A stretch of DNA of 64,000 nt from Planctomycetes bacterium syqfu. Lineage in GTDB: Bacteria; Planctomycetota; Phycisphaerae; Phycisphaerales; Phycisphaeraceae. The notes under the pieces were generated by a model. The model was given only the letters and a program-made list of their open reading frames with translations, was not told the DNA's origin and searched no databases. Shown piece after piece: positions 1 through 64,000 of this stretch. A program made the translations under genes and the position numbers. Each line of letters begins with the position of its first letter. Position 1 is the stretch's first letter. Location of the stretch: contig CP087563.1 in the NCBI GenBank assembly GCA_020974905.1, positions 868,001-932,000 of the forward strand. The letters run 5' to 3'.

Positions 1-498
1 GGCATGGTGGTGCATACCGAGAACGAACAGATCAAGGCCTATCGCAAGAGTATCCTTGAACTGCTTTTCTCCGAACGTAATCACATTTGCAGTGTCTGCG
101 TGAGTAACGGTGCATGCGAACTCCAGGCGTTGGCTCAGAAGTGTGGTATGGATCACGTGTCTCTGCCCTACCGCTTCCCGAGCTACGAAGTGGACTCTTC
201 ACATAATCTCTTCCGCAATGACCACAATCGCTGCGTGCTCTGCACACGGTGTATTCGCGTCTGTGATGAGATCGAAGGTGCCCACGTCTGGGACCTTGCT
301 GACCGCGGTATCAATGCACATGTCATCTCCGATCTGAACGCCCCATGGGGTGATTCGGAAACGTGCACCAACTGCGGCAAGTGCGTGCAGGTCTGCCCGA
401 CCGGTGCGCTGGTTCAAAAGGGTACGGCCGTCGCTGAAATGCACAAACGCCGCGCCTTCCTGCCTTATCTCAATGCCATGAGAGGAAACCACGGATGA
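1..498 (+). CDS. hoxU: NAD-reducing hydrogenase diaphorase subunit HoxU (5' end outside window)
   Basis: Iron-sulfur electron-transfer subunit that links the NiFe module to the NAD-reducing module of a cytoplasmic bidirectional hydrogenase. The reading frame is open to base 1, so the N-terminal [2Fe-2S] domain (family length about 235-240 aa) lies upstream. Counting from the first visible Met, a NuoG-type cluster signature (H27, C29, C32, C38) is followed by two ferredoxin-like 4Fe-4S motifs, C77/C80/C83/C87 and C121/C124/C127/C131. The stop overlaps the hoxY start in an ATGA. Order and overlap with hoxY and hoxH support HoxU over NuoG or a formate dehydrogenase subunit. Confidence 0.9.
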
Positions 499-1040
499 GT
501 GATACAGCTACAAAAATAAAAGTTGCGACCATCTGGATCGACGGCTGCTCCGGCTGCCACATGTCCTTCCTGGATATCGACGAACGCATATTGGAATTGG
601 CACCGCATATCGACATGGTCTACGGCCCGTTGGTCGATCTCAAGGAGATCCCCGAAGGGTTGGATCTGGTCATCGTCGAAGGCGCCGTCGCCAACGACGC
701 GGACCTGCATCATGTGCTTGAACTGCGTAAGAAGTCCAAGTTCATGATCGCGCTGGGCGACTGTGCAGTGAGTGGCAATGTGCCTTCGATGCGTAACCCG
801 ATCGGTCAGAAAGACTGCTTCGAGCGGGCCTACTTCGAAAACGCGGACACCGGTCAGCAGATACCGACCAATGGCGTGCCTGCACTTTTGAAGAACGCGA
901 TCCCGGTGCATCAGGCTGTGAAGGTCGACCTGTTCATTCAGGGCTGCCCACCACCGGCCGACGCCATTTTCTTTGTGTTGTCCGAGCTTGTTGCCGGACG
1001 TGTCCCCGATCCTACGAAAGTCACGCGATTTGGTGCCTGA
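495..1040 (+). CDS. hoxY: NAD-reducing hydrogenase small subunit HoxY
   Basis: Small subunit of a group 3d [NiFe] hydrogenase; it carries the proximal 4Fe-4S cluster that takes electrons from the NiFe site in HoxH. The four expected cysteines are present: C18 and C21 in GCSGCHMS, C90 in [10 protein letters not shown], and C151 in GCPPPAD. At 181 aa it has the short HoxY length and no Tat signal, so it is cytoplasmic. It starts inside the hoxU stop (ATGA, translational coupling) and ends 27 bp before hoxH. Family call is firm. Confidence 0.93.
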
Positions 1041-1067
1041 TCACCAAACGCCTGTTGGAGAAATCAC

Positions 1068-2498
1068 GTGTCCAGAACAATTGAAATTGATCCAGTGACG
1101 CGCATCGAGGGCCACGCCCGGATCACCATCAAACTTGATGATGGTGGCAATGTCGATGACGCGTTATTCCACGTCACCCAGTTCCGCGGGTTTGAAAAGT
1201 TTTGCGAAGGCCGCCCGTTCCCGGAAATGCCTTCGCTGACCGCTCGTACCTGCGGCATTTGTCCTGTCAGTCACCTGATGGCGTCGAGCAAAGCCTGCGA
1301 CAAAATCATGGCTGTGGACATCCCCCCTGTTGCCAAGAAGCTCCGCCGGATCATGAACTTTGCGCAGTTGACACAGTCACATGCGTTAAGCTTCTTCCAT
1401 CTGTCGAGCCCGGACATGCTGCTGGGTTGGGATTGTGATCCTGCCAAGCGCAACGTCTTTGGCGTGATCGTTGAATTTCCCGATCTTGCCAAGATGGGGA
1501 TTCGCCTGCGTCAGATTGGTCAAAGCATCATTGCCATCCTGGGGAACAAGCGTGTTCACCCTGCATGGATGGTGCCCGGCGGTGTCAATGCACCTTTGAC
1601 CGAAGAAAAACGCAGCCAGATTCTGCCCATGGCTGAAGAAGCTTTGGAGTTGGCGCTTAAGACCTTTGAATGGTACAAAGGCCAGACGAGCAACTTTGCA
1701 GAGGAAATTGAGCACTTTGCCAACTTCCCATCCATGTACATGGGCCTGGTCACCGAAGATGGTGAACTTGAACATTATGATGGTTTTCTGCGGGTGATCG
1801 ATCATGCGGGCAAAATTCTGCATGACAAAGTGCCGACCGACAACTACAAGGACATCGTCGGTGAAGCGGTTGAGGACTTCAGCTACATGAAGTTCCCCTA
1901 CTACAAACCCATGGGCTATCCCCAGGGCATGTATCGTGTGGGGCCGCTGGCTCGTTTAAATGTCTGTGACAAGTGCGGCACACCCAAGGCAGATGCTGCG
2001 TTGGCTGAGTTCCGTGCCCTGCAGAATAACTCCGGCCCGGTCACTTCCAGCTTCCATTACCACTATGCACGCTTGATCGAAATCATCTTCGCACTTGAGA
2101 AGATGCTCGAACTGCTTCGTCATGATGACATCCTTTCCGATCACGTCCGCGCACGTGCTCGGGGTAACCGTAGCCGTGGTATCGGCATTGCCGAAGCCCC
2201 GCGTGGCACGCTCATTCATGACTATGAAGTCGACGAACATTGTCAGATGACCAAGGCCAATCTCATTATTGCCACCGGTCATAACAACCTGGCAATGAAC
2301 GCTGGCGTCAAGCAGGTTGCCCAGCATTGGATCAAGGATGGCAAGATCGAAGAGCACATGCTCAACCGCGTCGAAGCCGTCATCCGTTGCTATGACCCTT
2401 GCCTCAGCTGCGCCACGCATGCCATGGGCAAGATGCCGCTGCATATCCAACTCACCGATGCTTCAGGCAAGGTGATTGACGAAATGACACGCGGATAA
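1068..2498 (+). CDS. hoxH: NAD-reducing hydrogenase large subunit HoxH
   Basis: Catalytic subunit holding the NiFe centre that splits or makes H2. The N-terminal ligand motif [10 protein letters not shown] supplies C62 and C65, and the C-terminal motif DPCLSCATH supplies C445 and C448. A further 25 residues follow H451; by family precedent this tail is cut after the His by the maturation protease once Ni is inserted, and a protease gene lies just downstream. The GTG start at 1068 is chosen because a GGAG sits at 1057-1060. Length 476 aa is normal for HoxH. Confidence 0.95.
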
Positions 2499-2529
2499 TT
2501 TTGTAATGTCACCGGGGTATCGTGATATA

Positions 2530-2563
2530 GGGGTGTCAGGCAAGCAATCAAGCCTGGCACCCC
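2530..2563 (+). other. Stem-loop between hoxH and hoxW
   Basis: A 12-bp arm at 2530-2541 pairs with 2552-2563 (one G-U pair) around a 10-nt loop. No T-run follows, so it is more likely an mRNA-stabilising or attenuating hairpin inside the hydrogenase operon than a full terminator. Function is inferred. Confidence 0.45.
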
Positions 2564-2614
2564 GAACACGATGAATCAACTTTGTAACACGGTCCATTTG
2601 AAAGTTGTGCCAAA

Positions 2615-3091
2615 ATGAAACGTGCCTTGATTATTGGATTCGGCTCTGAGATTCGTGGGGACGATGCCTTCGGGCCTCAGATCGCATATCAACTTGAAGA
2701 TCTGGTTCATCCCGCCATTCAGGTGGAAACCTGCCAGGGATTAACGCCGGACATTGCCTTGACGATGTCTGAGATGGATCTCGTGATTTTTATCGACTGT
2801 GCCGTCGGGCATGAACCGGGTGTGATCAATCACAAAGAGATTCACACCAGCGATGACAAGTCGCTATCGATGGTTCATTTTCTGAGTCCTGAATCCCTGA
2901 TGACCTGGTGCGGTTCACTGTATGGCAAGTTGCCCGAAGCTCACGTTTTCACGGTCACCGGCAAGTGCTACGAGATCAGTGACAATCTCACCGAACCCGT
3001 CCAACAAGCCGTCCCACGTGTGATTGAACAGGTCCTGAACCTGCTGGATGAACACGGACTTTCAAAGCAGGAGGTATTGAGCCATGCATGA
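2615..3091 (+). CDS. hoxW: Hydrogenase maturation protease (HoxW/HycI family)
   Basis: Endopeptidase that removes the C-terminal tail of the large subunit after Ni insertion. The N-terminal GFGSEIRGDDAFG matches the family's nickel-sensing motif; likely metal ligands are D16 or D17, D61 (in FIDCAVG) and H88. Length 158 aa is typical. HoxH, its probable substrate, lies 116 bp upstream and still carries the tail in its coding sequence. The stop overlaps the hypA start by 8 bp, so the two are translationally coupled. The symbol follows its genomic context; sequence alone gives the protease family. Confidence 0.9.
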   Translation: MKRALIIGFGSEIRGDDAFGPQIAYQLEDLVHPAIQVETCQGLTPDIALTMSEMDLVIFIDCAVGHEPGVINHKEIHTSDDKSLSMVHFLSPESLMTWCGSLYGKLPEAHVFTVTGKCYEISDNLTEPVQQAVPRVIEQVLNLLDEHGLSKQEVLSHA

Positions 3092-3437
3092 GTTTTCGCT
3101 GGCAACATCATTGCTTGATCTCGTCCGTGCCAATTGTCCTGACGATGAAGTCCTTGAAAGCATCACCATTGAAGCTGGCCCGATGCGTGGGATTGAACCG
3201 CAGGCCATGCAATGGGCATGGGAAGCAGCCACCAATGACACGGACCTGCATGGCGTGAAATTTGAACTCATCCAGCAACCCTGGACGCTGCACTGCCCGG
3301 ACTGCCAAACCACGTTCGAAGCAGACGACATGTTCACTGACTGTGACTGCGGCTGTTCACGCACATCGCCAGTCGATTGTGATAATTTAAGACTCGTTCG
3401 ACTGACTGTAAAAGATCATGCCAACGAATTGGTCTGA
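3084..3437 (+). CDS. hypA: Hydrogenase nickel incorporation protein HypA
   Basis: Nickel metallochaperone that works with HypB. It begins MHEFSLA, with the Ni-binding N-terminal Met-His-Glu intact. The zinc site has C71 and C74 (CPDC), then a crowded second half with C87, C89 and C91 instead of the usual CxxC pair, so the exact zinc ligands are uncertain. Length 117 aa is normal. It overlaps hoxW by 8 bp and precedes hypB by 53 bp. Confidence 0.92.
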   Translation: MHEFSLATSLLDLVRANCPDDEVLESITIEAGPMRGIEPQAMQWAWEAATNDTDLHGVKFELIQQPWTLHCPDCQTTFEADDMFTDCDCGCSRTSPVDCDNLRLVRLTVKDHANELV

Positions 3438-3490
3438 TCGATATACAATCAAACAATCAACTTAGTCCATCATTCGTAAAGGTCCCCGCC

Positions 3491-4135
3491 ATGGATATTC
3501 CTGTTGTCGAAAACGTTCTGAAACTCAACGATGAAGTCGCCTCGATCAACCGCAAGACACTCACCCAAGCTGGTGTCTACACCGTGGACCTGATCGGCTC
3601 ACCGGGGAGTGGCAAGACTTCCCTGCTCGAAGCGACCTTCAAACAAATTGGCCAAAAAGCACGCATCGGTGTTCTCGTCGGTGATCTGACCACCGCCCGC
3701 GATGCCACGCGCATCTCAAAATGGTGTCCTGACGTCGTGCAGATCAACACCGGCAAAGGTTGTCATCTCGATGCCAACCAGGTTCGCCAGGGACTCGACC
3801 GTCTCAAGCTTGAAGAACTCGACATTCTTGTCATCGAAAACGTGGGCAATCTCATCTGCCCGGTCGGTTTTGACCTTGGGCAGAATTCCAAGGTTGGCTT
3901 GTTCAGTATTGCTGAAGGCGACGACAAACCAGCCAAGCATCCGTATATCGTTCAAGAAGCTGAGCTCTTATTGCTCAACAAGATGGACCTGTTACCCCAC
4001 GTCACCTTCGACATGGACATCTTCAAGGAAGATATCACCCGCATTAATCCCACAGTTAAGTTGCTGGAAGTCTGCGCCACCAACGGCTGGATCAACGAAT
4101 GGTGTGACTGGTTGTTGGCAAAGGCGGGGAAGTAA
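3491..4135 (+). CDS. hypB: Hydrogenase nickel incorporation GTPase HypB
   Basis: SIMIBI-class GTPase that drives nickel delivery to the large subunit. The P-loop GSPGSGKT spans residues 36-43, the C91-H92 pair in GKGCHLDA is the conserved dimer-interface metal site, and NKMDLLP is the guanine-specificity motif. There is no histidine-rich nickel-storage tail at the N-terminus, and the leader CxxCGC-type high-affinity site is absent, so this is the short 214-aa form. It ends the hydrogenase gene run; hypC, hypD, hypE and hypF are not in the window. Confidence 0.93.
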   Translation: MDIPVVENVLKLNDEVASINRKTLTQAGVYTVDLIGSPGSGKTSLLEATFKQIGQKARIGVLVGDLTTARDATRISKWCPDVVQINTGKGCHLDANQVRQGLDRLKLEELDILVIENVGNLICPVGFDLGQNSKVGLFSIAEGDDKPAKHPYIVQEAELLLLNKMDLLPHVTFDMDIFKEDITRINPTVKLLEVCATNGWINEWCDWLLAKAGK

Positions 4136-4167
4136 GTTCCCACCATATTCATTCGACACACATATAT

Positions 4168-4249
4168 ATGAGCACCGGATGCCAATCCAGTGCAGGTTAG
4201 CGTGATTAACTAACACTACGCCTGTACCAGATTCACATTGGGTGCTCAT
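4168..4249. repeat. 82-bp imperfect palindrome, GAGCACC family, copy 1
   Basis: Begins ATGAGCACCGGATG and ends GGTGCTCAT, so the ends are inverted copies of each other; the arms have diverged toward the centre. The same ends and the same 82-bp length recur at 46594-46675, and a shorter version at 55267-55344. It lies just downstream of hypB. Confidence 0.7.
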
Positions 4250-4322
4250 CGTCATACCCGCGTCGTCGGACGTGATAAAAGTAAACTTAGGCTCAATTAG
4301 TCATCCATGATAAAATTACTCC

Positions 4323-4781
4323 ATGCAAGACTCCGGGATCAAGTGCATCAAATGCGGCTATGACATGCGGATGTTGGATAAATCTCAATGTCCGGAATGT
4401 GGTTGGAAATTCAGACTCGATGAATACCAACAATTTCAAAGACGTGTACGTTATGCGTTGATCGATTGGTCAGTCTGTGTCGTAACATCACTTGCTGCAA
4501 TCATGAAGGTTTACCATGACTTTCATACAACGTTCCATCGATACTACACCAATAGTTTCTGTGGGTTAGCATATATCGTAAAACCACCTTACCCTCGCGT
4601 TTTACGCCCAATGTTTGACAATGAATGGATATGGATAAGCTGCTGCATCGCAGGTGTTGGGATTTGTCATATTCGCAATCGAATCTGGACCAAAATTTGT
4701 CGTGACATTGTGTTGATCTGTCTGGTGATCTGGTCAATATTTTATCTTTACGAAGAATTAGCCCCTCCACCAGCACTTTGA
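4323..4781 (+). CDS. Zinc-ribbon membrane protein, function unknown
   Basis: The 152-aa product opens with a zinc ribbon, CIKCGYDMRMLDKSQCPECG (C8, C11, C23, C26), then has hydrophobic segments near residues 45-65, 105-120 and 125-145. Small proteins with this CxxCGYDxR knuckle joined to membrane helices are common in planctomycete genomes and have no known role. A possible -10 (TAAAAT) lies about 10 bp before the ATG, so the mRNA leader may be very short. It stands alone between the hydrogenase genes and a ZIP transporter. Confidence 0.7.
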   Translation: MQDSGIKCIKCGYDMRMLDKSQCPECGWKFRLDEYQQFQRRVRYALIDWSVCVVTSLAAIMKVYHDFHTTFHRYYTNSFCGLAYIVKPPYPRVLRPMFDNEWIWISCCIAGVGICHIRNRIWTKICRDIVLICLVIWSIFYLYEELAPPPAL

Positions 4782-4864
4782 CCAAGATTGAGACACACGA
4801 TCATTTCCGATTCTTGGCCTAAAATCACTCATTGCAATTCATTCTCTGTGTATCATGTCGCACG

Positions 4865-5713
4865 ATGTTTGATATAAGTTCCATTTTGACACTGGCACAA
4901 GCTGACGCTGAGGCGGTTGCACAACAGCAACTTCTCTGGAACGTCATCATTGCAGGCGTGGCGTCGGCGTTGGCAACTGGGCTTGGTGCGATCCCGTTCA
5001 TCTTCATGAAGGATAACACCTCACCCAAGTGGCAAGGCTTCTGCTCTGGTGCGGCGGGTGGCATGATGATCGGCGCCTCCGTCTTCAGCCTCATTCACGA
5101 AGGTCAACAGATCAACTCGCAGACCACCGTCGCCGGACTACTGGCGGGGATGGTCTTCCTCTGGCTGGCTGCCAAGTTTCTGCATGACCATCATCACGAT
5201 CATGACCATGATGACGACCACGATCACGAGCATGAGCACAATCATGTTCAGCAACTCCGTGAAAACAAGCTTTCGCCCCAGAGTCTGCTGGTCTTGCTGA
5301 CCATGTTTGTCCACAGTGGTGCAGAAGGCATTGCCATCGGTGTCGGGTTTGCGACCGGGCAGATTGAATTGGGGATTCTGGTTGCATTGGTCATCAGCGT
5401 ACACAACATTCCAGAGGGCATTGCGATTTCCCTACCAATGCGATCTCAGGGAATCAGTGTCTGGAAGTGTGCCTGGTGGAGTGTGTTCTCGTCTCTGCCT
5501 CAGCCTATTGTTGCGATCCCCGCGTTTTTACTGGTGCATCACTTCCAATATCTGGTTGCCCCGAGTATGGGCTTTGCAGCAGGTGCGATGCTGTACCTGG
5601 TGGTCGCGGAGCTTTTGCCTGAGAGTTACGAGCGTTGCACCAAGCATCAAACTGCGTGGTCGGTCATGGCAGGTTTGTTGGGCATGCTGATATTCGTCAT
5701 GCTTGTGGATTGA
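4865..5713 (+). CDS. ZIP family divalent metal transporter
   Basis: Inner-membrane importer of zinc or iron type. From the chosen ATG the product is 282 aa. A His/Asp-rich cytoplasmic loop (about residues 107-127) lies between helices 3 and 4. The metal-path motifs of helices 4 and 5 are intact: HSGAEGIAIG from residue 150 and HNIPEGIAIS from residue 180. A TTG at 4832 would add 11 residues; ATG 4865 is preferred because the extra residues are not membrane-like. Metal specificity cannot be read from sequence. Confidence 0.88.
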   Translation: MFDISSILTLAQADAEAVAQQQLLWNVIIAGVASALATGLGAIPFIFMKDNTSPKWQGFCSGAAGGMMIGASVFSLIHEGQQINSQTTVAGLLAGMVFLWLAAKFLHDHHHDHDHDDDHDHEHEHNHVQQLRENKLSPQSLLVLLTMFVHSGAEGIAIGVGFATGQIELGILVALVISVHNIPEGIAISLPMRSQGISVWKCAWWSVFSSLPQPIVAIPAFLLVHHFQYLVAPSMGFAAGAMLYLVVAELLPESYERCTKHQTAWSVMAGLLGMLIFVMLVD

Positions 5714-5787
5714 CCCCCCGAAAATTCCCCGGAAGCCCCCGGAAGTTCACCCGGAAGTTTCTCTTGAATTACAGTATCATCTCTGTC

Positions 5788-6663
5788 ATGAATCAACGAG
5801 TCACAGAGACACCGCGCATCAAATCCGTCTTTGTTTTATTCTGTCTGATGTTGCTGCTAACCGGCTGCCAAACCAAGATGGCTGCACGTCAGGCCCAGCA
5901 CGACCTCAAAACGTTAGCCGAAACTTCCGAGCCGATTTTTGAACACGACCATGTCGCCCTGCTTCACTGTGGCAACTTGGCGGATCATCAAAAAATCAAA
6001 GACGCGATCACCCAAACCCAACGTGCAGTCGACATGTGGTTCGGTGACACCCCACGCCAATATACTTCACGCTTGTTGATTTTCTCTCCCGATGAGCCCC
6101 TGGGTAAACGCCTTGTCAATGAGATGCGTTCGACATCGCATGTCGCAGGCAACACCGAAGCGCGCACCCATACCATTCTCATCTCCGGCTACCCGTCTCA
6201 GGATTCGTTCTGGACGACACTGCGACATGAACTGACACATGATGCCATGCTCCGACATTACGACAACCCGGACCTGCTGCCCCCATTCTGGATCACCGAA
6301 GGCATGGCAGCGGTCTTTGAAGTCCCCGCCTTTGCAGACGGCAAGCCGGACATCAATCCAGGTCGTTTAACTCGGCTGAAAAAAATCTGTGATGAAAACA
6401 AGTTTGATTTTGACCCGCTCATCACGCGTCGTTCAAACACGCGATCGAGTGCGGATGACTATGCTCAAGCCTGGGGACTGACTTTCTTTTTGATGCGACA
6501 AAACTCAGCGGGGATGCGTCACTATCTTGCATCATCCCAAACGCAATCAGCAGATCAAAGCGAGCATGACAAACTTTTTAACAGCTCATTTGCCCGTGAA
6601 TCATCACGTGAAAACTTATTCAAACAATTAAAGCGTTGGTGTGAGTTGCAAAACATGCCTTAG
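5788..6663 (+). CDS. Lipoprotein zinc metallopeptidase (HExxH, peptidase MA-like)
   Basis: Predicted lipoprotein of 291 aa. Residues 12-27 form a signal with lipobox LLTGC (C27). The active-site motif HELTH supplies H147, E148 and H151, and E171 in WITEGMAAVFE is a good third zinc ligand, the usual gluzincin arrangement. The long open frame upstream of ATG 5788 is rejected because it overlaps the ZIP gene and would bury the signal peptide. Substrate unknown; probably acts on the outer face of a membrane. Confidence 0.75.
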   Translation: MNQRVTETPRIKSVFVLFCLMLLLTGCQTKMAARQAQHDLKTLAETSEPIFEHDHVALLHCGNLADHQKIKDAITQTQRAVDMWFGDTPRQYTSRLLIFSPDEPLGKRLVNEMRSTSHVAGNTEARTHTILISGYPSQDSFWTTLRHELTHDAMLRHYDNPDLLPPFWITEGMAAVFEVPAFADGKPDINPGRLTRLKKICDENKFDFDPLITRRSNTRSSADDYAQAWGLTFFLMRQNSAGMRHYLASSQTQSADQSEHDKLFNSSFARESSRENLFKQLKRWCELQNMP

Positions 6664-6699
6664 CGCGCTGTAACTCATTCGGGCATTTCTCAAATCCAA

Positions 6700-6718
6700 C
6701 CGAGTCAAAATGACTCGG
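6700..6718. terminator. Hairpin between convergent genes
   Basis: An 8-bp perfect stem (CCGAGTCA / TGACTCGG) with a 3-nt loop lies between the metallopeptidase end (6663) and the minus-strand beta-helix gene end (6786). T-runs on either side are weak, so termination strength is uncertain. Confidence 0.5.
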
Positions 6719-6785
6719 CTATATTCCCAACACATGGTCATCTTGATTGGAATACACACATACCCAATTATTGCCATGCATATCT

Positions 6786-8471
6786 TTATTCCAATGTCTC
6801 CACGTTGAGTACACTTGAATTATCAATTTGAATGGGCGTCTGAACATTCTCAAACGTATTGTTCTTGAGAATGACCTGCTTGGTGCAATAGAAATTAATC
6901 CCCAAGGGTGCGTCTTTGAACGTACAGTCTTCAACGCGGATCCGTCCCATCTGTGGCAGGTTACTACCCCATGTGCGCGCAGCCAACATACCATAGGCTT
7001 CATTGCGCTTGACCCAACCACTGTCGATAAATGTGGTATTGCGAACCGTGACATCCTGCGGGAACATGCCTTCGCCTTCATTGATGGCAGCACCGATCAT
7101 CAATGCAGGATACATGATGTTGTCATACGTGCAGTTCTCAATGAGGGCATGTGAGTTACGCAAAATCCCCGCACAACCGGCAATGTGTTTGAAGGTACAA
7201 TTGTTAAGTTGGTAATGCGCGATATCCCAATCCCATACGGTGATCAACGTGTCTTTTGCGGTAAATGCAGGAACAGGCGATTGGAGTGTCAAAGAGAATA
7301 GCGTCTGCTTGCCATCCGGTTTGACCTGGCAGGATTGAACGGTCGCATCGACGGATTGCGTACCATCCCACAAGGTGACTTTGCTCCCCGCCTTGATGTT
7401 CCATGGCGTTGAATAGCGTTTGACACAAAGCAACTTATTCTCGGATTGTTTTTCGAGGACGGTGAGAAACGAGCCATGTACATTCTGCCCATCCCAGCGG
7501 ACACCTTCGATGTACATATCGTTGATCACGACCTTGCCGGTACAGGCATAGAGTTTCCATCCATCACGCGGACTCACTGCAAGCTGGTTGTTCTCCGAGC
7601 GAATGACGATGCGATCCGCTGTGATGTTGTTACATCGCTGCGTACACATCGCAAAGCCTGCAGCGTTCACCGTCCAGAGATTGGATAGCGTCAGATCATG
7701 ACTGTTGTGAATCAGAAGTTGATATCCCCAGAACCCGTTATGCCAGGACAAACCATCGCCGACCTGGACCTGTGAAGCGATTTTATCTGACGGCAGAAGC
7801 ATCAACCGGTCTTCATCTGCACCAACAGTTTTCCAGGTCAATGCATCCGGATCACGATTCACATCATGGCCGAATGTCAGGCTGATCTGATGCTTGAGAC
7901 GTCGGGTTTTAACGTCCCAAGCGTTCATGCAATAGGCGCCCATCCCGCTGACACGTGGCAAGCCATCAAAGATCCGAACCGTCACGCCGTTGTCATCAAG
8001 CTTGATCACCTGTCCTGCTGAGGCATACTGCGGATCGTTATCAAACAGCAGGTTTTTCAGGGTTAAACGCGGACAATGTCCAATTTCAAGTATCCGGCCG
8101 ATGCCTGTTTTGTTGACATAAAAATCATTGTTGCGAACCAGTCGGGTTGCTGGTTTCCCGTTGGCATCGACCTGGCCTTGGACCGTCAGATCACTGATCT
8201 TTGAGATGAGAAGGCCACCACGGTTGATGTCATACCGACCTGCATCAAGTTGCAGAACACGACCTCCGGTCTGCTTGAGATGTTCCACTGCTTTGAGAAT
8301 GGCAGCGGTGTCATCCTGCCCGTCATCCGGCAAGGCACCAAAGTCTTTGACATGAACGATCGACGCATCGGTTTGAGTGGTAGACATTTCAACAGCCTGA
8401 GCACAACTTACCATCACAGCCAGAGCAAGACATAGCTGGACTATTTTGAGAAAAAAACACATGGGAAACAT
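6786..8471 (-). CDS. Secreted right-handed beta-helix protein, pectate-lyase-3 type
   Basis: Exported 561-aa protein. A signal peptide covers residues 1-26; it could be cut after AQA by signal peptidase I, or the VMVSC segment could act as a lipobox. The mature N-terminus VKDFGALPDDGQDDTAAI is the start typical of pectate-lyase-superfamily beta-helices, and short NCTFKHI/NNTFENV-type coils recur to the C-terminus. Probably a polysaccharide lyase or hydrolase, substrate unknown. It is the last gene of an operon with the pseudopilin at 8502 (30-bp gap) and the LacI gene at 9308. Confidence 0.78.
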   Translation of the reverse strand: MFPMCFFLKIVQLCLALAVMVSCAQAVEMSTTQTDASIVHVKDFGALPDDGQDDTAAILKAVEHLKQTGGRVLQLDAGRYDINRGGLLISKISDLTVQGQVDANGKPATRLVRNNDFYVNKTGIGRILEIGHCPRLTLKNLLFDNDPQYASAGQVIKLDDNGVTVRIFDGLPRVSGMGAYCMNAWDVKTRRLKHQISLTFGHDVNRDPDALTWKTVGADEDRLMLLPSDKIASQVQVGDGLSWHNGFWGYQLLIHNSHDLTLSNLWTVNAAGFAMCTQRCNNITADRIVIRSENNQLAVSPRDGWKLYACTGKVVINDMYIEGVRWDGQNVHGSFLTVLEKQSENKLLCVKRYSTPWNIKAGSKVTLWDGTQSVDATVQSCQVKPDGKQTLFSLTLQSPVPAFTAKDTLITVWDWDIAHYQLNNCTFKHIAGCAGILRNSHALIENCTYDNIMYPALMIGAAINEGEGMFPQDVTVRNTTFIDSGWVKRNEAYGMLAARTWGSNLPQMGRIRVEDCTFKDAPLGINFYCTKQVILKNNTFENVQTPIQIDNSSVLNVETLE

Positions 8472-8501
8472 TCCTTGTCGGGACGACGATCCGTCAAAAG
8501 C

Positions 8502-9272
8502 TCACGGCTTATAACCACCGTACCAGAAGTCGCGCGAACGTCCGGCAACGTAGGTGACGTCGTTAATGATGTCGGACATACTGGCATAACTTTCAGGATT
8601 GGCATGACCATCGAGATAGGACACGTTGGCGGTCTTGCCGTTGCCGTGACGGTTTTCCTTGAAGAAAGGTGAACCGGACATCAAAGCGGAGACGGAAGAA
8701 CGGTATTGGAAATAGGTGCTGTTATCAGCATTGGTTTGCGTCGGACCATCGACAATCAATGCCGTACGACCGGGTGTGATGATGGAAGCGAAGCGAGCAT
8801 GCTGATAGTACTTGTTGCCAGGGACGATAAACCATCCGGGTTGGAATCGAACGTTGCACTGGTAAGGCCGAGTACTGCTACGCGTGGGTGCATCCAGTGC
8901 TGAGGGGCAACTGAGAATGGTGCCCGGCCAGGGTGCGGCGGGGAAGATATCGGTACCAACAATCATGTTGCCGGTTGTCGGATGTTTAATCGGTGTCCCC
9001 ATGTGATGCGCGAGTTTGTACTGCCAGTAATAGTAAAGACTATCGCTCGTGGATCTGGATGCAGCCAGGATGATGCTGTCATTGTTATCCGTCCCGTAAC
9101 TGAAGGACGCTGCCATGAGTCCGCGGAGATTACTCAGACATTGCAGATCGCGGGCGGACTTGCGTGCAGCCCCCAATGCCGGGAGGAGGATGGCAATGAG
9201 CAGTGAGATAATGGAAATCACCACGAGTAACTCGATAAGTGTGAAGGCGGATGTTCTGGTGTTCTTATTCAT
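8502..9272 (-). CDS. Pseudopilin-like secreted protein (H-X9-DG type)
   Basis: The 256-aa product starts [18 protein letters not shown], a class III (prepilin peptidase) signal with Ala rather than Gly at -1 and Glu at +5, then a hydrophobic helix. The C-terminal part carries [17 protein letters not shown], the H-X9-DG motif of planctomycete pseudopilin-like proteins. The ATG at 9272 is chosen because the longer frame adds 13 residues ahead of a complete signal. It lies 35 bp after the LacI gene and 30 bp before the beta-helix gene. Confidence 0.85.
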
Positions 9273-9307
9273 GATCAAACTCCGTGTTGTAAAATTCAAC
9301 GATGCAA

Positions 9308-10342
9308 TCAAGCGGATCGCAAGGTTGAGCCGCGGACAATTAACTGGGTCGGTACGTTGATGAGCTTGGGTGAAGCTTGTGGGTTATTGATACGTTTGAG
9401 AAGCAGATCGACAAGGTGTTCTGCGATTTGATCCATCGGTTCATGGACCACGGTCACGCCGGGACGCAACCACGGGGTAAAAGCGTTGTCATCAAATGTC
9501 GCAATGGCAAGGTCGTGCCCCACCTGTCGCCCTGCTGCTTGCGCGGCAGCGTAGACAGCCGGTGTCGCGATGGCATTGTGCACAATCAGGCAGTTGATTT
9601 GCGGGTGTGCTTTGAGCATGGCAAGGGTCTGGTCATACCAATGTTCCATCGACTTGGATTCGTCAGCCGAATACCACCATTGCTCAGGCGAATGGAGCCC
9701 GTGATCACGCATGGCATGCTCGAGCATGACTGTCCGTGGGTGGACCGGCAAATTGTCATGGGGCAGTTGCTGGGTTTGAATGAGTAACCCCACATGATCC
9801 CAACCCTGCTCCTTGAGATGGTGAGCCAATTGCATCACGCCGATCTGGTAATCCACACTGACATGCGAATAACCTTCACGGGGTTGGCCGGTGTCCTGAT
9901 GACGCAGGATAAAGGGCGCCGCTTTTTCGACATAGTGGTAGCCGTCATTGTCACCCCAGAGACTTTCCAGCGCGATGATGCCATCGACGGACTTCTGGGG
10001 TAACCATGAAAGCAGTTGACGTTCACGGTCCTTGCACGCCCCGGTCTCCATGGGCAGTGATGTGTAGCCGTTGGCCCAGAGTCGCTGCTGGATGAGCGAG
10101 GCATAGTGTCCGAAAAATGGGTTGGACAGATCGTTGAGAATCACGCCGATATTGTGCGTTTTACCTGTCGCCAGGATTTGGGCAGCACGTCTTGGGACAT
10201 AGCCCAGTTCGCGGGCGATGGACTCAATTTTGTGCCGGGTCTCCAATGAGACACGATTAAAATGACGACCGTTGAGAACCAGCGAAACGGTGGCCTCTGA
10301 AGTCTCTGCACGTTTGGAAATATCTTTAAGCGTTGTCGCCAT
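9308..10342 (-). CDS. LacI-family transcriptional regulator (cassette 1)
   Basis: 344-aa repressor-type regulator. An N-terminal LacI helix-turn-helix with hinge helix ([19 protein letters not shown] onward, residues 5-60) is followed by a periplasmic-binding-protein-like sensor domain (about 63-340). First gene of a three-gene operon with a pseudopilin and a beta-helix protein, so it probably responds to a sugar released by that enzyme. Two palindromes 44 bp apart upstream (10384-10397 and 10428-10441) are likely its own operators. Confidence 0.9.
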
Positions 10343-10383
10343 AATTGCTTACCTGTATCGAACAACCGCATTTTCAATCACTT

Positions 10384-10397
10384 GTTAAGCGGTTAAC
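10384..10397. promoter_or_regulatory. Putative LacI operator O1 of cassette 1
   Basis: GTTAAGCGGTTAAC is a near-perfect 14-bp palindrome 42 bp upstream of the LacI start, with the CG-centred form typical of LacI-family sites. A sister site begins exactly 44 bp further upstream. Confidence 0.6.
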
Positions 10398-10427
10398 TGT
10401 TTTAATCGTAGACCGCTCTATCAGCGA

Positions 10428-10441
10428 GTCAAGCGCTTAAC
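10428..10441. promoter_or_regulatory. Putative LacI operator O2 of cassette 1
   Basis: GTCAAGCGCTTAAC, a 14-bp palindrome sharing 12 of 14 bases with the site at 10384. The 44-bp spacing is close to four helical turns, which would place both on one DNA face for looping. Confidence 0.6.
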
Positions 10442-10458
10442 AAAACTTAACCAAACTT

Positions 10459-10500
10459 AACGAAAAACCGACCTGCCAAAGACGATGGCAGGTCGGTTTG
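10459..10500 (-). terminator. Intrinsic terminator of cassette 2
   Basis: A 13-bp stem (arms 10465-10477 and 10487-10499) with a 9-nt loop, followed on the minus strand by TTTTT. It lies 30 bp past the stop of the glycoside hydrolase gene and closes that operon just before the cassette 1 promoter region. Confidence 0.85.
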
Positions 10501-10529
10501 AGATTATTGTGAATAGGTGGCGTGTGTGA

Positions 10530-13500
10530 TCACATGCGTTTGAGATATTGCAGGAAACGGTCGAGGACGACTTGTTGGATGGGGTCTTGCTGCTGCCAGA
10601 CTTGTGAGCCGATCCACCAATACCATTGGTCGTGACGCAGGAACGCGGGTACTTCTTTGCCATCGGGTAATGTCAAAGTCCCCTGTACCAGAACTGCTTC
10701 GAGTAAGTTCTGCGGGTCGAGAATCGGTGCGTGGTTGGAGAGTTGCACCTTGCCTGTTTGCTTGACAGGGAATTGCCAATTGATCGGGAAGTTGGGATTG
10801 GACGTGATCTGCACCGGTCCCTTCCAAATACCCGCGTCTTCAAAATCATTACGCAGTCGGATGGCAATGGTGTTGGTCTGCCCCCACTTGATGGCATGAT
10901 CCGGGATGACATACTCGCGCGGCGCCAGCCAGTAGTGATGCTGAGCCTTGGTGGTCTTACCAATGAATTGACCGTTGATGAAAGTCCAATCGTAATCGTC
11001 CATCGCACCAGCCTGGAAGGTCAACGTGCGCCCCTTCCAATTGGCGGGGACTTCAAACGTGCGAACATGCCAGGCATCACCCATGAAGTAACGAGACGAA
11101 CCGAGCAGGCCGACTTCGCCCCACTTGCCGGGCACGATGACTTTCTTCCAATCCGTCGTTTCAGTGATTAAAGGCGTTGGTAATTTTTCCGGGCCACTGG
11201 GTGTGTCACCAAGATGCTTCCATGCCCATGATCCGGTGAGATCGATTTGCCCAAGGTCATCACCTGAGAGCGGCCTGAGATTGGCCTGCTTGATGAATCG
11301 CTGATCCGAAGCGAGCATGGCAGGTAACCCCTGTTGCATCGGGCGACATAAAGCATCGGTATCCAGACGCCCAAAGAGCAACACACGTCCCTTGTACGTT
11401 TTTGCCAACACGTGGAGCAGGTCTGCATCCATGTAACTGCTGCAGGAAATGACGGCTTGACAGTCATCAAGTAACTGTGGCTGCTCGACAATTTTCAGAC
11501 CTTCAAACAGTTTGACCTGATACCCACGCGCATCGAGCATGGTAATTAAATCCCCTGTTTTTTCAGCATTAATTGCAGACAGGCGTGTATTACTGATGAT
11601 CGCGACAGCCGGTCGATAGTCGGGCTTGGGCCAATGAGTTCGTATCCATTGAGACATACCCGGTAGATATGCCGTCGAAGGTTTCATATGCCAATCATCG
11701 TCTGAGAGCAGCATACCACCACTGCCACGGGCATGAAATGCGAACGGGCAGAAACCAAGTCCCATTTCGACGTGACGTTCAACCAGCTTGCTGGCATGTT
11801 CCATCTGACGTTCCGAGTCATAACTGGCTAATGTCAGTGATTTAGCTTCAAGGGCGGTCTTGCCCCCCATGCCGTAATGCGTACCAATGTTGACGTGCTC
11901 ACCAAAGAGCGTGTTGATGGCGTAGTAACTGATCGGCACACGACTCACGTCATACATATCACCAATCGTTCTCTGTGACATCCCGACAGCATCGGGAATC
12001 GATTCACGAATGACGGACATGATGCGCGTCGACAATGTCTTTTGAATGTGAGACGCGAAGCGCAGGTGATCCCAGAGACGAGGGTTGTTCATGTAATTGT
12101 GATTGACATCCACCGGTTCGTCTTCCTGATACCCCAATGGTTCGATGGTGTTTTCATCCCAGTTTTCTTCGGGTTTCAGCTGATATTTTGCAGACTGAGA
12201 TTGATTGCCCATCCATGCTTTGGCTAACGCTTCGCGGGTTTTGTATTGTGTCTTGAGCCACTGGTTCCATTGGATCACCATGTTGGGATAATCCTTCATG
12301 CCTTTGGGACCGGAAGCAAAATTACTCTCATTGGTTGGGACTTCAAAAGCAAGTATGTTCGGCGAATCCTTAAACGCAATTGCCAGGCGCCGCCAGGCAT
12401 CCACGATTGCGTCGGGCCAATGATAAATGTTGTGTTTGACCTGTGAAATGAGTTTGGATTGGGTGGGCATATCCGGCTGGCCCTTCACAAACCAGTCCGG
12501 GAACGGCCAGTGCATGTCCACACTCACTGCCAGGCCGTACCGCTCAGCTTCCTGCATGATGTCCAACATGATCTGCAGGTATTCCTGATTGAACTGACCT
12601 TGTGTCGGCTCGATGTTTTTCCAACGGATATGTAATCGCAGACCGTTGAATCCCATGCCTGCAAGATATTTGACATCCCATTTTTTCCACTGTCGGGAAG
12701 GGTCTTTCTCGCTGTAGAGGGCTCGGAAAAAGTGCGGGCCATACATCCGAAATGGTTGACCGGTCGGACGTGTGAAGCGGCCATCTTCTGCGATATGCCA
12801 ACGTCGTTTGGCAAAGGGAATCTGCTTGGCCAAACCATCTACCCATTGATTTAATTGCTGCTGATAGGCAGCAAGTGAAGTTGTGATGTCAGCACCTGCG
12901 ATGAGTTGACGGAGCAATTGTTGGCGTTGATTTTCATAGCTTTGCGCTTTGCTTTCATCCTGACTGAGTTGGCCCCAGTGTCTGATCAGTTCGTCGAAAG
13001 CAAGTAATGCGACCGCATCCCACGCCTGTTTCTCAAGGCGATCAGCATCGAGTTTCTCCTCAAGCAATCTGAGATTAATCCCACGATCCGCAATCCATCG
13101 GAGCATGGTTTGACGTGCGTCTGCAAGATGTTTATCTGCATGTTTTCGGTAGGCGTTGGCCCCTTTCTGATCCTTGAAAATCAGTTCAATGCGAATAATG
13201 CCAAGATCACCAAGCTGGTTGATTCGGGACAATTCCACACCGGTGATTGGTGGATGCTTCTTGACGTTCAGGTCTTCCCAGAACAAGTCGAACGTGTTCT
13301 TTCCGGGCTTGAGGTTGAGTGTCTTATTGCCATGAGCTTTGGTTCGGTAGAAGTTATCACCACCGCTATGCATGCGCCATTGCAGATCGACTGCTTTGTC
13401 GGTGATCAGTTGCAGTTGGACACCCGCTAGCTTGCCGATTGCTTCATCGGGGAGTGCGATACGCATCACCGCCCAATAACGTTTGGCCAATGGCTCGTCG

Positions 13501-13772
13501 GTCTCCTTGTAGACATGCCAGATGGCGTATTGATTGTGTTGGCCTTCATTCTTGAAATCGAGATGTTGATTGAGTCCTTCAGAGCGAATAAAGCCGTTGG
13601 GTCTTGCCAGCGCATCGAGTGGTCGGGCAACTGGTGAGATCGGTGTTTTTGAATAGTCCTGCCAAGTCACATGGACCGGTTCCTGAGCCTGTAAAGCAGA
13701 GACGGCAAAACCAACAGCCAGGAATGCACACAATGATATGAGCCAGCGATACATCAATGCGTATCTCCTCAA
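10530..13772 (-). CDS. Large secreted glycoside hydrolase, clan GH-A barrel with accessory domains
   Basis: 1080-aa exported protein (signal peptide ending near ALQAQ, residue 30). Domains seen in order: a beta-rich N-terminal module (about 35-205), a helical linker (205-320), a TIM barrel with GFNGLRLHIRWKNIEP at 374-389 and FEVPTNES at 477-483, whose N481-E482 fits a clan A acid/base pair, an alpha/beta domain (about 745-850), and a C-terminal jelly-roll like the sugar-binding domain of GH2 enzymes (about 870-1000). The nucleophile is not assigned. Last gene of the second LacI cassette. Family and substrate remain open (GH5/GH42-like). Confidence 0.72.
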   Translation of the reverse strand: MRRYALMYRWLISLCAFLAVGFAVSALQAQEPVHVTWQDYSKTPISPVARPLDALARPNGFIRSEGLNQHLDFKNEGQHNQYAIWHVYKETDEPLAKRYWAVMRIALPDEAIGKLAGVQLQLITDKAVDLQWRMHSGGDNFYRTKAHGNKTLNLKPGKNTFDLFWEDLNVKKHPPITGVELSRINQLGDLGIIRIELIFKDQKGANAYRKHADKHLADARQTMLRWIADRGINLRLLEEKLDADRLEKQAWDAVALLAFDELIRHWGQLSQDESKAQSYENQRQQLLRQLIAGADITTSLAAYQQQLNQWVDGLAKQIPFAKRRWHIAEDGRFTRPTGQPFRMYGPHFFRALYSEKDPSRQWKKWDVKYLAGMGFNGLRLHIRWKNIEPTQGQFNQEYLQIMLDIMQEAERYGLAVSVDMHWPFPDWFVKGQPDMPTQSKLISQVKHNIYHWPDAIVDAWRRLAIAFKDSPNILAFEVPTNESNFASGPKGMKDYPNMVIQWNQWLKTQYKTREALAKAWMGNQSQSAKYQLKPEENWDENTIEPLGYQEDEPVDVNHNYMNNPRLWDHLRFASHIQKTLSTRIMSVIRESIPDAVGMSQRTIGDMYDVSRVPISYYAINTLFGEHVNIGTHYGMGGKTALEAKSLTLASYDSERQMEHASKLVERHVEMGLGFCPFAFHARGSGGMLLSDDDWHMKPSTAYLPGMSQWIRTHWPKPDYRPAVAIISNTRLSAINAEKTGDLITMLDARGYQVKLFEGLKIVEQPQLLDDCQAVISCSSYMDADLLHVLAKTYKGRVLLFGRLDTDALCRPMQQGLPAMLASDQRFIKQANLRPLSGDDLGQIDLTGSWAWKHLGDTPSGPEKLPTPLITETTDWKKVIVPGKWGEVGLLGSSRYFMGDAWHVRTFEVPANWKGRTLTFQAGAMDDYDWTFINGQFIGKTTKAQHHYWLAPREYVIPDHAIKWGQTNTIAIRLRNDFEDAGIWKGPVQITSNPNFPINWQFPVKQTGKVQLSNHAPILDPQNLLEAVLVQGTLTLPDGKEVPAFLRHDQWYWWIGSQVWQQQDPIQQVVLDRFLQYLKRM

Positions 13773-13814
13773 GAATACAAATGGGATCAGTTATGTTTGA
13801 ACCGTGAAAAACAA

Positions 13815-14555
13815 TCAACCGCCGGGAAACGGTGTGACGTAAAAGCGGCCGGTGGGGTTGGTGCTTGAAGAATAAATGTCGTCATATTGCAGGACCTGAC
13901 TGTGCATATCCAGCATCAATCCGTTGAGACGGCCATTACCTCTTTCGTAATTACTGATGAGAACGGCCTCGGTGGAACCGTGATAAAAACCCATCTCACC
14001 GCGACCGTACATGGTGTTGGTGTAGTATCCGCCATAGGCATTGTTGGACTTACGCCACGCAGCATCGGTCAGCATAACGACCTGGCTTAGACCATAGCTC
14101 GCATCATCAAGTCGCAAACCACGACTGAAGTTTTGTCGACTATCGGGCATCCCGCTGCGTGCGTTCATGGCATAGGTCACCACATCCGTGCGGCCTTTGT
14201 ATGTCAGCAATCGTGGGCATTGGAAAAGCTTGAGTTGATTGGCTGTGAGATTACTCGGTTGATCATCCATGTTCACCGATGAATCGATCTCATGAGCAAG
14301 CGTCGTTGGCCAGGAATGATAGTCGGTCAAGCCGTTGTTATACGGGATCGGTAGATGGTTATCGTTGTTGTTGGCATAGACCATCATCACCGTGCCCATC
14401 TGTTTTTCATTTGCAAGACACTGAACATTTCTTGCTGCGTCTCTTGCTTTAGACAATGCCGGTAAGAGAATTGCAATCAAGAGAGAAATGATGGATATCA
14501 CCACCAGTAATTCAATCAAGGTAAATGCGTTTGTTTTGTGTGGACGAAGGCTCAT
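13815..14555 (-). CDS. Pseudopilin-like secreted protein (cassette 2)
   Basis: 246 aa. Residues 1-9 are a short basic leader ([10 protein letters not shown]) before [12 protein letters not shown], with Ala at -1 and Glu at +5, then the hydrophobic helix running into [12 protein letters not shown]. The C-terminal region [16 protein letters not shown] is a degraded H-X9-DG motif (the His and the Gly are altered). It lies 20 bp after the LacI gene and 42 bp before the glycoside hydrolase, so all three are probably co-transcribed. Confidence 0.85.
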
Positions 14556-14575
14556 ATATCTCTCCTGCCAATGTA

Positions 14576-15667
14576 TTAAGGCCTGGTATCAGTCGGGGGT
14601 GCGACTGTACTACTGCGGATGGCTAACTCGGGTGAAAAAACACGGACATAATCAGGATCAAGTGAGTCTGACTTCTTGGATTGCAACAATGTCACCAACT
14701 CCTTGACAGCAGCATCGCCCATCGCTTCCAGAGGATGTCGAATGGAAGTGAGGTTGGGTTCGGAATGGAAACACCATTGTGAATCATCTATGCCGATGAC
14801 ACTCATCTCACGAGGTACGTCGACGTGCTCTGAGAGATGACGAATCGCATGCACTGCTGCAAGGTCGTTGTAACAGAGAATGGCTGTCGGACGATTGGCT
14901 TTGGGTAGACGTAACAAATGTCGCGCACCGCGCAGGCCTTCAATCTGACAGTAGTGATCCTGGCTGGTGAGGGGTTGCTTGGGATCAAAGCCACAGTGAA
15001 CCCATGACGGATCAATGTCCAAACCAAGTTCCTGTGCAACTTCGACAAAAGCATCGTTTCTGATCTGACTGTCTTCGATCGGTTGTTCCAGGCAGGTGCC
15101 CAGATAACCGATGCGTCGGTGGCCAAGTTCCATCAGGTGTTCTATCGCCAGTTTGACTGCCTGCTTGTTGTCAAAAAGAATCGTCCTGAAAAAGGAACTG
15201 GGGATCGCTGGATCGATCATAACCACGTGGCGCGTGTACTGGGCCAACTCTTTAACCCACGACGCGCGGGTGTCCGGCTGGATGAGCATCATGCCATCCA
15301 CTCGCCGTTGCGCCAGCTTCTGTACGCAGATTTCACCTGAATCATCACCGGTGAGATTGATGAGCATCAGGTCATAGCCCGCCTGCTTGGCAGCCTTTTC
15401 AATACCGATGAGAATGGCATTTTCATAGTGATGGCCAAGCCCCGACCACGGCCGCGGCGGGACATAAATCCCCAGCGTCCGCGTGGAACGATTAATCAAC
15501 GACTGGGCAGCAAAGTTGGGTTGATAGCCCATCTTTGCAGCAACTTCTAAAATCCGCTGCCGCGTCTGCTCCTTGACCACGGGACTATTGCGCAATGCAT
15601 GCGAAACCGTCACGTGCGAGACACCAACAGCAGAGGCAATGTCTTTGATGGTGATGTTCTTGGCCAT
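14576..15667 (-). CDS. LacI-family transcriptional regulator (cassette 2)
   Basis: 363 aa. Helix-turn-helix [20 protein letters not shown] (residues 5-24) and hinge region, then a sugar-binding-protein-like effector domain. First gene of the operon containing a pseudopilin and the 1080-aa glycoside hydrolase. An inverted repeat built from two CACGTG cores lies 22-47 bp upstream of the start and is a good candidate for autoregulation. Inducer unknown. Confidence 0.9.
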
Positions 15668-15688
15668 GTACTCCTGACTCTTAAAAAT

Positions 15689-15714
15689 CTACACGTGTAA
15701 ATTTTCACGTGTAG
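15689..15714. promoter_or_regulatory. Putative LacI operator of cassette 2
   Basis: CTACACGTG at 15689-15697 is repeated inverted as CACGTGTAG at 15706-15714, with an AT-rich 8-bp centre. Each arm also contains a CACGTG palindrome, so there may be two half-overlapping sites 14 bp apart. Confidence 0.6.
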
Positions 15715-15825
15715 AATTAAAGGCAAGACAGCGTCGATAGTCAAGTTTTGTGACAAATATTTTGGACACACCAATATTCAATTATGTTTTAAAGCTTTAT
15801 GAATATGACAATTGGAGCAATAAAA

Positions 15826-17037
15826 TCAGACTGGTTCGCCAGCAATTTCTTCGTCGGTCAGGTAACAACCGGGGTCCGCTGCCCAGGGGTTGCCGGTGCT
15901 GATCTCGGCACGGGCGCGAAGTGAGCCACCGCAGACGCTCTTGAACCGGCAATTGGCGCAGCGACCTTCGAGTTTGGGTAAGCGGTCCTTGAGCCCTGCC
16001 ATGATCGGGTCGGATGTGTCGGTCCAGATTTCGGAGAACGGGCGTTCAGTGACATTGCCGAACTTGCGATACATGGAGAACTGGTCGGCGTGAACATTGC
16101 CAAAGAAGTCGATGTCTGCGATGCCGACTCCTGAGGAGTATCTCGCCCCACCGTTCCACTTGAGCATGTCGAGCACCTGGTCAGCACGCGGATGGTTTTC
16201 GGCTTTCATTTTCAGATAGAGATACGGACCATCGCAGTGGTTGTCGACGGTGAGAATTTCGATACGTTTGCCTTCATCGTGAAACTGCTTGGTGCGGCGG
16301 AAAATCGTGTCCATGGCTTTGCGGGATGTCTCATGATCCATGGCATTGAGATCCACGCCACGACCTGCAGGACACAGGTGATAGAAGCAGGCACGGTTAA
16401 TGCCTTCACTGTCAATGAAGTCGAAAATGCCGTCCAGATCATCACAGGTATGACGCGTGAGGGTCAAACGAAGCCCGACTTTCTGCCCGACATCCACACA
16501 ATGTTTAAAGCCTTTCATGGTGCGATTAAACGCGCCCTGCATGCCACGAAATTCGTCGTGAACCTTGGCGTGAGCACTGTCGAGTGAGATGCCTACGTAA
16601 GCAAATTGCAGGTCTTTGAGACGCTGTGCGGTGGCACGGTCGATGAGTGTCCCGTTGGTGGAAAGGACCACGTGAAGCTTCTGGGATCGGGCGTATTCAG
16701 CCAACTCGAAAATATCAGGACGCACCAGTGGCTCACCGCCAGAGAGCAGTAACGCGGGGACTTTGAACTCGGCAAGATCGTCGATCAATGCCTTGCCTTG
16801 CTCGGTGGTCAGTTCGTCGGGATATTTGATGGCTTCGGATTCGGTGTAACAGTGAACGCACTTGAGATTACACGTCCGGGTGGTGTTCCAGACAACGATC
16901 GGCCGACGCTCTGCTGCCGACCGGGCAACCTTCATGCGTTGATGTTCAGGCGGGTCGATTTGCGTAATCGCGCGACCGTAACGGTGAGGCGTGCTGGGCG
17001 TCTCAAGGCCACAGTAAAGAACACTGATGTCGATCAT
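15826..17037 (-). CDS. ahbC: Radical SAM protein, AhbC-type (12,18-didecarboxysiroheme deacetylase)
   Basis: By family, AhbC removes two acetate side chains from didecarboxysiroheme to give iron-coproporphyrin III. The product is 403 aa; the radical SAM cluster ligands are C56, C60 and C63 (CNLKCVHC), LLSGGEPLVRPDI is the SAM-binding GGE motif, and a SPASM-type cysteine cluster (CANCRFKSVCGG) lies near the C-terminus. NirJ of heme d1 synthesis is a close relative; adjacent ahbD-like and ahbAB genes and no other nir genes favour AhbC. Confidence 0.82.
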   Translation of the reverse strand: MIDISVLYCGLETPSTPHRYGRAITQIDPPEHQRMKVARSAAERRPIVVWNTTRTCNLKCVHCYTESEAIKYPDELTTEQGKALIDDLAEFKVPALLLSGGEPLVRPDIFELAEYARSQKLHVVLSTNGTLIDRATAQRLKDLQFAYVGISLDSAHAKVHDEFRGMQGAFNRTMKGFKHCVDVGQKVGLRLTLTRHTCDDLDGIFDFIDSEGINRACFYHLCPAGRGVDLNAMDHETSRKAMDTIFRRTKQFHDEGKRIEILTVDNHCDGPYLYLKMKAENHPRADQVLDMLKWNGGARYSSGVGIADIDFFGNVHADQFSMYRKFGNVTERPFSEIWTDTSDPIMAGLKDRLPKLEGRCANCRFKSVCGGSLRARAEISTGNPWAADPGCYLTDEEIAGEPV

Positions 17038-17167
17038 GGCGGGGTGATCCTTTTCTCTGGTCCTGTTAATTTCCGACTGTGATCCAAACCATCGTAATCA
17101 TTTTCAGCAATCGGGCCTCGACAGAACAGGCGTGCAAATTATTCTAGGATCAAAGACTTAACAGACA

Positions 17168-17181
17168 TTGACCCAAGTCAA
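17168..17181. promoter_or_regulatory. FNR/CRP-type box between ahbC and ahbD
   Basis: TTGAC-CCAA-GTCAA is a perfect 5-4-5 palindrome matching the FNR/Dnr architecture (TTGAT-N4-ATCAA). If it sits at -41.5 the start would be near 17216, and TACATT at 17204-17209 falls exactly in the -10 position, a class II activated promoter reading toward ahbD. Regulation is inferred from sequence only. Confidence 0.6.
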
Positions 17182-17258
17182 GGATCGGGGCTTGGTTTCC
17201 CGATACATTTGAGGTATTCTTATCTTAATATCTTTGACCTGAAGATGCGAGGAACTCA

Positions 17259-18608
17259 GTGAACTTCGCCCTTCAAGCAGAACACGAGAAATGGCCCCCC
17301 GCCATGAAACCCATTCTCCCAGCCAACATGCACATGCGCCCCGGCGAGCATCCCGGTGCTGCGGATCATGCAAAAATGACCCAACAGGCACAGGGTGTTG
17401 AACCTGCAGAGCAATCGCAGGCTGGCGCTACAGCCATGCCTCCCGAGATTGCAAGACAACTTGAACAAACTCAAGGTGGACATCCATCGCATCATCCTGG
17501 CAGCGCACCATCTGAACATCCGATGATGGATTACAAAGCCGAGGACGTGCATCACAGCCCGTTTCTGATTTTCTACGAAACCACACGTGCCTGTGATCTG
17601 GTGTGTCAGCACTGTCGGGCCTGTGCCCAATCCAAGGCTCATCCCAATCAGCTTACCACCGAAGCTTCCAAGGCGATGATCGACGCGTTGGCCAAGTTCC
17701 CGAAAAAGCCCCTGCTCGTTATGACCGGCGGTGATCCGCTCAAACGCCCTGACATTTACGAACTGATCCGGCACGGTAAATCCAAAGGCATGCGCATTGC
17801 CATGACGCCCTCAGCAACACCCTTGGTCACTGCCGAAGCAATAGCTGACCTGCGTAATGCCGGTGTTTCGCGGATGGCGATCAGTCTCGACGGTGCCGAC
17901 GCCAAAACGCATGACGCGTTTCGTGGGATTGATGGGATTTTCAAACGAACCTTGCGCATCATTGATGACACGCATGCAGCAGGTTTGCCCATGCAGATCA
18001 ATACCACCATCACCAAGCGTAATTACGACCAGATCGATGCCATCGCCGAACTGATCAACCGCCCCGGCGTGGTGCTCTGGTCGGTGTTCTTCCTGGTCCC
18101 CGTTGGTCGTGGCTTACGTGAACAAGGCATTGAACCGGGCCAATACGAGAAAGTCTTCGCCAAGCTTTGGCAACACGCTCAAACCAAGAACTATGGCGTG
18201 AAGACCACCGAAGCGCATCACTACCGTCGTTTTGTGCTTCAGCAAAAAGGTGATCCGCAAGCCAATCCTGCAGCGCTGGCTGGCAAGCCCAAAGTCCAAC
18301 GCGCTCCCATCGGGATCAGCGACGGCAAAGGTGTCATGTTCATCAGTCACGTCGGTGACATGTATCCCAGCGGATTCCTGCCGATCAACTGTGGGCATTT
18401 TCCGGATCAGTCGCCGGTGGATGTGTATCAGAATAATGAGACATTCAAGAGCCTGCGTGATCCAGACGGCTTCACCGGCAAATGCAGTATCTGTGAGTTC
18501 CGCAAAGTCTGTGGGGGCAGCCGCGCCCGTGCCTACGCGGTCACACGCAATCCGCTGGCTTCCGAACCCGACTGCGTCTACATCCCCAAAGCCTGGAACA
18601 ATCGCTAA
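17259..18608 (+). CDS. ahbD: Radical SAM/SPASM protein, AhbD-like (heme b synthase)
   Basis: Probable enzyme for oxidative decarboxylation of the two propionates of iron-coproporphyrin III to the vinyls of heme b. The GTG start at 17259 follows GCGAGGA at 17247-17253. The first ~95 residues are a low-complexity extension rich in His, Gln and Pro; the radical SAM ligands are C112, C116 and C119. The C-terminus has CSICEFRKVCGGSRARAY and a final Cys. Related radical SAM/SPASM families share this layout, so the AhbD call rests partly on position beside ahbC and ahbAB. Confidence 0.75.
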   Translation: MNFALQAEHEKWPPAMKPILPANMHMRPGEHPGAADHAKMTQQAQGVEPAEQSQAGATAMPPEIARQLEQTQGGHPSHHPGSAPSEHPMMDYKAEDVHHSPFLIFYETTRACDLVCQHCRACAQSKAHPNQLTTEASKAMIDALAKFPKKPLLVMTGGDPLKRPDIYELIRHGKSKGMRIAMTPSATPLVTAEAIADLRNAGVSRMAISLDGADAKTHDAFRGIDGIFKRTLRIIDDTHAAGLPMQINTTITKRNYDQIDAIAELINRPGVVLWSVFFLVPVGRGLREQGIEPGQYEKVFAKLWQHAQTKNYGVKTTEAHHYRRFVLQQKGDPQANPAALAGKPKVQRAPIGISDGKGVMFISHVGDMYPSGFLPINCGHFPDQSPVDVYQNNETFKSLRDPDGFTGKCSICEFRKVCGGSRARAYAVTRNPLASEPDCVYIPKAWNNR

Positions 18609-18635
18609 ACACAAATCGACCAAAGGCAACACCTC

Positions 18636-19685
18636 ATGCCCCAGTCCCCGACATTAAGCGATCTGGATGCCAAACTGTTAAACCGCATCCAATCGTCCAT
18701 CCCATTATCGCCAACCCCCTTTGCCCAACTTGCCAAAGAGCTGGACATTGACGAAGCGACCTGCATCGAGCGACTCATCGCGTTGCGTCATGATCTGCAA
18801 TACATCCGTCAGATCTCCCCGATTTTCGATACGCATGCCCTGGGTTACGCATCAAGTCTCGTGGCTGCCAAAGTTGATCCGGACAAACTCGAGCAAGCTG
18901 CCAGCGTGATCAATGGGCATCCGGGGGTGTCGCATAATTACCAACGTGATCATGCCTTTAATCTCTGGTACACCTTGGCGGTGAGTCCGGACAGCAAACT
19001 CGGTTTGGAAAAGTCCGTTGAAAAACTCCATGCGTTATCCGGCGCGGAGTCAACGCGCATCCTGCCGACACTTAAGCTTTACAAGATTGGTGTGAAGCTG
19101 AACATGGCCAAGACGACCGATAACAGCACATCTCCCAAAGCCAATCATTTCACCCAAGCGGATCGACAGGCTGCAGACAAGACGCCGTTAACGCAACAAG
19201 ACCGTCAACTCATTCGCGTCCTGCAACAGGATTTACCCCTTGTTTCCAGGCCGTTCGATGCCATGGCAGATGAAGTTGGATGCAGTGTGGATGAATTACT
19301 TTCAGCCTGCCAGCGTTTTCTTGATGCCAAGCAGATGCGTCGGTTCAGTGCTGTGTTGCAACACCGTAAAGCAGGCTTTGGTGCCAATGCGATGGGGGTT
19401 TGGCAATGCCCTGAAAATCAACTCGATGAGATGGGCGCCAAGGCTGCTGCGTTTGATGAAGTCAGTCACTGTTATCACCGCCCTGCTTATGACGATTTAC
19501 CTTACACGCTTTACACCATGGTGCATGGCAAGAGTATCGATGACGCTTTGGACGTGTTAAAACGAATCCAGCAAGCCACTGGCATAAAAAACTACTCTGC
19601 TTTATGGAGTACCCACGAATTTAAGAAAGTCCGTGTGTTATACTTCACAGACGACGAAGCAAAATGGGAAGAGGAGCACGCCTGA
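18636..19685 (+). CDS. ahbAB: Fused siroheme decarboxylase AhbAB (two Lrp/AsnC-like halves)
   Basis: Siroheme decarboxylase makes 12,18-didecarboxysiroheme, the AhbC substrate. It is usually two subunits, AhbA and AhbB, each with an Lrp-like winged helix and an AsnC ligand domain. Here a single 349-aa chain holds both: residues 1-160 (ending after VSHNYQRDHAFNLWYTLAV-type strand) and 180-349 (with VSHCYHRPAYDDLPYTLYTM), joined by a Ser/Thr/Lys linker. The paired VSHxYxR motifs show the duplication. It follows ahbD by 27 bp. NirDL-type fusions of heme d1 synthesis are the alternative. Confidence 0.82.
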   Translation: MPQSPTLSDLDAKLLNRIQSSIPLSPTPFAQLAKELDIDEATCIERLIALRHDLQYIRQISPIFDTHALGYASSLVAAKVDPDKLEQAASVINGHPGVSHNYQRDHAFNLWYTLAVSPDSKLGLEKSVEKLHALSGAESTRILPTLKLYKIGVKLNMAKTTDNSTSPKANHFTQADRQAADKTPLTQQDRQLIRVLQQDLPLVSRPFDAMADEVGCSVDELLSACQRFLDAKQMRRFSAVLQHRKAGFGANAMGVWQCPENQLDEMGAKAAAFDEVSHCYHRPAYDDLPYTLYTMVHGKSIDDALDVLKRIQQATGIKNYSALWSTHEFKKVRVLYFTDDEAKWEEEHA

Positions 19686-19710
19686 TTTTGACTTGCAAGG
19701 AAGTGTCACA

Positions 19711-20262
19711 TTGAATGGCCTGCTGCTGAAATTACTGGATGACCAATATGGCGAACCGGGGATATGGTTCGTCAAATTATTCACACCCATCATTCTCAAT
19801 CTCGACTGTTATTACTGGTGTTTTGATCAGCCCCCCTGGGTCAGTCCACCCGACTCCTTTGCGGATCATCCCAACCTGCTTCAAGCTTTTGCAGGTGACC
19901 ATGAAAGTGGTTTGATGCTTTGGAAGACACGTACGCTTGGCCGCTATGCACGCTACTTCACGTCAGAAAACATTGAACTCTGGGCAATCGATTCAGCCAA
20001 ATGCGATCCGGCTGAGATTGCCCGTCAGTACGTAGCCAGTGATGAAACGGGCAAAACACAAATCATTGCTGGCCGTGCGGTGATCATGTTGATTTACACC
20101 GACGCCACGAGTTGGGAGATTTACTCCAATCAGCCGGACATCCTGCAAACCGTGCGTGAGCACGTGCAATGCATGTCATCGTCGGTTTCGGTCTTTGAAA
20201 GTCATTATGACCGTCGCCCGTCTGCATTTGAACAGGCAGGTTTAAGTGATGTGTTGGGTTAA
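19711..20262 (+). CDS. Unknown protein downstream of ahbAB
   Basis: 183 aa, not recognised. The chosen start is TTG 19711 because AAGGAAG lies 7 bp before it; the longer open frame would run deep into ahbAB. The protein is rich in Trp, Tyr and acidic residues, has no signal peptide or membrane span, and no familiar catalytic motif. The 25-bp gap after ahbAB makes co-transcription with the heme genes likely, so a role tied to heme or anaerobic metabolism is possible but unproven. It ends 14 bp from the convergent nadB. Confidence 0.6.
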   Translation: MNGLLLKLLDDQYGEPGIWFVKLFTPIILNLDCYYWCFDQPPWVSPPDSFADHPNLLQAFAGDHESGLMLWKTRTLGRYARYFTSENIELWAIDSAKCDPAEIARQYVASDETGKTQIIAGRAVIMLIYTDATSWEIYSNQPDILQTVREHVQCMSSSVSVFESHYDRRPSAFEQAGLSDVLG

Positions 20263-20275
20263 AAACACTACAAAA

Positions 20276-21919
20276 TCAGTCATTCACAGCCACTTCATCC
20301 GGCTCGGACTTCTCGCGTTGCCAGACATCGTGGACGTGAAATGCTTTGACGGATGCAGGACAGTCCGAACGGTAATGCGTGCCACGGGACTCACAACGCC
20401 AGCGTGCGGCTTGTGTCATCAGGGCACCGACGAGGAGCATGTTCTGGACTTCCCAACCTTCACGGTCGTCGAAGATTTTATCCAGCGTGTAGCGGCCCCA
20501 GAACTCAAACATCTCAGCGACTTCATCAAGGCGTTTACCTTCGCGTTCGATGCCAACGTGGCGCCACATGACACTGCGAAGTGACGAGCGTACGTCGTGA
20601 AGGTCGAGTTCGGAACGTTCGGACAAGCGGATATCGGAGATGATTTTCATCGGCCCCTGCCCTGCATCTTCGAACATTTCCTGACAGGCATCGCCACAAA
20701 TTTTCCCGTACACCAGACCTTCAAGCAGTGAGTTACTGGCAAGACGATTGGCACCATGCAAACCCGTTGCGGTCACTTCACCGCAGGCATAAAGTCCGTG
20801 CAGCGAGGTCCGGCCTTGCAGGTCGGTACGGATACCGCCGACCATGTAATGCGCAGAGGGATGTATGGGGATCGGGTCCTTGGCGGGGTCAATCCCGAAC
20901 TTGCCGAGGAACCGATGAATGCCAGGGAAACGCTTGGCAAATTTCTCTGCACCAAGATGACGACAATCCAGATACACATGCGTGTGATTGGTCTTTGCCA
21001 TCTGCGCGAGAATCGCACGGCTGACAATGTCGCGCGGCGCCAGTTCCGCCATCTCGTGATAACCGAGCATGAAGCGATCACCGTTGCTGTCGATGAGATA
21101 CGCCCCTTCACCACGGACCGCTTCGGTGATCAGACTGCGTGCTGCACCTGCGATGTAAAGCGTGGTCGGGTGGAACTGCATGAAGGCCATGTCCTGTAAC
21201 TGGACACCGGCGCGATAGGCAATGGCAATGCCGTCCCCGGTTGCAACACGCGGGTTGGTGGATTCACGGTAAACCTGTCCCGCCCCGCCGGACGCCAGGA
21301 TCGTCGCCTTGGCCCAGATGACCTGCAGTCCATACTTGGGATGATGCGTAATCGCCCCCAGACATCGCGGCGTGCCTGAATCGGTGGTGATCAAATCGAG
21401 TACGAAACACTCGGAAAAAATGCGGATATTTTCATTTTCACGCACCTTGGCATCAAGCGTATGAGCAAGTTCCTTGCCCGTCGCGTCACCGTCGGAGTGC
21501 AGAATGCGATGAGCCGAATGTCCACCTTCGCGCCCCAATGCAAGCTTCTCACCTGCAGCATCAAAACGCATACCCCATTGGATGAGTTCAGCAATGCGCT
21601 GCGGTGCGTGTTCGACGACCTGCTTGACGACATTGCGATCACACAGATCAGCACCGGCGACGAGTGTGTCTTGAATGTGTGATTCGAAGTTGTCCGCTTC
21701 GTCCATCACGGCTGCAACACCGCCTTGTGCGTAGTAGGTGTTACAGTCTTTAAGTTCGCCCTTGGAGGCGATGATGACATCACCGTGTTCGGCAGCGGCA
21801 AGCGCAGCACGATGACCGGCGACACCTGTGCCGATGACCAGCACATCGGTGAAGATGTGTGGCAGCAAGGCGGAACGAAATGGGATGAGATAGCGCCGTT
21901 CGTCGAAGACTGCGTGCAT
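20276..21919 (-). CDS. nadB: L-aspartate oxidase NadB
   Basis: Flavoenzyme that oxidises L-aspartate to iminoaspartate, the first step of de novo NAD synthesis; under anoxia fumarate can replace oxygen. 547 aa, normal length. The FAD dinucleotide motif VIGTGVAGHRAALAAAEHG lies at residues 28-46; FHPTTLY, RGEGAYLID and the GLYACGEVTATGLHGANRL segment are conserved in the fumarate reductase/NadB flavoprotein family. NadA and NadC are not in the window. It converges with the unknown gene ending at 20262. Confidence 0.92.
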   Translation of the reverse strand: MHAVFDERRYLIPFRSALLPHIFTDVLVIGTGVAGHRAALAAAEHGDVIIASKGELKDCNTYYAQGGVAAVMDEADNFESHIQDTLVAGADLCDRNVVKQVVEHAPQRIAELIQWGMRFDAAGEKLALGREGGHSAHRILHSDGDATGKELAHTLDAKVRENENIRIFSECFVLDLITTDSGTPRCLGAITHHPKYGLQVIWAKATILASGGAGQVYRESTNPRVATGDGIAIAYRAGVQLQDMAFMQFHPTTLYIAGAARSLITEAVRGEGAYLIDSNGDRFMLGYHEMAELAPRDIVSRAILAQMAKTNHTHVYLDCRHLGAEKFAKRFPGIHRFLGKFGIDPAKDPIPIHPSAHYMVGGIRTDLQGRTSLHGLYACGEVTATGLHGANRLASNSLLEGLVYGKICGDACQEMFEDAGQGPMKIISDIRLSERSELDLHDVRSSLRSVMWRHVGIEREGKRLDEVAEMFEFWGRYTLDKIFDDREGWEVQNMLLVGALMTQAARWRCESRGTHYRSDCPASVKAFHVHDVWQREKSEPDEVAVND

Positions 21920-21925
21920 GTGTGT

Positions 21926-22022
21926 CAGGGATTAGGGACTAGTGATTAGGGATTAGGGGAAAGACAGTTCACACACAAATGCCATGTCTTTTCCCTAATC
22001 CCTAATCCCAAATCACAAATCC
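21926..22022. repeat. GGGATTAGGGA-type inverted repeat, copy 1
   Basis: Left arm 21928-21968 is made of repeated GGGATTAGGGA-like units ending in AAAGACA; the right arm 21985-22022 is its near complement (TGTCTTTTCCCTAATCCC...), leaving an ~18-nt loop. It fills the gap between nadB and the LEA-like lipoprotein gene. Three related elements occur in the window. Confidence 0.75.
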
Positions 22023-22028
22023 CACTCC

Positions 22029-22535
22029 TTACATCTGCCCCTGGAACTTGAATGCCGCAGCGGGCAACGGCACCTTGGAATCGGTGAGTAACTTGCGGAA
22101 CTCGCCGGGTGGTTGATAACGCAATTCACCCTTGACGGTATAAGCCGTCTGGGCAGTTACCTGCTCGGTGGTCAGAATGACGATGGAGATGGTAACCGTC
22201 TGCGTGCCGTTTGCCGGGACCGTTCGATGATGCAGCGTATTGGCATCGGCACCGCCGTGACCTGTGACCGTCAGATTCATGGAGGAACTGACCAAAGGCA
22301 GCGGTGTCTTGTTGGGATTGGTCACCGTCAAAGTCACATCAAACTTGGCTGCTTCAGCGCTTTGGCTAACCAATTGAATATCGGCTTTTTCAACCTTGAT
22401 CGGCGAGAGGGCCGGTTCCTTGAACGCGTCATACGCTTTACAGCCGGTCAAGATCAACAGGAACATGCATACAAGCATCCCCCCGGAGAACACATTGCGA
22501 TCAATCATCTTCACATCCATTTTCATCTGTGTCAT
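22029..22535 (-). CDS. LEA14-like (WHy domain) lipoprotein
   Basis: 168-aa predicted lipoprotein; the hydrophobic signal ends in lipobox LLILTGC (Cys about residue 32). The mature part has a single beta-sandwich of LEA-2/WHy type, recognised by the pattern VTLTVTNPNKTPLPL followed by a later strand rich in Thr/Val. Such proteins are associated with desiccation or stress tolerance, without a defined activity. It lies 17 bp downstream of cstA on the same strand. Confidence 0.65.
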   Translation of the reverse strand: MTQMKMDVKMIDRNVFSGGMLVCMFLLILTGCKAYDAFKEPALSPIKVEKADIQLVSQSAEAAKFDVTLTVTNPNKTPLPLVSSSMNLTVTGHGGADANTLHHRTVPANGTQTVTISIVILTTEQVTAQTAYTVKGELRYQPPGEFRKLLTDSKVPLPAAAFKFQGQM

Positions 22536-22552
22536 TTACCTTTTCACACCCA

Positions 22553-24424
22553 TTATGTTGCTTCACTGTTGACCCTGTTTTCCGCTGCCGTTCGTTCCAG
22601 AACACCACGGCCCCCGGGCAAAAGAATCAACCCTTCCACGATCATCCAGGCTTCGAGAATGAGCGTGAAGATACCAATGATAATCAAAGGCCAGTTTTTT
22701 TGCTCTGAAGCCAGCCAATCCGGCAAAGTTGTTATTAACGCCCACGCTGGCATCGCCAACATAAACAGCAGCGGAATCACCAGGAAAAACACCGGTTTAC
22801 CGCGTCGCCAGAGATAAAACATGATCACCAAAAACGCCAATCCGCCGAGTAATTGATTGGTTGCCCCGAACATCGGCCAGAGAATCAAGCCCCCCTTGCC
22901 AGCCTGTGCCCAGGACCATGCCCCACCACCGGGAGGTGCTGCAGCGATGGCAATCCCAAGGACCACCGCAAAAATCGTCGCCCCATGCGTGTTGGTCAAC
23001 CACACCAGTGGATTAACCGATATGCCCCCGCGATACTGACGATGTTCAGGCAGGAATGAACCAGCCAACTCCTGCACCACGTAGCGTTGCAATCGGCAGG
23101 CAGTGTCCAGCGTTGTCCCTGCAAATGAAGCGACCAATACACCCAGCAACGCAATGGCAACATTCTCAGCGATCCCCATGGCCTTGAGAAAATTGGCAGC
23201 ACCATCGACAAAAGCGCCGACTTTGGCAGCCAGACCGTTTGCTGCCCCCCATGAGGCATAGCGCAACATCCACGCTTCCTGTCCGACGAGTGTCTGCCCC
23301 GTCTTGGTCACAACCCCCAAACCGATCCCAGCGATGCAGGCGCAGATGACGATGGTGGCCAGAAAGCCTTCGGTGAGCATCGAGCCATACCCGACCATGT
23401 GGGCATCGGTCTCGGATTTGAGTTGCTTGGAACTTGTGCCACTGGAGACCAGGCAGTGAAACCCGCTGATCGCGCCGCAGGCTACCGTGATAAACAAAAA
23501 CGGGAAGATCGCAGGCGCACCTTGCGGATTGGCATTCACCATTGGTGCGACGATTTCCAATGCAGGACGTGCGGCGTCCTCGCCAACGGGTGCGCCACCG
23601 AAAAACGCCGCCACAATCAAGCCAATGACCACCAACGCCAACGCGCTGATGAGTTGCAGTGAGTTGATGTAGTCACGCGGTTGAAGCAGTAACCAAACCG
23701 GCAAAACCGATGCGACATACGAATAAATCAGCAGCACGATCACCCATGTAATCAGTGACCATTGCGACATCGCCATGTTCCAGTCATGCAGAATGCCACG
23801 GTCCCCGTAGATCACCGCCAGATACATCAATGCCAGTGTGATCAGTGATGGGAAGAATAAACCAAGGCCCTTGCGGTAAAGTAGAAAACCAATGCCGAGC
23901 GCAAGGGGAATTTGAATCAGGCATGGGAAGATCGACTGGGGATACATCCGGAAGACCGCTGCGATGACCAGCCCGAAAATCGCCAATACGATCGTCAATG
24001 CCATAAACAGCACCAGCAGGAACAGGACTTTCACGCGTGCGTTAAGCAGTCTCCCTGCGATTTCGCCGACGGTCTTGCCATCGTTTCGCAGACTCACGAC
24101 CAACGATCCAAAGTCGTGGACAGCACCAATAAAGATACTGCCGAAGACCACCCAGAGTAATGCAGGCAGCCACCCCCAGATCACCGCGATGGCAGGTCCG
24201 ACAATCGGCCCGGTTCCTGCAATGGAGGTAAAGTGATGGCCAAAGACAATGCTCTTAAGCGTGGGGACATAATCCTTGCCATCGTTAAGACGTTTGGACG
24301 GGCAGGTGGTATCCGCACAGAGATTAAAAATCTTGTGACCTAACCACCGACCATACGTGTGATAGGCGAGGATAAAGGCAACGCCTGCACCAAATGCGAT
24401 CATGAGGGTTTGCATGAGGAACAA
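22553..24424 (-). CDS. cstA: Carbon starvation protein CstA family transporter
   Basis: Polytopic inner-membrane protein of 623 aa with about 16 hydrophobic segments, in the CstA/BtsT family of peptide or pyruvate transporters. Recognisable segments are the N-terminal YHTYGRWLGHKIF, the GHHFTSIAGTGPIVGPAIAV block and VHDFGSLVVSLRNDGKTVGE. Length is at the short end (E. coli CstA about 700 aa) and matches the compact bacterial forms. Substrate cannot be told from sequence. Confidence 0.9.
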   Translation of the reverse strand: MFLMQTLMIAFGAGVAFILAYHTYGRWLGHKIFNLCADTTCPSKRLNDGKDYVPTLKSIVFGHHFTSIAGTGPIVGPAIAVIWGWLPALLWVVFGSIFIGAVHDFGSLVVSLRNDGKTVGEIAGRLLNARVKVLFLLVLFMALTIVLAIFGLVIAAVFRMYPQSIFPCLIQIPLALGIGFLLYRKGLGLFFPSLITLALMYLAVIYGDRGILHDWNMAMSQWSLITWVIVLLIYSYVASVLPVWLLLQPRDYINSLQLISALALVVIGLIVAAFFGGAPVGEDAARPALEIVAPMVNANPQGAPAIFPFLFITVACGAISGFHCLVSSGTSSKQLKSETDAHMVGYGSMLTEGFLATIVICACIAGIGLGVVTKTGQTLVGQEAWMLRYASWGAANGLAAKVGAFVDGAANFLKAMGIAENVAIALLGVLVASFAGTTLDTACRLQRYVVQELAGSFLPEHRQYRGGISVNPLVWLTNTHGATIFAVVLGIAIAAAPPGGGAWSWAQAGKGGLILWPMFGATNQLLGGLAFLVIMFYLWRRGKPVFFLVIPLLFMLAMPAWALITTLPDWLASEQKNWPLIIIGIFTLILEAWMIVEGLILLPGGRGVLERTAAENRVNSEAT

Positions 24425-24494
24425 CCTGGTCGATCGAAATTAAAAGAGACAAGCACGAAGACAACAGGCATTGTAGCCGAAAGCTGACGAAAAT

Positions 24495-25208
24495 TTAATC
24501 ATTCGATTTTGCTGTCGTTTCAAGCAAGGCCGGAAGTTTGAGATCCGATCGCATTTCACTGCACATCTGCTGAATCTCCTGACGCAGCGATTCCATCGCC
24601 TGACGGGTCGGTTGATTGAGAACATCCTCCGCAGAACGGGGTTTACCAAAGGAAATCCCAATCTTGCCAAAGACTTTGGGCTTCTTATTCATGCGCGGCC
24701 AAACGTCAAACGCTCCCTCAATGGCAACGGGCACAATGGTCGGCTTGGCACGTTTCATCAACACCGCAACACCATTGGCAAACTCCGAAACATGACCGTT
24801 GTACGTTCGTGAACCTTCCGCAAAAACCAACAAAGCGTCACCGCCATGCAACACGTCAATGCAGTTACGCACCGCAACCAAATCCGATGCTGACTCCTGA
24901 TCCACCGGGATCGCACGGAGTGTCCGAATCAGCCAACCAAAATACCGATTACGAAACAGCGTCTTGCGTGCCAAGGAGATGAACGGCCGGGGACGTGATC
25001 CAACACCGATCAGAAGCGGGTCCCAATAAGACTGATGATTGCTCACAAAAAGAACCGGCCCATCTTTGGGGATATTGTGCATCCCGATGATCCGATAGCG
25101 ATAAAAGATTTTAAAAAGAATCCAGGCAACCGCATAAACCGAGTACCAAAGAAACAATTGCCAAGGCGACCAGTTACCGAGTTTTGATTTTTTTCGGGCT
25201 TCCGACAT
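24495..25208 (-). CDS. plsC: 1-acyl-sn-glycerol-3-phosphate acyltransferase (PlsC-like)
   Basis: Membrane-associated acyltransferase that makes phosphatidic acid. From ATG 25208 the product is 237 aa. One hydrophobic segment (about residues 18-36) precedes the catalytic H-x4-D motif NHQSYWD (H58, D63) and the glycerol-phosphate-binding EGSRT. A GTG at 25232 would add 8 residues and overlap cmk; neither start has a clear ribosome site. It sits directly after cmk, so the two are likely co-transcribed. Confidence 0.85.
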   Translation of the reverse strand: MSEARKKSKLGNWSPWQLFLWYSVYAVAWILFKIFYRYRIIGMHNIPKDGPVLFVSNHQSYWDPLLIGVGSRPRPFISLARKTLFRNRYFGWLIRTLRAIPVDQESASDLVAVRNCIDVLHGGDALLVFAEGSRTYNGHVSEFANGVAVLMKRAKPTIVPVAIEGAFDVWPRMNKKPKVFGKIGISFGKPRSAEDVLNQPTRQAMESLRQEIQQMCSEMRSDLKLPALLETTAKSND

Positions 25209-25224
25209 GAGGAGAACTTTCGAC

Positions 25225-25929
25225 TTACACACGCGCCAATCGCTGCATCACAGCCTGATACAGATGATCCACCACTTGATCCAACGTCATCTCCGAGGTA
25301 TCGACTTTGACCGCATCGTCCGGGCAGATCAGGGGTCCATCCTTGCGGGTTGAATCTTTGTGATCGCGTTCGATGATCTGCTGACAGATCAATTTTTCAT
25401 CCGCTTCTTTACCCGCTTCGCGCAGTTGCTCTGCACGTCGATGGGCGCGAACCTCGGCACTGGCGTCGAGGTAGAACTTGACCTGTGCATTGGGAAAGAC
25501 GACGGAGCCTTGATCGCGGCCTTCGGTGACCAGTCGGGGATGAGCCTTTCCAATCTTGCGCTGGGCTTCAACGAGAATCTCGCGGACCGGTCCCAGTGCT
25601 GCGATGGCTGAGACCTGGCTGGTGACATCCGCATCACGCAGGCGTCCGGTCAGATTGATACCTTGGCCGTAAAGTGCTGGCGGGTCGGTTTGCCAATCAA
25701 ATTGCAGGTCGGATTGACGGGCGATTGTCAACGCTTCGTGAGCCTGTGTCGAGGGGTCAACATCGTGGTGTAAACAAAGCGCGGTTATGCCACGGTACAT
25801 GGCGCCGGTGTCCAAAAAATCGACACCCAATCGCTTGGCCAGTTGTCGGGCGACGGTGGACTTACCGCTACCTGCTGGGCCGTCGAGGGTGACAATCAAA
25901 TCATCCGTGATGGTTGCTTGTGTGTTCAT
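25225..25929 (-). CDS. cmk: Cytidylate kinase
   Basis: Phosphorylates CMP and dCMP. The Walker A motif GPAGSGKS lies at residues 17-24, followed by FLDTGAMYRGIT and, later, TEGRDQGSVVFPNAQVKFYL, all diagnostic of Cmk. Length 234 aa is normal. It precedes the acyltransferase gene, an arrangement (cmk-plsC) found in many bacteria. Confidence 0.95.
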   Translation of the reverse strand: MNTQATITDDLIVTLDGPAGSGKSTVARQLAKRLGVDFLDTGAMYRGITALCLHHDVDPSTQAHEALTIARQSDLQFDWQTDPPALYGQGINLTGRLRDADVTSQVSAIAALGPVREILVEAQRKIGKAHPRLVTEGRDQGSVVFPNAQVKFYLDASAEVRAHRRAEQLREAGKEADEKLICQQIIERDHKDSTRKDGPLICPDDAVKVDTSEMTLDQVVDHLYQAVMQRLARV

Positions 25930-25995
25930 GATCGTGCGTGTTTATCAGACCAAATTTTCAAAAAACATCCGGAGTTTTTGCTTCCGGGGGTGGCG

Positions 25996-27258
25996 TTATT
26001 GCAGGGGCATACCCATGCGTGCCATCCATTGGCTGACATATTGGGGTTTGAGGAAAAAGTAGTAAAGCTGGCCTTCAGCCAACTGGTAACCTGCCTGCAT
26101 GCGTGCGACCTGACCGACACCGTAGTAGATGTCGCTGCGTCCCGGCGCGCGGATGGCGCCGCCGGTGTCCTGATCGGCCATGAGTCGGAGTTGGCTGCGG
26201 AGTTTGCCATCGATGCCGGTCATGGGGACATGGATCAGGGTGACCGCCCCACGCGGGAAGATGGACTTGTCGGTCGCGAGGGTGACCATGGGTGTGACCT
26301 GGAACCCCATTGATCCGCTGGGCCATGCGTCGGGTTCGTAGGGTTGGAAGAAAACATAGCGTGGGTTTTGTGCCAACCGCGGTGCGAGGTCTTCGGGATG
26401 TTGACTGAAATAGTTTTCGATAGCAGGAAGGTTCACACTGTTTTTATCGAGTAATCCATCTGCAACGAGTTGCTTGGCAACGCTGTGATAGGGATGCCCA
26501 TTGGTTCCTGCGTATCCGACGTACAGGATACTGCCATCGGTCATCTGCAATTTGGCTGAACCTTGAATGTGGATCAGATAAACATCAAACGGGTCAGCAA
26601 GCCAAACCAGTTCGTTGCCCGAGAGGATGTTGTTGGCTTGGATTTGTTGACGGGTGTAATACGGCTGATAGCTGCCGTCAGGAAGTTTGCGACCAAGCAC
26701 CTTGCCGGTGATCGGATCGCTGACCAGGTCCTTGGGACGGCGGTATAGCGGGTATCGAAACTGTTCGGTGCGTGTGGTCGAAGCATTGAAGATCGGCGAA
26801 TAATATCCGGTGAACAGAACCGTGCCGCGATTATCCCAGCCGACGGATTGGTAGAGATCAAACTGCTGTCTGATCTGGTTGATATCCAACGGGCTGATCA
26901 TGCTGAGCATCGCAAAGACAGAAGCCTGAGCCTGATTATGCGTGATGCCCTGCACGGGAAAATGCGTCTTGGCAGAGGGTGCTGCATACCAGGCGAGACT
27001 GCGTTTGTAAGCCTTATCCAATGCGATGCGATTGGATTGGTTGAGCAACGGGCTAAGGTCTGGCCACTGGTCTGATTCGAGCTTGACCAGTGCCTGTTCA
27101 CCTTCACCAAGTTGCCTGGCGTATTGCGGCTTTTGCGGTGCAGGTGTTTCGACCTGCTGCACACGGTCCTTGGCGCAAGCGGTCAACAGCACGACGGTCA
27201 GTCCAAGGCAGACGATATTCTTGATGAGTTTGATCATAATCATGTCAGCGACACGCAT
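25996..27258 (-). CDS. mltA: Membrane-bound lytic murein transglycosylase A (MltA)
   Basis: Lipoprotein that cleaves peptidoglycan glycan strands. 420 aa from the first Met, with lipobox VVLLTAC; in-frame Mets at 27243 and 27237 may be the real starts. The MltA domain includes FTGYYSPIFNAS and FDVYLIHIQGSAKL, and the C-terminal 3D domain carries LMADQDTGGAIRAPGRSDIY with the three conserved aspartates. Planctomycetes were once thought to lack peptidoglycan, so an intact MltA is informative about the wall. Confidence 0.92.
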   Translation of the reverse strand: MRVADMIMIKLIKNIVCLGLTVVLLTACAKDRVQQVETPAPQKPQYARQLGEGEQALVKLESDQWPDLSPLLNQSNRIALDKAYKRSLAWYAAPSAKTHFPVQGITHNQAQASVFAMLSMISPLDINQIRQQFDLYQSVGWDNRGTVLFTGYYSPIFNASTTRTEQFRYPLYRRPKDLVSDPITGKVLGRKLPDGSYQPYYTRQQIQANNILSGNELVWLADPFDVYLIHIQGSAKLQMTDGSILYVGYAGTNGHPYHSVAKQLVADGLLDKNSVNLPAIENYFSQHPEDLAPRLAQNPRYVFFQPYEPDAWPSGSMGFQVTPMVTLATDKSIFPRGAVTLIHVPMTGIDGKLRSQLRLMADQDTGGAIRAPGRSDIYYGVGQVARMQAGYQLAEGQLYYFFLKPQYVSQWMARMGMPLQ

Positions 27259-27282
27259 TGCCGCATGGTGGGTGTTTGGATT

Positions 27283-28377
27283 TTATAACACTTCACGGGC
27301 ACGCGGGAACGAACCGAGCACCGTCAATTGACGACAATGCTTGCGTGCTTCTTCCAATGCCTTGGCGACGTTCTCGTCATCGCGATGTCCCAAAAAGTCA
27401 ACAAAGAAGTAATACTCCCAGTTGACATTACGACTCGGGCGTTTGTCGATGTGCGTGAGGTTCAAACCATTGTCACGGAAGACGTCGAGCACTTCCGTCA
27501 ATGAACCGGCTTTGTGTTCGGTGGTGAACATGATGGCGGTCTTGTCATCACCACTGCGTTTGGCATTGTCACGGGAGACCACAAAAAAGCGCGTGATGTT
27601 GTTGGCAGAATCTTCAATGTTCTCAAACTGAACCTTCAAGCCATAGAGTTCACCGGCCAACACGCTACCGACTGCTGCAGCGCCTTCCTCTTTGGAAGCC
27701 ATCTCCGCAGCAAGTGACGTGGAAGCGACCGGAATTTTGTCCGCCCGTCCCAGTTGCACAGCAAGCCATTGGCGACATTGCGTAAACGCTGGCGGCTTGG
27801 AGTAGACCTTGGTGATCTTGTCCACCGGTGAGTTGGAAAGCAGGTTCTGATGCACAGCGATGAGCACTTCAGCGTAGACCGAAACGGAGTTACTCAGGAA
27901 CGCGTCAAGCGTCTCGCCGATCCCGCCATGAGCCGAGCTTTCAATGGGGACCAGGCCGTAGTCGATGTGTCCACGGGCGACTTCTTCGCAAACTGCGTGA
28001 ATCTCGCCAAGGTCGTCATACTCGACGCTGCGACCGAACTTGCGGACCGCAGCCAGGTGACTGAACGAACCGGGAGGTCCGAGGTAGCCGATGCGAAGCG
28101 GGCGTTCCAGGGCGAAACTGCCACTCATCATCTCACGCCAAATGGCTTCGAGACATTTCTGTGGCAGCGGTCCCTTGTTGTAGTTGCGGACCTGTTCGAG
28201 CACCTTCTGTTCACGTTCCGGTGCGTAAATCGGGGAGTCCAGATCGCGTTTGACTTCGCCTACCTGCACAACCACCTTGGCTCGCTCGTTGAGCAATTCG
28301 ATGATCTGTTTATCGAGTCCGTCGATCTTCTCGCGCAGGGGCGCCAACCGTGCCTGGATATCATTGTCTTGGGTCAT
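27283..28377 (-). CDS. pheA: Bifunctional chorismate mutase / prephenate dehydratase
   Basis: Makes phenylpyruvate from chorismate for phenylalanine synthesis. Domains: AroQ-type chorismate mutase (residues 1-90, LREKIDGLDKQIIELLNERA), prephenate dehydratase (93-275, beginning RIGYLGPPGSFSHLAA), and a regulatory ACT domain (283-360) for Phe feedback. The usual PIENS motif reads PIESSAHGGIGETLD, with Ser for Asn, and the ESRP loop reads DKRPSR. Length 364 aa is standard. It lies 25 bp upstream of mltA on the same strand. Confidence 0.93.
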   Translation of the reverse strand: MTQDNDIQARLAPLREKIDGLDKQIIELLNERAKVVVQVGEVKRDLDSPIYAPEREQKVLEQVRNYNKGPLPQKCLEAIWREMMSGSFALERPLRIGYLGPPGSFSHLAAVRKFGRSVEYDDLGEIHAVCEEVARGHIDYGLVPIESSAHGGIGETLDAFLSNSVSVYAEVLIAVHQNLLSNSPVDKITKVYSKPPAFTQCRQWLAVQLGRADKIPVASTSLAAEMASKEEGAAAVGSVLAGELYGLKVQFENIEDSANNITRFFVVSRDNAKRSGDDKTAIMFTTEHKAGSLTEVLDVFRDNGLNLTHIDKRPSRNVNWEYYFFVDFLGHRDDENVAKALEEARKHCRQLTVLGSFPRAREVL

Positions 28378-28398
28378 GCGGGGTATTGTAATGATTTT

Positions 28399-28505
28399 TG
28401 AGGGACTGGGGACCAGCGACGAGCCACCAGGGCCAAGACATTGAGAAAACGTTGGATTATTTCTGCCTTTTCCCTGGTCCCAAGTCGCTAGTCCCTAGTC
28501 CCTTC
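28399..28505. repeat. GGGACTAG-type inverted repeat, copy 2
   Basis: Left arm GAGGGACTGGGGACCAGCGA (from 28401) is answered by the right arm around 28472-28503 (CCCTGGTCCCAAGTCGCTAG...). The ~35-nt centre differs from copy 1. It fills the divergent gap between pheA and tatC. Confidence 0.7.
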
Positions 28506-28530
28506 TTAAAAAAACACTACAATCCTACAC

Positions 28531-29583
28531 ATGTCCGAACCGTCCACCGATGAACACGTAATGAGCTTTGGCGATCACCTGGAAGACCTGCGCAAGCGGA
28601 TGGTCCATGCGATGATCGGGACGGTGGTGATCGTGCTGGTGACGACGTATTACGGTGACCACATCGTCGCCTGGCTTCAGCAACCGTTGCACCACGCCCA
28701 ACGTCAGGCCGGACTCCCTGCCAAGACGTTTGGCTTTAGCGTGACGACCGGTTTTGCCATCTACATGCAGGTCTCGCTGATCTCCGGCATTATTCTCTCG
28801 GGACCATGGATTCTTTACCAAGCCTGGAAATTCATCGAAACCGGGCTCTATCAATCCGAAAAGAAACTGGTGCTGATTCTCGCCCCGTTCAGTGCGATCA
28901 TGACCGCCTTGGGGATCGGTTTTGCGTATTACGTGATGCTGCCGATCTGTCTGACGTTTTTGATCACCTTTACCACCAGTTACCCCGAAGCTGGCGGGGA
29001 AGGTCCGACGTTTACGGATCACTTAACACAGGTGGTCGAATCCTTCGCCAACACCGGTACGGACCGTGGTTCCAGGCAACAAAACCTCAGCCTCACCGAC
29101 CCGGACACCCCCAAAGCCCAGCACGGCATGCAGGTGCCTCTGCTCAATCAAGATCCGACCGAACCGGTCAATGGTGAGATGTGGTTTAACCGCCAATCCT
29201 CGGAATTGAAACTGCAGATTGATGGCAAGATCAAGTCCATCCCCCTGGCCACCGACTCGCTGATGAGTCCACTCATTGAGATCGGCCAATACATCAACTT
29301 CGTCACCTACCTGACACTTGGTGTGGTCGTCGCCTTCCAACTCCCCCTGCTGATGCTGATCATCGGTTTCACCGGCATACTCCCCCCGCAACTCATCAGC
29401 AAATACCGCCGTCACTGCGTCTTCGTCTGTTTCGTCCTCGGTGCGTTCCTCACCCCCGCGGACCCGATCAGCATGGTGGTTCTTGCTGTGCCGCTGTGGT
29501 TCCTCTTTGAGTTCGGTTTGAAGCTGATGAAACTGGTCTACCGCCCACGTGTGTTTGATGATGCGTCGGATAATGTTGAGTGA
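28531..29583 (+). CDS. tatC: Twin-arginine translocase subunit TatC with a large periplasmic insert
   Basis: Core receptor of the Tat export system. 350 aa against the usual 240-260. Helices 1-3 lie at about 25-42, 72-92 and 112-145, and helices 4-6 at about 255-280, 298-312 and 315-330. HLEDLRKRM near the N-terminus is the conserved cytoplasmic signal-binding segment. Residues 151-250, between helices 3 and 4, are an extra soluble stretch ending in GEMWFNRQSSELKLQIDGK, a motif reminiscent of phage or surface-fibre beta domains. TatA/TatB are not in the window. Confidence 0.92.
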   Translation: MSEPSTDEHVMSFGDHLEDLRKRMVHAMIGTVVIVLVTTYYGDHIVAWLQQPLHHAQRQAGLPAKTFGFSVTTGFAIYMQVSLISGIILSGPWILYQAWKFIETGLYQSEKKLVLILAPFSAIMTALGIGFAYYVMLPICLTFLITFTTSYPEAGGEGPTFTDHLTQVVESFANTGTDRGSRQQNLSLTDPDTPKAQHGMQVPLLNQDPTEPVNGEMWFNRQSSELKLQIDGKIKSIPLATDSLMSPLIEIGQYINFVTYLTLGVVVAFQLPLLMLIIGFTGILPPQLISKYRRHCVFVCFVLGAFLTPADPISMVVLAVPLWFLFEFGLKLMKLVYRPRVFDDASDNVE

Positions 29584-29601
29584 TTGTTTTCAAGACAATT
29601 T

Positions 29602-29655
29602 TACCACAGAGACACAGAGGGCTCAGAGGGCTCAGAGGTAAGAGAGAAGCATTTC
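29602..29655 (+). repeat. ACCACAGAGACACAGAG repeat, left copy
   Basis: TACCACAGAGACACAGAGG followed by two GGCTCAGAGG units and AAGAGAGAAG. A matching inverted copy lies at 30278-30321. This type of element is known as a dispersed intergenic sequence in several planctomycetes and verrucomicrobia. Confidence 0.65.
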
Positions 29656-29819
29656 TGTTTTTACAGGGAGGGTAGAATGTAGTGAAACCTATCCGATGCG
29701 ATCAGTCTCACAACCCGATAAGTAGTCCACGCACCTACACAATACCAATTACAAACTAAACTTGCCTATAAAGATTCTATCGTATACAGACGATAGACAA
29801 TCTATTCTGGAGGTGCTAT

Positions 29820-30251
29820 GTGGCTGAATCCATCTTGATTATCTCAAGTTTGATATATTTTTTGATTGCGAATAAGACAATCGAATGGCGAACGCTACAA
29901 CTGCTCGGCATGCCATTTTGTGTTCCACAGATGTATCACACCAAACCTCAAAGATATGAAATATTTTGTATTTTACTTCTAGCCACAACAGTTATCAGTT
30001 GTTCACAAGTAACAAAATTTCCATGGTGGATTGGTGCTATCATTATCAGTTTTATTTATATTTTCCCATTCTCCCATGGAAGAAAAAATGCTTTCCGTAT
30101 CTACAGGTACGAAATGGCAGACACTTTACAATATGAAGATGATCCTGAGATGCGAGAACATTTAATCACAGAATCACAGAAATCCAATCTTCAACTGTTA
30201 AGCGACATAAAGCAAAAAGAACATTTTGCAAAGCTTCGTGGCTCATATTAA
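29820..30251 (+). CDS. Small membrane protein, function unknown
   Basis: 143 aa; not recognised. The GTG at 29820 is chosen because GGAGG lies at 29809-29813. Hydrophobic segments at about residues 3-17, 47-60 and 68-84, then a charged cytoplasmic-looking tail (residues 90-143). Base composition is visibly more AT-rich than the neighbours. A 7-bp hairpin (29777-29796) lies just before the ribosome site. The gene is bracketed by inverted ACCACAGAG repeats, which suggests an insertion. Confidence 0.6.
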   Translation: MAESILIISSLIYFLIANKTIEWRTLQLLGMPFCVPQMYHTKPQRYEIFCILLLATTVISCSQVTKFPWWIGAIIISFIYIFPFSHGRKNAFRIYRYEMADTLQYEDDPEMREHLITESQKSNLQLLSDIKQKEHFAKLRGSY

Positions 30252-30277
30252 TCAGCCAATCAACTACTGTACAAAAA

Positions 30278-30321
30278 ATTCTTCTCTCTTAACTCTGAGT
30301 CCTCAGCGCCTCTGCGGTTAA
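30278..30321 (-). repeat. ACCACAGAG repeat, right (inverted) copy
   Basis: Read on the minus strand: TAACCGCAGAGGCGCTGAGG then CTCAGAGTTAAGAGAGAAG. It is the inverted counterpart of 29602-29655, with the gene at 29820 between them. Confidence 0.65.
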
Positions 30322-30343
30322 AAATGACTTGCCTGCCTTGGCA

Positions 30344-31684
30344 TCACTCGCCAATGACCTTCTTACGCCGCAGGATGTGATGGTAATGCTGAGCAAATCG
30401 GTGGGCTTCGTCACGGATGGCCTGACAGACTTTGAGACCCGGATTCTCGCGGCCTAACTTGATGGGCTCATTCTGGAATTGTGTGTAAATCAACTCTTCC
30501 TTTTTGGCCAGCGAGATCACCATCGGCGGTTTGATGTCCACATTTTCGAAGACTTCCAAGGCTGCATGGAGTTGGCCGATGCCGCCGTCGATGATGATGA
30601 CGTCGGGGTAGAGTTCGTTGCCTTGTGCTGCTTCGCGGTAACGACGGGAGACGACTTCGCGGATGGAGGCATAGTCGTCATTGCCACCGGGGACGGTCTT
30701 GATCTGGTAGCGACGGTACTCGGATTTGAGGGGGCGACCATCGACGAAACAGACCTTGCTGCCCACGGTTTCGTTGCCTTGCAGATGAGCGATGTCGATG
30801 CATTCGATGCAGCGGATGGGCTCTGAAATACCCAGCGTTTTTTGCAGCGATGCCATGCCCTTGGCAGGGTCCGCGTAGAAGGTTTCGGCTTCGGGTTGCC
30901 AATTCTGTTTGACCTTGCCACGCTCGTCGAGTTTTTCCAGTGCTTTGATCTGGTCACGCAGAACCGCTGCTTTTTCAAACTCCAGGTTTTTGGATGCTTG
31001 AAGCATTTCCTCTTTGAACTCGCGGATCATCACCGAGCGTTTGGACTCCAGGAATCGGACGAAACGGTTGATGTCCGCCCGGTAGGCTTCCTTGGAGATT
31101 TTATCCCCGCAGGGCGCGGTGCATTGCTTGATCGGGTAGAGCAGGCAGGGTCGAAAGAATTTCTTGCGTGAGTCGTCCTCGCGAATATCCAAATGGCAGG
31201 TTCGGAACTTAAAGACCCGTTGAAGCAGCTGGACCGACTCCCGCAGCGCATTGACATTGGTGAACGGCCCGAAAATCTTGGCCCCCTTGAACTCCGGATC
31301 ACCGGGTTGACGGGTGATGAAAACGCCCGGGTAATCATCACGCATGGTGATGGCCAGGTACGGGAAGGTCTTGTCATCGGTGAGAAGGACGTTAAATCGC
31401 GGGTGGATGTCCTTGATCAGCCGATTCTCAGTCAGCAGGGCTTCCCACTCGCCTTCACACTCCAGGTAATCAAAGTCCTCGACCACATCGAGCATGGGCT
31501 GTTTGCGTGGGCCGAGGTCTGCTGAGGGGATGAAATAGCTGCTGACCCGGTTGGGAAGCTTGGAGGCTTTGCCGACGTAGATGACGACGCCTTTTTCGTC
31601 TTTCATCAGGTACACACCGGGGACCGGCGGGAGTTTGCGGGCCTTTTCCAGCAGTCGCTTGAGCTTGTCATCACGGTCGGACAT
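30344..31684 (-). CDS. uvrC: Excinuclease ABC subunit C, short form lacking the HhH domain
   Basis: Nucleotide-excision-repair nuclease that makes the dual incision with UvrB. 446 aa from ATG 31684. N-terminal GIY-YIG nuclease (PGVYLMKDEKGVVIYVGKAS, residues 22-41), a cysteine group like the UvrC 4Fe-4S site, a UVR motif (LEFEKAAVLRDQIKALEKL), and the RNase H-like 5' nuclease with CIDIAH and IIDGGIGQL. It stops at HHILRRKKVIGE, so the tandem helix-hairpin-helix tail of the ~600-aa family is absent. The longer upstream frame (to 31933) crosses repeats and is rejected. Confidence 0.9.
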   Translation of the reverse strand: MSDRDDKLKRLLEKARKLPPVPGVYLMKDEKGVVIYVGKASKLPNRVSSYFIPSADLGPRKQPMLDVVEDFDYLECEGEWEALLTENRLIKDIHPRFNVLLTDDKTFPYLAITMRDDYPGVFITRQPGDPEFKGAKIFGPFTNVNALRESVQLLQRVFKFRTCHLDIREDDSRKKFFRPCLLYPIKQCTAPCGDKISKEAYRADINRFVRFLESKRSVMIREFKEEMLQASKNLEFEKAAVLRDQIKALEKLDERGKVKQNWQPEAETFYADPAKGMASLQKTLGISEPIRCIECIDIAHLQGNETVGSKVCFVDGRPLKSEYRRYQIKTVPGGNDDYASIREVVSRRYREAAQGNELYPDVIIIDGGIGQLHAALEVFENVDIKPPMVISLAKKEELIYTQFQNEPIKLGRENPGLKVCQAIRDEAHRFAQHYHHILRRKKVIGE

Positions 31685-31694
31685 ACACGCATTA

Positions 31695-31905
31695 TAGGGA
31701 CAGGCAGTCGGGAGTAGTGAACAGGGAGTCGGGAAACACCGCTTACGCGCGAGAATCTTTACTTTGGATAGTTGGAAAGATGTGATGCGGCCCGTCAGAA
31801 CCGTTCCCTCTGGTTGCTCATCTGGCGGCTTGTGTTTGGCTACAGAGATTTTCAAACATCCGACCCAACGTAATCTGAGCCTACTCCCTACTCCCTTTCT
31901 CATAA
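31695..31905. repeat. GGGAGTAGTGA-type inverted repeat, copy 3 (long centre)
   Basis: Left arm CAGTCGGGAGTAGTGAACAG (from 31702) plus a repeated GGGAGTCGGGA, and a right arm near 31878-31900 (CCTACTCCCTACTCCCTTT). The centre is about 145 bp, much longer than in the other copies, as if something had inserted there. Confidence 0.55.
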
Positions 31906-31998
31906 ACCCGATAACTAAATTTCGTTCGCACACGGCGCATCAAATCCGTTTAAATCAGATTAATCCATCCGTTCATCCGGGTGAAAAGCAAAAATGAC

Positions 31999-32026
31999 TT
32001 GACGAGAGTCGCTGAACCTGTATCCT
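31999..32026 (+). promoter_or_regulatory. Sigma-70-like promoter for fusA
   Basis: TTGACG at 31999-32004 and TATCCT at 32021-32026 with a 16-bp spacer. Transcription would begin near 32033, giving a long untranslated leader. Confidence 0.45.
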
Positions 32027-32307
32027 ACGGCACTTTGCCACGCCCGGTGACATGGCTGTACTTACAGACCATCTATTGTTATGATGTGGGGCTTGGCATC
32101 AAACGCGCCATCTGACCTGCAGATTATTGACTCACAGGCACCACTCCGAAAGGTCACCTTGTGGCTAATCGGATACCTGCGATGGCTGGCTGACTGATTG
32201 TCTCAGAACGGCCAATGGTGTCAGACTAGGCTTCTTACGGATGAGAAGCGACAGAAAGATTTTTGGAAATGACAACGGCTACGACGTCCCCAAATGAGGC
32301 TAAGAAA

Positions 32308-34425
32308 ATGAGTGTTCTGGACTTTTACCGTAACTTTGGTATCTGTGCTCACATCGACGCGGGTAAGACCACCGTCACCGAACGTGTGCTCTACTACACC
32401 GGCAAGAACTACAAGATGGGTGAAGTGCACGAAGGTACCGCCACCATGGACTTCCTCGTTGAAGAACAACAGCGTGGTATCACCATTCAGTCGGCTGCAA
32501 CCACCTGCCCGTGGATCCGCAACGACAAGACCTACACCATGAACCTCATCGACACCCCCGGCCACGTCGACTTCACCATTGAAGTGGAACGTTCCATGCG
32601 TGTCCTCGACGGCGCAGTCGTCGTCTTCGACGGTAAAGAAGGCGTCGAAGCCCAGTCCGAAACCGTCTGGCGTCAGGCTGACCGTTACAACGTCCCCCGT
32701 ATTTGTTTCATCAACAAGATGGACAAGATGGGTGCTGACTTCGAATACTCCTTTAAAACCATCATCGAACGCCTCGGTGCCAACCCTGTTGCGGTTCAGA
32801 TTCCCATCGGTAAAGCGGACACCCTCGAAGGCGTCATCGACCTGCTGGGCATGAAAGCATACTACTTCTCCACTGAAGACCTCGGTGCCAAGGTCGAAGA
32901 ACGTGAAATCCCCGCAGACCTGCTTGAAACCGCTGAAAAGTGGCGTCACGACCTGTTCGAAAAGGCTGCTGAACAAGACGACGAACTGACTGAAAAATAC
33001 CTGATGGAAGAAGAAATCACGGTTGACGAAATCCGTGCAGCACTTCGTAAGGGCACCATCGCCCGTACCATCTGCCCGACCTTCTGCGGTTCGGCTCTGA
33101 AGAACATCGGTGTGCAACGCCTGCTCGACGGCGTCGTTGATTACCTGCCCTGCCCGACAGAAGTTCCTGAAATTCAGGGTACGGCTGTCGACGACCCGGA
33201 CAAAAAAATGTCCCGTCCCCATGACCGCGAAGCGCCGTTCTCTGCATTGGCATTCAAGGTTGTCTCCGATCAGCATGGCGACTTGACCTACATCCGCATC
33301 TACTCCGGCACCCTTGAAAAGGGTACCCGCGTGCTTAACGCTGCCAGCGGCAAAAAGGAAATCATCTCCCGCGTGTTCGAAATGCACGCCAAGGATCGTA
33401 TCGCTCAGGAAGCGGTTTACGCCGGTCAGATCGTTGCCATCGTGGGTCTGAAGAACACGAATACCGGTGACACCCTCTGTGACCCGGACAACCCGATCAT
33501 CCTCGAACGCATGGATTTCCCAGAACCCGTGATCAGCATGTCCATCGAACCTGCATCACAGGGCGACAAGGACAAGCTTGGCGACGCACTGGGTGTCATC
33601 CGTCGTGAAGACCCCAGCTTCCAAAGCCACTTCGACGAAGAAACCGGCCAGACCATCATCGCGGGTATGGGCGAACTTCACCTTGAAATTATCGTCAACA
33701 AACTCACCCGTGACATGAAGATCGGCGTGAACGTCGGTAAGCCCCGCGTGGCCTACAAGGAAACCATCACGGGTTCTGCGACCGCTCGCGGTGTCCACAA
33801 GAAGCAGTCTGGTGGTCGCGGTCAGTTTGGTGACTGTACCATCACCATTGAACCCTTCACCGAAGAACAAGCTGAAGAAGCCGGTCTCAAGTTCATCGAC
33901 GGCCTGGCCTTCGAAAACAAGATCGTCGGTGGTTCGATTCCCAAGGAATACATCCCCTCCGTGGAAGTCGGCTGTCGTGCCGCTGCCAAGAGCGGTGTCC
34001 TCGCTGGCTTCAACCTGCTTAACACCAAGGTCACCCTCATCGACGGTTCTTACCACGATGTTGACTCCTCGCAGGTTGCCTTCGAACAAGCCGGTATGCT
34101 CGGCTTCCGCGAAGCTGCTCGCAAGGCCGGTCTTGAACTGCTTGAACCGTTCATGAAGGTCGTCGTCACCACCCCCGAAGAATTCGTCGGTAACGTCTCT
34201 GGTGACCTTAACCGTCGTCGTGCCCTGATCAGCGAATCCGAACAGCGTGGCAATGCTCGTCTGCTCACCGCTGAAGCGCCGCTGAGCGAAATGTTCGGTT
34301 ACGCTTCGACGTTGCGTGGCATGACGCAGGGTCGTGCAAGCTTCTCGATGGAACCGCTGGAATACCGCATCGTCCCTGGCAACATCGCCAAGACGATCCT
34401 CGAAGAAGGCGAAAAGTCCAAGTAA
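32308..34425 (+). CDS. fusA: Translation elongation factor G
   Basis: Ribosomal translocase GTPase. From ATG 32308 (GAGG at 32295-32298) the product is 705 aa; ATG 32269 or TTG 32263 would add 13-15 residues. G1 motif [10 protein letters not shown]2 around [12 protein letters not shown]3 DTPGHVDF and G4 NKMDKMG are intact, and domains II-V follow at normal length. Codon use is strongly biased (GAA, AAC, GGT, CGT), as expected of a highly expressed gene. It is monocistronic, with a strong terminator 36 bp downstream. Confidence 0.96.
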
Positions 34426-34460
34426 GCAACGCAGTCACATGACTGATGCTGATAAAACAA

Positions 34461-34499
34461 AACGCCCTGGCGAGTCACGATTCGCCAGGGCGTTTTTTG
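34461..34499. terminator. Bidirectional intrinsic terminator after fusA
   Basis: A 13-bp perfect GC-rich stem (34461-34473 with 34482-34494), an 8-nt loop and TTTTTT on the plus strand; the minus strand also reads into TTTTGTTTT. It serves fusA and the convergent GH172 gene. Confidence 0.92.
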
Positions 34500-34548
34500 T
34501 TTCGAACCCATTCATAAAAACTGCTTGCGGTTTAGCGCATCGTAGCTC

Positions 34549-35688
34549 TTAAATGATCTCCAATTCATCAACGCTGCCTAATTCCGGGAACGGTACACTT
34601 GGCAACTGCTGATACCAGAATGCCACCGAAGCGATGTCATCCTGCAAAGGCAGATACCGACCACCACTTCGCCAACCAATCGCCTGGATTGTCACTGCCA
34701 GGTCTTCGTGGAAACGGATCGGGTCACAGACATGCCAACGGTACATGGAGAACCGCGTCTGTGAGTTGTACACACCGTCAGGCCGGACGATGTGTGGCAC
34801 GCCCAGATACGCCGTGGTGAACTCCTGGTATTGCTTGGTTTTCTTATTCTCAAAGTTGTAGGAGCCGCCGAAGTAGTCTTCGGTGCCCGTGCCTGCAATG
34901 GTTGGGAAGCAATCTCCGCCATGTTCAGCCACTGAATCTGCAACAGAACGTCCGTGGGGGATATCGCCATCGAGGTAGAACTTGATTTCGCCTTCTCCCC
35001 ACCAACCTTTGTTGTTGAGTCCCCACGCCATGTAGGTTCCGACGTAGTGACCTTTTCCCTTGACGTTATCGAGAATGGTGTAGACCTTGCCATAGGGTAA
35101 CGGGTTGGTCCGACGGAATTGCGCGTGAAAATAGGCTGGATTATCAGGGATATCCGGATCCAGTTCGTAGTCGACCTGATAGAACAGACGAAACTCATTT
35201 TCCGGGTCACGGTTTTCAATCGTCATCCGACAATGCTTGGCAAAGGGCATCGGCCAATAGCAGTTAAAGGCGTTGCCGGGATTCACCGCGACAGGCTGAG
35301 AGTCAATCTGAGCAAACGTATCAAAGCCGGTAAACGCGGAAGCAAAGAAGTCACCGATCGGACATTCAATACTCGGGTGTTCCTGGTCATCCCAATAAAC
35401 TCTGAGAATCACATTACGATAAGCCGTTCCCGCAGGTGTCATCCAGATATGCAGGATGCGCCCGGGACCATGAATGTCCGCCATTTCAAAAACCTGCCCC
35501 GATTGGATTCCAACACAGGGTCTGACTTTCCAGCCTTGTCCCAACTCACGAGCGCAGCGGCCTTCAATCCAATTGCCATCGGAATCCTGCTGGGGTTTGA
35601 GCATCGCACCTTTAGCTTTTTCACCTTTGGGGTTCTCCGCGCAGATGGATCGGGTTTGTGCTTTGGTAACTTGTTCGAGATGTTGCAT
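34549..35688 (-). CDS. GH172-family (DUF2961) glycoside hydrolase
   Basis: 379-aa protein of the DUF2961 family, now GH172, whose known members act on difructose dianhydride or D-arabinofuranosides. Family landmarks seen: GPGRILHIWMTP near residue 75, CYWPMPFAKHCRMTIEN, and the C-terminal TIAGTGTEDYFGGSYNF with the conserved Thr-Glu-Asp. No signal peptide, so it probably works in the cytoplasm on imported oligosaccharide. It diverges from an AraC regulator gene 108 bp away. Confidence 0.85.
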   Translation of the reverse strand: MQHLEQVTKAQTRSICAENPKGEKAKGAMLKPQQDSDGNWIEGRCARELGQGWKVRPCVGIQSGQVFEMADIHGPGRILHIWMTPAGTAYRNVILRVYWDDQEHPSIECPIGDFFASAFTGFDTFAQIDSQPVAVNPGNAFNCYWPMPFAKHCRMTIENRDPENEFRLFYQVDYELDPDIPDNPAYFHAQFRRTNPLPYGKVYTILDNVKGKGHYVGTYMAWGLNNKGWWGEGEIKFYLDGDIPHGRSVADSVAEHGGDCFPTIAGTGTEDYFGGSYNFENKKTKQYQEFTTAYLGVPHIVRPDGVYNSQTRFSMYRWHVCDPIRFHEDLAVTIQAIGWRSGGRYLPLQDDIASVAFWYQQLPSVPFPELGSVDELEII

Positions 35689-35737
35689 GGTTCGTTGTCT
35701 CCTGTTTGATGTTGAGCATGTGGATTTAAAGATATCC

Positions 35738-35754
35738 TGACAATCGTCTTGTCA
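35738..35754. promoter_or_regulatory. Inverted repeat in the GH172/AraC divergent promoter region
   Basis: TGACAA-TCGTC-TTGTCA, a perfect 6-5-6 inverted repeat midway between the two divergent start codons. A candidate site for the neighbouring AraC-type regulator or another dimeric factor. Confidence 0.45.
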
Positions 35755-35796
35755 AAATGGGGTGATTTCTTAATTTTTTGTGTTATATTCTGATTC

Positions 35797-36609
35797 ATGA
35801 GAAACCTGAAGCATTTCTTCAAATACCCACGCAAAATCGATCGAAGCTTTTCGATACGTGGAATAGGCATTGAAGAACATATGCACCAAGGCCTCGTGGA
35901 TCGACCACGCGGGACAGGCGATTGGTTGATTATGTACTTTCCTGTTCAATGCCAGATCATGGAACAATGGGCATCGGCAGGAAGTCTGATGATCTGGTCA
36001 CCGGGCGAACACCAGAAATATGGTGACAGTCAACTGGGTTGGTCACATAGCTGGATGCACTGTGACGGCACGGCCATCTCACGTTGGCTTAAACAGGCCA
36101 ATCTCCAACCCAATACCATTTACCCCAATATGCCCGATGCTCATTGGGTGGATGCCCTAAGCCATGTGTTTGATGAACTCAAGCAACATGATGCCTACGC
36201 CAATCAGATGATCCTGAACCTGGTGCAAAACGCCCTGCTGACCTTTGGGCGACATGCCCGTCCTGCTCCTGAGGATGAGAACCTGAAAAACTCACTGCAC
36301 GATATCCGGCGTCAATTGGAGATGGATTACGACCAACCGGTGACATTGGATGAATTGGCCACGCAAACCGGCTTATCCGTCTCGCATTTTTGCGCCCGGT
36401 TCAAACAGGTGTTTGGCAGTAGCGCGATTGAATATCTCATTGAACAGCGCATGCAACAGGCAGCCTATCTGCTTTACGATCGCAATCTCAAAATTCAGGA
36501 CATTGCAAAACGCGTGGGCTATGAGGATGTGTTTCACTTTTCAAAGTTATTCAAGAAGCATCATGGTGTATCGCCTCGTGCTTTACGCAAGCAGCAACTT
36601 GGCGATTGA
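35797..36609 (+). CDS. AraC-family transcriptional regulator
   Basis: 270 aa. The N-terminal 160 residues form a cupin-like ligand domain of the kind that binds sugars; the C-terminal 100 residues hold two helix-turn-helix units (LDELATQTGLSVSHFCARFK and IQDIAKRVGYEDVFHFSKLF) and end in the family signature FKKHHGVSPRALRK. Divergent from the GH172 gene, so it most likely activates it. Its 3' end overlaps the convergent HAD gene by 27 bp. Confidence 0.9.
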   Translation: MRNLKHFFKYPRKIDRSFSIRGIGIEEHMHQGLVDRPRGTGDWLIMYFPVQCQIMEQWASAGSLMIWSPGEHQKYGDSQLGWSHSWMHCDGTAISRWLKQANLQPNTIYPNMPDAHWVDALSHVFDELKQHDAYANQMILNLVQNALLTFGRHARPAPEDENLKNSLHDIRRQLEMDYDQPVTLDELATQTGLSVSHFCARFKQVFGSSAIEYLIEQRMQQAAYLLYDRNLKIQDIAKRVGYEDVFHFSKLFKKHHGVSPRALRKQQLGD

Positions 36610-37287
36610 TTCGGTGGGTTGGAGACTGTTGATTTCTGTTGCCATGGATGGATCGGGACAGGGATCGCCGTAGCGATTGAGCCACACCGCTTTAATGCCC
36701 ATGTTAAACGCCCCACCGATATCCGAATGCCAGGAGTCACCGACCATCACGCAATCTTCAGGCTTGGCATCAAATAATCCAAGCGCATGTTCAAAGATGC
36801 CGGGCTCAGGTTTGTTGATGCCGATGTCCCCGGAGATCACCAGTTCGTCAAAGTGTTCCCAGAGTTTGCAGGCATCGAGTTTTCGGACCTGTTCTTCGCG
36901 GATGTGATTGGTGATAATACCGATCTTCACATGCGGCCTGAGATACTTGAGCAATTCGATGGCACCGGGGACCGGCTGTCGATATTCGACATACGCAGCC
37001 CGGTAAGCATCAGCAGCGACCATCGCATCATCATCATTGACCGTCACGCCATACTCAGCAAACATCTGCTTGAATCGCTCCGAACGCGCCTGCGCCAAGT
37101 CGATCTTGCCAGCAAGGACTTTGCTGTGCGTCTGATCGATGAGCCGGATGTAGGTTTGTTCCAGCACATCAAGTTCGACAGCACCGAAGACCTCATATGC
37201 AAGACGCATGGCTTTTAAGCCACAGATATTGCAGTGACGGTGATCAACGAGCGTGTCATCGAGATCGAAGAATATGACTGATTTCAT
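36583..37287 (-). CDS. HAD-superfamily phosphatase
   Basis: 234 aa from ATG 37287. Motif I is FFDLDDTLVDH (D8 nucleophile, D10), motif II IGIITNH, motif III lysine in GINKPEPG and motif IV GDSWHSDIGGA. The helical cap of about 85 residues makes it a class I (C1) HAD, similar to YjjG/pyrimidine 5'-nucleotidase-like proteins. Substrate unknown. The upstream 7-residue extension to 37308 is possible but adds nothing conserved. Confidence 0.85.
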   Translation of the reverse strand: MKSVIFFDLDDTLVDHRHCNICGLKAMRLAYEVFGAVELDVLEQTYIRLIDQTHSKVLAGKIDLAQARSERFKQMFAEYGVTVNDDDAMVAADAYRAAYVEYRQPVPGAIELLKYLRPHVKIGIITNHIREEQVRKLDACKLWEHFDELVISGDIGINKPEPGIFEHALGLFDAKPEDCVMVGDSWHSDIGGAFNMGIKAVWLNRYGDPCPDPSMATEINSLQPTESIAKLLLA

Positions 37288-37331
37288 GGCGGATATCCCA
37301 CACTTCACGTTGCTCAGTGTTGGGCTTTTTA

Positions 37332-38045
37332 CTACTTCAAAAACGTGTTCTGAACTCGAAACAACTGCTTGATGCCTTTGGTAGCAAGGTCGAGGAGACT
37401 GTTTAATTCATCACGACTGAAGGTGCCATGCTCTCCGGTGCCTTGAACTTCGATGAACTGCCCCTTCTTGTTCATGGCAATGTTCATGTCGACTTCTGCA
37501 CGGACATCCAGCGGGTAGTCCAGATCAAGGGTCGGTTCACCATCGATGATGCCAACGCTGATGGCAGCGACATTGCCGGTTAACGGATTGGTTTTGATCA
37601 TGCCTTCCTTGCGGGCAAAGGCGATGGCCTGAGCGAGTGCGACATACGCGCCGGTAATGGATGCGGTGCGGGTTCCGCCGTCAGCCTGCAGGACATCACA
37701 GTCACAGGTGATGGCAAGGCCGGGCATTTTTTCCAGGTCGACAGCAGCACGGAGGACGCGACCGATGAGGCGCTGAATCTCCGTGCCACGGGAGTCGGGG
37801 CCACGACGTTTGCGGTCAGTGGTGGAAGCGGGGAGCATGTTGTACTCCGCGGTGACCCAACCTTGCGTGGGTTCTTCACCGGGTTTACCAGCGAGCCAAC
37901 GCGGCATTTCCGAGGCGATGGATGCGGTACAGAGGACGTGCGTATTGCCCTGCTTGATGATGACCGAACCGGCTGCCTGGGTTGGGAACTTTGTAATGGT
38001 GACGGGACGAAGTTGGTTACGTTTACGGGTTTTTGTTTTGCTCAT
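37332..38045 (-). CDS. rph: Ribonuclease PH
   Basis: Phosphorolytic 3'-5' exoribonuclease that trims tRNA 3' ends. 237 aa from ATG 38045, the usual length. Diagnostic segments: [36 protein letters not shown] (the phosphate-binding Arg region), [18 protein letters not shown], and the C-terminal [17 protein letters not shown]. It lies 44 bp upstream of the HAD gene on the same strand. Confidence 0.95.
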
Positions 38046-38111
38046 GGGGAGCATGATACGGGATGAGCATGTTGTTTTCACATGTGAGTCTGAAGCAAGC
38101 CATTGAAAAGT

Positions 38112-39527
38112 TTAATCGGGCTTGGGCATGTGTTTTTCAATTTCAACAATCAACTCATCTGCAAAGACCTTGTACACATCGCTGCTCCAATGCACCGTGT
38201 CGGACCACCCACGTTGAACTTGACTTACAAATGGCAAAGATATCGAATACAAATCAACCACGGGAATCCCCATCTCGGTCATGAGTTTGTCAACGATCTC
38301 GTTGTTGTGGATCGCAACACGATTACCTTCATTGTCCACCGAGTGCGTGCCATCTTCCTCAAGGGATCGCCGGGGTGTGCAGTTGACCCAGATGAATTGA
38401 GTTTTGGGGGCATAGGATTGAAGAAACAATACCATCTCGGTGAAGTTTGGCTTGATTGTTTCCACAGGACAACGTGATGGATGTTTGATTGACCACATGT
38501 GTCCTGTCATCGCATTCCAGGTGACAATGTCATAAGGCCCGTTATCCAACACACCGCGGAACGCGCGTTTGGGTTTGCAATTTTCATCCTCGATCTCAAT
38601 TGGTTCAAACCAAGTCCCCCCGACCCAATAATCGACATAGGCACGCCCTTGAAAATGCTCGGTGATGTAGCGTCGATAGCCCATGGACTGTGAATCACCA
38701 ATGACCAGAATCCGTGGCAGGGACGCATCAGTGCGCCGGGCACACTGCATCATGTAGTCCTGGCCGGAGATATTTTCCATTACATGCGTGGAATCATCGA
38801 ACCCGGTGGGAAAGATGGCCTCGTTGTAGACTTTGACATGGCGCAATTGATAGGCAGATGGCAATCGGTTGATTGTGACATACTTGTCCGGGTAGACATC
38901 CTCACCAAGCTTGATCACTTGCCCGAGGGTTAATGGCTTTGGACTTGGTTTGACATCTCCTGCTGCAGCAAGGATCAGGCCGTTGCGGAAGATGGTCAGT
39001 GATTGATTTTTAAACACCATCGCATATTGGGTGAATTGATCTGTACCAATCAAACCGCCGACATGACCGTTGCGAATGTCGTTGGTATAAAGCCAGAAGG
39101 TATTGCTTTGCCCGCCGTTGCTATCCCATTTGTCGGGTTTGTAACTCATCTCAAAACCTGCCTTGGCGTTGTGATCCATGTTGGACACAATCACCAAACC
39201 GCCCTGGTAGCGTGGGAGAATTTGAAAATCCTCACCGCGTTTGAGTTCAAATGTGATGGTGTAATCATTCTGGTTTGCTGGCAGTGTTTCGGGAAGAATC
39301 ACAGCATTGGTCCCATCGAGTTTGACCAGCCCATCATGACTGTGCACATCCCCCTTGACCGTACAATTTTTTAGGGTCTGCTCGTTTAATTCCCAAACGG
39401 GTTGCGGTTGATCAGCCATACACCAGGTCGTTGTGACCAGAAGACAGCCAAGTAAACCGGTTAATAAAATCGTGCTCAAAGAATTCACCGGATCAAACCT
39501 CAGTAAAACATTCTGGAATTCAAGCAA
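38112..39527 (-). CDS. Secreted SGNH-type hydrolase with N-terminal LamG-like domain
   Basis: 471 aa with a signal peptide (hydrophobic core about residues 17-35). Residues 45-240 resemble a concanavalin/LamG sandwich. The second half has the SGNH hydrolase landmarks: block I ILVIGDSQSMG (nucleophile Ser) and the C-terminal DTVHWSSDV (catalytic Asp-x-x-His). Such two-domain proteins are usually carbohydrate esterases. Substrate unknown; a GTG at codon 14 is an alternative start. Confidence 0.7.
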   Translation of the reverse strand: MLEFQNVLLRFDPVNSLSTILLTGLLGCLLVTTTWCMADQPQPVWELNEQTLKNCTVKGDVHSHDGLVKLDGTNAVILPETLPANQNDYTITFELKRGEDFQILPRYQGGLVIVSNMDHNAKAGFEMSYKPDKWDSNGGQSNTFWLYTNDIRNGHVGGLIGTDQFTQYAMVFKNQSLTIFRNGLILAAAGDVKPSPKPLTLGQVIKLGEDVYPDKYVTINRLPSAYQLRHVKVYNEAIFPTGFDDSTHVMENISGQDYMMQCARRTDASLPRILVIGDSQSMGYRRYITEHFQGRAYVDYWVGGTWFEPIEIEDENCKPKRAFRGVLDNGPYDIVTWNAMTGHMWSIKHPSRCPVETIKPNFTEMVLFLQSYAPKTQFIWVNCTPRRSLEEDGTHSVDNEGNRVAIHNNEIVDKLMTEMGIPVVDLYSISLPFVSQVQRGWSDTVHWSSDVYKVFADELIVEIEKHMPKPD

Positions 39528-39725
39528 TAATCAAGCTCAGACAACGGACTGTGCGAGCCTTTTGTTATATTTTTTAATAGTACAGACAATTTTTCAAAAG
39601 TCCATCAGGCGATCAAGAATAAAGCACTGCTCATCATGTCATCTGATCAGAATTCACACCCATCAAACAGCATCAAGCCAACTGCCTGGGTTACAAGTTA
39701 CAAAGCGTTGTGATCTACAATTGAA

Positions 39726-41222
39726 TCAACCGGCCACGGCACGTTCGGATGCGGGGATCATTTCCGGGACGGCCATGCGGATGGCGGCGAGGATGGCGGA
39801 ACTGTCAGCGTGTTGCCAGATGTGATCGGAGTCGACGTGCTTGTTACGCAGCTTGTCGAAGGTGCGAATAATCTGCTGCATCTGCGAACCCATCGGCGGA
39901 TGCGTGTTCCATAGACGAATCGAGGCATGCGGCGTGGGGAGCATGTCTTCCGAACCATAGGAGAGTTCTTCGAAGAGTTTTTCCCCGGGACGAATGCCGG
40001 TGATCTTGATGGGCATGTCGATGTCGGGTTCCAGGCCATGCATGCGGATGAAGCGTTTGCAGAGTTCCAGAATGTTAATTGGGTTGCCCATATCCAGCAG
40101 GAAGACTTCGCCGCCGGACGCATAGGCTGCGGATTGGATGACGAGACCTGCTGCTTCGGGGATGGTCATGAAGTAGCGGGTCATGTCCTTGTGTGTGACG
40201 GTGAGGGGACCGCCCTGGGCAAGCTGGTTACTCCAGATCGGCAGGACACTGCAAGCTGAGCCGAGTACATTGCCAAAGCGGACCATGGAGTACACGGTAT
40301 CTGAGTGTGAGTTGAGCCATTGGATGTAGCGCTCTGCCATGCGCTTGGTGGCCCCCATGACGGAGCTGGGATTCACAGCCTTGTCCGAGGAGATCATCAC
40401 GAACCGCCCCACCCCATTGGCGTCGGCGGCATCGGCGACGGAGCGCGTGCCAAAGAAATTGTTCTCCACGGCATCAGACGGATGGTCTTCCATCATCGGC
40501 ACATGTTTATGGGCTGCGGCATGGAAGATGACATCAGGCTTGTACTTGCCCATCATCGCCATCGTCTTGGAGGCATCGGTGATGTCATGGAGGACCGCCT
40601 TACGCTGCTGATTGGGAAACTCACGGGCGATGCGACGGTCAATCTCAAAGAGACTGTTTTCCGAGCGTTCCACCAGAATGAGATTAGCAGGCTTGAACCG
40701 ACAGACGATGCGCGCCAGTTCACTACCGATCGAACCCCCGGCACCGGTGAGCAGAACATTTTTATTTTGGATCACCAATTTAATGGCATTCTCATCCAGG
40801 GGCCGCGGCTCACGGCTGATGAGTTGAATCGTGTCAATGGCCTGGGGAATGCCGGTGATCGTGCCGGGGAGTTGCGTTTTGACCTTGCCTGAGAGCTGAT
40901 CATCAAGCATGGGGATATAGCGGTTGGGCACCTTGTTTTGGTTGAGGATCCGGGTGACCTGCTGGATCAGCGGACGCTCTGAAGCAGGCAGGCAGATCAG
41001 GGCAAGCGTCGGACTCTCGGAAGCAAGATAGGCTTCAAGTTCTTCAATGACACCGATTTGCATCGCATCATGTCGGTTGACCACTGTCGAGAACCAGCCT
41101 TTGAGTGGCATGACGGTGCCTGTGATGCGCATCAGGGATTGCAAGTACCCCACGCCCGCAGGATCACCAATGAGAATGCAGGATTCATCTGTAACGCAGC
41201 TGTGGGATAAGTTGGACATCAC
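39726..41222 (-). CDS. CapD/WbpM-type nucleotide-sugar dehydratase, soluble form
   Basis: 498 aa. Residues 12-115 look like the CoA-binding-like N-terminal Rossmann domain of CapD proteins but lack the four membrane helices. The SDR domain has TGAGGSIGSE (159-168) and HAAAHKHVPMMEDHP, and the catalytic region SSDKAVNPSSVMGATKR with Met in place of the usual Tyr, as in the WbpM/FlaA1 UDP-GlcNAc 4,6-dehydratases. Role: a precursor sugar for surface polysaccharide. Next to a divergent PilZ gene. Confidence 0.87.
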   Translation of the reverse strand: MMSNLSHSCVTDESCILIGDPAGVGYLQSLMRITGTVMPLKGWFSTVVNRHDAMQIGVIEELEAYLASESPTLALICLPASERPLIQQVTRILNQNKVPNRYIPMLDDQLSGKVKTQLPGTITGIPQAIDTIQLISREPRPLDENAIKLVIQNKNVLLTGAGGSIGSELARIVCRFKPANLILVERSENSLFEIDRRIAREFPNQQRKAVLHDITDASKTMAMMGKYKPDVIFHAAAHKHVPMMEDHPSDAVENNFFGTRSVADAADANGVGRFVMISSDKAVNPSSVMGATKRMAERYIQWLNSHSDTVYSMVRFGNVLGSACSVLPIWSNQLAQGGPLTVTHKDMTRYFMTIPEAAGLVIQSAAYASGGEVFLLDMGNPINILELCKRFIRMHGLEPDIDMPIKITGIRPGEKLFEELSYGSEDMLPTPHASIRLWNTHPPMGSQMQQIIRTFDKLRNKHVDSDHIWQHADSSAILAAIRMAVPEMIPASERAVAG

Positions 41223-41433
41223 AGTCCATTTATCGGTTACACAATCAGAAAATCTTGATTGAGATTTGCTTTCGTGAAAATTGAATTGTTGACTTTTTAT
41301 GGATTTCTTTTATCCAGAATGACCGATATTCAGAAAGTTATATCTTAACTAAACATATGGCCTGTTCAGGTCGATAAATCAAATCACAGGGGCAGGGGCT
41401 CGGGCGTTCCACATTCCAGAAGGGATCGACGGC

Positions 41434-41850
41434 ATGTCATACAAACTGCAGGATCGTGTTGAAGCAAGACTCCACCCACGTCTACGTTTACCCGCCATGT
41501 ACACTTTGTTACGCATGAAGCGCAAGGGCGAAGCTCGCTACAACCAAACCGGCTTCATCTATGACATCAGCCAGACCGGCATGCGTTTTGAACTCGACGA
41601 ACCCATGGAAATCGGAACCGAACTGGAATTTCGTGCGCTGCTCCCCGGCAGTAACACCACCACCTTCTGTGCCAAAGGCACCTTGGTCCGCCGACATGAC
41701 GATTTTGAAGAAGTCGGCCCGGTGAGAATGGCCCTGCATTTTGAGAAGTTCAATAGCAGTATCGATCGCGCCAAGTTGGCTGAATACATCGAATCGCGTA
41801 AGCCACGCATTTCAACCGACACGCAACCGGCCATCTCGCAAGCAGCCTAA
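41434..41850 (+). CDS. PilZ domain protein (c-di-GMP binding)
   Basis: 138-aa stand-alone PilZ protein. The two c-di-GMP motifs are present: R12-x-x-x-R16 (RLHPR) and D44-x-S-x-x-G49 (DISQTG). No membrane segment or second domain. It diverges from the CapD-type gene, so c-di-GMP control of polysaccharide formation is a plausible reading but only by proximity. Confidence 0.85.
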   Translation: MSYKLQDRVEARLHPRLRLPAMYTLLRMKRKGEARYNQTGFIYDISQTGMRFELDEPMEIGTELEFRALLPGSNTTTFCAKGTLVRRHDDFEEVGPVRMALHFEKFNSSIDRAKLAEYIESRKPRISTDTQPAISQAA

Positions 41851-41877
41851 TCCGGGCAAACATCAAACAATCATCCC

Positions 41878-41914
41878 AAACCTCAGTTGGCACGAACCAC
41901 TCTGAGGTTTTTTT
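41878..41914 (+). terminator. Intrinsic terminator after the PilZ gene
   Basis: AAACCTCAG (41878-41886) pairs with CTGAGGTTT (41902-41910) and runs into TTTTTTT. Confidence 0.85.
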
Positions 41915-42010
41915 ATGCCTGTAAATATCAGATTTCGCACAACGATCCGAACCAATGCCCCATGACCTGCGTAACAATCCCATATACCGCTAACGGTCAA
42001 GGAATGACAT

Positions 42011-44098
42011 ATGAGCCAAATCGTTTCAGATGCGAGTATTACGGAACATCAGCACGATCATGAACATGATCACGGCCCGAGTATGGCCGAGCAGCAGGAT
42101 CGCAAGCAAAAGCGCGAATTTTTCCTGATTCTGCTCGGCGGTATCCTGCTCTTAGCAGCATTGGCCGCCCGATATCTGCTGGATACCCCTGATCAAGGCG
42201 ACATGATCGCTGCTGTCGCAGCTATTCTCCTGGGGCAGAAGATTGTCCGTGATGCATTCAAAAGTCTGCTCACTGGTCGCTGCCCACATGACCATGGTCA
42301 CAGTCACGCTCATGGTGAAGCTTGCGATCACGATCATGACGAACCGCATGCCCATGAAAAGTCGCACATGGAAGAACTGGTCGCCCTGGCGATCATCGCT
42401 TCTTTATGCTCAGGTCAGTATCTCGAATCCGGCTCCGTCGCCTTCTTCATGCTCATCAGTTCACTCATCGAACACCGCACCGCAACCGGTGCTTTCAAAG
42501 CCATTGAAGACCTCATCCGCATCACCCCCACCCGCGCTTTCAAACTCGTGGATGGTCAGGAAGTCGAAGCCGACGCTTCGGAACTTGTTGAAGGTGACGT
42601 TGTGGTCGTCCGCCCCGGTGACAACATCCCTGCTGACGGCGTGATCATCAGCGGTGCTTCAACCATTAACCAGGCGAACATCACCGGCGAATCCCTGCCG
42701 GTTGAAAAGTCCGTTGACGATGAAGTCTTCTCAGGCACCACCAATGAGACCGGCGTGCTTCAAGTCCGTGTGACCAGTGCCGGCAAAGACTCCACGTTGG
42801 GTAAGGTCAAAGACCTCATCCTTCAGGCCTCCTTCAGCAAACCTGCGGTGGTGCGTCTGCTCGACAAGTATGCCAGCTTCTACACACCGACGGTGTTGAT
42901 GATCGCAGGCATTGTCTACTTCATCACCAAGGATCTGAACAACGCCATCGTGTTGCTGCTGATCTCCTGTCCCTGTGCGATTATTCTTGCTGCCCCCACC
43001 GGCATGGTTGCTGCCATCTCCGCCGCATCTCGCTTGGGTGTCTACGTCAAGAATGTCTCAGACCTGGAAGTCGCCCGACGCATCAGTGCCATCATTTTCG
43101 ACAAGACCGGCACGCTCACCGTCGGTGAACTCGATGTCTCCCGACTGTATCCGGCTGAAGGTGTCGGCCCGGCAGACCTGCTGCAAACCGCAGCTTCCGT
43201 CGAACATAACTCCAAGCACCCCGTTGCCCGCGCACTGGTTCGTACTGCAAAGAAAGCACAAATCGAACTTGCCCAAGTCACCGACTTTGAAGAAGTCGCA
43301 GGTCGTGGCGTCAAAGGCACCATCGACGGTCAACAGATTATCGTCGGTCGTGAAGCCTGGGTTGGCGAAATGGGGATCGACATTTCATCGCTGGATATCT
43401 CCGAAGGCGAAGGCATGAGTCTGCTCTTCGTCGCTCGTGACGGCCAGGTACTCGGCTGGGTTGGCATGGAAGATAAAGTCCGTGCTGGTGCAGCCCACAC
43501 CATGGATGAACTTGAAGACCTGCAAATCAAACGCCGCGTGATGATCACCGGTGACCGTAAGTCCCCCGCGATGAAAGTCGCCCAACAGGTGCACGTCACC
43601 GATGTGGAATACGAAGCGCTACCCGGCGATAAACTCGAACTCGTCAAGCAACTCAAAGCCAACGGCCACACCGTCTGCGTCATTGGTGACGGTGTGAACG
43701 ACGGCCCTGCACTTGCAGCAGGTGACGTCTCCATCGCCATGGGTGCTGCCGGCTCCGACGTGGCCATCAACTCGGCGACGGTTGCGCTGATGAACAACAA
43801 CCTCAACCGACTGCCGTTCCTGATCAAGCTCTCGCGTTCGACGGTCACCGTCATCCGCCAGAACCTCATCGGCACGATGATCTACATCCTGTTCATGATC
43901 GGCTTGCTCTGGGCAGGTCATCTCACCCCACTCGGTGCTGCCATCGGACACGGCGTGAGCAGCATCATCGTCATCTTCAACTCCGCCCGACTCATCCGTG
44001 AAGGTGAAGATATCCAGGATCACGAACCGGTCGCCCAAGCGGGTACCAAGCGTCAACGCCAAATCGAAACCGTGGACGCCAAACCTGAGACGGCATAA
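42011..44098 (+). CDS. Heavy-metal P1B-type ATPase with His-rich cytoplasmic segments
   Basis: 695-aa metal-exporting ATPase. Two histidine-rich stretches (residues 12-22 and 93-119, the latter with C91 and C105) replace the usual N-terminal HMA domain. TGES at 225-228, the membrane metal site C320-P-C322, the phosphorylation motif DKTGT at D364, and GDGVNDGPAL are all present. The CPC plus His-rich pattern fits Zn2+/Cd2+/Co2+ export, though Cu cannot be excluded. A ZIP gene with a similar His-rich tail follows 250 bp downstream. Confidence 0.92.
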   Translation: MSQIVSDASITEHQHDHEHDHGPSMAEQQDRKQKREFFLILLGGILLLAALAARYLLDTPDQGDMIAAVAAILLGQKIVRDAFKSLLTGRCPHDHGHSHAHGEACDHDHDEPHAHEKSHMEELVALAIIASLCSGQYLESGSVAFFMLISSLIEHRTATGAFKAIEDLIRITPTRAFKLVDGQEVEADASELVEGDVVVVRPGDNIPADGVIISGASTINQANITGESLPVEKSVDDEVFSGTTNETGVLQVRVTSAGKDSTLGKVKDLILQASFSKPAVVRLLDKYASFYTPTVLMIAGIVYFITKDLNNAIVLLLISCPCAIILAAPTGMVAAISAASRLGVYVKNVSDLEVARRISAIIFDKTGTLTVGELDVSRLYPAEGVGPADLLQTAASVEHNSKHPVARALVRTAKKAQIELAQVTDFEEVAGRGVKGTIDGQQIIVGREAWVGEMGIDISSLDISEGEGMSLLFVARDGQVLGWVGMEDKVRAGAAHTMDELEDLQIKRRVMITGDRKSPAMKVAQQVHVTDVEYEALPGDKLELVKQLKANGHTVCVIGDGVNDGPALAAGDVSIAMGAAGSDVAINSATVALMNNNLNRLPFLIKLSRSTVTVIRQNLIGTMIYILFMIGLLWAGHLTPLGAAIGHGVSSIIVIFNSARLIREGEDIQDHEPVAQAGTKRQRQIETVDAKPETA

Positions 44099-44127
44099 CA
44101 CCGAGCAACAAAACGCGCTTTTTCGAC

Positions 44128-44158
44128 AACGGCTGTCACCCAAGTGGCAGCCGTTTTC
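44128..44158 (+). terminator. Terminator-like hairpin after the P-type ATPase
   Basis: AACGGCTG (44128-44135) pairs with CAGCCGTT (44148-44155), followed by TTC and AT-rich sequence. It separates the ATPase from the ZIP gene, which has its own promoter. Confidence 0.7.
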
Positions 44159-44285
44159 ATTGCACTTGAAGCCTGCACAAACCATCAAAATCACAACAAT
44201 CAACCGACATTGCCATTTGTTACCCAAAATGGAACCTTACCGGTAATAAATTGATGATTTTTCTGATTTTCCCCGAACCAGTCGA

Positions 44286-44314
44286 TTGAACCTGTCGTAA
44301 TATTTTTTGATAAT
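44286..44314 (+). promoter_or_regulatory. Promoter of the His-tailed ZIP gene
   Basis: TTGAAC at 44286-44291 and GATAAT at 44309-44314 with the ideal 17-bp spacer. The -10 lies inside the palindrome at 44307-44324. Confidence 0.65.
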
Positions 44315-44324
44315 ACATTATCAA
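44307..44324. promoter_or_regulatory. Fur/Zur-like operator overlapping the -10
   Basis: TTGATAAT-AC-ATTATCAA is an 8-2-8 inverted repeat resembling Fur-superfamily boxes (TGATAAT half-sites). It covers the -10 element and ends 23 bp before the ZIP start, the position expected for repression by a metal-loaded regulator. Confidence 0.6.
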
Positions 44325-44347
44325 GAACTTTGCACGGAGTTTTACCC

Positions 44348-45430
44348 ATGGCCGGTCCCCTGATTCTTTACACCCTGCTGATCATCGCCGCGTCACTGCT
44401 TGGCGGGTTCATCCCCCTGTTCATGAAGCTGACGCATCGACGGATGCAGTTTGCCATCAGCTTCGTCGGTGGCGTGATGTTCGGGGTCGGTTTGCTTCAC
44501 ATGCTCACCCATGCGCTTGAAGCTGCACCGGGTCAGCGAACCATGCTCTGGATGATTGCCGGATTCCTGTTGATGTTTTTTGTCGAACGCTTTTTCTGCT
44601 TCCATCACCACGATGTCCCGCAGGACGTTGCCGTCTCACAGCACACTCACCAGCACGAACCCGGCGACGAACATCATCACCATCAACACTGCACGCATGA
44701 CCATGCACATGCTGGTGACAAACCGCATCCCGATCACAAACTCAGTTGGGGTGGCGCTGCTTTGGGCATGACGCTGCACAGCATCATCGGCGGTGTCGCA
44801 CTGGCCTCGGCGATGCTTGCCGAAAAGCATGTCTCCCCCGCAGCCGCCTGGCCGGGCATCGCCGCCTTTGCCGTCATCATGTTGCACAAGCCGTTTGATG
44901 CATTGACCGTCATCACCCTCACGCGTTTAAGCAGCATGTCCAAGTTCGCCAGCCACATGATCAACCTGCTCTTCTCATTGGCGGTCCCCGCAGGTGCAGC
45001 ATTGGCATTACTTGGCATGGAACACTGGATCGCTGCCAACCCGTTGTTCATCGCCTACGCATTGGCTTTCAGTGCTGGCACGTTTATCTGTGTTGCTTTG
45101 AGTGACCTCTTGCCCGAATTGCAATTCCATCACCACGACCGCATCGGCTTATCCGCCGCACTGGTGTTAGGCATCGTCCTGTCATGGGGTTTAGGTGTTC
45201 TCGAACACGGCACGCATGATCACGATCATGCCGGACATAACCACGGTGCCGTCCAAGTCGAAGACTCACATGATGATCACGATGACCACACCGGCCATGA
45301 TCACGCATCACAAATGGATGACGATCACACCGGCCACGACCACGCTCCGACACCTGCAACAGCAACGCCTGCAAAGACAGACGATCATGCCGGCCACAAT
45401 CATGATGACCATGCAGGGCATGATCATTGA
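44348..45430 (+). CDS. ZIP family metal transporter with long His/Asp-rich tail
   Basis: 360 aa from ATG 44348 (GGAG at 44336-44339). A His-rich loop (about residues 88-127, HHHHQHCTHDHAHAG) lies between helices 3 and 4. Helix 4 keeps LHSIIGGVALASA, but the helix 5 motif reads LHKPFDALTVITL instead of HNxPEG. The last ~65 residues are repeats of the form DDHTGHDHA / DHAGHNH. Likely zinc uptake or redistribution; the changed helix 5 motif means transport direction and metal are uncertain. Confidence 0.85.
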   Translation: MAGPLILYTLLIIAASLLGGFIPLFMKLTHRRMQFAISFVGGVMFGVGLLHMLTHALEAAPGQRTMLWMIAGFLLMFFVERFFCFHHHDVPQDVAVSQHTHQHEPGDEHHHHQHCTHDHAHAGDKPHPDHKLSWGGAALGMTLHSIIGGVALASAMLAEKHVSPAAAWPGIAAFAVIMLHKPFDALTVITLTRLSSMSKFASHMINLLFSLAVPAGAALALLGMEHWIAANPLFIAYALAFSAGTFICVALSDLLPELQFHHHDRIGLSAALVLGIVLSWGLGVLEHGTHDHDHAGHNHGAVQVEDSHDDHDDHTGHDHASQMDDDHTGHDHAPTPATATPAKTDDHAGHNHDDHAGHDH

Positions 45431-45453
45431 ATGAATCCCAACCGAGCAAGCAT

Positions 45454-45927
45454 ATGGTCAACTATCAAGTATTGGCGCAAGCGTATTACAAGTTGCTCAA
45501 CCACCTTGATTGGCAAGACGAGGTACTCATTTCTGGTATCCGTGAAGGACTGAATAAATTTCTATCCAACGCATACCTGAAGCAACACCCATCGTCATGT
45601 AAATATCACAAGAGTCAATGGGTCTCACCTGAAGCACTTAAACAACTCAATCAAGGCAATCACACGGATCTGGTATTTGAACACATGGTGCCAAAGAAAA
45701 AATATATCCAAGAGCCTTGTGAACATCTGGCAGCATCAAGAAGGTTAACCGAAGAGAAAATCGTTGAATTGCTTGAAACATACTGGCACATTGCAACGAT
45801 CACAAAACAACAAGACAAACTCTTGTCACGCTCATCAATGCCTGATGATTGGGATGGGATAAACGTCTTGAGTCGATATGAAATAGCGGGTATTCAACTC
45901 GTGAATAATCCTTACTTCACAAGCTAA
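45454..45927 (+). CDS. Unrecognised protein
   Basis: 157 aa from ATG 45454; an in-frame TTG at 45427 overlaps the ZIP stop. No signal or membrane segment. It contains FEHMVPKKKYIQ near the middle and WDGINVLSRYEIAGIQLV near the end, blocks that look conserved rather than random, but I cannot assign a family. AT-richer than its neighbours and followed by dispersed repeats, so it may be an acquired gene. Confidence 0.55.
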   Translation: MVNYQVLAQAYYKLLNHLDWQDEVLISGIREGLNKFLSNAYLKQHPSSCKYHKSQWVSPEALKQLNQGNHTDLVFEHMVPKKKYIQEPCEHLAASRRLTEEKIVELLETYWHIATITKQQDKLLSRSSMPDDWDGINVLSRYEIAGIQLVNNPYFTS

Positions 45928-45973
45928 TGTGTTTCATATAACAAAGCACGATATCAAGAACAATCATTTTTCT

Positions 45974-46064
45974 CGTCACTCCCGCGCCTCGAAAAGCGGG
46001 AGTCCATTGATACTTGCAAGCGTCAACAGAATACCACTGGATTCGGACCTGCGCGGGAATGACG
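45974..46064 (+). repeat. CGTCACTCCCGCG palindromic element, copy A
   Basis: 91 bp, starting CGTCACTCCCGCG and ending CGCGGGAATGACG, with the shared centre TTGCAAGCGTCAACAGAATA. Copies A and B share a GGAGTGT extension on the right. Confidence 0.85.
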
Positions 46065-46096
46065 GAGTGTCATTCGATCAAATCAAAGTAAAGACA

Positions 46097-46285
46097 TCAT
46101 CCTGCCAACCAGCTCTTACGGTCGGTGAAGCCGAGAACTTTTTTGCAGTTTGGACAGCAGTAAACAACCTTTGCACTGAGGAAATTGGATTCCAGTTTCT
46201 TTAACAGCAGACAGTCGATAGGTTGTTCACAATGCGGACAGATTGGTCGAAGGTTCGGTTGTTCCTTGACAGGTAAATCAGACAT
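46097..46285 (-). CDS. Small double-CxxC zinc-ribbon protein
   Basis: 62 aa from ATG 46285, which is preceded on its strand by AGGGGGAA; the 10-residue upstream extension is dropped for this reason. CPHC and CPNC (plus adjacent Cys in YCCPNCKK) form a zinc ribbon. No other domain, function unknown. It is flanked by two copies of the same palindromic element (45974-46064 and 46442-46526). Confidence 0.6.
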   Translation of the reverse strand: MSDLPVKEQPNLRPICPHCEQPIDCLLLKKLESNFLSAKVVYCCPNCKKVLGFTDRKSWLAG

Positions 46286-46441
46286 ATAAATTCCCCCTGA
46301 ATGTATTGATCTCATAAAACAGATTGTGAGAACGATTATCCTGTTTCATTGTACCTGTTTCACGCCCAATTGCATCAGCGAGCCGGCTCGCGAAGGCATT
46401 GTGTAGGATCGAACATCATTTATTCATCGCAGCATTTTATT

Positions 46442-46526
46442 CGTCACTCCCGCGCAGGCGGGAGTCCAGTGGTACTTGCAAGCGTTAACTGTATGCCACT
46501 GGATTCCCGCCTGCGCGGGAATGACG
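46442..46526 (+). repeat. CGTCACTCCCGCG palindromic element, copy B
   Basis: 85 bp, same ends as copy A, same orientation, centre TTGCAAGCGTTAACTGTATG. Confidence 0.85.
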
Positions 46527-46593
46527 GAGTGTGTGAGTTGGTTCATGAAAAGCAATCATTACTCGCTCGTTAACCAATGATTCTCAATAAAAC

Positions 46594-46675
46594 ATGAGCA
46601 CCGGATGTTAATCCGGTGCCCGTTGTATGTTCAATAATTTTCAAGACCTGCACCGGATTGACATCCGGTGCTCAT
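46594..46675. repeat. 82-bp palindrome, GAGCACC family, copy 2
   Basis: The best-preserved copy: ATGAGCACCGGATGTTAATC at the left is matched by GATTGACATCCGGTGCTCAT at the right. It lies downstream of the beta-helix gene (minus strand) and may also act as its transcript end. Confidence 0.8.
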
Positions 46676-46758
46676 AGACGTGTTTGAGTGTGTGAGTGCG
46701 TCATTCAGTGAGTTAAAGTCTTTGCATGTGCGTGACGATCAAAACGCGATCAATCAAC

Positions 46759-48666
46759 TCACCGAATCGGCCAGAGCAACCAGCGGTTGTGTCCGACGGT
46801 GATGGGACCGAAGGGGCCTGCGTAGTTTTGTTCACCGATGGGTCGGCCGAAGTAGTCCTTGGTGACACCCTCAATCTGCGGCATCGGCAAGGTCCATGTC
46901 GATGCAGCCTCCATCGCGGTCATCGTTACTTCACCTGCTGAGATGATCATGCGACAGCCAGGTGCCTGGACGGAGTTTTTGTCCATGAGCATGACCTTCT
47001 GCCAATCTTCAAGCGGGAGTTGGCCATAGGCGGATGTGATCTGTGCTTGATCCAATGCTTTTTGAATGTTCTCCCGATCAATGCGGCCTTGATTAGTGTT
47101 GATGGACAGGCGTTCGTCTTTGCCGATGAAAACGTTGTAGTCACTGTGATTGTTTTGCGACTGTTTACCGGGGAACGGCATGCTGATGGCTGCGCGGTTA
47201 TTGCCGATGAAGATATTGCCCATGATCTGGTGGCCGGAGGTTTCGACAGGTTTCTTGGCAAACTGTCTGCCGGAGACGACCTGCCCGTGGACACCGTAAC
47301 GGGCGTTGTGATACAGCAGGTTGTTGGTGATCACCAGGTCGGCTGCGTCATGCGAATAAATGCCATCACCTGCATAGAAGTTCGAGTAATTGCGGGTGTA
47401 GGCAACGACGTTGTGATCGATGAGCATGCGTCCTTCACCCAGTTCGACGAAGATGCCTTTACCCAATGAACCGGAGACAAAGTTGCGACTGATGCGGGCG
47501 CCTTTGTAACCGTTGTCGATCCAGATGCCTGCTGCTTCGTTGTCTAAAACGAGATTGCCTTCGATGACGCCGTTACCGAAAGCGTGGACTTTGATGCCGC
47601 CTGCTTCTTCCCAGCCTGCATTGATTTTGGACTCAAAACCCAGGCGGTTGTTGTTGCGGATGATGTTGCCGCGAATGACCGAACCGCTGGTGTTCCAACC
47701 TGCCACGCCACAGAGTCCGTTGTGTTCGATGACGTTGTTGATGACGTGATTACTGCCACCGATCATGATGCGTTTTTGGTCATCGTCGGTGTCAGCGAGG
47801 TCTTTGGTGCCCCAGGTTTCAGAGCCGATATCCAGGCCCAGCGTCTTGGCGTAGCGGATGATGTTGTCACGGATAACCCAGTTGCGACCGGTGCGTGTGG
47901 AGACCATGCCAGCCTGCGGGAACGGTCCCTGGTTGGCACAGTGTTCGAAAACAAAGCCATCGATGGTGATGCTCTTGAGTGCTCGACGCGTGGGAGCGAA
48001 GACGCGATCCCGCACGGTCAGTTCGACGACAGATGCATCAATACGACGCAGATGCACGGGGGCATGCATGGTGATGGTCTTGCCCTGCTCGCCGAGTATC
48101 CAGGTTGCTGGTGTGTTGTAGACATCCTGTAACGTGGTGGCCTGGGTGAGGAGTTGCCCATCAACAAAAATTTGGCCGAGTGTCAACGGCCACTGTGTGA
48201 CACCTTCTTCAACCGGGCGGCTTGCCTTGCTTTTGTCCTTTGAAGAAACACTGATGGTGCGCAGGTACGGATTGCGTCGCCCTGCAAAAAGTGCATCATC
48301 CAGTGGAGCAATATACACATTGGATTGGTCTTCAACCGGCTTCCAATTCGGCGTCCAGATGTCCGAACCTTTGACAATGGCCTGATGACGTTTGGCGGAG
48401 ATGTAGGTGACGCCACTGCCGGTTGCCCCCGGTGCGATGTGTTCGCGGTAGACACCCGGATGTACAAGTACGGTATCACCACTGACGGCAACCTGGGCAG
48501 CAGCGTTGATGGTCTTAAACGGCGCGGCCGTTGAACCGTCATTGCTATCGGACGCCTTGGCATGATTTTGATCAACGTGAAGCATGGCAGCTTGCATCGT
48601 TGAACAACATGCTAAAACAAGATACAGAAGCGTCGAACGAAGGATAAGACTTTTCATTTTGAACAT
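46759..48666 (-). CDS. Secreted right-handed beta-helix protein (cassette 3)
   Basis: 635 aa from ATG 48666; a second Met is 3 codons in. Signal peptide to about residue 28 (CCSTMQA). The mature start LHVDQNHAKASDSNDGS and APFKTINAAAQVAVSGDTVL match the DUF1565/NosD-type opening of beta-helix proteins, followed by many IxxNxIxxN coils (residues 230-520). Likely a polysaccharide lyase or epimerase. Last gene of the five-gene LacI operon, 50 bp after the second pseudopilin. Confidence 0.78.
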   Translation of the reverse strand: MFKMKSLILRSTLLYLVLACCSTMQAAMLHVDQNHAKASDSNDGSTAAPFKTINAAAQVAVSGDTVLVHPGVYREHIAPGATGSGVTYISAKRHQAIVKGSDIWTPNWKPVEDQSNVYIAPLDDALFAGRRNPYLRTISVSSKDKSKASRPVEEGVTQWPLTLGQIFVDGQLLTQATTLQDVYNTPATWILGEQGKTITMHAPVHLRRIDASVVELTVRDRVFAPTRRALKSITIDGFVFEHCANQGPFPQAGMVSTRTGRNWVIRDNIIRYAKTLGLDIGSETWGTKDLADTDDDQKRIMIGGSNHVINNVIEHNGLCGVAGWNTSGSVIRGNIIRNNNRLGFESKINAGWEEAGGIKVHAFGNGVIEGNLVLDNEAAGIWIDNGYKGARISRNFVSGSLGKGIFVELGEGRMLIDHNVVAYTRNYSNFYAGDGIYSHDAADLVITNNLLYHNARYGVHGQVVSGRQFAKKPVETSGHQIMGNIFIGNNRAAISMPFPGKQSQNNHSDYNVFIGKDERLSINTNQGRIDRENIQKALDQAQITSAYGQLPLEDWQKVMLMDKNSVQAPGCRMIISAGEVTMTAMEAASTWTLPMPQIEGVTKDYFGRPIGEQNYAGPFGPITVGHNRWLLWPIR

Positions 48667-48716
48667 GATCAAACCTGTCAATCTAAAGGTTAATGCGATT
48701 CGTATGACCGGGAGCA

Positions 48717-49415
48717 TTACCAGACGCGGAAGCGGAAACCGCCCCAGCCGATCTTGACTTTGCTCTTGCCGGACTTGTTGTAGGGTGAACTGGAGGGCTC
48801 CTGAATCCAATCGTTTTGTTTAAATTCGGCATGGGCGTCGAGGAACATGATGTTGGCACCGCCGGACCCGCCTTCGCCATGACGCGTGTTGGCATAGAGT
48901 CGGTAGGAGAAGGTGTAATTCTGCCAATACCCGCCGTAATAAGCGTTGGCATCCATGTACTCAATGACATCCTGCGGGTTAGCAGCATCCGAACGTTTGA
49001 GTCGGGCAGCACCGTGATACCAGGGGTTGCCGGAACCACCCCATTGTGAAGTCATGAAGCTGATGGGGTTGGTGAAGTTGCCATTCATCCCGTAGCCGTT
49101 GCGCGTCGGTGCACTGGGACAGACGTTGAGTACGTCGGTGTTATAGTCATATTTTTCACTAAATTTCTTGGGCCAATCACCGCCGATGAGCCATTCCTTG
49201 TTGTCCACACTGTAGACGTTGGCAGCAACTCCCACTTGCCTGACTTGCGATAAACACGCGGTGCGCTGGGCAGCCTGACGCGCCTTGGCCAACGCAGGCA
49301 GGAGGATGGCAATGAGCAGTGCAATGATGGAAATGACAACCAGCAATTCAATGAGCGTAAAAGCACATGATTGGGTTTGGCGGTGATTCAACTTTTTGTC
49401 TCCAGCATCAAACAT
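48717..49415 (-). CDS. Pseudopilin-like secreted protein (cassette 3, second)
   Basis: 232 aa. Leader of 17 residues ending SCA, then [12 protein letters not shown] with Glu at +5 and Ala at -1. The C-terminal [20 protein letters not shown] is a near-complete H-X9-DG motif (DA for DG). The last 35 residues are Ser/Lys-rich and basic. It follows the first pseudopilin by 17 bp. Confidence 0.85.
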
Positions 49416-49432
49416 CGAAGCTTATATTCCAA

Positions 49433-50101
49433 TCAATACTTGGCATTCTCTGAAGTCTGCCAATAGGCACGGCCTTCCTTGGTGATCCCGTCGATGGTCT
49501 CATAGGCGATGTTCCCTGCATTACCACCTGCAAAGAGGATGTTGGGATGTTCTTCGTGCGTCTGCCAACCGTAGCGCCTGGAGTTGTAGTAGTACGACGG
49601 GCGATACAGACGGGCGACCTGTGTGTCGGACGTGGTCCATGCAGCATCAATGAAGGTGATCATCTTGTGGGGCTTGATCACTCGCCTGAGTTGTGTTTTA
49701 GGAGCCTGGGGAGGCCATGTGTAATAACCACCGAGGCGGTCGTTAAACGCATAGCTTGTCCAATTGGTTTTGTAGTAGTCGGGGCAGGCTTTAAACAAGC
49801 GCGTGTCCTGTAAGTAAACGCCAAGTCCGCCACTGAATTTCAGCGCATAGGTCCCACTGGTGATCTGCCCCTTGGGCCATGTAAAGGAACCAGGGAACCA
49901 GTCCTTGTTATCCTCGATGTACATCGCAAGTGGGATGTAGAGTTGATGGAGATTACTCAGACAAGAGACACTCTTGGCAGCTTCACGTGCCTTGGCCAGC
50001 GCAGGTAACAGGATGGCAATCAACAGAGAGACAATGGAAATCACAACCAGTAACTCAATGAGCGTAAACGCACGTCTTGGTTGATGGCATTGCGGTTTCA
50101 T
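49433..50101 (-). CDS. Pseudopilin-like secreted protein (cassette 3, first)
   Basis: 222 aa. Leader [11 protein letters not shown], then [12 protein letters not shown], again with Ala at -1. The C-terminal [17 protein letters not shown] occupies the place of the H-X9-DG motif but has lost the DG. Two Cys in the globular part could pair. Middle gene of the operon, 41 bp after the secreted protein at 50143. Confidence 0.85.
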
Positions 50102-50142
50102 GGTCAGACTCCTTTGAGTTGCTTACCGATTGGACCTTTACT

Positions 50143-50904
50143 TTACTTGGCTTGCTTGACGGTGAAATTTTCAATCTGCAGCCGACAGCTACCCACGGAG
50201 GCATTACCGGGGTTGATGGCCTGAAGTCGGAGAATCAGTTCCTGGTCGGCTTGGAGGGTAAGCGTCTTGCTAAAGTCGAAGCGATCAGGATAGGTCTTGC
50301 CATACGCGCCGGACTTCTTGACGTTGAGTCGTTCCTGCTTTTGCATGTCGGCAATACGACCGTCCGCACTGAGAATATAAAGCTCGACATTGGCGTAGCC
50401 AGCGGAAGGACTCTGCACGCCAGCGAGTTTGGTTTTCAAGTCAACGGCATATTGGCCATCGGCTGTCGGTTTGAAAATCACTGCAGCAGAGGGACTTTTC
50501 TGCGCTTTGTTACTTGACGGGCGAACTGACAGACAGTCTACCTTGTACTGGATTTTCGGATCGCGGGTCTGTTCTTCACCGCCCTGCCAGATCCGAACGA
50601 ACCCGACATAGGTCCCCTGACTCATGGCTGTAAACGGTGCGTTGGCAGGCGGATTGGTTTGATCCTGGAAAGCAACTTTCCACGTCGCCCCGTTGTCATC
50701 CATGGGATTGCCCATCGACCACGTCCAACTGCCATCAGCCCATTGCTTGGTGTTGTCACCATCAATAGGTTTGAGTTTCCACGTGCCGGTCTCCTGGGCA
50801 TGGAGGGTGGTGGTTAAAATCAAAATGGACAATAGACAACTGCATGCGCTCTTCACGCTACACCAACTTTCATTTTCGGAAAATAAAAAATCGTCACTTG
50901 CCAC
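50143..50904 (-). CDS. Secreted beta-rich protein, possible carbohydrate-binding
   Basis: 253 aa; not assigned to a family. A signal peptide (SCLLSILILTTTLHAQ) is cut near residue 37. The mature part is Trp-rich at the start (TWKLKPIDGDNTKQWADGSW) and ends in a jelly-roll-like strand pattern ILRLQAINPGNASVGSCRL, which suggests carbohydrate binding. Its start overlaps the LacI stop by 11 bp; a GTG at 50856 would give a shorter leader. Unique to cassette 3. Confidence 0.65.
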   Translation of the reverse strand: MASDDFLFSENESWCSVKSACSCLLSILILTTTLHAQETGTWKLKPIDGDNTKQWADGSWTWSMGNPMDDNGATWKVAFQDQTNPPANAPFTAMSQGTYVGFVRIWQGGEEQTRDPKIQYKVDCLSVRPSSNKAQKSPSAAVIFKPTADGQYAVDLKTKLAGVQSPSAGYANVELYILSADGRIADMQKQERLNVKKSGAYGKTYPDRFDFSKTLTLQADQELILRLQAINPGNASVGSCRLQIENFTVKQAK

Positions 50905-51940
50905 ACATGGGTGGCTGGGTTGAATCCCTTGTTATCAGTTCCGGCTTCAGACGGATCTGCACCGGTTCATAGTCACTTGTTTGTTGAGCGGTCGTGTTGA
51001 TGCGGTTGAGCACCAACTGTGCAGCCTTGTTACCAATCTCCAACGGGTGTTGGAGCAGTGTGGTCAAGGGAGGTTGCATGTACTGTGCAAAATCCAGATT
51101 GGAAAAACCAATCACCGACACATCGGGGCCGACGCGCACCTGGTGTTGATGCAGGACGTTGTAGAGTCTTGCTGCCATGAAATCGTTGGCTGCGAAAATC
51201 GCGGTCGGCATGGGATGGTTGGCAAAGTAGTCATGCATCAACTGCACATTGCCAGTAAAGGTTTTGTCCATGCACATGTCATAGGTGACATCGGGACACT
51301 GACGGATGACCGATTCAAAACCTTCACGGCGATGTCGCGCGGTGCTTGCAAAGTCTGGACCTGCCAGATGCAGAATGTGTCGATGTCCCAGTTCAAGCAG
51401 ATGCTCTGCTGCCATTTGACCGCCACAGTAATCATCCGTCCCGACGAAGTCCGCGCGATGCGAGTTGGGTAACGCCCGGTCGACTGCGACCAGTGGCAAC
51501 CGGTGATCATGAATCTCATGCAGGTAATCGTCGGACGCTGCATCTTCAATCGGTCGAATGATCAAGCCATCCACGCGTCGATCCACGAGTTGATGAATCA
51601 ACTCCAGTTCGGTTTTGGTCGTCCACTTGTGATCAGGTGTACGTGAGGCCCAAAGTAGAATGGGGACATAATTTTCATCTTGGAGATGTTGATGAATGCC
51701 TGCCACGATGCTGGAGAAAAAGGCATCTGACCCAACGGGGACCATCACGCCGATGGTGTTGGTCTTGCCGGTCTGCATGCCGCGGACCAGCAGATTGGGG
51801 CGATAGTTCATGTCCTTGGCCACTTTGAGAATGCGTTGGCGCGTCTTGTCCGAGACATCCTCACGCCCCGAGAGCACCTTGGAGACGGTGGCAATGGAGA
51901 CATTGGTCTGAGCGGCGATTTGTTTGAGACTGACGGCCAT
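50894..51940 (-). CDS. LacI-family transcriptional regulator (cassette 3)
   Basis: 348 aa from ATG 51940; the longer frame would include the operator DNA. Helix-turn-helix SLKQIAAQTNVSIATVSKVL (residues 4-23), hinge, then a sugar-binding sensor domain. First gene of an operon with a secreted protein, two pseudopilins and a beta-helix protein. Two copies of TTACGTAAATATTTTCG lie upstream, 44 bp apart, and probably serve for autoregulation and for the divergent TMTC-like gene. Confidence 0.9.
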   Translation of the reverse strand: MAVSLKQIAAQTNVSIATVSKVLSGREDVSDKTRQRILKVAKDMNYRPNLLVRGMQTGKTNTIGVMVPVGSDAFFSSIVAGIHQHLQDENYVPILLWASRTPDHKWTTKTELELIHQLVDRRVDGLIIRPIEDAASDDYLHEIHDHRLPLVAVDRALPNSHRADFVGTDDYCGGQMAAEHLLELGHRHILHLAGPDFASTARHRREGFESVIRQCPDVTYDMCMDKTFTGNVQLMHDYFANHPMPTAIFAANDFMAARLYNVLHQHQVRVGPDVSVIGFSNLDFAQYMQPPLTTLLQHPLEIGNKAAQLVLNRINTTAQQTSDYEPVQIRLKPELITRDSTQPPMCGK

Positions 51941-51965
51941 GGGCAATTGGACTTTCAAAAACGGC

Positions 51966-51982
51966 TTACGTAAATATTTTCG
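51966..51982. promoter_or_regulatory. Putative LacI operator O1 of cassette 3
   Basis: TTACGTAAATATTTTCG, 26 bp upstream of the LacI start. Identical over 17 bp to the site at 52010. Confidence 0.65.
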
Positions 51983-52008
51983 CAGCGACTTTGGACAAGT
52001 CAAGCGTG

Positions 52009-52030
52009 TTTACGTAAATATTTTCGTAAA
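52009..52030. promoter_or_regulatory. Putative LacI operator O2 of cassette 3
   Basis: TTTACG-N10-CGTAAA, an inverted repeat holding the second 17-bp copy, which starts exactly 44 bp after the first. It lies 64 bp before the divergent TMTC-like start. Confidence 0.65.
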
Positions 52031-52093
52031 CACGTCATCTTGCATCCTGATTGACGATCATTTCTCACAGTTGATGCGTATAATGTGAAGCTC

Positions 52094-54433
52094 ATGACAG
52101 ATTTATCGCAATCAATCACGGATGAGAATCCAACCGAGACCACGTCGAAAAATCGGCAACAGGGCTGGCTACAGGCATTGCTGCTGGTGATTGTCACATT
52201 GGCTGTCTACCTGCCGGCGTTGCGCTGTGGGTATATCTGGGATGATGATTACTACGTCACCAACAATGACACACTCCACGATTGGGATGGCCTGGTGCGG
52301 ATCTGGACTGAGCCGGGCGCGGTGCCTCAGTATTACCCGATGGTGCATACGGTGTTCTGGGTGCAGTACCAGCTCTTTAAGCTCAACCCGGTGAGTTATC
52401 ATGCGGTGAACATCGCCTGTCATATCCTGGTGAGTCTGCTGTGGTGGCGGGTGCTTAGACGACTGTCCATTCCCGGAAGCTACCTGGCAGCGATGATCTT
52501 TGCCCTGCATCCGGTCCACGTTGAATCGGTGGTCTGGGTGACAGAATTGAAAAACGTGCTCAGCGGTGTGTTTTACCTGCTCGCGGCATGGGCGTACCTG
52601 CACTTTGCGGGTGTCCGACCGGATCGTGGTGATATGACAACGGTCGATGAACCTGTCACATCACGGCGTTGGTTCTGGTATGCCTTGGTCATCCTGTGCT
52701 TCATCGCAGCCCTGCTGAGCAAGACCGTGGTTTGTACGCTCCCGGCCGCGCTGGTGTTGGTGATGTGGTGGAAGCGTAAACGGTTCCCGTGGGCGGACCT
52801 GGCCTGGTTGGTCCCGCTGCTGATCATGGGCATTGTCATGGGCCTGCATACGGCAGCGATGGAGAAAAACCATGTCGGTGCCGAGGGCGCGGACTGGGCG
52901 TTTGGCATGACCGACCGACTGCTCATCGCAGGCCGTGTCGTCTGGTTTTATGCTGCCAAACTACTTTGGCCGGCGAAACTGGTTTTCTTCTATGACTATT
53001 GGCATATCGACCCGACACAAGGATGGCAATGGTTATTCCCCATCGGGTTTGTCGCAGTGGTTTACGCCCTGCTGAGGAACCGAAAGTTCATCTCAGGCAA
53101 ACCCCTGGTTGCGATCCTCTTTTTCGTCGGGACGCTTTTCCCTGCACTGGGTTTTGTCAATGTCTTTCCCATGCGATACGCATTCGTCGCGGATCATTTC
53201 CAATACCTTGCCTCCATGGGCATCATCGCTTTGTTTGCAGGTGTCATCTGGTATGCAATGCGTCACATCCCACGTTATCGAATCCTGCTTTGCGTGTTCA
53301 TCATCGCGGCGTTGGGTGGACGAACGCTCAACTATATCCCCGTTTACACCAATCAAGTGACACTATGGGAACATGTCATTGCCAATAACAAAGCGCCTTG
53401 GATGGCTTTGAATAATCTGGGCAGTATCTACCAGGGACGTGGCGATAGCCAAAAGGCAATGCCCTACTTCAAACAGGCCATCGTCCATCGGCATGAGTGG
53501 ACCGCCTACAACAACCTTGGGGTTGCCTATCGCAATCTGGGTGATTCTCATACCTCTGCCAATCTCCTCAAACGTGGAATTCAAATCACCGGCAATGCCA
53601 GGCTTTACGTGCCACTCGCCCGGACATACGAAAAAAGGGGCAATCTGGACAAGGCAATTAAGCACTTGCAAACGGCCATGCACCTTCGCCCTGACGATCA
53701 AAAAATCCAATTTGAACTCAGTGCCCTGTTTTACAATCAAAAGCAATTTGCCCAATCCCAGCAGATTCTGGAACAGTTGGTCCAAAAATCACCAGACAAG
53801 CCCAACGTCTGGCTGACGCTCGGTAAAGTGTACGAACGAACCGATCAATGGGACCGTGCTGCCGAGTGCTATGACACCGGGTTAGCGCATGTGATGCAAA
53901 CCGCTTCAGAATCAGACATCGCCAAACTGCGAATCGGATTGGGTAAAGCCTATATCAAGACACAACGTCCTGAACTTGCCATCAACGTGTTGGAACAGGT
54001 TCGCTTGACACCGCAAGCCAATCGGCAAGTCTATGAACTGCTGGCCAAACTACACGTCTCACAGGGCAATTGGCGTCTGGCGCACACTCTGTATGCGTCT
54101 CTCAAACAGCAGGAGCCCAAAGACACCAAGACGCGATGGGATAACCGGCTTGCCTTGTGCCTGCTCAAAGATCCGCAATCCAATGCCCAGGATTGGCAGC
54201 TTGCCCGAAAACTCATGGACGCCTACATCCAAGCCAAGTGGCCCAAGACCAGCCTTTCGGATTGGCAAATCTATGCGACGAGTTGTGAAGCAACAGGCGA
54301 TTTTGCCAAAGCGATCGACATTCTCAAACAAACGCTGCGTGATTATGCCTCTGATCCTCAACTCACCGCAGAAGCACGTAGCCAGATCGACAAGCAACTC
54401 CAACGCTGTCAGAGCCAACTGACTGATGAGTAA
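52094..54433 (+). CDS. TMTC-like membrane protein with TPR repeats (GT-C glycosyltransferase fold)
   Basis: 779 aa from ATG 52094 (GTG 52085 is also possible). The first ~415 residues carry about ten membrane helices and GT-C features: an acidic motif WDDDYYVTNN just after helix 1, and HPVHVESVVWVTELKN. Residues ~420-775 are TPR repeats (NNLGSIYQGRGDSQKAMPYF, NNLGVAYRNLGD and more). Animal TMTC proteins are O-mannosyltransferases; an analogous protein-glycosylation role is inferred. Divergent from the cassette 3 LacI gene. Confidence 0.8.
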   Translation: MTDLSQSITDENPTETTSKNRQQGWLQALLLVIVTLAVYLPALRCGYIWDDDYYVTNNDTLHDWDGLVRIWTEPGAVPQYYPMVHTVFWVQYQLFKLNPVSYHAVNIACHILVSLLWWRVLRRLSIPGSYLAAMIFALHPVHVESVVWVTELKNVLSGVFYLLAAWAYLHFAGVRPDRGDMTTVDEPVTSRRWFWYALVILCFIAALLSKTVVCTLPAALVLVMWWKRKRFPWADLAWLVPLLIMGIVMGLHTAAMEKNHVGAEGADWAFGMTDRLLIAGRVVWFYAAKLLWPAKLVFFYDYWHIDPTQGWQWLFPIGFVAVVYALLRNRKFISGKPLVAILFFVGTLFPALGFVNVFPMRYAFVADHFQYLASMGIIALFAGVIWYAMRHIPRYRILLCVFIIAALGGRTLNYIPVYTNQVTLWEHVIANNKAPWMALNNLGSIYQGRGDSQKAMPYFKQAIVHRHEWTAYNNLGVAYRNLGDSHTSANLLKRGIQITGNARLYVPLARTYEKRGNLDKAIKHLQTAMHLRPDDQKIQFELSALFYNQKQFAQSQQILEQLVQKSPDKPNVWLTLGKVYERTDQWDRAAECYDTGLAHVMQTASESDIAKLRIGLGKAYIKTQRPELAINVLEQVRLTPQANRQVYELLAKLHVSQGNWRLAHTLYASLKQQEPKDTKTRWDNRLALCLLKDPQSNAQDWQLARKLMDAYIQAKWPKTSLSDWQIYATSCEATGDFAKAIDILKQTLRDYASDPQLTAEARSQIDKQLQRCQSQLTDE

Positions 54434-54784
54434 ATTGCGGATGGCTACTGTTTTTCCAAGTCTATTTCGCACCTAAAGCAGCAATGGGGCTTCGCGGCAT
54501 GTCATCACGCAAAAGGCGATTTAGACAGTGTGCACTTTCAATGGCCATGTCCATTCCCAAACGCGGTTGATCGAAAAACGCAGGCTATCGGAACCTGTCT
54601 GTGAAGATGGGCTATATGGCATGTCTGTAGCATGGCTCTGCATCGAAAAGTGCGATTAACACTTTCCACATTTTACACCTAACTTTAGTGCAACGTATGG
54701 TTGGATTGCTTGTAGGCTATAGCGACCGTCCGCTTGCCAAGCCCTGCGGGGGGCAGACAAGAACCAGTCTTAGGAGGCTGGATA
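54434..54784. other. 351-bp leader/intergenic region
   Basis: No gene. It contains GGCATGTC twice (about 54495 and 54617), and near the end a GC-rich hairpin (TTGCC-AAGCCC-TGC-GGGG-GGCA, 54735-54757) just before the ribosome site of the 81-aa gene. Possibly a structured 5' leader or a small RNA; no family recognised. Confidence 0.4.
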
Positions 54785-55030
54785 ATGCCAAAAAACATCG
54801 CCCATGATCTGAACGTCGATGCTCAACAATTCCTCGAAGCATTGCTCAATGAACTGTCTGCTCGTGATCAGTTCACACGTCTGACGCGTCATCTTCGTGA
54901 CAACCAGCAAAAGATCACGGATGAGAAGCAATGTTTTAGAGACTTATGTATTGCACGTCGCGGTATCCAGTTGGCTGAGCGTAAACACTACCGTGCCTAC
55001 CGGAACCTGATTCGGCATTTTGAACTGTAA
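54785..55030 (+). CDS. Small basic protein, function unknown
   Basis: 81 aa from ATG 54785, with AGGAGG at 54771-54776. Helical, basic and charged (RLTRHLRDNQQKITDEKQCF), two Cys, no signal. It has its own terminator at 55126-55153 and a 350-bp leader, so it looks like an independently regulated unit. Its helical charged character is compatible with a small RNA- or protein-binding factor; no family recognised. Confidence 0.6.
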   Translation: MPKNIAHDLNVDAQQFLEALLNELSARDQFTRLTRHLRDNQQKITDEKQCFRDLCIARRGIQLAERKHYRAYRNLIRHFEL

Positions 55031-55125
55031 TGTTCGCGCGTGATGCCTGCTCTACGTGCTACGGATGTCAGCCTGAGTTATGGCCGTTTAAAACGCAATC
55101 TGACAAACTCACTTATTAGACACGA

Positions 55126-55153
55126 AGCGCCGGGTATCAGCCCGGTGCTTTTT
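55126..55153 (+). terminator. Intrinsic terminator of the 81-aa gene
   Basis: AGCGCCGGG-TATCAG-CCCGGTGCT (one G-U pair) followed by TTTTT. Confidence 0.85.
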
Positions 55154-55266
55154 GTATTGACCATGTGATCAGCCTTCACGGTCTTGATATGGCATAGCGC
55201 GTTTTTCGACATAACTTCCCGTTAACTCCTGCAGCCGTGTTGTATAACTCGTGCGTTTGAATTCAT

Positions 55267-55344
55267 TGAGCACCGTGTGTCAACCCGGTGCCCCCATGGA
55301 GCAACATTGACACAACGGGCACCGGATTGACATCCGGTACTCAT
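55267..55344. repeat. GAGCACC-family palindrome, copy 3
   Basis: 78 bp; TGAGCACCGTGTGTCAACCC at the left and GGATTGACATCCGGTACTCAT at the right. Slightly shorter than the other two copies. Confidence 0.7.
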
Positions 55345-55487
55345 TCAAGCACGATTTATTACCAGGATTGGTATCAGTGGTCTTCCCCCCAAAATGACAG
55401 CGTTCACAATTTGCTGCGCAGTTTCAGCGACATGTTGTATGGCAGCTATTGGGGATCAAGCAAAACAACGAACATTCGCTAGACCGC

Positions 55488-56174
55488 TTAGAGATGGCGC
55501 TGCCAGGGCGAAATCAGTTTGGGGATCGGGCCGGGGGTAATCATGCGAACCAGGTGTACCACGCCATCAGCTTCCAGTTTATTCATCAAGTTGGTTCGAT
55601 GAAGACTGACGGTCTTGACGCTCAGATTCAGGTGTCGGGCGATTTGCGAACTGCTCATCCCGTCAATGACCAGGTCCAACACTTCGCGTTCACGTTGGCT
55701 CAAACGCTCAAGTCGATTTTTATATTCAATGCGTTGCTGCCGGTAATCCATGATCTGACGCGCCAGTTTCAAACCATCCTCAACCGCTTTGAGAAGCGAA
55801 TCAATCTGTAACGGTTTACTCAGAAAACCGACCGTTCCCATGCGTGTATACATCACGGCCATATTGACGTTGCTACTGCAAGACATAGCAATCACAGGTA
55901 ACTGTGGATTGTTTTGAATATAGTCATCGAGCTTGGAATTGCCGTGCCTGGAAGTGCCAACATCCGCAAGCAGGCAGTAAGCAACGCGATCATCAAATGG
56001 ATAGCGCTGCACCTGGCCAATGGAGTCAACGGCAACACAGTCGTACCCATAGGCTTGAAGCAGTTGCACCAGAGAATCAGATTGCGACGCATCAGCTTCA
56101 TGAATCAGAAGACAATTCGTGTGCGTTGATTGATGGTTATCTGACAAAATCCTGTCTCCGTACAATGGCATCAT
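55488..56174 (-). CDS. FixJ/NarL-type response regulator
   Basis: 228 aa from ATG 56174. Receiver domain: acidic pocket in LLIHEADAS, phosphoacceptor Asp in LLADVGTS (D72 counting from the TTG one codon earlier), Ser replacing the switch Thr in AMSCSS, and Lys in FLSKPLQ. The C-terminal LuxR-type HTH reads LSQREREVLDLVIDGMSSSQ, then IARHLNLSVKTVSLHRTNLM. Pairs with the kinase gene 97 bp upstream. No convincing ribosome site; a 15-bp palindrome (56182-56196) lies just before the start. Confidence 0.88.
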   Translation of the reverse strand: MMPLYGDRILSDNHQSTHTNCLLIHEADASQSDSLVQLLQAYGYDCVAVDSIGQVQRYPFDDRVAYCLLADVGTSRHGNSKLDDYIQNNPQLPVIAMSCSSNVNMAVMYTRMGTVGFLSKPLQIDSLLKAVEDGLKLARQIMDYRQQRIEYKNRLERLSQREREVLDLVIDGMSSSQIARHLNLSVKTVSLHRTNLMNKLEADGVVHLVRMITPGPIPKLISPWQRHL

Positions 56175-56270
56175 CAAACAATGATCATCATGATCAACCG
56201 TATCCCCGGATACATGGCACTTTCAAACCTTCCAACCCCGAACTTGACGAATCCTTCATCTAAATGGTTC

Positions 56271-57152
56271 TCAGGACACGTTCTTCACATTCTCAGCGGT
56301 ACGTGTAACCGGCAGGAACAACGTGGCGATACAACCGCCCGTACGCTGGGTTTCGACGGTCAGTTGGCCATGGTGCAATTCACACAATGCCTTGCTCATT
56401 GCCAGCCCTAACCCCAGGCAATGCGTACGCGTGGTCTGGAACGGCTTGAAAAGATGCGGCGCAATCTGTACGTCCAATCCCGGTCCGTTATCCATGACAT
56501 GACAGACCAGCTGCTTTTTGTCATCGACTAAATCAGACTTGATGATGACACAGGGATCTGACATCTGACTGTCAATCAGACTCTGTATCGCGTTAAGTCC
56601 AAGGTTGAAAATAATCTGTTCGATCTGAATCCGATCACCCATGAAAGCAGGCAGATCATCATGTAACTCGAGTTTCAGTTCGATGTCATGTTCTTTACAA
56701 AGCGGTGTCAGTAAAGCGACGACTTCCAGGATTTTATGATTGAAATTCAACGTCGAAATCCGCGGGACCGCCTGACTGACAAAACGACGCAAACGTGTGA
56801 TTAACTCCGCAGCACGGAAGGCTTCCTGATTGGCAAGCTGCATCAACCCCAGTAACTCATGACGATCAAAGTTTTCGTCCTGAAGTTTTTTCACACAGCA
56901 TTGGGTGTAATTCACCGAGGCGGACATGGGGTGATTGAGTTGATGTGCCAGACCAATGCCCAGATGCGAGGAGAGATTCAAACGCTGCAGATGACTGAGC
57001 ATTTGCATCATCTGCGGCGTTGTCAACTCAGCGGCATCCTCGGCAACACATCTAAAAACGTCAGAAGGTTCAGCCGTATGCCCCGGAACTTGCCCGTGAC
57101 CGGAAGTCGGCGATTGCGATGCATTATTGGTAGGCTTCTCAGGATGACTCAT
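56271..57152 (-). CDS. Soluble FixL-like sensor histidine kinase
   Basis: 293 aa without membrane helices and without a recognisable PAS or heme domain. The H-box GLAHQLNHPMSASVNY (H70) is of FixL type. The ATPase domain has N-box NLGLNAIQSL, G1 DNGPGL, F-box FKPFQTT and G2 GLGLAMSK. The first 40 residues are low-complexity (His, Gly, Pro). Likely phosphorylates the neighbouring FixJ-like regulator; the input signal must come from a partner or from the short N-terminus. Confidence 0.87.
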   Translation of the reverse strand: MSHPEKPTNNASQSPTSGHGQVPGHTAEPSDVFRCVAEDAAELTTPQMMQMLSHLQRLNLSSHLGIGLAHQLNHPMSASVNYTQCCVKKLQDENFDRHELLGLMQLANQEAFRAAELITRLRRFVSQAVPRISTLNFNHKILEVVALLTPLCKEHDIELKLELHDDLPAFMGDRIQIEQIIFNLGLNAIQSLIDSQMSDPCVIIKSDLVDDKKQLVCHVMDNGPGLDVQIAPHLFKPFQTTRTHCLGLGLAMSKALCELHHGQLTVETQRTGGCIATLFLPVTRTAENVKNVS

Positions 57153-57233
57153 ACAACTCCGTTTTGTTTGATGCTCATGACAATAACATTAAGCAACTTC
57201 ATTCCGTTTTGCCGACGCGTAGAGGTTTCATGC

Positions 57234-58232
57234 TCAAGGCGCTTCGGGATAGGTGGATGGATCAGGCGGACGTTTTTGATTTTCCGCAGCATCCAGATGC
57301 ATCTGTCTGACGCGATCCGCCAGGGCCTTGGGCTTGATCACACGGACCTGATCGGCATAGCCACAGATCCACCAGGCGATCTCCTTGAGTCCGTCAACTT
57401 TGAATGTCACCCGTGCTGTGCCGTCGTCCTGAAACTTCACTTTCTGCGTCTGATGCCAGCGAACTTCCGCGACATTCACAGCCACCATGGGGGCAAATTC
57501 CAACTCCACGTTGTAGGTTTTGCCTTCGTTGATCAGTTGCCATGCATTGCCAAGATGTTTATTCAAATCGAACTTGGGTTTGGTAAATTGCTTCTTGAGC
57601 ATCTGAAAACTCTTGATCCGTGCCAGCTTCAGAATCCGGACTTCATCAAAATCATGCATGTAGCCAAAGAGATACCAGGCCCGCGTTGAAAAATGCAGTT
57701 GATACGGATTGACATCAAATGTGCTGATGTCTTTTGAGATCGGATGCTGATAGGTCAGGCGAACGCTTGTGCGTTCATCAATGCAGCGTTGCAGGTTCAG
57801 GAAAAGCTGGTCTTCGTTCTCACTGATGGTCGTCCGTTCAGGAGACACACTGATAGCTTCGACCATGTCACTGCAATCGGCACGAATCGGCTCGGGGATC
57901 GTCGAGACCAGTTTCCAGATAGCGGACAAGGTGGAACCAATCATGGCCCTGCCGCGTTGGGGTAAATAACTCTTGGCAACCATCAACAAAGCCAGCGTCT
58001 CCTGCATGGTCAAATTCACAGGTTGCAAAAAGCAATTGTTGACAATGCGGTATCCCTTGGAGGGACTGTAAACATAAGGAATCCCCACTTCATCGAGCAT
58101 TTTCAGATCGCGAAACAGCGTGCTCCGGCTAACATCCAACTCAGCCATCAAATCGTAGATTGTTTTAAATTCCCCGCCACTTTGCAGAAGCGTAATCAAA
58201 TGCAACAACCGTTGAATCCGCTGTAATCCCAT
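57234..58232 (-). CDS. WYL-domain transcriptional regulator
   Basis: 332 aa. An N-terminal winged HTH (residues 5-60, TIYDLMAELDVSRSTLFRDL), a WYL ligand-binding domain (about 135-215, with the ARAWYLFGYMHD stretch), and a C-terminal WCX extension with WWICGYADQVRVIKP. WYL regulators often sense nucleotides or DNA damage. It lies 82 bp upstream of the histidine kinase on the same strand, so the three genes may form one unit. Confidence 0.9.
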   Translation of the reverse strand: MGLQRIQRLLHLITLLQSGGEFKTIYDLMAELDVSRSTLFRDLKMLDEVGIPYVYSPSKGYRIVNNCFLQPVNLTMQETLALLMVAKSYLPQRGRAMIGSTLSAIWKLVSTIPEPIRADCSDMVEAISVSPERTTISENEDQLFLNLQRCIDERTSVRLTYQHPISKDISTFDVNPYQLHFSTRAWYLFGYMHDFDEVRILKLARIKSFQMLKKQFTKPKFDLNKHLGNAWQLINEGKTYNVELEFAPMVAVNVAEVRWHQTQKVKFQDDGTARVTFKVDGLKEIAWWICGYADQVRVIKPKALADRVRQMHLDAAENQKRPPDPSTYPEAP

Positions 58233-58250
58233 ACTACCTCAACATCATAG

Positions 58251-58263
58251 GTCAGATTCTGAC
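58251..58263. promoter_or_regulatory. Palindrome upstream of the WYL gene
   Basis: GTCAGA-T-TCTGAC, a perfect 6-1-6 repeat 19 bp before the start codon; the TCTGAC half recurs nearby in ATCTGACACTG (58279-58289). Candidate operator. Confidence 0.4.
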
Positions 58264-58833
58264 TTGAGCAGTCCTAACATCTGACACTGCTGTGGATGTA
58301 AATACATCCATGTTCACTTATCGAAACGTCAAATGTCCAATGACAATCCATCCGGAAAAGACATGCTCATCAGCAAAACGATCATCCGATCGGCGCAGGT
58401 TTGAATCATTGAGGTAAGTGGTTAAAAATGCCACTGCATCAACTGGGCCAGCACCATTGTTTTGAAAACTCGCCCCGATCCCCATGTTGCTTCAAGCTCT
58501 TTTTCAGACAAGTACTTAGCATGCATCAATTCGCTCTTACCGTCAAGAACAATTTAGTCTCTTCAGTAGGGTATTTACCAGTGATTCTCATGCTGATATC
58601 AAATAAAACCCTTTATCACTAACTCATGTTAGAAATCTGAATCGAAATGTCTACATTTTCTGTACAGGTTTTGTCTATAAAAATGTTCTGGCGTTATCGC
58701 TATGCGTTCACCAATCACAACAATGTGCGTGTATCTGTGCGTGCGTTTGTGTGAATAGAGCCGAGTCATCTTGTCTCGGTTGCCTGGAACGAGGGGATAA
58801 CCTTTCGACTGATGCACATTTTGCCAGACCAAA

Positions 58834-58865
58834 TAAAAACACCAGTGCGGAGACTGGTGCTTTTT
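58834..58865. terminator. Terminator downstream of the FabZ-like gene
   Basis: CACCAGT (58840-58846) pairs with ACTGGTG (58853-58859) around GCGGAG; the minus strand reads into TTTTTATTT, the plus strand into TTTTT. Confidence 0.8.
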
Positions 58866-58893
58866 GATATTTCAATGGTTGTCATCAGTCGGC

Positions 58894-59415
58894 TCAGGCG
58901 TTGTCCTGACCAAACCCGCTGCGTTCGAGCAGGCCCATGAATTGGTCGGTGAACACGAAGTTGTGTTCGGGGAAATCCAATCCTGAACGGTTGTTGTCAA
59001 TGTGGCTGAACATCAGCTCGATGTCCGCCAACTTTCGGGCGGCATCCGGGCCCTGGTGCGAATCGTAGACTTCCACGATGCCGGTGGTCATGGCGCCAGC
59101 ATCATCAATGCGATCCATGTCCGCTGAGAACCGCAGCGTCTGACCGGGCATGGCAGCTTCGTGGAAGATGGCTTTACTGATCTTGGCCAGGATGACCTTC
59201 TCTGCAAAGTCCTTGGCGTGACCGACCATGATCCCGGCGGTCTGGGCCATGCCTTCGACGATCAACGGATTGGGCAACACCGGCACGGCAGGACGCGTGT
59301 CCGTGGCTGCAAAGTGATCGTGAACGACCTCCTCAGCCAGTGAAACGTTCTTCACCGTGACGATTCGGGTCGCTTTCTCAAGCTCGACAATGCGATCAAT
59401 CCACATCCAGCGCAT
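58894..59415 (-). CDS. FabZ/FabA-like hotdog dehydratase
   Basis: 173 aa, hotdog fold. The central helix segment PNPLIVEGMAQTAGIMVGH resembles the FabZ catalytic region (LPGVLMxExxAQxxG) but with Asn-Pro-Leu before the loop, and a His in VVHDHF. The Glu equivalent is present. Longer than FabZ (about 145 aa) because of a C-terminal tail. The third gene of a set with an acyl carrier protein and a canonical FabZ; probably fatty-acid or related acyl-chain modification. Confidence 0.75.
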   Translation of the reverse strand: MRWMWIDRIVELEKATRIVTVKNVSLAEEVVHDHFAATDTRPAVPVLPNPLIVEGMAQTAGIMVGHAKDFAEKVILAKISKAIFHEAAMPGQTLRFSADMDRIDDAGAMTTGIVEVYDSHQGPDAARKLADIELMFSHIDNNRSGLDFPEHNFVFTDQFMGLLERSGFGQDNA

Positions 59416-59418
59416 ATT

Positions 59419-59524
59419 GAATCAGGGAGTAGTGATTAGTGATTAGAGAATAGTAAAAAGACAAGACAACCGTTGTTAGTTTCTTATGTCTTTAACCTAC
59501 TCCCTACTCCCTATTCCCTACTCA
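59419..59524. repeat. GGGAGTAGTGATTAG-type inverted repeat, copy 4
   Basis: Left arm GGGAGTAGTGATTAGTGATT (from 59419), right arm around 59485-59524 (CCTACTCCCTACTCCCTATT...). It sits between the FabZ-like gene and the acyl carrier protein gene. Confidence 0.7.
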
Positions 59525-59536
59525 CTCTCCTGTCTT

Positions 59537-59917
59537 TCAGCTAACCTTACCTTCGATGAACTTCACAATGGTATCCACGGTGAAGATGTTGGAGAATTCT
59601 TCCACATCACGGCTGGCGTCGAATTCGCTCAGGTCGGCATGGGGCATGCGCTTCTTGAGTTCTTCCATGCCGGCGTCGGTGACTTTGCCATCCTTGACGT
59701 ACTCTTCGTTTTCAAGCACGTTGGAGGGGAAGATTTCGCCCTGGTCGATCTTGATGCCGAAGGCTTTTTCAAGACGGAAAACAATGTCAAGAAAGTCGAT
59801 GGACTCGGCACCGAGGTCACCGGTGAGGGTGGCTTCGGGGGTGACTTCTTCATCGTCGACAGCCAAAGCGTCAACCAGAACTTCCTGAACCTTGCTGAAA
59901 ATTTCGTCGTGGGTCAT
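59537..59917 (-). CDS. Acyl carrier protein, extended form
   Basis: 126 aa against about 80 for a standard ACP. The phosphopantetheine site is S39 in LGAESIDFLDIVF (replacing DSL with ESI). After the usual helix III region there is an extra charged stretch of about 40 residues (SNVLENEEYVKDGKVTDAGM onward) and a final helix FTVDTIVKFIEGKV that resembles ACP helix IV. Placed between two hotdog dehydratases, so it likely carries their acyl substrates. Confidence 0.87.
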   Translation of the reverse strand: MTHDEIFSKVQEVLVDALAVDDEEVTPEATLTGDLGAESIDFLDIVFRLEKAFGIKIDQGEIFPSNVLENEEYVKDGKVTDAGMEELKKRMPHADLSEFDASRDVEEFSNIFTVDTIVKFIEGKVS

Positions 59918-59991
59918 TGCGATCTCCGTTGCAAATTCGGCGTATCCATTGCCGAGTTGTCGTTACGTTTAATCCTGTTGAATCTATCCAA

Positions 59992-60435
59992 TCAGGCAGC
60001 GGTCGGATTGAGTGCTGCCAATGCAAATTTGCCCTGGACAGCCACATTGCCATCCACTTTGCCTGTCCCGACCAGTTGCCATTGCCCGTCTTTTTCGCCC
60101 TTGAGGGTGACTTCGACGATCAGGCTCTGCCCGGGCTTGACCATGTTGCCATACCGGATATTCCGCGCCTGGGCCATGATCAGGGGCGTGTCCCCCGTGT
60201 TCTGAGACTTGGCAACGAGGATGCGAGCCGCTTGCACAAGTGTCTCAAGCATCATCACCCCCGGCAAAACCGGGAAGGACGGGAAGTGGTCCGCCAGATA
60301 CTCTTCGGCACTGGTGACGTTCTTGATCGCGAGGATGCGATCAGCTTCCAATTCCAACACGTTGTCGATCAATTCGAATTTCAAGCCAAGCCTCTTTACA
60401 ATACGTCTCCCCCGGAAGTTTCCCATTGATGCCAA
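59992..60435 (-). CDS. fabZ: 3-hydroxyacyl-ACP dehydratase FabZ
   Basis: 147 aa. The catalytic block HFPSFPVLPGVMMLETLVQA has the His of HFPxFPVxPGVxxxE and the active-site Glu. Dehydrates 3-hydroxyacyl-ACP in the elongation cycle. Counting from the first Met it has a few extra N-terminal residues (a start at Met4 is possible). First gene of the three-gene run; 74 bp before the ACP gene. Confidence 0.88.
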   Translation of the reverse strand: MASMGNFRGRRIVKRLGLKFELIDNVLELEADRILAIKNVTSAEEYLADHFPSFPVLPGVMMLETLVQAARILVAKSQNTGDTPLIMAQARNIRYGNMVKPGQSLIVEVTLKGEKDGQWQLVGTGKVDGNVAVQGKFALAALNPTAA

Positions 60436-60537
60436 CGGGCGATTACCGGGGTGATGTAGAATCAGGAATATTAGTCTTAACCATCGCGTAACGCAAACAT
60501 AAAGCCCCTCCGCCAGGCTTCAGAGGACACACCAACC

Positions 60538-61707
60538 ATGAGCATCGAAGAACAATTAACACAACTCAAAGAAGCCTTTACCGCCAAGTACGGCTCGGCC
60601 CCCACCCACGCTGCCGTCGCACCCGGGCGCGTCAATCTTATCGGTGAGCATACCGACTACAACGCAGGCTTCGTCTGCCCCATCGCCATCGAGCGTCAGA
60701 CCATGATCGTTGCCAAGCCCAACGGCACGAACACCATCAACGTCAACTCCATCGGCATGGAAGATTTCCCCGGCCAATTCGAAATCTCCGAAGACCTCAC
60801 TCAAGGCGAACCCGAATGGGTCAACTACGTCAAAGGTGTCGTCTACGGCTGTCTCAAACGTGGCATTAACCCCGGCGGCTTCGATGCGTACCTGAGTTCC
60901 ACCGTGCCCCTGGGTTCGGGTTTGTCCAGCAGTGCAGCCTTGGAAGTCTGTGTCGCCACCCTGCTCGCGGATTTGGCGGATGCGGAATTGGGTGTCACCG
61001 AAAAGGCCCTGCTGTGTCAGAAAGCCGAACACGACTTTGCCAACATGCCCTGCGGCATCATGGACCAGTACATCTCAGCAGGTGGCGAAGAAGGTTGCGC
61101 CATGCTTCTGGACTGTCGCACCAATACGCCCGAACATGTCCGGTTGAACGATCCGTCCGTTGCCGTGCTCATCATCAACTCCAACGTCAAGCACAAGCTC
61201 TCCGGCAGTGAGTATCCACAGCGTCGTCAGCAATGCGAGGAAGCTGCCAAAATTCTGGGTGTCGAAAGCTTGCGTGATGCGACGATCGAACAACTCCAGG
61301 CAGCCAAGGACAAAATGGAGCCGGTGGTTTACAAGCGTGCCAAGCATGTCATCGGTGAGATCACCCGCACCGCCGAAGCTGCCAAACTCATGGAGCAAAA
61401 CGAATGGGTTGCCGTCGGTGAGCATATGTATGATTCACACGAAACCCTCAGCCGCGACTTTGAAGTCTCCACCAAGGAGTTGGACCTGCTGGTGCAACTC
61501 GCCCAATCCATCGGCTTGGCAGGTGGTGTCTACGGCAGCCGCATGACCGGTGGCGGATTCGGTGGCTGCACCGTCAGTCTCGTTGAAGCTGAAAAGGCCA
61601 ACACCATCAGCGAACAAATCTGCAAGACCTACATGGAACAGACCGGCATTGAACCGGCTGCGTTCGTCACTCGTCCTGCACAAGGTGCTCGCGTGATCAG
61701 CGTGTAA
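60538..61707 (+). CDS. galK: Galactokinase
   Basis: GHMP kinase that makes galactose-1-phosphate. 389 aa. The signature GRVNLIGEHTDYN is at residues 30-42, the ATP-binding PLGSGLSSSAALEV near 126-139, and MTGGGFGGCTVSL near the C-terminus. The rest of the Leloir pathway (galT, galE) is not in the window. A TAAAGCCC-rich region and TCAGAGGA precede the ATG at 60538. Strong terminator directly downstream. Confidence 0.95.
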   Translation: MSIEEQLTQLKEAFTAKYGSAPTHAAVAPGRVNLIGEHTDYNAGFVCPIAIERQTMIVAKPNGTNTINVNSIGMEDFPGQFEISEDLTQGEPEWVNYVKGVVYGCLKRGINPGGFDAYLSSTVPLGSGLSSSAALEVCVATLLADLADAELGVTEKALLCQKAEHDFANMPCGIMDQYISAGGEEGCAMLLDCRTNTPEHVRLNDPSVAVLIINSNVKHKLSGSEYPQRRQQCEEAAKILGVESLRDATIEQLQAAKDKMEPVVYKRAKHVIGEITRTAEAAKLMEQNEWVAVGEHMYDSHETLSRDFEVSTKELDLLVQLAQSIGLAGGVYGSRMTGGGFGGCTVSLVEAEKANTISEQICKTYMEQTGIEPAAFVTRPAQGARVISV

Positions 61708-61735
61708 ACACAAAACACACCTGTAACCTTTCAAA

Positions 61736-61764
61736 AAACACCGTGGAATACACGGTGTTTTTTA
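61736..61764 (+). terminator. Intrinsic terminator of galK
   Basis: AAACACCGTG (61736-61745) pairs with CACGGTGTTT (61751-61760), loop GAATA, then TTTATT. Confidence 0.88.
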
Positions 61765-61810
61765 TTGATTGGGTTAAAGAGATCGTACAATAAATATAAA
61801 TTCACACCTT

Positions 61811-61909
61811 CGTCATTCCCGCGCCCCCGGATGTCGGGAATCCAGTGGCATTCTGTTGACGCATGCAAATCTCACTGGACTCCCGCCTTCCGGGGGCGCG
61901 GGAGTGACG
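61811..61909 (-). repeat. CGTCACTCCCGCG palindromic element, copy C (inverted)
   Basis: 99 bp. Its left end reads CGTCATTCCC and its right end GGGAGTGACG, the reverse of copies A, B, D and E. Read on the minus strand the centre is TTGCATGCGTCAACAGAATG. Confidence 0.85.
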
Positions 61910-61932
61910 GATAACGCAACAAGGAACACCTC

Positions 61933-62661
61933 ATGAAACTGCTCACCGCCCTGCTTCTGACATTGACCTGTTTATTGACATCCAACGTGACCGCTGCTGA
62001 TGCGCCTAACGTGCTCATGCTCGTGACTCAGGCTGACCAAATGACCAGTGGCAAACCCACCGGCTTGTGGCTTGAGGAATATGCTGTCCCCTACAACCTG
62101 TTCATTGCTGAAGGTTTCAAGGTCACCACTGCAACACTCAATGGCGGGAAAGTCCCCATCGACGCACGCAGCAAGCCCAACGACCAACAGAAGGCCGAAT
62201 GGAAAGATGCCATCAAGCAACTGCAGTACACCCGTGTCCTCAACCAGGTCGATCTCAAAAAATTCGATGCCATCGTCATCCCCGGCGGACATGGCGTGAT
62301 GTTCGATTTAGCAGACTCCAAACAAGCGACAAAGGCCATCGAAACCTTCGTCAAGCAAGACAAACTCATCGCAGCCATCTGCCATGGGCCTGCAGCATTG
62401 GTCAACGTCAAAACGCCCAAGGGTAAACCGCTGGTTCACAATCGTGACGTCACCGGTTTTTCCGACAGCGAGGAAGCAGCGGTCAAACTCACCGATGACA
62501 TGCCGTTCCTGTTGGAGAGCAAGCTGCGTGAACTTGGGGGCAAGGTCACCACAAGCTCCAACTTCCAACCGCACGCGGTACAGTCCGGCAACCTGATCAC
62601 CGGGCAAAATCCTGCCTCCAGCCACGCGGTCGGCCAATTGGTGGTCAAGGCGCTGAAGTGA
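61933..62661 (+). CDS. Exported DJ-1/PfpI-family protein (Hsp31-like)
   Basis: 242 aa with a signal peptide (residues 1-21). The DJ-1/PfpI fold has the nucleophile elbow AAICHGPAAL (C150, next to H151), the PGGHGVMFDL loop at 118-127, and WLEEYAVPY, whose Glu is in the place of the Hsp31-type helper Glu. Hsp31-like members act as glyoxalase III or chaperones. Export is unusual for the family. The gene is bracketed by copies C and D of the palindromic element in inverted orientation. Confidence 0.82.
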   Translation: MKLLTALLLTLTCLLTSNVTAADAPNVLMLVTQADQMTSGKPTGLWLEEYAVPYNLFIAEGFKVTTATLNGGKVPIDARSKPNDQQKAEWKDAIKQLQYTRVLNQVDLKKFDAIVIPGGHGVMFDLADSKQATKAIETFVKQDKLIAAICHGPAALVNVKTPKGKPLVHNRDVTGFSDSEEAAVKLTDDMPFLLESKLRELGGKVTTSSNFQPHAVQSGNLITGQNPASSHAVGQLVVKALK

Positions 62662-62731
62662 TAACACAATGTGCTTTACCCATTAGACACATGTCATTTG
62701 TAAATGCCCGACAAAATCAATAAAACCTATT

Positions 62732-62823
62732 CGTCACTCCCGCGCCCCGGAAAGTCGGAAGTCCAGTGAGAGTTGCAAGCGTCATCAGAATGTCACTGGA
62801 TTCCCGCCTGCGCGGGAATGACG
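62732..62823 (+). repeat. CGTCACTCCCGCG palindromic element, copy D
   Basis: 92 bp. Centre TTGCAAGCGTCATCAGAATG. It lies between the DJ-1-like gene and the aminotransferase gene. Confidence 0.85.
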
Positions 62824-62936
62824 GAATCGAAAAATTTGATGTGCATCGAGTCGATCGACATCAACACATCACAACCTTTCCACAGCCTCAACCAGTCAAA
62901 GCAACTTCATCTCGAAGAGACTACAATACACCCATC

Positions 62937-63788
62937 ATGGATGATCCAACTGTCTATCTCAATGGCGAATTTCTCCCGCTTTCCCAGGCCAAAGTCAGCG
63001 TGCTGGATCGTGGGTTTCTTTTTGGTGATGGCATTTACGAAGTGCTGTTTTATCACCGTGGTAAACCCATCGCAGCTGCCGATCACATCGCTCGCTTAAA
63101 GCACTCACTCAACGAGGTTGGCATTGCGTATCCCGATGTTGACCTGCTGGCCATCAGCAATGAATTGATTGCCAAACAGCAACTGGCTGACGCCAAGGTG
63201 TATTGGCAGATCACGCGTGGTGCCGACGAGGCACGCAATCACATCCCATCATCTGGTGCAACTACGATGGCAACTTCCGGGGGGCCGACGGTCTTTGTGA
63301 TGGCAGAGTACGAAAAACCGGTGGACATCGAAGCCGGTCCTGCTGCAGTCAAAACAATCACACTCCCGGACCTGCGTTGGCATCGCTGTGATATCAAATC
63401 CCTGTTACTGCTGCCCAACTGCATGGCCAAGATGCAGGCCAAACAGGCAGGATGTGCTGAAGCGATTCTCCATCGTGATGGTGTGGTCACCGAAGGCACG
63501 TCCACGAGTCTGCTCATCGTCAAGGATGGCAAGCTCGTCACACACCCCGCCAACCACTGGATTTTAGGCGGAATCACACGCTTGAATTTACTTGCCATCG
63601 CCAGGGAACACGACATCGAAGTCTACGAAGAAACCTTCACCGTCCAAGACATGATGGCAGCAGACGAAGTCATGCTCGGCGGGACGACCACGCTCGTTGC
63701 AGGTGTCACCCACGTGGACAACACCCCCATCAGCGATGGGCAAGTCGGCCCGATCACACGCCTGCTTTTCCAGTGGTATTTCGCTTAG
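62937..63788 (+). CDS. Class IV aminotransferase, D-amino-acid transaminase type
   Basis: 283 aa from ATG 62937; the longer frame translates the repeat and is rejected. The start VYLNGEFLPLSQAKVSVLDR matches class IV enzymes. The PLP lysine is K154 in WHRCDIKSLLLLPN, the form typical of D-alanine aminotransferase, and TEGTSTSLLIV (E186) follows. Branched-chain aminotransferase and aminodeoxychorismate lyase are relatives; the RCDIKS motif favours D-amino-acid transaminase, which would supply D-Ala or D-Glu for peptidoglycan. Confidence 0.83.
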   Translation: MDDPTVYLNGEFLPLSQAKVSVLDRGFLFGDGIYEVLFYHRGKPIAAADHIARLKHSLNEVGIAYPDVDLLAISNELIAKQQLADAKVYWQITRGADEARNHIPSSGATTMATSGGPTVFVMAEYEKPVDIEAGPAAVKTITLPDLRWHRCDIKSLLLLPNCMAKMQAKQAGCAEAILHRDGVVTEGTSTSLLIVKDGKLVTHPANHWILGGITRLNLLAIAREHDIEVYEETFTVQDMMAADEVMLGGTTTLVAGVTHVDNTPISDGQVGPITRLLFQWYFA

Positions 63789-63804
63789 AGCGTTGCGTTT
63801 GATA

Positions 63805-63823
63805 CCCGGTCAAGATGACCGGG
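63805..63823 (+). terminator. Hairpin after the aminotransferase gene
   Basis: CCCGGTCA-AGA-TGACCGGG, an 8-bp perfect stem 16 bp past the stop, without a good T-run. Shape resembles the hairpin at 6700-6718. Confidence 0.5.
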
Positions 63824-63834
63824 CGATGTGAACT

Positions 63835-63994
63835 TAGAGCAACTTGTATAAAAAATCGCCTATATCCGTCACTCCCGCGAAGGCGGGAGTCCAGTGGAAT
63901 CTGCAACTTTCCTACTGCATGCCACTGGATTCCCGCCTTCGCGGGAATGACGAATCAGATTTCTGTATGGCGATTAATGACGCAAACTGCTCTA
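63835..63994. repeat. 160-bp MITE-like unit with terminal inverted repeats, enclosing copy E
   Basis: TAGAGCAACTTGTAT...AATCGCC at the left is answered by GGCGATTAATGACGCAAACTGCTCTA at the right. The palindromic element copy E (63867-63952) sits inside. Confidence 0.6.
63867..63952 (+). repeat. CGTCACTCCCGCG palindromic element, copy E
   Basis: 86 bp, same ends as the others (CGTCACTCCCGCG, CGCGGGAATGACG). The centre is the most diverged of the five. Confidence 0.85.
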
Positions 63995-64000
63995 GCCGAG

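Follow-up and report, generated by a model that had tools for sequence, protein, structure and literature searches.

A predicted siroheme-to-heme b gene module with a fused AhbAB-type decarboxylase in a planctomycete

Described siroheme-dependent systems and the planctomycete locus

The siroheme route to heme is best known from archaea and sulfate reducers. PMC10740692 ranks it as the least frequent of three heme routes. In the Ahb pathway of Desulfovibrio and Methanosarcina, AhbAB, AhbC and AhbD act as successive enzymes, AhbA and AhbB are split, and AhbD has the full eight-Cys SPASM motif. The archaeon Haloferax volcanii carries two two-domain AhbAB-type proteins, AhbC, AhbD and ChdC, with no uroD or cpfC; in the accounts of PMC5746218 and PMC8305020, its anaerobic growth relies on AhbD and its aerobic growth on ChdC. 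Its ahbD gene is HVO_2144, the deletion of which impairs anaerobic growth; according to PMC5746218, heme rescues the mutant in DMSO respiration, and denitrifying growth is not recovered by heme in Tris buffer. Non-methanogenic archaea that make heme are reported to have fused ahbAB genes (PMC3942049), and the fused form is also described for the TACK lineages and for most lineages of Euryarchaeota (PMC11237513). A search by title among open-licence papers on heme routes in planctomycetes or Phycisphaera found none on this system.

The window analyzed here, a stretch of 64,000 nucleotides from Planctomycetes bacterium syqfu (contig CP087563.1, positions 868,001 to 932,000), contains three adjacent genes (Table 1) that probably let this planctomycete build heme from siroheme. 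Judged from sequence, we consider it likely that they constitute an oxygen-responsive siroheme-to-heme b module, that siroheme is the heme source of the organism, and that an aerobic branch may run through a ChdC-like protein and a second AhbAB-like protein (AhbAB-2). The proposed order of reactions is that of Desulfovibrio and Methanosarcina; the window protein differs from theirs in being fused, and its TIGR04053-family neighbor has Ser after CX2CX5CX2. The planctomycete set resembles that of Haloferax by gene content alone and differs in its bacterial host and in its divergent ChdC-like protein of 257 aa, compared with the 501-aa two-domain PitA. The fusion is already known; the more interesting aspect is its context, a haloarchaea-like gene set in a genome in which HemE and HemH were not found.

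Table 1. Features of the predicted heme module (positions within the window)
Feature	Position	Strand	Basis or remark
AhbC/NirJ1-type radical SAM protein, 403 aa	15826..17037	-	Profile scores and motifs; putative didecarboxysiroheme deacetylase
Divergent intergenic region, common to both transcription units	17038..17258		Gene coordinates
FNR/CRP-family-like palindrome TTGACCCAAGTCAA	17168..17181		77 nt before the + gene, 130 nt before the - gene
TIGR04053-family radical SAM/SPASM protein, 449 aa, GTG start	17259..18608	+	Profile scores and motifs; putative AhbD, making heme b from coproheme
NirDL-type AhbAB fusion, putative siroheme decarboxylase, 349 aa	18636..19685	+	Profiles, domains, 4ch7 alignment, motif
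AhbA half, residues 12-157	18669..19106	+	NCBIfam NF040708
AhbB half, residues 192-336	19209..19643	+	NCBIfam NF040707
HNYQR motif of AhbA half, residues 100-104	18933..18947	+	H100 and R104 align with AhbA His115 and Arg119
HCYHR motif of AhbB half, residues 278-282	19467..19481	+	H278, Y280 and R282 align with AhbB His98, Tyr100 and Arg102

The initial annotation had reported an ahbC-like gene, an ahbD-like gene and a 349-aa fusion, and all three were recovered where it had placed them. The fusion gene starts 27 nt after the TIGR04053 gene. Two congeners, G392 (locus L212) and G394 (L211), have an identical three-gene arrangement, and in a third, G393, it is split over two short contigs (L218 and L219). 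Because three families are matched side by side and the arrangement is kept in these congeners, the row is not due to chance. A row of TIGR04053, AhbC/NirJ1-like and fused AhbAB genes is also present in genome G076. Among the 80 loci listed with a fused AhbAB, just 4 show AhbC- or TIGR04053-like genes within the stored flanks, many of which are short, so a fused AhbAB by itself does not imply the Ahb route. The intergenic palindrome, which resembles the FNR consensus, occurs at the equivalent place in G392 and G394 and is degenerate in G393. We infer that the module is oxygen responsive via this FNR-type box, and a box of this type fits the earlier suggestion that the route operates at least anaerobically.

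The fused decarboxylase and the two radical SAM proteins

The NCBIfam AhbA and AhbB profiles match the two halves of the fusion with 257 bits (cutoff, 140) and 235 bits (cutoff, 125), respectively, and the NirDL-like HTH and AsnC_trans_reg2 domains each match two stretches. The motif VSHxYxR, previously noted in both Lrp/AsnC halves, is borne out by HNYQR and HCYHR. H100, R104, H278, Y280, R282 and K331 align with functional residues of AhbA/AhbB, the last being the equivalent of AhbB Lys152; residues equivalent to these six are assigned to iron ligation, substrate contact and catalysis in PMC4145669. H, Y and R are kept at both sites in the 80 related loci listed, a conservation that is partly built in, since SHNY is part of one search pattern. 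The fusion is thus a putative siroheme decarboxylase of the AhbAB/NirDL type, predicted to convert siroheme to didecarboxysiroheme. The view that such a fusion is unusual did not hold, and its novelty was rejected: the NirDL structure 4ch7, presumably from Hydrogenobacter thermophilus, likewise combines the two halves in one polypeptide (342 aa, against 349 aa here) and aligns with residues 13 to 347 (E value, 1.3e-72), a match that settles the fold, archaeal AhbAB proteins also carry both halves in one chain, and all 80 relatives listed from the genome collection are fused. The AhbA-AhbB fusion is therefore common and already known; unlike those proteins, the window fusion is found in a planctomycete and adjoins AhbC-like and TIGR04053 genes.

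The minus-strand protein scores 496 bits with the NirJ1 profile, 490 with AhbC (TIGR04546) and 389 with NirJ, all under their cutoffs (650 bits each for NirJ1 and AhbC). It contains CX3CX2C and a C-terminal CX2CX5CX21C, matching the AhbC motif CX2CX5CX20-21C (AhbC/NirJ cysteine motif as given in PMC12505453), and is putatively AhbC type, outside TIGR04546 proper. With NirJ1 as its top model, the genes might instead serve heme d1 synthesis, in which AhbAB would act as NirDL and the minus-strand protein as NirJ for a product used by a cd1 nitrite reductase. A nir heme d1 cluster on a Roseibium plasmid, with a 42.6% identical NirJ and Lrp/AsnC-type genes adjoining nirJ as in the window, points the same way, as does a Thermus plasmid on which a TIGR04053 protein (483 bits) adjoins a gene annotated as nitrite reductase, from which a heme d1 role of this family in Thermus may follow. 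However, the Roseibium NirJ forms a long single branch outside the clade of the window protein (its exact place in the tree is not settled), and NirS is missing. A Cytochrom_D1 search over 21 genomes gave 28.5 bits in the window's genome and 28 bits in G392 (Pfam cutoff, 25.5), and 20.5 bits, under the cutoff, in G251, so that no convincing cd1-type protein was found in the planctomycete genome, and its sole CobA match lies far from the window genes, in contrast to Roseibium. No nir heme d1 cluster was found elsewhere in the genome. The heme d1 reading is not supported, and we regard it as very improbable.

The plus-strand radical SAM protein scores 452 bits with TIGR04053 (cutoff, 395) and 333 bits with AhbD (TIGR04545; cutoff, 500) and falls into the TIGR04053 clade with support of 100/99. 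The earlier label "ahbD-like" thus stands as a statement of relationship, and the closest named family is TIGR04053. The protein has an N-terminal extension of about 95 aa, its GTG start aligns with an ATG in G394, and it contains CX3CX2C and CX2CX5CX20C, matching the AhbD motif CX2CX5CX20-38C. The residue after CX2CX5CX2 is Ser in 12 of 12 TIGR04053-clade rows and Cys in 5 of 5 AhbD/NirJ2-like rows. Ser-type AhbDs are described for non-methanogen archaea in PMC10452713, which says that the AuxII-only class of heme synthases had yet to be studied biochemically. A PDB search with both radical SAM proteins (E value of ≤1e-8) returned only cytosylglucuronate decarboxylase, SkfB and PqqE. Separately, the failure of both proteins to reach the AhbC and AhbD equivalog cutoffs was counted against the module, as was the unrecovered denitrifying growth of the H. 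volcanii ahbD mutant.

The TIGR04053 clade includes haloarchaeal proteins whose genes lie in the vicinity of halocyanin and norB-like genes, with nirK also nearby in one record. This is the gene context of HVO_2144, the genetically tested ahbD, which supports the assignment of the TIGR04053 protein as AhbD; on the same context, Haloferax volcanii AhbD is probably a TIGR04053 member. The function of TIGR04053 rests on inference, and no paper naming the family was found in the open-licence literature searched, so the module could yield coproheme only, or a heme-like tetrapyrrole distinct from both heme b and heme d1, with heme being imported. A Paenibacillus polymyxa plasmid with a three-gene cassette of NirJ1/NirJ2-like proteins and a fused AhbAB is consistent with such a product; Paenibacillus is expected to make heme by another route. 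The haloarchaeal gene context argues against it, as does the presence of heme-protein genes in a genome in which HemE and HemH were not found, and we judge it unlikely. One further genome, G077, has HemE, HemH, a HemY-like gene (by eye) and a TIGR04053 protein with no AhbAB match; its TIGR04053 protein alongside HemE and HemH was counted against a siroheme module.

Heme and siroheme genes in the genome and family

HemH was found in none of the 13 family genomes, that of the window (G000) included, and in two of eight other order members, which served as the positive control of the search. No true HemE was found in the window's genome, where the best URO-D match is MtaA/CmuA-like and scores 80 bits with the hemE profile (cutoff, 303). 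Profile scoring covered the best URO-D hits of G000, G396 and G399 and left out those of G392, G393, G394, G395 and G400; the G396 and G399 hits, with 86 and 102 bits, are also MtaA/CmuA-like, and none was accepted as HemE. With neither HemE nor HemH recovered, heme is likely derived from siroheme. Parts of a siroheme synthase are encoded: CobA-HemD was found, and SirC, a PF01578 cytochrome-c assembly protein and HemA lie in a row. The PF01578 protein and a heme-copper oxidase (COX1) indicate that the organism needs heme. No tetrapyrrole gene was recognized by eye around CobA-HemD at 4 loci or around the ChdC-like gene at 12 loci. Siroheme-based heme synthesis, as first proposed, is strengthened by this gene content and by the lack of a convincing cd1-type protein.

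The genome completeness score of 95.78% and possible heme uptake were counted against sole reliance on the siroheme route. Six other order members have no HemH, URO-D, CobA, SirC, AhbAB-2 or ChdC matches, and five of the six have COX1, which may mean that heme import is widespread in the order. By extension, the planctomycete could be a heme auxotroph in which these genes form an occasional salvage or regulatory cassette, with the Lrp/AsnC-like proteins as regulators. Its genome, however, has HemA, CobA-HemD, SirC, two AhbAB-like proteins and a ChdC-like protein, and the fusion keeps catalytic residues that a pure regulator would not need, which makes auxotrophy distinctly improbable.

Predicted pathway and its variants in the family

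For the siroheme-to-heme b module, the reactions, their regulation and the aerobic branch are predictions built on protein identities, catalytic residues and the genes found or missed. HemA, CobA-HemD and SirC, encoded apart from the three genes, would provide uroporphyrinogen III and turn it to precorrin-2 and then sirohydrochlorin. From siroheme, the fused AhbAB would remove two carboxyls to give didecarboxysiroheme, the AhbC-type enzyme would remove two acetate side chains to give coproheme, and the TIGR04053-type enzyme, as AhbD, would convert two propionates to vinyls, yielding heme b. With air, by analogy with the haloarchaeal model, the divergent ChdC-like protein may perform the last step and AhbAB-2 the first.

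AhbAB-2, a divergent AhbAB-like protein, and the ChdC-like protein are each present in 11 of 13 family genomes. The ChdC-like protein of the window's genome, encoded elsewhere, scores 46 bits with Pfam PF06778 (cutoff, 25) and 29 against 253 bits with the NCBIfam equivalog. Its Tyr152 (YP) and His175 (HG) are invariant in eight of eight aligned sequences, and both displayed PDB chains have Tyr and His at the corresponding places. The first and last steps may thus be open to proteins other than those of the window cluster. Three genomes (G352, G396 and G397) have AhbAB-2 and ChdC matches and yielded no AhbC candidate in indirect searches, pointing to a possible missing enzyme. A flavin-reductase gene beside AhbAB-2 was rejected as this deacetylase: it occurs at 8 of 9 loci compared and is absent from the G352 locus, where it would be most needed. 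As a tentative and rather doubtful extension, a siroheme route may have taken the place of the usual bacterial heme pathways in members of the family, with an anaerobic ending (AhbAB, AhbC and TIGR04053) and an ending for air (AhbAB-2 and ChdC), another, possibly non-radical and oxygen-tolerant, enzyme taking the acetates off didecarboxysiroheme in the three AhbC-less genomes.

Relatives without AhbC would then direct attention to a possible missing enzyme, and the family would provide heme synthases of the TIGR04053, AuxII-only type that could be tested. If a bacterial family with respiratory oxidases depends on the siroheme route, the route would seem to serve oxygen-respiring bacteria as well.

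Organization of the locus and the predicted fused siroheme decarboxylase

The three open reading frames of the initial annotation were found where it had placed them, and that observation stands (see the table). The TIGR04053-type and fused AhbAB genes are separated by 27 nt on the plus strand, and this pair lies 221 nt from the divergent AhbC/NirJ1-type gene. Between the two units is the FNR-type palindrome TTGACCCAAGTCAA, which is the only exact TTGAYN4RTCAA match in the window outside retained frames of at least 100 aa; the window holds two exact matches, versus a Markov mean of 0.9 and a largest count of 3 in 20 runs. The palindrome occupies the same place in the related genomes G392 and G394 and is degenerate in G393, and none was found at the other related cluster loci scanned, e.g., those of G398, G402, G076, G399, and G401. 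Since looser matching gave 239 sites in the window versus 143 in shuffles, only the exact form and the place of the palindrome carry weight. On the minus strand, three genes in a row at 10530-15667 encode a glycoside-hydrolase-like protein, which matches GH5/GH42 weakly, a DUF1559 protein of prepilin-like type, and a LacI regulator.

Features of the heme-related loci (window positions, or G000:C1 for the contig of the syqfu genome; L, gene locus)
Feature	Position	Strand	Basis
AhbC/NirJ1-type radical SAM gene	15826-17037	-	frame listing and NCBIfam
FNR-type palindrome TTGACCCAAGTCAA	17168-17181	between divergent genes	exact match to TTGAYN4RTCAA
TIGR04053-type radical SAM gene, 449 aa	17259-18608	+	frame listing and NCBIfam
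Fused AhbAB gene, 349 aa	18636-19685	+	frame listing and NCBIfam
AhbAB-2, divergent two-domain protein, 380 aa	G000:C1:392918-394054 (L032:8916-10058)	-	AhbB/AhbA models
Divergent ChdC/HemQ-like protein	G000:C1:586840-587613 (L261:6841-7614)	+	PF06778

In the fusion, AhbA precedes AhbB, each far above its NCBIfam cut-off. By phmmer against the PDB, residues 13 to 347 align with 4ch7, a NirD-like protein of 342 aa, and the halves align with two chains of 4czd. AhbA His115 and Arg119 correspond to H100 and R104 of the fusion, and AhbB His98, Tyr100, Arg102, and Lys152 (obtained by subtracting 20 from the chain B numbers, as read off the alignment) correspond to H278, Y280, R282, and K331. PMC4145669 implicates these AhbA/AhbB residues in ligating iron, contacting the substrate, and catalysis; the role of Arg102 was confirmed by mutation. 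Both halves are spanned without an internal stop in all of the best 80 of at least 591 confirmed relatives in the genome collection, and the aligned catalytic residues are kept in all 80 (one K330 is an X), the conservation of H100 and Y102 being partly forced by one of the search patterns. AhbAB matches occur in 60 of the 392 genomes of the phylum sample, and an unbroken frame through both halves was read in 21 of them and also in G029; at least 22 of the 60 are fused, and the remainder are separate, stop-separated, or ambiguous. The genes are also described as fused in all heme-synthesizing archaea except methanogens (PMC3942049), and PMC11237513 reports fused genes for 14 TACK lineages and for most Euryarchaeota. 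The fusion is therefore ordinary and not novel, and the idea that it is unusual finds no support. The fused matches listed include two MAGs that are close relatives by name, Phycisphaerales UBA7800 and Phycisphaeraceae NORP295. Another fused locus, L181 (CAMCDF010000001.1), is on a MAG contig titled Bifidobacterium breve, a title that looks doubtful.

Relationships of the radical SAM proteins

The minus-strand protein scores similarly with NirJ1 (496 bits) and AhbC (490 bits), both below the NCBIfam cut-off of 650, whereas the 449-aa protein scores 452 bits with TIGR04053 (cut-off, 395) versus 333 with AhbD (cut-off, 500). In a 30-row tree, in which 11 of 27 inner branches are well supported and two long branches are flagged, the minus-strand protein and its family orthologues form one group (100/100), and the tree does not settle the position of this group relative to NirJ, the AhbC-like protein of G287, the Paenibacillus NirJ1-like protein, and TIGR04347. 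A Paenibacillus polymyxa plasmid (NZ_CP010270.1; L295:8899-12106) carries NirJ1-like, NirJ2-like, and fused AhbAB genes in a row.

In the tree, the 449-aa protein lies apart from the AhbD-like rows, within a TIGR04053 clade (100/99) that also contains proteins of Thermus, Deinococcus, and haloarchaea. Its sequence retains CX3CX2C and CX2CX5CX20C, and the residue after CX2CX5CX2 is Ser in all 12 rows of the clade versus Cys in all five AhbD/NirJ2-like rows; non-methanogen archaeal AhbDs have Ser/Glu in place of such cysteines, according to PMC10452713. Its N-terminal extension of about 95 residues (17259-17543) lies beyond the family-model coverage, is His-, Met-, and Pro-rich by eye, and is shorter in G394. 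A TIGR04053 gene is also present in NZ_CP029056.1, a 2.9-kb plasmid filed under Campylobacter jejuni, an odd host for the family.

Haloarchaeal TIGR04053 genes have a cbb3-type subunit I gene (read as norB-like) nearby in three of three records, an adjoining halocyanin gene in two, and nirK nearby in one; the H. larsenii protein scores 502 bits. In PMC5746218, the same kind of setting is described for HVO_2144 (ahbD), whose deletion impaired anaerobic growth, with heme rescuing DMSO respiration and heme in Tris buffer giving no rescue of denitrifying growth. Judged by this gene context, HVO_2144 is probably itself a TIGR04053 member. Counting against the haloarchaeal ahbD parallel, the Thermus gene adjoins a gene annotated as nitrite reductase, and the Deinococcus ficus gene has siroheme and sulfite-reduction genes nearby.

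Heme-pathway gene content of the family

We compared 21 genomes, 13 from Phycisphaeraceae, including syqfu (G000; a single contig of 7,376,598 bases, 95.78% complete, with the window at G000:C1:868001-932000), and 8 others from Phycisphaerales. HemH, left by the initial annotation to be sought elsewhere, had no match in syqfu or in the other 12 family genomes and was found in 2 of the 8 other order members, both also with HemE (390 bits, and 298 versus a cut-off of 303). URO-D matches occur in eight family genomes and are absent from five; best hits from three of the eight were scored, and these are not HemE. Parts of a siroheme synthase, on whose presence the proposed route depends, are found in the family, with CobA in 12/13 genomes (1/8 others) and SirC matches in 12/13 (11 above the cut-off; 2/8 others, one above it). 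In syqfu, SirC, a PF01578 cytochrome-c assembly protein, and HemA form a gene row. This combination of no HemH, scored URO-D matches that are not HemE, and CobA with SirC suggests that, as far as the searches see, uroporphyrinogen III would be directed to precorrin-2 and not to coproporphyrinogen. The siroheme-to-heme route of the initial annotation is thus a likely reading of the locus, all functions here and elsewhere in the genome being predicted from sequence. The heme-copper oxidase COX1 is present in 13/13 family and 7/8 other genomes, PF01578 in 12/13 and 8/8, and the heme d1 marker PF02239 matches weakly in 3 of the 21. Six of the other order members (G002, G034, G251, G295, G368, and G403) have no HemH, URO-D, CobA, SirC, AhbAB-2, or ChdC match; COX1 is present in five of them and PF01578 in all six.

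AhbAB-2 and ChdC-like proteins and the distribution of AhbC

The second AhbAB-like protein, AhbAB-2, occurs in 11/13 family genomes and in none of the 8 others, so that it is confined to the family among the 21 searched; that of syqfu scores 77 bits with AhbB and 64 with AhbA, both below the cut-off. In the 8 of these 11 sequences that were aligned with the fusion, H100, R104, H278, Y280, R282, and K330 are kept, and Y102 and K331 are not. A flavin-reductase-like gene adjoins AhbAB-2 at eight of nine compared loci.

PF06778 matches are found in 11/13 family genomes and 1/8 others. The syqfu protein is divergent (46 bits); G397 has an ordinary-type ChdC (188 bits). Tyr152 and His175 are invariant in eight aligned ChdC-like sequences, an alignment that omits G352, G392, G393, and the ordinary-type G397. 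The profile matches HemQ/coproheme decarboxylase chains (E, 2e-6 to 2e-3), and these residues stand opposite Tyr and His in two displayed chains. The Tyr and His of HemQ/coproheme decarboxylase have catalytic roles. In G077, the sole other order member with PF06778, HemE, HemH, and HemY-like (by eye) genes lie in a row, which fits a ChdC role. The gene just after the ChdC-like gene is kept at 10 of 12 compared loci. ChdC was reported in most Planctomycetota genomes of an earlier analysis (PMC10991733). According to PMC8305020, haloarchaea have two two-domain AhbA/B proteins, with chdC in nearly all and ahbD in two-thirds, a gene set similar to that of the family.

The canonical fusion is present in five family genomes (G000, G392, G393, G394, and G399) and in G185, a family member outside the 13 (phylum sample; two of seven family genomes matched). 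TIGR04053-like proteins occur in 7/13 and AhbC-like proteins in 8/13, the latter as judged by an AhbD-model search in which AhbC-type proteins scored about 206 to 223 bits elsewhere. The radical SAM pair also occurs in G398 and G402, which lack a canonical fusion, and a closer AhbD-like protein, below the cut-off, occurs in the family only in G393 and G399. The same AhbD-model search found no AhbC-like protein in G395, G400, G352 (99% complete), G396 (83%), or G397 (88%), and the last three each have AhbAB-2 and a ChdC match. What makes the locus interesting is not the fusion but the gene set seen across the family and the apparent absence of AhbC from some of its genomes.
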